DNA from: Proteobacteria bacterium UBA1847
Lineage (GTDB): Bacteria; Pseudomonadota; Gammaproteobacteria; Steroidobacterales; Woeseiaceae
Direction: 5' to 3'
DNA: 13,736 bases
NCBI GenBank assembly: GCA_002338605.1
Contig: DDIP01000170.1
Span: 15,564 to 29,299, forward strand
A program made the position numbers and the translations under genes. Position 1 is the stretch's first letter. Each line of letters starts with the position of its first letter. The notes beneath the pieces were generated by a model. That model did no database searches. It saw only the letters and a program-made list of their open reading frames with translations, and was not told the origin of the DNA. Shown here one piece after another: positions 1 to 13,736 of the stretch.

Positions 1-939
1 GCGGGTAGGGCGTGTCCCAACCAGCGACGCGGCCGATCGGTGCTTCGAGGTGATAAAAGCATTCTTTTTGCACCGATGCGACCAGCTCGGCTCCAAATCC
101 GCCGAAGCGTGTTGCCTCGTGGGCAACCATGCAGCGGCCCGTCTTGCGTACCGATTCGGCCAGTGTCTGCACGTCCAGTGGCGCCAGTGTTCTTACGTCG
201 ATCACTTCGCAATCGACGCCGGTTGCTTTCGATGCCGCGATTGCGACATGCACCAGCGTACCGTAGGTGATGATCGTCAGTTCATCGCCGGCTTGCGCGA
301 TGTCGGCCTGGCCCATCGGGACCGTGTAATAGCCTTCCGGTACCTCACCTTTCGGATGCGAGCCCCAGGAAACTGCCGGCTTTTCCGGGTCACCGTCGAA
401 CGGCCCGTTGTAGATCCGTTTCGGTTCAAAAAATACCACAGGGTCATCGGATTCAATGGCACTGATCAACAGCCCCTTGGCGTCATAGGGATTCGACGGC
501 ATGACAGTCTTGATGCCGGTGACATGCGTGAAAATGCCCTCCGGCGATTGTGAATGCGTCTGGCCACCGCGGATGCCGCCGCCGCACGGCGTACGGATAG
601 TCACCGGTGAGAAAAACTCGCCACTTGAGCGATAACGAAGGCGAGCCAGCTCGCTGACAATCTGGTCGAAGCCCGGGTAGATGTAATCGGCGAACTGTAT
701 TTCTGCGATCGGGCGCAATCCATTCACGCCCATGCCAATTGCAGTACCGATGATGCCGCCTTCAGAAATTGGCGTATCAATTACACGGTGTTCGCCAAAT
801 TTTCGTTGCAATCCGTCGGTGCATCGGAATACGCCGCCGAAATAGCCGACGTCTTCGCCGAGCACAATGACACGTGGATCCTTGTCCATCATCACATCGT
901 GAGCCGAGCGAATGGCTTCGATCATGTTCATGCGTGCCA

Positions 940-940
<1 letters not shown>
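1..940 (-). CDS. bkdA2: Branched-chain 2-oxoacid dehydrogenase E1 component, beta subunit (partial, 3' end beyond window)
   Basis: This is the beta subunit of the thiamine-diphosphate-dependent E1 decarboxylase. With E1 alpha it decarboxylates the 2-oxoacids from Leu, Ile and Val and passes the acyl group to lipoyl-E2 in the cytoplasm. The 313 visible codons begin MARMNMIEAIRSAHDVMM and run to RVAGWDTPYP at the window edge without a stop. Family hallmarks are visible: VLGEDVGYFGGVFRCTDGL (about 26-44), DTPISEGGIIG with the conserved Glu at residue 60 that contacts the ThDP pyrimidine, and RTPCGGGIRGG. Family members are about 325-355 residues, so only a short C-terminal part is missing. The ATG overlaps the E1 alpha stop by one base (TAATG), which indicates translational coupling. 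A pyruvate dehydrogenase E1 beta is the main alternative. The leucine dehydrogenase two genes upstream argues for branched-chain substrates. Confidence 0.93.
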
Positions 941-2193
<1,253 letters not shown>

Positions 2194-3246
2194 CTACTTT
2201 TTTGCGGCGGCGATATTACGGCGCGCCAGCTCGTCGGCAAGTTCATTGGTCGGACGGCCTGTCTTCTTGCTTTCGGCAAAAATCTTGTCGAGGCGTTGCG
2301 GAATTTTCGCGACGTCGTTTCGAACCTGGTCTTCCGAACTCTTGCCAAGGTACTCGTGTGAAACGCTAATGATACCGCCTGCGTTAATCACATAGTCCGG
2401 TGCGTAGAGAATCTCACGCTCGGTCAGCCGCGCGCCGTCGGCTTCGGTGGACAGTTGGTTATTTGCGGAACCAGCGACCACTTTGGCCTTGATTCTTGGA
2501 ATGGTCGCTGAGGAGAGAATGTTGCCGAGCGCGCAGGGTGCGATGACGTCGGCATCCGCATAGAGAATTTCACTGGGTGCGATGACTTTCACGGGAACCT
2601 TGTCGCCGACGGATTTCAGATTGTCCCGGTTAACGTCGGCAACCAGCAATTTCGCGCCGGCCTCGTGAAGCAATCGGCACAGATGCCCGCCGACGTGACC
2701 GACACCCTGGACGGCCACTGTGAGTCCTTCGCAGGAGTCCAGGTTGAGGCGTGATTTGACGGCTGCCTGAATACCGAGGAATACACCCACTGCGGTCCAC
2801 GGTGACGGGTCGCCGCCAGCGCTTGTGCCGCTTTGCGGCAGTCCCGAAACGTACTTGGTCTGCTTCTGCACCTCACGCATGTCGTCAACGGATACACCGA
2901 CATCTTCTGCCGTGATATAGCGACCGCCGAGCGATGCGACAGCACGCCCAAGGGCTGCGAACAACGCCGGTGTTTTGGGTGCGGCATTGTTCGCAAGAAT
3001 CACTGCTTTACCACCGCCAAACGGCAGTTCGGCAACTGCGTTCTTGTACGTCATGCCGCGCGACAAGCGCAGCGCATCGGTCAGTGCGTCGGTGTTGCTG
3101 GCATACATCCAGCGCCGGCACCCGCCGGCGGCAGGGCCCAGTGCCGTGGAATGAATAGCGATGATCGCCCGCAAGCCGGTGGCCTTGTCGCTGAAAAAAT
3201 GCAGCGATTCGTGATCATTGAATTCGTGGTGTTCGAACACGCCCAT
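2194..3246 (-). CDS. ldh: Leucine dehydrogenase (Glu/Leu/Phe/Val dehydrogenase family)
   Basis: This 350-residue cytoplasmic enzyme catalyses NAD-dependent oxidative deamination of leucine, valine and isoleucine to 2-oxoacids. The following two genes then decarboxylate those products. The substrate-site motif GPAAGG lies at about 37-42. PFGGGKAVI places the catalytic lysine at residue 80, the same number as in Bacillus leucine dehydrogenases. The ITAEDVG Asp is at about 115. A Rossmann motif GVGHVGG (about 181-187) is followed by an acidic residue in LLVADVN, as expected for NAD. The length matches the 340-370 residues of leucine dehydrogenases and is well short of hexameric glutamate dehydrogenases. 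The ATG has AGGGGA about 5 bases upstream. It is the first gene of the operon, divergent from an Lrp-type regulator. Valine or phenylalanine dehydrogenase activity cannot be excluded from sequence alone. Confidence 0.93.
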   Translation of the reverse strand: MGVFEHHEFNDHESLHFFSDKATGLRAIIAIHSTALGPAAGGCRRWMYASNTDALTDALRLSRGMTYKNAVAELPFGGGKAVILANNAAPKTPALFAALGRAVASLGGRYITAEDVGVSVDDMREVQKQTKYVSGLPQSGTSAGGDPSPWTAVGVFLGIQAAVKSRLNLDSCEGLTVAVQGVGHVGGHLCRLLHEAGAKLLVADVNRDNLKSVGDKVPVKVIAPSEILYADADVIAPCALGNILSSATIPRIKAKVVAGSANNQLSTEADGARLTEREILYAPDYVINAGGIISVSHEYLGKSSEDQVRNDVAKIPQRLDKIFAESKKTGRPTNELADELARRNIAAAKK

Positions 3247-3378
3247 GCCGATCCCCTGTGAGCAATGCGTAGCGAACTAATATATCCCGGAATAAGCGGA
3301 AAAAGCATGCAAAACCTTTCACTGGACTGCAAAAACACGCATAATCAATGCAATTACAGGAACTAATTCGACTAAATT
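3247..3378. promoter_or_regulatory. Divergent promoter region between leucine dehydrogenase operon and lrp-type gene
   Basis: This 132-bp AT-rich intergenic region contains four TGCA cores at 3308, 3328, 3349 and 3380, the last inside the lrp start. Three continue as TGCAAAA, TGCAAAA and TGCAATT. The spacings of 20, 21 and 31 bp are close to two, two and three helical turns, so all lie on one DNA face. That arrangement suits an octameric Lrp-type protein that wraps DNA. Candidate promoters, by eye: on the minus strand a TATATT -10 at 3279-3284 with a poor -35, giving a leader of about 25 nt for ldh. On the plus strand a CATAAT -10 at 3340-3345 lies about 18 bp from CTTTCA. The 3328 and 3349 motifs overlap that second promoter, which suggests autorepression. 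The promoters are approximate. Confidence 0.5.
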
Positions 3379-3846
3379 ATGCATATTGTTTCTCTCGATA
3401 ATACGGATCGAAAAATCCTCAATTTACTGCAAAGCGAGCCCGGTATTAACGCGTCTGCCATCGGCGAACGCATCGGCCTGTCACAGTCCGCTTGCTGGCG
3501 ACGTATGCAACGCATGCGCGAGGAAGGTGTCATGCGTGACCACCCGGTCATCCTCGATCGCGAAAAGGTCGGGCTTACGACGATGGTGTTTGCGCATGTG
3601 AAACTGAATTCGCACGGTCGCAGCAATTTGTCCAAATTTGCCGACGCGGTAAAGGAATACCCGGAGGTCATGGACTGTTACGTGGTGCTCGGCAATGTGG
3701 ACTTCCTGTTGCGTATCGTCGCCGAAGACATCAAGGCCTACGAACAGTTTTTCTTCGAAAAACTGTCGCAGCTACCCGGTATCCAGGAAGTCACCTCCAG
3801 CATCGTGCTATCGGACATCAAGCACACCACCGCCCTCCCAATCTAA
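3379..3846 (+). CDS. Lrp/AsnC-family transcriptional regulator (BkdR-like)
   Basis: This 155-residue DNA-binding regulator is probably a leucine- or 2-oxoacid-responsive controller of the divergent branched-chain degradation operon. The N-terminal part (LDNTDRKILNLLQ) leads into a helix-turn-helix at about 24-43 with LSQSACWRR, characteristic of Lrp proteins. A RAM/AsnC ligand-binding and oligomerisation domain follows at about 65-150, including DCYVVLGNVDFLLRIVAED. The ending KHTTALPI is common in this subfamily. An in-frame stop at 3373-3375 leaves ATG 3379 as the only reasonable start. The nearest purine-rich stretch (AGGAA at 3358-3362) is too far upstream, so translation initiation looks weak or the message has a very short leader. 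Pseudomonas BkdR is the precedent for a divergent Lrp-type activator of bkd genes. The stop codon sits 6 bp from the first REP-like repeat. Confidence 0.92.
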   Translation: MHIVSLDNTDRKILNLLQSEPGINASAIGERIGLSQSACWRRMQRMREEGVMRDHPVILDREKVGLTTMVFAHVKLNSHGRSNLSKFADAVKEYPEVMDCYVVLGNVDFLLRIVAEDIKAYEQFFFEKLSQLPGIQEVTSSIVLSDIKHTTALPI

Positions 3847-3865
3847 AGATAAGGTGGCAGTCACC
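3844..3865 (+). repeat. REP-like element A (plus orientation)
   Basis: The core GGTGGCAGTCACC spans 3853-3865 and can fold with a GGTG/CACC stem and GCAGT loop. The 9 bases before it (TAAAGATAA) recur on the minus strand beside element C, so the repeat unit appears to include the lrp stop codon TAA at 3844-3846. The core of element B begins 34 bp downstream. Confidence 0.75.
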
Positions 3866-3883
3866 ACAACCGCACCTAAGAGA

Positions 3884-3902
3884 TATGGTGGCAGTCACCA
3901 TA
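3884..3902 (+). repeat. REP-like element B (plus orientation)
   Basis: The same 13-bp core as element A (3887-3899) is extended by TAT and ATA into a 7-bp stem with a 5-base loop (TATGGTG, GCAGT, CACCATA). It lies between lrp and the RAYT gene. The roughly 90 bases from here to the RAYT start hold no recognisable gene or strong ribosome binding site. Confidence 0.75.
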
Positions 3903-3993
3903 ACTGTGCGAATACCGAACAAACGGTCGCGTTCCTCCTGCCACGAGCATGGCATTGTGGGTAGCAAGTTGATTCAACCTGCTGGTACCAATC

Positions 3994-4650
3994 GTGCCGA
4001 AATTTGCCCGACTCGTTGTCCCCGGATACCCGCACCACATCACGCAGCGCGGTATCCGAAAGCAGCGAACGTTCTTCGACGACTCAGACTACAGAGCGTA
4101 TGCCAAACTTCTGGCGAATCTGAAGGAAAGCGCCGGGGTTAGTATCTGGTCGTATTGCCTGATGCCGAACCACGTGCACGTAGTTGCGGTGCCGTCGGAT
4201 CGGCGCGCATTGGCCAAGCTGTTCGGAGTCGTACATCAGCGTTACGCAAAACGCGTCAATGCACAACATGGCTGGCATGGGCATCTGTGGCAGGCACGTT
4301 TTTTCTCGGCAGTAATGGACGAATCACATGCTTTGGCTGCCATGAGATACATCGAATTGAATCCGGTTCGCGCCGGATTATGTGATCGACCCGAGTTGTG
4401 GCCTTGGTCAAGCGTTCACGCTCATTTGGGCACCAGGACGGATGCCTTAGTCGATGGTTGTAGTTTGATCGACGATATCGACAACTGGGTGGAGTTTCTG
4501 GACGACTATGCGGCCTCGGATCTGATTGACTCGCTCCGGTCCACTACGAGAACCGGGCGCCCGGCGGGAGACAGCGAATTCATCGATCGCCTCGAATCTG
4601 AAACCCGTCGGCGTATCCATCGCCTGAAGCCTGGGCCGAAACGTTTTTGA
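3994..4650 (+). CDS. REP-associated tyrosine transposase (RAYT, TnpA_REP)
   Basis: This 218-residue single-strand DNA endonuclease belongs to the Y1 HUH superfamily related to IS200/IS605 TnpA. The N-terminal RLVVPGYPHHITQRG block is diagnostic of RAYTs. MPNHVHVV gives the metal-binding HUH pair (His60 and His62). MRYIELNPVRAGL contains the likely catalytic Tyr119. The C-terminal TGRPAGDSEFIDRLE segment matches the usual RAYT tail. The start is a GTG at 3994, chosen because the family begins immediately before this motif. No convincing Shine-Dalgarno is present, consistent with low expression. REP-like repeats flank the gene on both sides, which supports the RAYT call over an autonomous IS200. 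The reading frame is intact with all key residues present, so it may be functional. Confidence 0.93.
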   Translation: MPKFARLVVPGYPHHITQRGIRKQRTFFDDSDYRAYAKLLANLKESAGVSIWSYCLMPNHVHVVAVPSDRRALAKLFGVVHQRYAKRVNAQHGWHGHLWQARFFSAVMDESHALAAMRYIELNPVRAGLCDRPELWPWSSVHAHLGTRTDALVDGCSLIDDIDNWVEFLDDYAASDLIDSLRSTTRTGRPAGDSEFIDRLESETRRRIHRLKPGPKRF

Positions 4651-4662
4651 TCGCCGCCCGTG

Positions 4663-4687
4663 AGATAAGGTGACAGTCACCTTATCT
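4663..4687. repeat. REP-like element C, perfect 25-bp palindrome
   Basis: Two 12-bp arms (AGATAAGGTGAC and its exact reverse complement) flank a single central A at 4675. Elements A and B (GGTGGC...GTCACC) and D and E (GGTGAC...GCCACC) are asymmetric. Element C combines the GGTGAC and GTCACC halves and is therefore symmetric. It begins 13 bp after the RAYT stop, between convergent transcription units. It could act as a transcription terminator, but the T tract after it is weak (TTTAAT). Confidence 0.8.
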
Positions 4688-4702
4688 TTAATATGTGATT
4701 AG

Positions 4703-4715
4703 GGTGACTGCCACC
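4703..4715 (-). repeat. REP-like element D (minus orientation)
   Basis: GGTGACTGCCACC is the exact reverse complement of the core in elements A and B. It starts 34 bp after the core of element C (4669) and 33 bp before element E. Confidence 0.75.
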
Positions 4716-4735
4716 TCAATTCGATTTAGAGATAG

Positions 4736-4756
4736 GGTGACTGCCACCTTAACTTA
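4736..4756 (-). repeat. REP-like element E (minus orientation)
   Basis: The core GGTGACTGCCACC (4736-4748) is inverted relative to element A. Read on the minus strand it follows the isoaspartyl peptidase stop TAA (4756-4754) by 5 bases (GTTAA). This mirrors element A, which follows the lrp stop by 6 bases. The upstream flank TAGAGATAG resembles the flanks of elements B and C. Confidence 0.75.
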
Positions 4757-5638
4757 GGTGAAGGTTTTTACTTGTAGGGGTTGTTGGCTTGAGAGGGAGG
4801 CGCGTTTCATGCCGTCGGAGTTGTATAGGGTTGCGATCCGGCCATTGTGGTCGACGGCGATGATGCCCGCGTCGCCGCCGAGGCGAGCGACTTCATCGAG
4901 CATGTCGTGGATTGCCTTGTCGAGTGGTACGCCGCTGCGGTAGGCGCAGGCGATCGAGACAGCGCCGCCAGCGCGGATGATGTGCTCGCCGGTGCCGGTA
5001 CACGATATTGCAACGTGATCGTCGCACCAGGTACCGGGACCGATCAGCGGTGTGTCTCCGACACGACCTTCGAGCTTGCCGAATGTGCCACCGGTCGAGG
5101 TGCCTGCGGCCAGTGCACCGGACTGATCCAGTGCGACGGCGCCGACGGTGCCGTGTGCGTGGCTGTCTCGCATTTCATCTGCTGTTACACCAACCGGCAC
5201 CGTGTAGTAGTTGTCCGGATCGGCGACTTCCTCGAAGCCATGGCTGCGGGCGAACGCCCCGGCACCGGTTCCGGCCAGCAAGACATGCGATGTCTTTTCC
5301 ATGACGCCGCGGGCCACGCGAATGGGATGAACAAAATCCCGGATCGCCGCAACACCGCCGGCCATACGGGTCGTGCCGTCCATGATCGAGGCGTCCAGTT
5401 CGACGTAGCCGGCTGTATTCGCTGCAGACCCGCGACCGGCAACGTAGAGTCCACACGCTTCAAGTTCAGCAACCGCGATCTCGACAACATCGAGCGCGCT
5501 GCGCCCGCCGCTGAGCAAGGTCTCGCAGTGACGCGCGAGCTTTTCAAGGTGAGCTTCGACGGCATCGTAATTGCGACCCGCGACCGGCCCGGCACCGCCG
5601 TGCAGTGCCAGGGCATATTGTTTCGGACTATTGCTCAT
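4754..5638 (-). CDS. iaaA: Isoaspartyl peptidase / L-asparaginase (plant-type, Ntn hydrolase)
   Basis: This N-terminal-nucleophile hydrolase removes isoaspartyl residues from peptides and hydrolyses asparagine. The start chosen is ATG 5638 (MSNSPKQYALALHGGAG). It gives 294 residues, against about 321 for E. coli IaaA. The frame is open to 5710, but the extra 24 residues resemble no family member. Using this numbering, ALHGGAG is at about 11-17. HGTVGAVALD places the autocleavage and catalytic Thr at 164. STGGTFGKLEGRVGD and SCTGTGE form the substrate site. The protein is expected to mature into alpha and beta chains by cleavage before Thr164. No signal peptide is visible. The start overlaps the end of the pentaheme cytochrome gene by 11 bases and lacks a clear Shine-Dalgarno, so it appears translationally coupled as the last gene of the operon. 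Confidence 0.93.
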   Translation of the reverse strand: MSNSPKQYALALHGGAGPVAGRNYDAVEAHLEKLARHCETLLSGGRSALDVVEIAVAELEACGLYVAGRGSAANTAGYVELDASIMDGTTRMAGGVAAIRDFVHPIRVARGVMEKTSHVLLAGTGAGAFARSHGFEEVADPDNYYTVPVGVTADEMRDSHAHGTVGAVALDQSGALAAGTSTGGTFGKLEGRVGDTPLIGPGTWCDDHVAISCTGTGEHIIRAGGAVSIACAYRSGVPLDKAIHDMLDEVARLGGDAGIIAVDHNGRIATLYNSDGMKRASLSSQQPLQVKTFT

Positions 5639-6947
5639 CGGCGTGTTCGGGATTCTCAAGGGAGGCGAGCATAGCCGCAAAGCGGGAAGGACGGTAGCGC
5701 TCGTCATCATTCAGCGTGTCGGCGATGCGATCCAGTCGTTCCTCGAGCACAGGATCGCCAATTTCGATGACCAGCATTTGAACGGCCATAAAGGCCTGCT
5801 CCGCACTGATGTAGTCGAGGTAGTTGCCTTCTGCACCGGTCGCCAGCACTTCTCGCAATAAGGCCAGTTCACGGTTACCGAGACGTGCCGGTGACAGGGC
5901 GTTTTCGAGCCGTGCCAGTGTCGCATCCAGCGACCGCGCCGCCGCCTGTGTTGCAGCGACGTCTGTACTGCTGGCGCGATGCAGATCGGCGAGGCCGGAC
6001 TCAAACGCATCGGCATCGCTGGGCGATATCACTCGCGCGACAACCATGGCCATGACCAGCGCGCCGTCGTGCAGGAACGGTTGGCCCGGTCCGACACCAC
6101 CGTGACGCGGCAATGCACGCCATTGCACCGACTTCATTGAACGGTGGCAGGCATGGCAGTCGTACAGCGCGAGTTCGGGAAACAGCCTGTCGCCAGCGAA
6201 ACGCTCACTTGCAACCAGTTGCAGTCTCTTGCGGCTCTCGAGAATCACGCCGGCAGCCCATGTATAGAGATGATTGACGCCGCCCTTGCGATCGGAATAG
6301 TCCGCGTCAGGCTGGTAATGCGGCTGGCGTCCCGCCGTTCGCCAAAGCTCGGAAAAAGTATCCAGCTCAAAAGCGAGTCGCGGATGACCGGCGGCCATGA
6401 TTTCATGGGTTGCGAATTTGTCGCGATTACCAAGGTGGCAGGACAGGCAAAGTTCGCCTCGCGCGTCGACCCGGTGCGTGGGATACATGCCCGCGGCACG
6501 ATTGGACTCCAAAGAAGCGGTCGCCGTGTTGTAGTGACTTGCGAGCCAGTTCTCCGCGCCACCGTGACAGGCTTCGCAGCCGATGCCGTCGGACAACTGA
6601 AAGCGGTCGCCACGCTGTGCCTTCGGTACATTGTCTGCATGGCAATCGAGACAGATGTCAGCACTTGTCGCCGACGCCAGTCCGAGTCGCGATGCGATCG
6701 CCTGTGACTGCGCATTGCTCAACACCGCATAGGCCCGCGAGTGCGGGTCGTCCTGGGTCCACGTGACGTATTCGTTCTGCAGGACGCTGGATCCGTCACG
6801 TGGCACGGCTGAACCGTGGCATTGAGACGTTGCGCAGGTGGCGACGCCCATGTGGGTGTATCCGTCGCGCTCCGGCAGCTCGGCGTTTGCGCCTGCGGCA
6901 AGGATTGCGGCAAGCACTGCCATCATTGATCTATTCATCGTCGACAT
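5628..6947 (-). CDS. Exported pentaheme cytochrome c (cytochrome c554-like multiheme protein)
   Basis: From ATG 6947 this is a 439-residue c-type cytochrome with an N-terminal signal peptide (RSMMAVLAAILAAGANA, then ELPERDG), so it should be periplasmic or beyond. There are four CXXCH heme sites: CLDCH (about 99), CEACH (about 124), CLSCH (about 167) and CHACH (about 264). A fifth site, CATSQCH (about 38-44), has four residues between the cysteines, a spacing known from tetraheme cytochromes c3. EIMAAGHPRLAFELDTF supplies conserved histidines that may act as distal ligands. The C-terminal 170 residues are heme-free and alpha-helical in character. ATG 6938 is an equally possible start; the frame is open to 6992, but that extension is not signal-like. 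The gene overlaps the upstream decaheme gene and is probably the periplasmic electron partner. Electron donor and acceptor are unknown. Confidence 0.88.
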   Translation of the reverse strand: MSTMNRSMMAVLAAILAAGANAELPERDGYTHMGVATCATSQCHGSAVPRDGSSVLQNEYVTWTQDDPHSRAYAVLSNAQSQAIASRLGLASATSADICLDCHADNVPKAQRGDRFQLSDGIGCEACHGGAENWLASHYNTATASLESNRAAGMYPTHRVDARGELCLSCHLGNRDKFATHEIMAAGHPRLAFELDTFSELWRTAGRQPHYQPDADYSDRKGGVNHLYTWAAGVILESRKRLQLVASERFAGDRLFPELALYDCHACHRSMKSVQWRALPRHGGVGPGQPFLHDGALVMAMVVARVISPSDADAFESGLADLHRASSTDVAATQAAARSLDATLARLENALSPARLGNRELALLREVLATGAEGNYLDYISAEQAFMAVQMLVIEIGDPVLEERLDRIADTLNDDERYRPSRFAAMLASLENPEHADEQ

Positions 6948-9900
6948 ACCAGGGGTTTCCCTCCGCATCAAGATACAGGCGCCGCATCTCATCGTAGGTC
7001 AATGGACGCGACCCTCTGCGGCCAAACACTGCGATCTGGCCGCCAGTCTCGTCAACACCGCGATCGCGATCGAGACCTTTCGATAATGACAACACCGGGC
7101 TCTTGCTTGGGTAGCTCGCAATCAGCTCCGGAACCGGTGTCGGACTGAAGCCGTAGAAATTCGGCTGCGAATCCGGCGACGTCAGTTGCAACACTTTCAA
7201 GCCCGCCTCACCGTCGGCGATGTAGGCAAACAATGACGCATTGGTCGACCCGACAACGACGTCGCGCGTGTCGGACAGATCACCGCCGGCGTTGAATAAT
7301 TGCAGCAAGGCGGGCTTCTCCGGATTCCAAATGTCAATAATCGCGAGCCCGTCGGCGCGCGCCGCGACATAGGCATAGGTTCGTGCAAGATAGATACGTT
7401 CGGCATCGTGAAGCGCAACCTGCGCACCGCTGACAATTTCCGGCTGGTGTGGATTGGTCACGTCAATGACACGCAGCCCGGCTCGGTCCGTCACAAACAG
7501 GTAACGAAACTGCAAGGCAGACGCGCGTGCATCGTCGAGAGCGACCACTGCGGCAACGGTCGGTGCCAGCGGATCGTCGATGTCGACGACAACCAGCCCC
7601 CGTCTTGCGACGATGTAAATGAAGTGACCACCGATGGTCAGGTGGCGCGCACCGGCCAGGATGTTGTCAGGGTTCCATGTCAGTGCACGTTCCAGAAAGT
7701 TATTGCCAACATCACCATCCGACAGTGTTGTTACATCGACAATGATCAGCCCTTCAACCGCGTCGCTTAGGAACGCGTAGTTGTACATTGGATGGAAGGG
7801 CTGCTCCTGGTTGTCGATTCGCATGAGGTCGCCCTCATTGCGCGGCGGATGTATCGGCTGGTTCGTCGGCAGTGCGACACAGCTTGCATCGCTGGATTTG
7901 ACGTCCGAGTCGTGGCCGAGCCGGCTGAACGGCAGCTCGACGATGCGCTGGCTGAATCCCTTATTGGCGATATTCGCGATGTCGTAGACTTTCAGGCCAT
8001 TGGGACCTTCGGCCGCATACAAATATTCGCCGCGTACCTGCACACAGCCGGCCGCGCCGCCCTTGTGGGTGTACGCCGTTTTCAGAACCCGGCCAGCGGC
8101 AACATGCTGCTTGAAATTATCCGGGTACGCATAGCGATGCAGGTAACTGCCAATCACGGCTTGCGGTTCATCCCACTCGGTTACCTGGGTACCCAGAACG
8201 CCGTCACCCAGTCCCGCCCAGGCGTTGAAGCCGATAAAGTTGACGAAGTTGGTGCCTTGCAGCAACAACTGCGCCATCCAGGCATTGTTATCCCGCGCGC
8301 GGCTCAAGTGACAATTGCTGCAGGTCTTGGTTTCAGTTTTGCGCGCGGTGTGCGGGAAATGCGGATTCATCGCCTGTGAACTGAAGCCGCTGGCCGACAC
8401 CGGCGCCTGCTGCACATAAATATGCTCGCGGTTCGCATTGGTCGACGACAGGACCAGTGCCGATGACGAGCGCACCGGTGCGATTTTGCCGTCGTTCAAC
8501 GGCCCGCGACGCCCGAGCATGAACATCTGGTCGCGCGCCACCTGCGGATTGTAGGTCGCAAAATTCCGGGTCTCGCCACCTTCGTAATGATGCTGGCTGG
8601 TTTTCCAGTTGGCCTCGATGGGCAAGTGACAACCGGCGCAGCTCGTGATCCACGCCGTGTGGCAGGTATAGCATTCGAGTTCCTCATCCTTGTGTGCAAG
8701 ATTCTCGATTGCGACACCCGTGCCCCAGTCTTGACGCGTCACATCGTTGCTCATTAATTTCGCGCGCGCTGCCTTCTCGTTGTACTCGGCGTGCTCGGGG
8801 TTCACGGAGTCCCTGACCAAACTCAAAGTCCACTCAAGATCCGGATCGAGTACCGATCGCTGCACCAGCGTGTCGCCTTGCCATTCAAAGCGGCGTTTGC
8901 CGTCGGAGTTTCGATACAACCGCATATCGGTGCCGCCAGGCGGTGCGGCCGGACCCGAGGTACGAAGATCCGGATAGGCCTGTGCGGTGCCATGGCAGTC
9001 CTTGCACTCCACCTCAATTGCGCTGGCTACTTCACCGTAGATGTGACCATTGCCATGGTTGTCCTGGGTGAAGTGGCAATCGACGCAATGCATGCCCTTG
9101 TCGACATGAATCGACGACAGGTGAACGGCCTTGGAAAACTTGTCGGGGTCGTCATGGGCAACAATCCGGCCATCCGCATCCAGCAGGTTGCCGCGCAAGT
9201 CACGTTTTTGCACCGCCCGAAAGTTCCAGCCATGCCCATGATAGTCGGCAAACTGCGTGTCACTTAGCGACGGGTTGAGATCCGTCACGTTACGCAGGAA
9301 GTCGAGGTCCGCCCACTTGCCGCGCACTACGGCACCTTCCGGGTTGCGATCGAGGACTTCGCGCTGTTCGGCGGTGCTTAATTGTTGCTGTTCTTTTGGC
9401 CACATGAATGGCGCGTCGGACTCGTAGTCCCACATCGTGTAACCGAGGTAGGAGTTCATGAACATGTTTGGCTGATGCATGTGACAGACCATGCACTGCG
9501 ATGTCGGAATTGCGCGGGTGAACGCGTGCTTCAGCGGATGGCCCGGTTCACCTTGGGGAATTTGTGGATCGACGGATGCCGATTCACCATCGCGCCCGAA
9601 GGCGGCGTATGGTCCTGAATGACGCGGGTCGCGGTCGTTGGCGTACACAACGTGACAGCTCGCGCAGCCGGAAGACCGGTAGTCGCCCGGCTGATCATTC
9701 GTTCCGATGAACCAGGTAACCGGGTCATTCAAGCGCGTCTTGTGAATATTGATCAGCGGTACGGCAATGCGCCCGCCGGTACCGGGACCGCGGTTCGATT
9801 GCCGGTTGTCGGGCTTGCCGGGTTCTTCCAGGCGCTGTATCTGGCCGAGCGAATTGGGCAAACCGGTTTCCGGAAACAGGTTTGTAAGGTTCCGCCCGCC

Positions 9901-10608
9901 GTCTTCAAAGACACGAAAAACATCGGCCGGATTGACGCTCTCCCAGGTCGGCAGCGGATACAGCTCCGGGAGGATGCCGTGCTGTTTTGCGACGGCCGGG
10001 TCGATCTCGAGCCCGGTCACCTTCGCGGCCTTGCCATCGGCCGTGTATCCCTCGCCAAGAATATAATTCTTGTAGGGCAGGATGCCGTTGTTATACGACG
10101 CGCCGCCCCACAACATGACGCCCGTTGCCATCATGCTGCGAATATTCGCGTCGATGATTTTCTGGTGGCAGGCACCACAACTCTGCTCGGCTACACGATA
10201 GTCTGACGGATTGACGAAGCGAATGAACTCGGGGCTCTCGCGATTGAGCAATGTATAGCTGCGTTTTGGGTTGGCACTCGACGGATAGTGCCAGCTCTCC
10301 GGGTAGCGCGGCGCGACATGCGCCCGATCGCGGGCACCGTCATCGTCTTTTTGCACGCCCGGATTGCCACCGTGACAATCCGTGCAACCGAGAATTACCG
10401 ATGGGCTCTTGTGCATGCTGCTTTCATCGCTCGCGCTGTGGCAGCTGATGCAGCCAAAACTCTTCAGCTCGGCGGTCTGAACAGTCTGTGCGGCCGGGGC
10501 AGGCGGATAGTCCGGGTAATCGATGTCCCTGGGCTTTTCGCCCTCCGCGGCCGAAAGCAAGGCCGGGACAGACAGCAATAGCAGGCAGGTGTTTGCGCGT
10601 TTGATCAT
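6931..10608 (-). CDS. Decaheme cytochrome c fused to a C-terminal LVIVD-repeat beta-propeller
   Basis: This 1225-residue exported protein starts with a signal peptide (MIKRANTCLLLLSVPALLSA). Ten CXXCH sites begin at residues 53, 75, 144, 315, 372, 508, 535, 646, 657 and 763, enough for a chain of ten hemes. From about 860 to 1143 six LVIVD-type repeats follow, for example YLYAAEGPNGLKVYDI, FIYIVARRGLVVVDI and YLFVTDRAGLRVIDV. They are predicted to form a beta-propeller for protein or surface contacts. No lipobox is obvious at the signal peptide end. The ATG is 6 bp after the barrel gene stop, with no strong Shine-Dalgarno. The 3' end overlaps the pentaheme cytochrome gene. Beside an outer-membrane barrel, the simplest role is the extracellular or barrel-embedded part of an electron conduit. 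A soluble multiheme oxidoreductase is the alternative. Residues 1171-1178 read PVLSLSKG, discussed separately. Confidence 0.9.
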   Translation of the reverse strand: MIKRANTCLLLLSVPALLSAAEGEKPRDIDYPDYPPAPAAQTVQTAELKSFGCISCHSASDESSMHKSPSVILGCTDCHGGNPGVQKDDDGARDRAHVAPRYPESWHYPSSANPKRSYTLLNRESPEFIRFVNPSDYRVAEQSCGACHQKIIDANIRSMMATGVMLWGGASYNNGILPYKNYILGEGYTADGKAAKVTGLEIDPAVAKQHGILPELYPLPTWESVNPADVFRVFEDGGRNLTNLFPETGLPNSLGQIQRLEEPGKPDNRQSNRGPGTGGRIAVPLINIHKTRLNDPVTWFIGTNDQPGDYRSSGCASCHVVYANDRDPRHSGPYAAFGRDGESASVDPQIPQGEPGHPLKHAFTRAIPTSQCMVCHMHQPNMFMNSYLGYTMWDYESDAPFMWPKEQQQLSTAEQREVLDRNPEGAVVRGKWADLDFLRNVTDLNPSLSDTQFADYHGHGWNFRAVQKRDLRGNLLDADGRIVAHDDPDKFSKAVHLSSIHVDKGMHCVDCHFTQDNHGNGHIYGEVASAIEVECKDCHGTAQAYPDLRTSGPAAPPGGTDMRLYRNSDGKRRFEWQGDTLVQRSVLDPDLEWTLSLVRDSVNPEHAEYNEKAARAKLMSNDVTRQDWGTGVAIENLAHKDEELECYTCHTAWITSCAGCHLPIEANWKTSQHHYEGGETRNFATYNPQVARDQMFMLGRRGPLNDGKIAPVRSSSALVLSSTNANREHIYVQQAPVSASGFSSQAMNPHFPHTARKTETKTCSNCHLSRARDNNAWMAQLLLQGTNFVNFIGFNAWAGLGDGVLGTQVTEWDEPQAVIGSYLHRYAYPDNFKQHVAAGRVLKTAYTHKGGAAGCVQVRGEYLYAAEGPNGLKVYDIANIANKGFSQRIVELPFSRLGHDSDVKSSDASCVALPTNQPIHPPRNEGDLMRIDNQEQPFHPMYNYAFLSDAVEGLIIVDVTTLSDGDVGNNFLERALTWNPDNILAGARHLTIGGHFIYIVARRGLVVVDIDDPLAPTVAAVVALDDARASALQFRYLFVTDRAGLRVIDVTNPHQPEIVSGAQVALHDAERIYLARTYAYVAARADGLAIIDIWNPEKPALLQLFNAGGDLSDTRDVVVGSTNASLFAYIADGEAGLKVLQLTSPDSQPNFYGFSPTPVPELIASYPSKSPVLSLSKGLDRDRGVDETGGQIAVFGRRGSRPLTYDEMRRLYLDAEGNPWYVDDE
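7075..7098 (-). repeat. Possible decayed palindromic-repeat remnant (PVLSLSKG) inside the decaheme gene
   Basis: The encoded octapeptide PVLSLSKG, between the last LVIVD repeat and the C-terminus, is the typical translation of a widespread environmental-bacterial palindromic repeat of the CCTGAGC...GTCGAAGGG type. The DNA here has mostly different codons (CCG GTG TTG TCA TTA TCG AAA GGT), so it would be an old, synonymously diverged insertion or a chance match. It is recognised from memory only. Confidence 0.3.
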
Positions 10609-10614
10609 AGAGTT

Positions 10615-12384
10615 TCAGTAGGCCAGCAAGACATTGGCAAGTACGGAATAAGCGGTATCGGAACCGAACAATTGTCGATAGCCGTCGCCCGGAAGCAGCG
10701 CCGAACCTGCCAGCCGGAGGACGATGTTCTGCGACGTCAGCGGCCGGTACGTCAGCGAAAAGGAAAGGTCCTGGCCAATCGTCCGTTCAACGGGACCCTG
10801 GTTGCGTGCCACCTCAAGCACCGCGGTATCATCAAACCAGAGTTGATTGATATTGATTGATGCCCTGAGCTTCGGCGTGACTTCCATGTCGACGCCTGCG
10901 CCGAGCAACAGCAGTCCTGGATTGCTGAAGTTGGACTGACTGTTGAACTTGTTGGGCCGCAAGGAATTCAACAGTCCGTTCGGTGACGACAATGTGACCC
11001 GGCCGCCGCCAACCAGTGGCAGTGACTGGCGTATCCAGAAACTGGTGTCCGCACCGGCGATCAGCGGGTTTTCGAAAATCGCATCGAAACCATTCGACCT
11101 GTCGTCATGAGGTTCATCATCGCCGCTGCCATAGACCAGAGAACCACGCAGGCGCAACCAATCAAAGTCCCGCGAGACCTCGACTGCTGCAAACGCCGCA
11201 CGGATATCGCTCGGTTGATCAATGAAGCTCGCCGGTGTCTCTTCGCCGAAGGCGTAGTACGCCGATGCGGTCAGGTTCCAGCGGCCGAAGTGACCATCAC
11301 CGTTGAAGCCGAGATAGCTCACATCGTATTCGCGGGTTTTCTGGATGCCAAGAGCTGCGGGGCGGTCGACAAAGCCGTTGGTATCAATGAACGCGGCACC
11401 TGTTTCCCTGTTGCGATTGTGTAGCAACGCGATTTGCGATGTGAAGCCGAGTACCGGGAAGTCCTGCCGGTAAAGATTGATCAGGAAAACATCGTCTTCG
11501 CGCAAGTCGGCGGAAATATCGTTCAGGCCGCTGTTGGTGTTTTTCTCCAGGCGACGAAAAGCACCGATATTGTATTGCCAGCGGTTGTTGTCGCGCGTAC
11601 CGAACAAACGAATGCCGACCGGGCTGTCCTGGAACAAAAATCCCCGGAAGTCGGCGGTAATGGGCTGAATGCCAATTCGAATGCTGTCAAAGTCGTAACG
11701 CTCCGAGACATTTCGCAGGTGCTTGTCGACAAAAAGGCCCTGTATGCCGAGGAAATCATCGTCACGAATGGTATTCAGCGTGCTGTCGGCACGGAGGATG
11801 CCGGGCTGGTCGACTTCAACGTGCGTCAGGCTGAACACCGGCAGGAACCGAAACTCATAGTCGGGCGGCTTGAATATCGTTTCGCCCTTGTAGAGTACCG
11901 TCTCCAGGATAAAGGTCTGCGTGATTGCAACCTGGTCCGGGTCGCCAAAGATGCCCAATGTGTCAGGGTCGGGCGTTGTGGAGATTGCAGCCGGCGTCGG
12001 AAGACTGCGACCTTCGGCGGTAGTGTCGGAAATAAAATTCAACGCGACAAACCAGTCCTTGCCGAAGGCCGGCCGATCGCCCTTCAAAACGTTATTGCCA
12101 TTGTAGGGATCGAACAGGCGTTCTCGATAGCCGATGGCGTTGACAATGCGCCACCGGTCCGGAATCGCGGTGAAGTCCGGCAAGTCACGCCAGACGGCTG
12201 GTATCACGCCGGGCTCGTCGCAACGTCTCAACTCGCGCGGCGCTTCGCCCGGACGACGACGCAATCGTTCCTGGTACTCAGCGCAATCGGCACGCAGACC
12301 CGGTAACTCGGCATGCGAAATCACCGGAGTCGCAAGCACCAGCAGGGCGGCAGCCAAAACCGGTCTACTTGCCATCGCAAACAT
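10615..12384 (-). CDS. Outer-membrane beta-barrel protein of a putative porin-cytochrome conduit
   Basis: About 589 residues. A signal peptide (SRPVLAAALLVLATPVISHA, then ELPG) is followed by a short cysteine-flanked helical segment (CAEYQERLRRRPGEAPRELRRC, two Cys about 21 apart). The rest consists of alternating hydrophobic and polar strands typical of a barrel. Strand-like pieces include YEFRFLPVFSLTHVEV, FDSIRIGIQPITADFRGFLF and WNLTASAYYAFG. The C-terminus is SVLANVLLAY with a terminal aromatic residue, the usual signal for outer-membrane insertion. There is no CXXCH. Start choice is uncertain: GTG 12396, ATG 12384 and ATG 12375 all keep the signal peptide, and every option overlaps the upstream gene (32, 20 or 11 bases). 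It is immediately followed by two exported multiheme cytochromes. The likely role is a sheath carrying hemes across the outer membrane. The exact family is not recognised, and an ordinary porin is possible. Confidence 0.8.
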   Translation of the reverse strand: MFAMASRPVLAAALLVLATPVISHAELPGLRADCAEYQERLRRRPGEAPRELRRCDEPGVIPAVWRDLPDFTAIPDRWRIVNAIGYRERLFDPYNGNNVLKGDRPAFGKDWFVALNFISDTTAEGRSLPTPAAISTTPDPDTLGIFGDPDQVAITQTFILETVLYKGETIFKPPDYEFRFLPVFSLTHVEVDQPGILRADSTLNTIRDDDFLGIQGLFVDKHLRNVSERYDFDSIRIGIQPITADFRGFLFQDSPVGIRLFGTRDNNRWQYNIGAFRRLEKNTNSGLNDISADLREDDVFLINLYRQDFPVLGFTSQIALLHNRNRETGAAFIDTNGFVDRPAALGIQKTREYDVSYLGFNGDGHFGRWNLTASAYYAFGEETPASFIDQPSDIRAAFAAVEVSRDFDWLRLRGSLVYGSGDDEPHDDRSNGFDAIFENPLIAGADTSFWIRQSLPLVGGGRVTLSSPNGLLNSLRPNKFNSQSNFSNPGLLLLGAGVDMEVTPKLRASININQLWFDDTAVLEVARNQGPVERTIGQDLSFSLTYRPLTSQNIVLRLAGSALLPGDGYRQLFGSDTAYSVLANVLLAY

Positions 12385-13736
12385 TCTGTTCGTCACTGTT
12401 GAGGTAAGGCGTTACCGGGCAATTAACGTAACGCAAACGAGAGCCCTGCGGTACCAGGGTGTCGGCACGCATCGAAACGGGCGCATTCGAAAAACCACCG
12501 ACGGCCTGTGCCGCCTCATGAACACTGAGAAAGGCAATCATGTCATCCTGGTCAACACCATCGCCCGATACACCGATGCCGCCGACAAGCCGGGTGCCGC
12601 GATAAATCGGCACGCTGCCCGGAAATATCTGCGTGCCGTTGGCCAACTGCCCAATGACGTTGGCAGTGACGAAGTTGTCGTCAAAACCGTCGATGCCGGA
12701 GCAATTCGTCGGCGCATCCGCAGCGAGGCCGGCGACGAACGCAACATGCTGCACCAGGGCGTTGTAGACGAGGTCGAGCTGCAGGCCGGTCGAAAACGGA
12801 CTCCATTCACCGGCCGGTTTACTGAATGGCCCGGGCGGATTGCCGCTGACGCCATCCGGGTAGTAAGGCCGAGACAGGTTGCCGCCGGCGCGGTCGGAAA
12901 ACGCGACTGCGCCGTCGGCGAGGGCGCCGGGCAAGCCGAGAAAACTCTGTGCGGCGGCCACATACTGGGACAAGGGCTCGTCGCGCAGCACTTGCAGGCC
13001 ACCGTCGAGATACGTTGCCGCAGGCACCGCATTCAGTGCGCTGGCGGCCGATGACGACGAAAAGAAAGCGGCGGTCCGTGCTTTTTGCAGTGAGACGTCG
13101 ATGCCGAAAACCGGCGCGTCGCGTGATCGAACGATGCCGAGAATCACACCGTTGGAGTCCACGACGGAAATACTGACTCTTGCCTGCGAGCCGCCAGGCT
13201 GTCGAATCTGCGCGCGCGAGCGATTGGCGACCGTCAATGCCTGGCGGAGGATTGCACCGACCTCGGCAGCCGTCAACGCCATCGCACCGTCGGTCCCGGC
13301 CATCGGCCGAAAGCGCTCGACGTCCGCGTTGTCGACCAGGACAAAGGCATCGAGTCCGGCGTAGTCGAGTGCATCGGCGCGAATACCGGAGGCGGCCTGC
13401 CCGAACGGAACACCGGCTATTATCGTCGCCTGCGCGTAGCCCGGCACAGGCTGCAAGGTTCCCGCGACATTATTGATGCTGGCAAATGATGCGGCACTGC
13501 CGGGGTCGGCGATCAGGTTTGCCGGAGACGCGTCCGAGAAACGCAAGCTGCGGCCGTCGACACTGATGACGTTGGCGCGCCTGTTATCGGGTGCCCCGAA
13601 TCCGGCGGTTGCCGCAACGGCAATGAGTTCATCGTCGTCGAGATCGGAATCTGAAATATCGGTGTCAAAGGAATACAAGCTGTCGCTGATGACACCAACA
13701 CCACCAACCGGGGTTCCGGCTTTGTAAAGCGGCAGG
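12365..13736 (-). CDS. Tandem GlcG/HbpS-family heme-binding domain protein (partial, 5' end beyond window)
   Basis: The 456 visible codons stay open to the right edge. A TTG at 13678 is internal, because the codons before it read LPLYKAGTPVGGVGVISDS, which is clearly domain sequence. Two HbpS-like domains are visible. The C-terminal half of the first contains GGVGVISD, DDDELIAVAATAGFGAP and ISVDGRSLRFSDASP. A complete second one runs from LTAAEVGAILRQALTVANRS through VSISVVDSNGVILGIVR and SLQKARTAAFFSS to IYRGTRLVGGIGVSGDGVDQDD. It ends with the parallel motif VPQGSRLRYVNCP. The second domain carries a roughly 100-residue insertion (AFSDRAGGNLSRPYYPDG, NPPGPFSKPAGEWSPF). HbpS/GlcG relatives bind heme or small ligands. 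The gene is first among those visible in the cytochrome operon, so a role in heme delivery or sensing is plausible but inferred. Export cannot be judged without the N-terminus. Confidence 0.82.
   Translation of the reverse strand, partial: LPLYKAGTPVGGVGVISDSLYSFDTDISDSDLDDDELIAVAATAGFGAPDNRRANVISVDGRSLRFSDASPANLIADPGSAASFASINNVAGTLQPVPGYAQATIIAGVPFGQAASGIRADALDYAGLDAFVLVDNADVERFRPMAGTDGAMALTAAEVGAILRQALTVANRSRAQIRQPGGSQARVSISVVDSNGVILGIVRSRDAPVFGIDVSLQKARTAAFFSSSSAASALNAVPAATYLDGGLQVLRDEPLSQYVAAAQSFLGLPGALADGAVAFSDRAGGNLSRPYYPDGVSGNPPGPFSKPAGEWSPFSTGLQLDLVYNALVQHVAFVAGLAADAPTNCSGIDGFDDNFVTANVIGQLANGTQIFPGSVPIYRGTRLVGGIGVSGDGVDQDDMIAFLSVHEAAQAVGGFSNAPVSMRADTLVPQGSRLRYVNCPVTPYLNSDEQNVCDGK

Follow-up and report, generated by a model that had tools for sequence, protein, structure and literature searches.

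A propeller-decaheme cytochrome operon with an AlgE-fold barrel: a candidate NAD(P)H-to-surface electron conduit in Proteobacteria

Introduction

The outer-membrane electron conduits known so far draw on a small number of barrel families, and searches for conduits often use models of those barrels. The locus described here raises the question of whether a barrel outside those families, encoded together with two exported multiheme cytochromes, belongs to a system that carries electrons across the outer membrane. The window is a stretch of 13,736 nucleotides (C379:15564-29299) from the Woeseiaceae genome Proteobacteria bacterium UBA1847, an assembly of 467 contigs that is 82.9% complete. A reading made from this sequence alone had proposed a porin-cytochrome conduit of an undescribed type. 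The available portions of two Woeseiaceae papers report mtrABC and outer-membrane cytochromes, not the present operon (PMC12175321, PMC11442690), and a prior description of the gene combination was not found in the literature searched, which covers few subscription papers.

Results

Five minus-strand genes run head to tail from position 13736 to position 4754 and encode, in order, the 3' part of HBPS2, BARREL, DECA, PENTA and an asparaginase-family enzyme. The genes are tightly packed: HBPS2 and BARREL overlap by 32 nt, BARREL and DECA are separated by 6 nt, DECA and PENTA overlap by 62 nt as listed (17 nt from the likely Met of PENTA), and the PENTA and asparaginase-family genes also overlap. 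The genes, coordinates and heme counts of the sequence-only reading, a barrel and two exported cytochromes with 15 heme sites in all, proved correct. The HbpS2 gene that it placed ahead of the barrel is indeed there, but only as a 3' part that runs into an N-run, and the set, which had been taken as complete, is not: redox genes continue beyond the window edge, where relatives carry three more partners.

Beyond the window, close to its edge, are an N-run and the end of a further multiheme cytochrome. In the same genome, OXR, CYTB and the 5' part of FHADECA stand at the end of contig C369, while the 3' end of FHADECA stands at the end of contig C379; the OXR encoded there is 89% identical to the copy at locus L028. 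Gene order in relatives indicates that the operon was probably split between C369 and C379 by assembly. The window contains only the outer half of a larger redox gene set.

BARREL (10615..12396, minus strand) encodes an outer-membrane beta-barrel with an N-terminal extension that carries two conserved Cys. Structure modelling and structure search predict an AlgE fold of the AlgE/OprD type with 18 long strands, and MtrB was not among the matches listed for this model. The protein has no Pfam family at E<=0.1, the alginate-export families included, and no NCBIfam match at E<=1; the sole match in the sequence search was an amidohydrolase at E 1.2. While BARREL would share the 18-strand fold of AlgE/OprD-type porins, it differs from AlgE in its 16% identity, its lack of a Pfam match, its N-terminal extension and its cytochrome partners.

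A barrel and two multiheme cytochromes in one operon could also mean that the system is canonical MtrCAB/PioAB in divergent form. This reading is highly improbable, given that the same genome separately encodes a canonical MtrB-type gene that scores 358.7 bits against the 240 cut-off of TIGR03509 and matches PDB 6r2q_B at 1.7e-63, whereas BARREL has no match in the same model collection. BARREL was rejected as an MtrB/PioB-family barrel on these grounds, and the set is distinct from MtrCAB, as the sequence-only reading had held. The MtrB barrel has 26 strands; since the BARREL model has fewer, an MtrA-like plug is not simply to be assumed. The genome also carries an MtrA-type gene, separate from the BARREL operon, and because MtrB- and MtrA-type genes are both present, the set studied here may do something other than respiration.

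DECA (6931..10608, minus strand; 1225 aa) encodes an exported decaheme c-type cytochrome with a C-terminal LVIVD beta-propeller (PF08309, 86 bits). On that strand, its ten CxxCH motifs fall in a cytochrome domain of residues about 27-790 (8239..10530), modelled at low to moderate confidence, and the propeller occupies residues about 793-1181 (7066..8232). Each of the ten heme sites is kept in at least 99% of 78 aligned relatives. DECA matched the ExtM model distantly (75.4 bits, cut-off 800), and a PDB sequence search gave nothing at E<=1; searches by structure retrieved propellers, the best match being an archaeal surface-layer protein. The DECA family is large: at least 7956 candidates, out of 7998 scored, reached E<=1e-50, and the 120 family matches listed were nameless, called 'hypothetical protein' or, once, 'multiheme c-type cytochrome'. 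In porin-cytochrome conduits the multiheme cytochrome at the surface is often a lipoprotein. A crude lipobox pattern was found in 0 of 120 DECA ORFs, fragments included, and so does not account for a surface anchoring of DECA. Gammaproteobacteria also have ExtM-like proteins that carry no propeller (L191, 226.9 bits).

PENTA (5628..6992, minus strand; likely true start near 6947) encodes an exported pentaheme cytochrome of the Cytochrome_C554 type (PF13435, 46.8 bits) that matches cytochrome c-554 (1bvb) at E 7e-4. Its heme sites comprise four CxxCH motifs and one CX4CH. In the 57 relatives aligned, out of 66 found, the four CxxCH motifs are invariant, as are both Cys and the His of the CX4CH motif. 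Despite its five heme sites, PENTA gave no match to the ExtKL model (NF040886) at E<=0.1. HBPS2 (12365..13736, minus strand, 3' part) encodes an exported protein with tandem HbpS/GlcG domains; PF03928 scores 58.4 bits in the part within the window and 79.8 bits in the full-length HBPS of L028, and a crude lipobox pattern was positive in 38 of 81 HBPS sequences.

The remaining gene (4754..5710, minus strand), which overlaps PENTA, had been taken for an isopeptidase belonging to the operon. Its product is an Asparaginase_2-family enzyme (PF01112, 249.9 bits) that scores 188.3 bits against the NCBIfam beta-aspartyl-peptidase model, far under the cut-off of 567. We rejected it as a conserved member, as it was found in 3 of the best 80 related loci, some of which end before that point.

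Pattern matches to DECA in public genomes numbered at least 592, of which 590 were confirmed, and the best 80 loci were kept. In these the conserved order is OXR-CYTB-FHADECA-HBPS-BARREL-DECA-PENTA, followed in some loci by PP2C and FHA genes. Synteny was counted only where at least 9 kb was available on both sides (36 of the best 80 loci). OXR, CYTB, FHADECA and BARREL were each present in 36/36 of these, HBPS in 34, PENTA in 32, FHA2 in 15 and PP2C in 14. The co-occurrence of barrel, decaheme and pentaheme genes proposed in the sequence-only reading thus holds across genomes, and the barrel does have cytochrome neighbours elsewhere, whose lack would have spoken against that reading. Adjacent operon genes have median gaps of -31 to +6 nt, and DECA is directly followed by PENTA in 50 of the 69 loci with at least 2 kb on that side. 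Because the arrangement is conserved across many loci, we exclude chance as its explanation. Under a strict presence rule, usable in 64 loci for the barrel and 53 for HBPS, L033 and L040 scored as lacking the barrel and L034 and L070 as lacking HBPS; the absence of HBPS from the latter two loci counts against a fixed unit, as does the fact that some copies have no adjoining OXR. In L040 a barrel is nonetheless present, its ORF overlapping a DECA ORF that was extended too far. Distance matrices of the seven families correlate at 0.82-0.95 (24 loci), values that shared ancestry alone could yield.

The three upstream genes encode what appears to be the inner half of the system. OXR (789 aa in L028) combines a pyridine-nucleotide oxidoreductase (FAD/NAD(P)) domain, two cyclic-nucleotide domains and a HycB/DmsB-like ferredoxin domain, whose 16 Cys, forming four 4Fe-4S motifs, are invariant in 52/52 sequences. 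The FAD domain is YpdA/thioredoxin-reductase-like, and the thioredoxin-reductase CxxC is absent from residues 1-310 of the L028 protein. The Arg of both cyclic-nucleotide pockets is kept in all 52 sequences and the Glu in 51 and 38 of them, respectively. The C-terminus matches formate hydrogenlyase subunit 2 at E 2.8e-22, and an NR..EF.R stretch suggests NADPH over NADH. CYTB, a b-type cytochrome, has about six hydrophobic segments and five His that are invariant in 42/42 sequences; it scores 17.5 bits against cytochrome b561, under the cut-off of 30.1. FHADECA is membrane-anchored, with an N-terminal FHA domain and one hydrophobic segment, and its ten CxxCH motifs are invariant in 48/48 sequences. 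The phosphate-binding Arg (of a Gly-Arg pair) in the FHA domain is kept in 25 of 48 only, so that a role for this domain as a phosphothreonine reader is only partly supported.

The association of the two halves was also measured in two samples chosen without picking best matches: 369 Gammaproteobacteria species (class sample) and 299 genomes (phylum sample, in which a strong CYTB match meant E<=1e-60). Weak matches were not counted as presence; these were 16 of the 25 genomes with CYTB matches in the phylum sample and, in the class sample, 4 of 18 for BARREL, 67 of 80 for DECA and 39 of 56 for CYTB. In the phylum sample BARREL was strong in 6/299 genomes, UBA1847 included, and CYTB was strong in all six and in 3 of the 293 others. 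HBPS adjoins the barrel in each of the five other barrel genomes and DECA does so in four; in the fifth, the contig ends just past the barrel. In the class sample BARREL was strong in 14/369 species; CYTB accompanied it in 14/14 against 3 of 355 others, and DECA in 12/14 against 1 of 355 others, that one being a fragment. Both class-sample barrel genomes that lack DECA break at or just past the barrel, near a contig end. Fisher tests gave 9e-23 for CYTB and 1e-19 for DECA, values overstated by the treatment of species as independent.

OXR-CYTB-FHADECA lies about 675 kb from the barrel in G273 and about 8 kb from it in G318; therefore the link between the halves is not merely one of neighbourhood. 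OXR was absent beside CYTB or the barrel, within the stretch around them, in both G461 copies, G391, G318 and G273. It was found elsewhere in the genomes of G318 and G273, and a cyclase gene occupies the OXR position in the fetched stretches of both G461 copies and G391. The latter, an 81% complete draft, holds a DECA fragment and HBPS, and no barrel was found in it. G381 ends at a contig edge. In G060, G093 and G212 inner genes were seen with neither barrel nor DECA in the sample or stretch examined. Distribution is patchy, with DECA strong in 6 of 36 other genomes of the same genus and in 3 of 23 others of the order.

One genome offers a view of how the parts may be exchanged. G441 carries OXR-CYTB-FHADECA and two PENTA genes; BARREL and DECA are absent, and the inner half instead neighbours a 542-aa putative barrel, recognized by eye and without a Pfam family, and a 593-aa protein that has five CxxCH motifs. 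When the profiles of BARREL and the 542-aa protein were compared, the probability was 0.3%. The joint swap of both outer parts in this one genome is what would be expected if they form a single outer-membrane redox unit. According to the accessible text of PMC6148476, outer-surface parts have been replaced in Geobacter conduits.

This swap bears on an alternative in which BARREL would be a selective solute channel and DECA and PENTA periplasmic reductases or carriers fed through OXR-CYTB-FHADECA, with no electrons crossing the outer membrane. The modelled AlgE/OprD-type fold, which is that of solute channels, and its 18 strands would count against a conduit, as would the low to moderate confidence of the DECA cytochrome model, and the negative lipobox search in DECA is compatible with a periplasmic location. 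Furthermore, the available part of PMC5877670 describes the Geobacter porin ExtI as a proposed selenite/tellurite channel or cytochrome anchor. Against a solute channel, the concerted replacement of BARREL and DECA in G441 is a better fit to an outer-membrane redox unit, and the large propeller of DECA finds its best structural match in an archaeal surface-layer protein. We consider the solute channel unlikely, if still a serious competitor.

Discussion

Together, the results describe a real, conserved and widespread variation on the porin-cytochrome idea, apparently without a name so far and more extensive than the sequence-only reading saw. As in porin-cytochrome systems generally, a barrel is encoded together with two or more exported multiheme cytochromes in a conserved arrangement. 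The earlier proposal of a conduit gains support from this co-occurrence and from the non-MtrCAB make-up of the set, while its claims of isopeptidase membership and completeness did not stand. A conduit function of the operon is likely but unproven. On balance, we lean toward a trans-envelope electron-transfer operon, with the window as its outer half, that would connect NAD(P)H to the cell surface.

In the proposed chain, electrons from NAD(P)H would enter the FAD of OXR, pass to its four 4Fe-4S clusters and reach CYTB, which may hold two b-hemes. CYTB would then reduce the ten c-hemes of inner-membrane-anchored FHADECA in the periplasm, from which electrons would move to the 15 c-hemes of PENTA and DECA at the outer membrane and on to an external acceptor, a total of 25 c-hemes. 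PENTA and DECA may be held by or passed through BARREL, and HBPS2 would be an exported accessory. The order of flow, its outward direction and the surface exposure of DECA are what we infer; the outward direction is preferred because it fits both the flavoprotein start of the chain and the named carriers. These include Steroidobacter, Haliea, Zhongshania and Pseudoteredinibacter, which are heterotrophs.

Such carriers speak against a reverse flow, in which DECA would oxidise an external donor (Fe(II), Mn(II), reduced sulfur or a cathode) and electrons would run inward to NAD(P)+ or the quinone pool. NAD(P)+ reduction from donors of this sort is uphill, and the seven operon genes include no energy-coupling-like subunit. 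Flavoprotein/ferredoxin modules of the OXR type can run both ways, and the MAGs behind 2 of the 80 loci (L039 and L034) bear the titles Biocath_Gamma_022 and Nitrosomonas sp., so that some evidence favors inward flow; we nonetheless find it quite improbable.

Several neighbouring genes point to signalling. Among relatives with long contigs G015 is the nearest, and there the genes ahead of OXR encode a CHASE2-class III cyclase, a TPR protein and a FecR protein. By tblastn, near full-length relatives of the cyclase (46-50% identity, 724-733 aa) adjoin the operon in G051, G391 and both G461 copies, and the end of a cyclase gene sits at the contig or stretch edge in UBA1847 and in G030; several other loci end before the cyclase position. 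Additionally, a Ser/Thr kinase gene follows PP2C and FHA2 in L035, where it was seen once. The cyclic-nucleotide domains of OXR, considered with the cyclase, PP2C, FHA and kinase genes, suggest that electron flow is regulated by cyclic nucleotides and, judging from the latter three, perhaps by phosphorylation. Of 61 regions upstream of OXR, 5 held CRP-like sites with at most one mismatch to the consensus; shuffled sequences gave an expectation of 0.6, and the signal is too weak to use. Consensus boxes for FNR, NrdR and OxyR showed no excess in these regions.

The same regions bear on a possible role in assimilatory iron or heme acquisition, by which Fe(III) or heme iron would be reduced at the surface and HbpS2 would bind iron or heme. 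The HbpS domain is conserved in nearly all full-flank loci, two genomes of the genus have a gene for a TonB-dependent receptor close to the operon (G015 in L128, 138.9 bits; G002 in L081/L134), and parts of the Geobacter ext cluster are reported to be Fur-regulated in the available text of PMC5877670. A crude consensus search found 0 Fur-like boxes with at most five mismatches in the 61 regions, with 0.4 expected, which argues against this role. We regard iron or heme acquisition as rather improbable.

By distant homology to ExtM, the nearest known relatives of the proposed NAD(P)H-to-surface system are the Geobacter Ext clusters. The available part of PMC5877670 lists for extHIJKL and extMNOPQS the porin ExtI, pentaheme ExtKL, 12-heme ExtM, 10-heme ExtN, ExtO and the cytochrome b ExtP, and that of PMC6148476 reports that extHIJKL by itself sustains partial metal-oxide reduction. 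As far as these texts go, both systems place a porin, a pentaheme cytochrome, 10- to 12-heme cytochromes, an Fe-S protein and a cytochrome b in one cluster. In contrast to Ext, DECA scores about a tenth of the ExtM cut-off and has a propeller, a feature that the accessible text does not mention for ExtM; a Rieske-type ExtO is described there, against four 4Fe-4S motifs with FAD and cyclic-nucleotide domains in OXR here; no rhodanese-like gene is among the present seven; and BARREL matches no NCBIfam model. Clustering of NHL-repeat genes with cytochrome genes is described for Desulfovibrio ferrophilus in the portion seen of PMC9769857.

The operon resembles MtrCAB/PioAB in its barrel and multiheme cytochromes, which would likewise serve outer-membrane electron transfer. 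It differs in a barrel that has no detectable homology and 18 modelled strands, in its propeller cytochrome and in its own NAD(P)H-side module. Systems that join a HycB/DmsB ferredoxin to a b-type membrane cytochrome are alike in the OXR C-terminus and in CYTB, with its weak b561 likeness, yet the OXR ferredoxin is fused to a CxxC-less FAD domain and two cyclic-nucleotide domains.

We tentatively suggest, as a possibility somewhat short of an even chance, that the operon represents an unnamed class of complete NAD(P)H-to-surface conduit, with an AlgE-fold barrel, a propeller-decaheme cytochrome and cyclic-nucleotide gating, and that it is spread widely across the Alpha-, Beta- and Gammaproteobacteria, among them lineages whose titles indicate open, probably oxygenated water. 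If this is true, its role could be aerobic surface chemistry, such as iron reduction, superoxide production or the feeding of surface oxidoreductases, and not anaerobic mineral respiration. Donor, wire and cyclic-nucleotide control would then be encoded in one operon, testable in cultured genera, and electron exchange with the environment could be open to many aquatic bacteria that are considered aerobic heterotrophs.

Flanking and additional genes

At the downstream edge of the operon, the window carries a Y1/IS200-like transposase gene (3994-4650, plus strand; 48.5 bits), which converges with the operon's end. Beyond it, positions 2-3846 hold genes for E1 subunits of branched-chain-type 2-oxoacid dehydrogenase, for a dehydrogenase of the Glu/Leu/Phe/Val type and for an AsnC/Lrp regulator. 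Two congeneric genomes, G015 (L128, 390-3647) and G002 (L081, L134), have a TonB-dependent receptor gene close to the operon.

A small additional gene family, F10 (median 173 aa), was found upstream of the HbpS2 gene HBPS at eight loci (L036, L037, L043, L044, L046, L047, L052 and L076), and a Pfam search of one member returned no match. The majority of these eight loci bear alphaproteobacterial titles. The operon was also found on a MAG contig titled Klebsiella pneumoniae (L065), a label that looks doubtful.

Variant arrangements of the operon

In genome G461, the order CYTB-FHADECA-HBPS-BARREL-DECA-PENTA occurs twice (L195, L196), and in both copies the position of the oxidoreductase OXR is taken by a divergent CHASE2-cyclase, TPR and FecR-like set. 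Genome G502 encodes a divergent paralogous set of PENTA-like, OXR-like, CYTB-like and 10-heme proteins (L194, 149-6521) that immediately adjoins the main operon and faces toward it.

Two genes of the inner module can also be fused. At L158 (G093) and L159 (G212), OXR and the b-type cytochrome CYTB form a single frame of ~1120 aa, followed by a relative of the FHA-decaheme FHADECA with 9 CxxCH motifs; no outer module was found within the stretch covered at either locus. In G441, the same inner module as in the main operon is attached to an alternative outer module, consisting of a barrel-like protein and a 5-CxxCH cytochrome (L186, 13168-19276). This barrel-like protein has no sequence relation to the operon's AlgE-fold BARREL, and the cytochrome is weakly similar to ExtKL, the pentaheme of the Geobacter ext cluster.

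Other multiheme loci in the same genome

The genome that carries the window also encodes a canonical barrel of the MtrB/PioB type together with a decaheme protein of the DmsE family (L200, contig C96, 6344-10778), where an N-run breaks one further multiheme reading frame. On contig C400 (L162), two multiheme cytochromes contain 39 and 21 CxxCH motifs (724-5339 and 5358-8912, respectively), and the adjoining genes are CYTB-like, CcmH/CycH-like and OXR-like. The L162 gene set is a second system, alongside the operon, within this genome.
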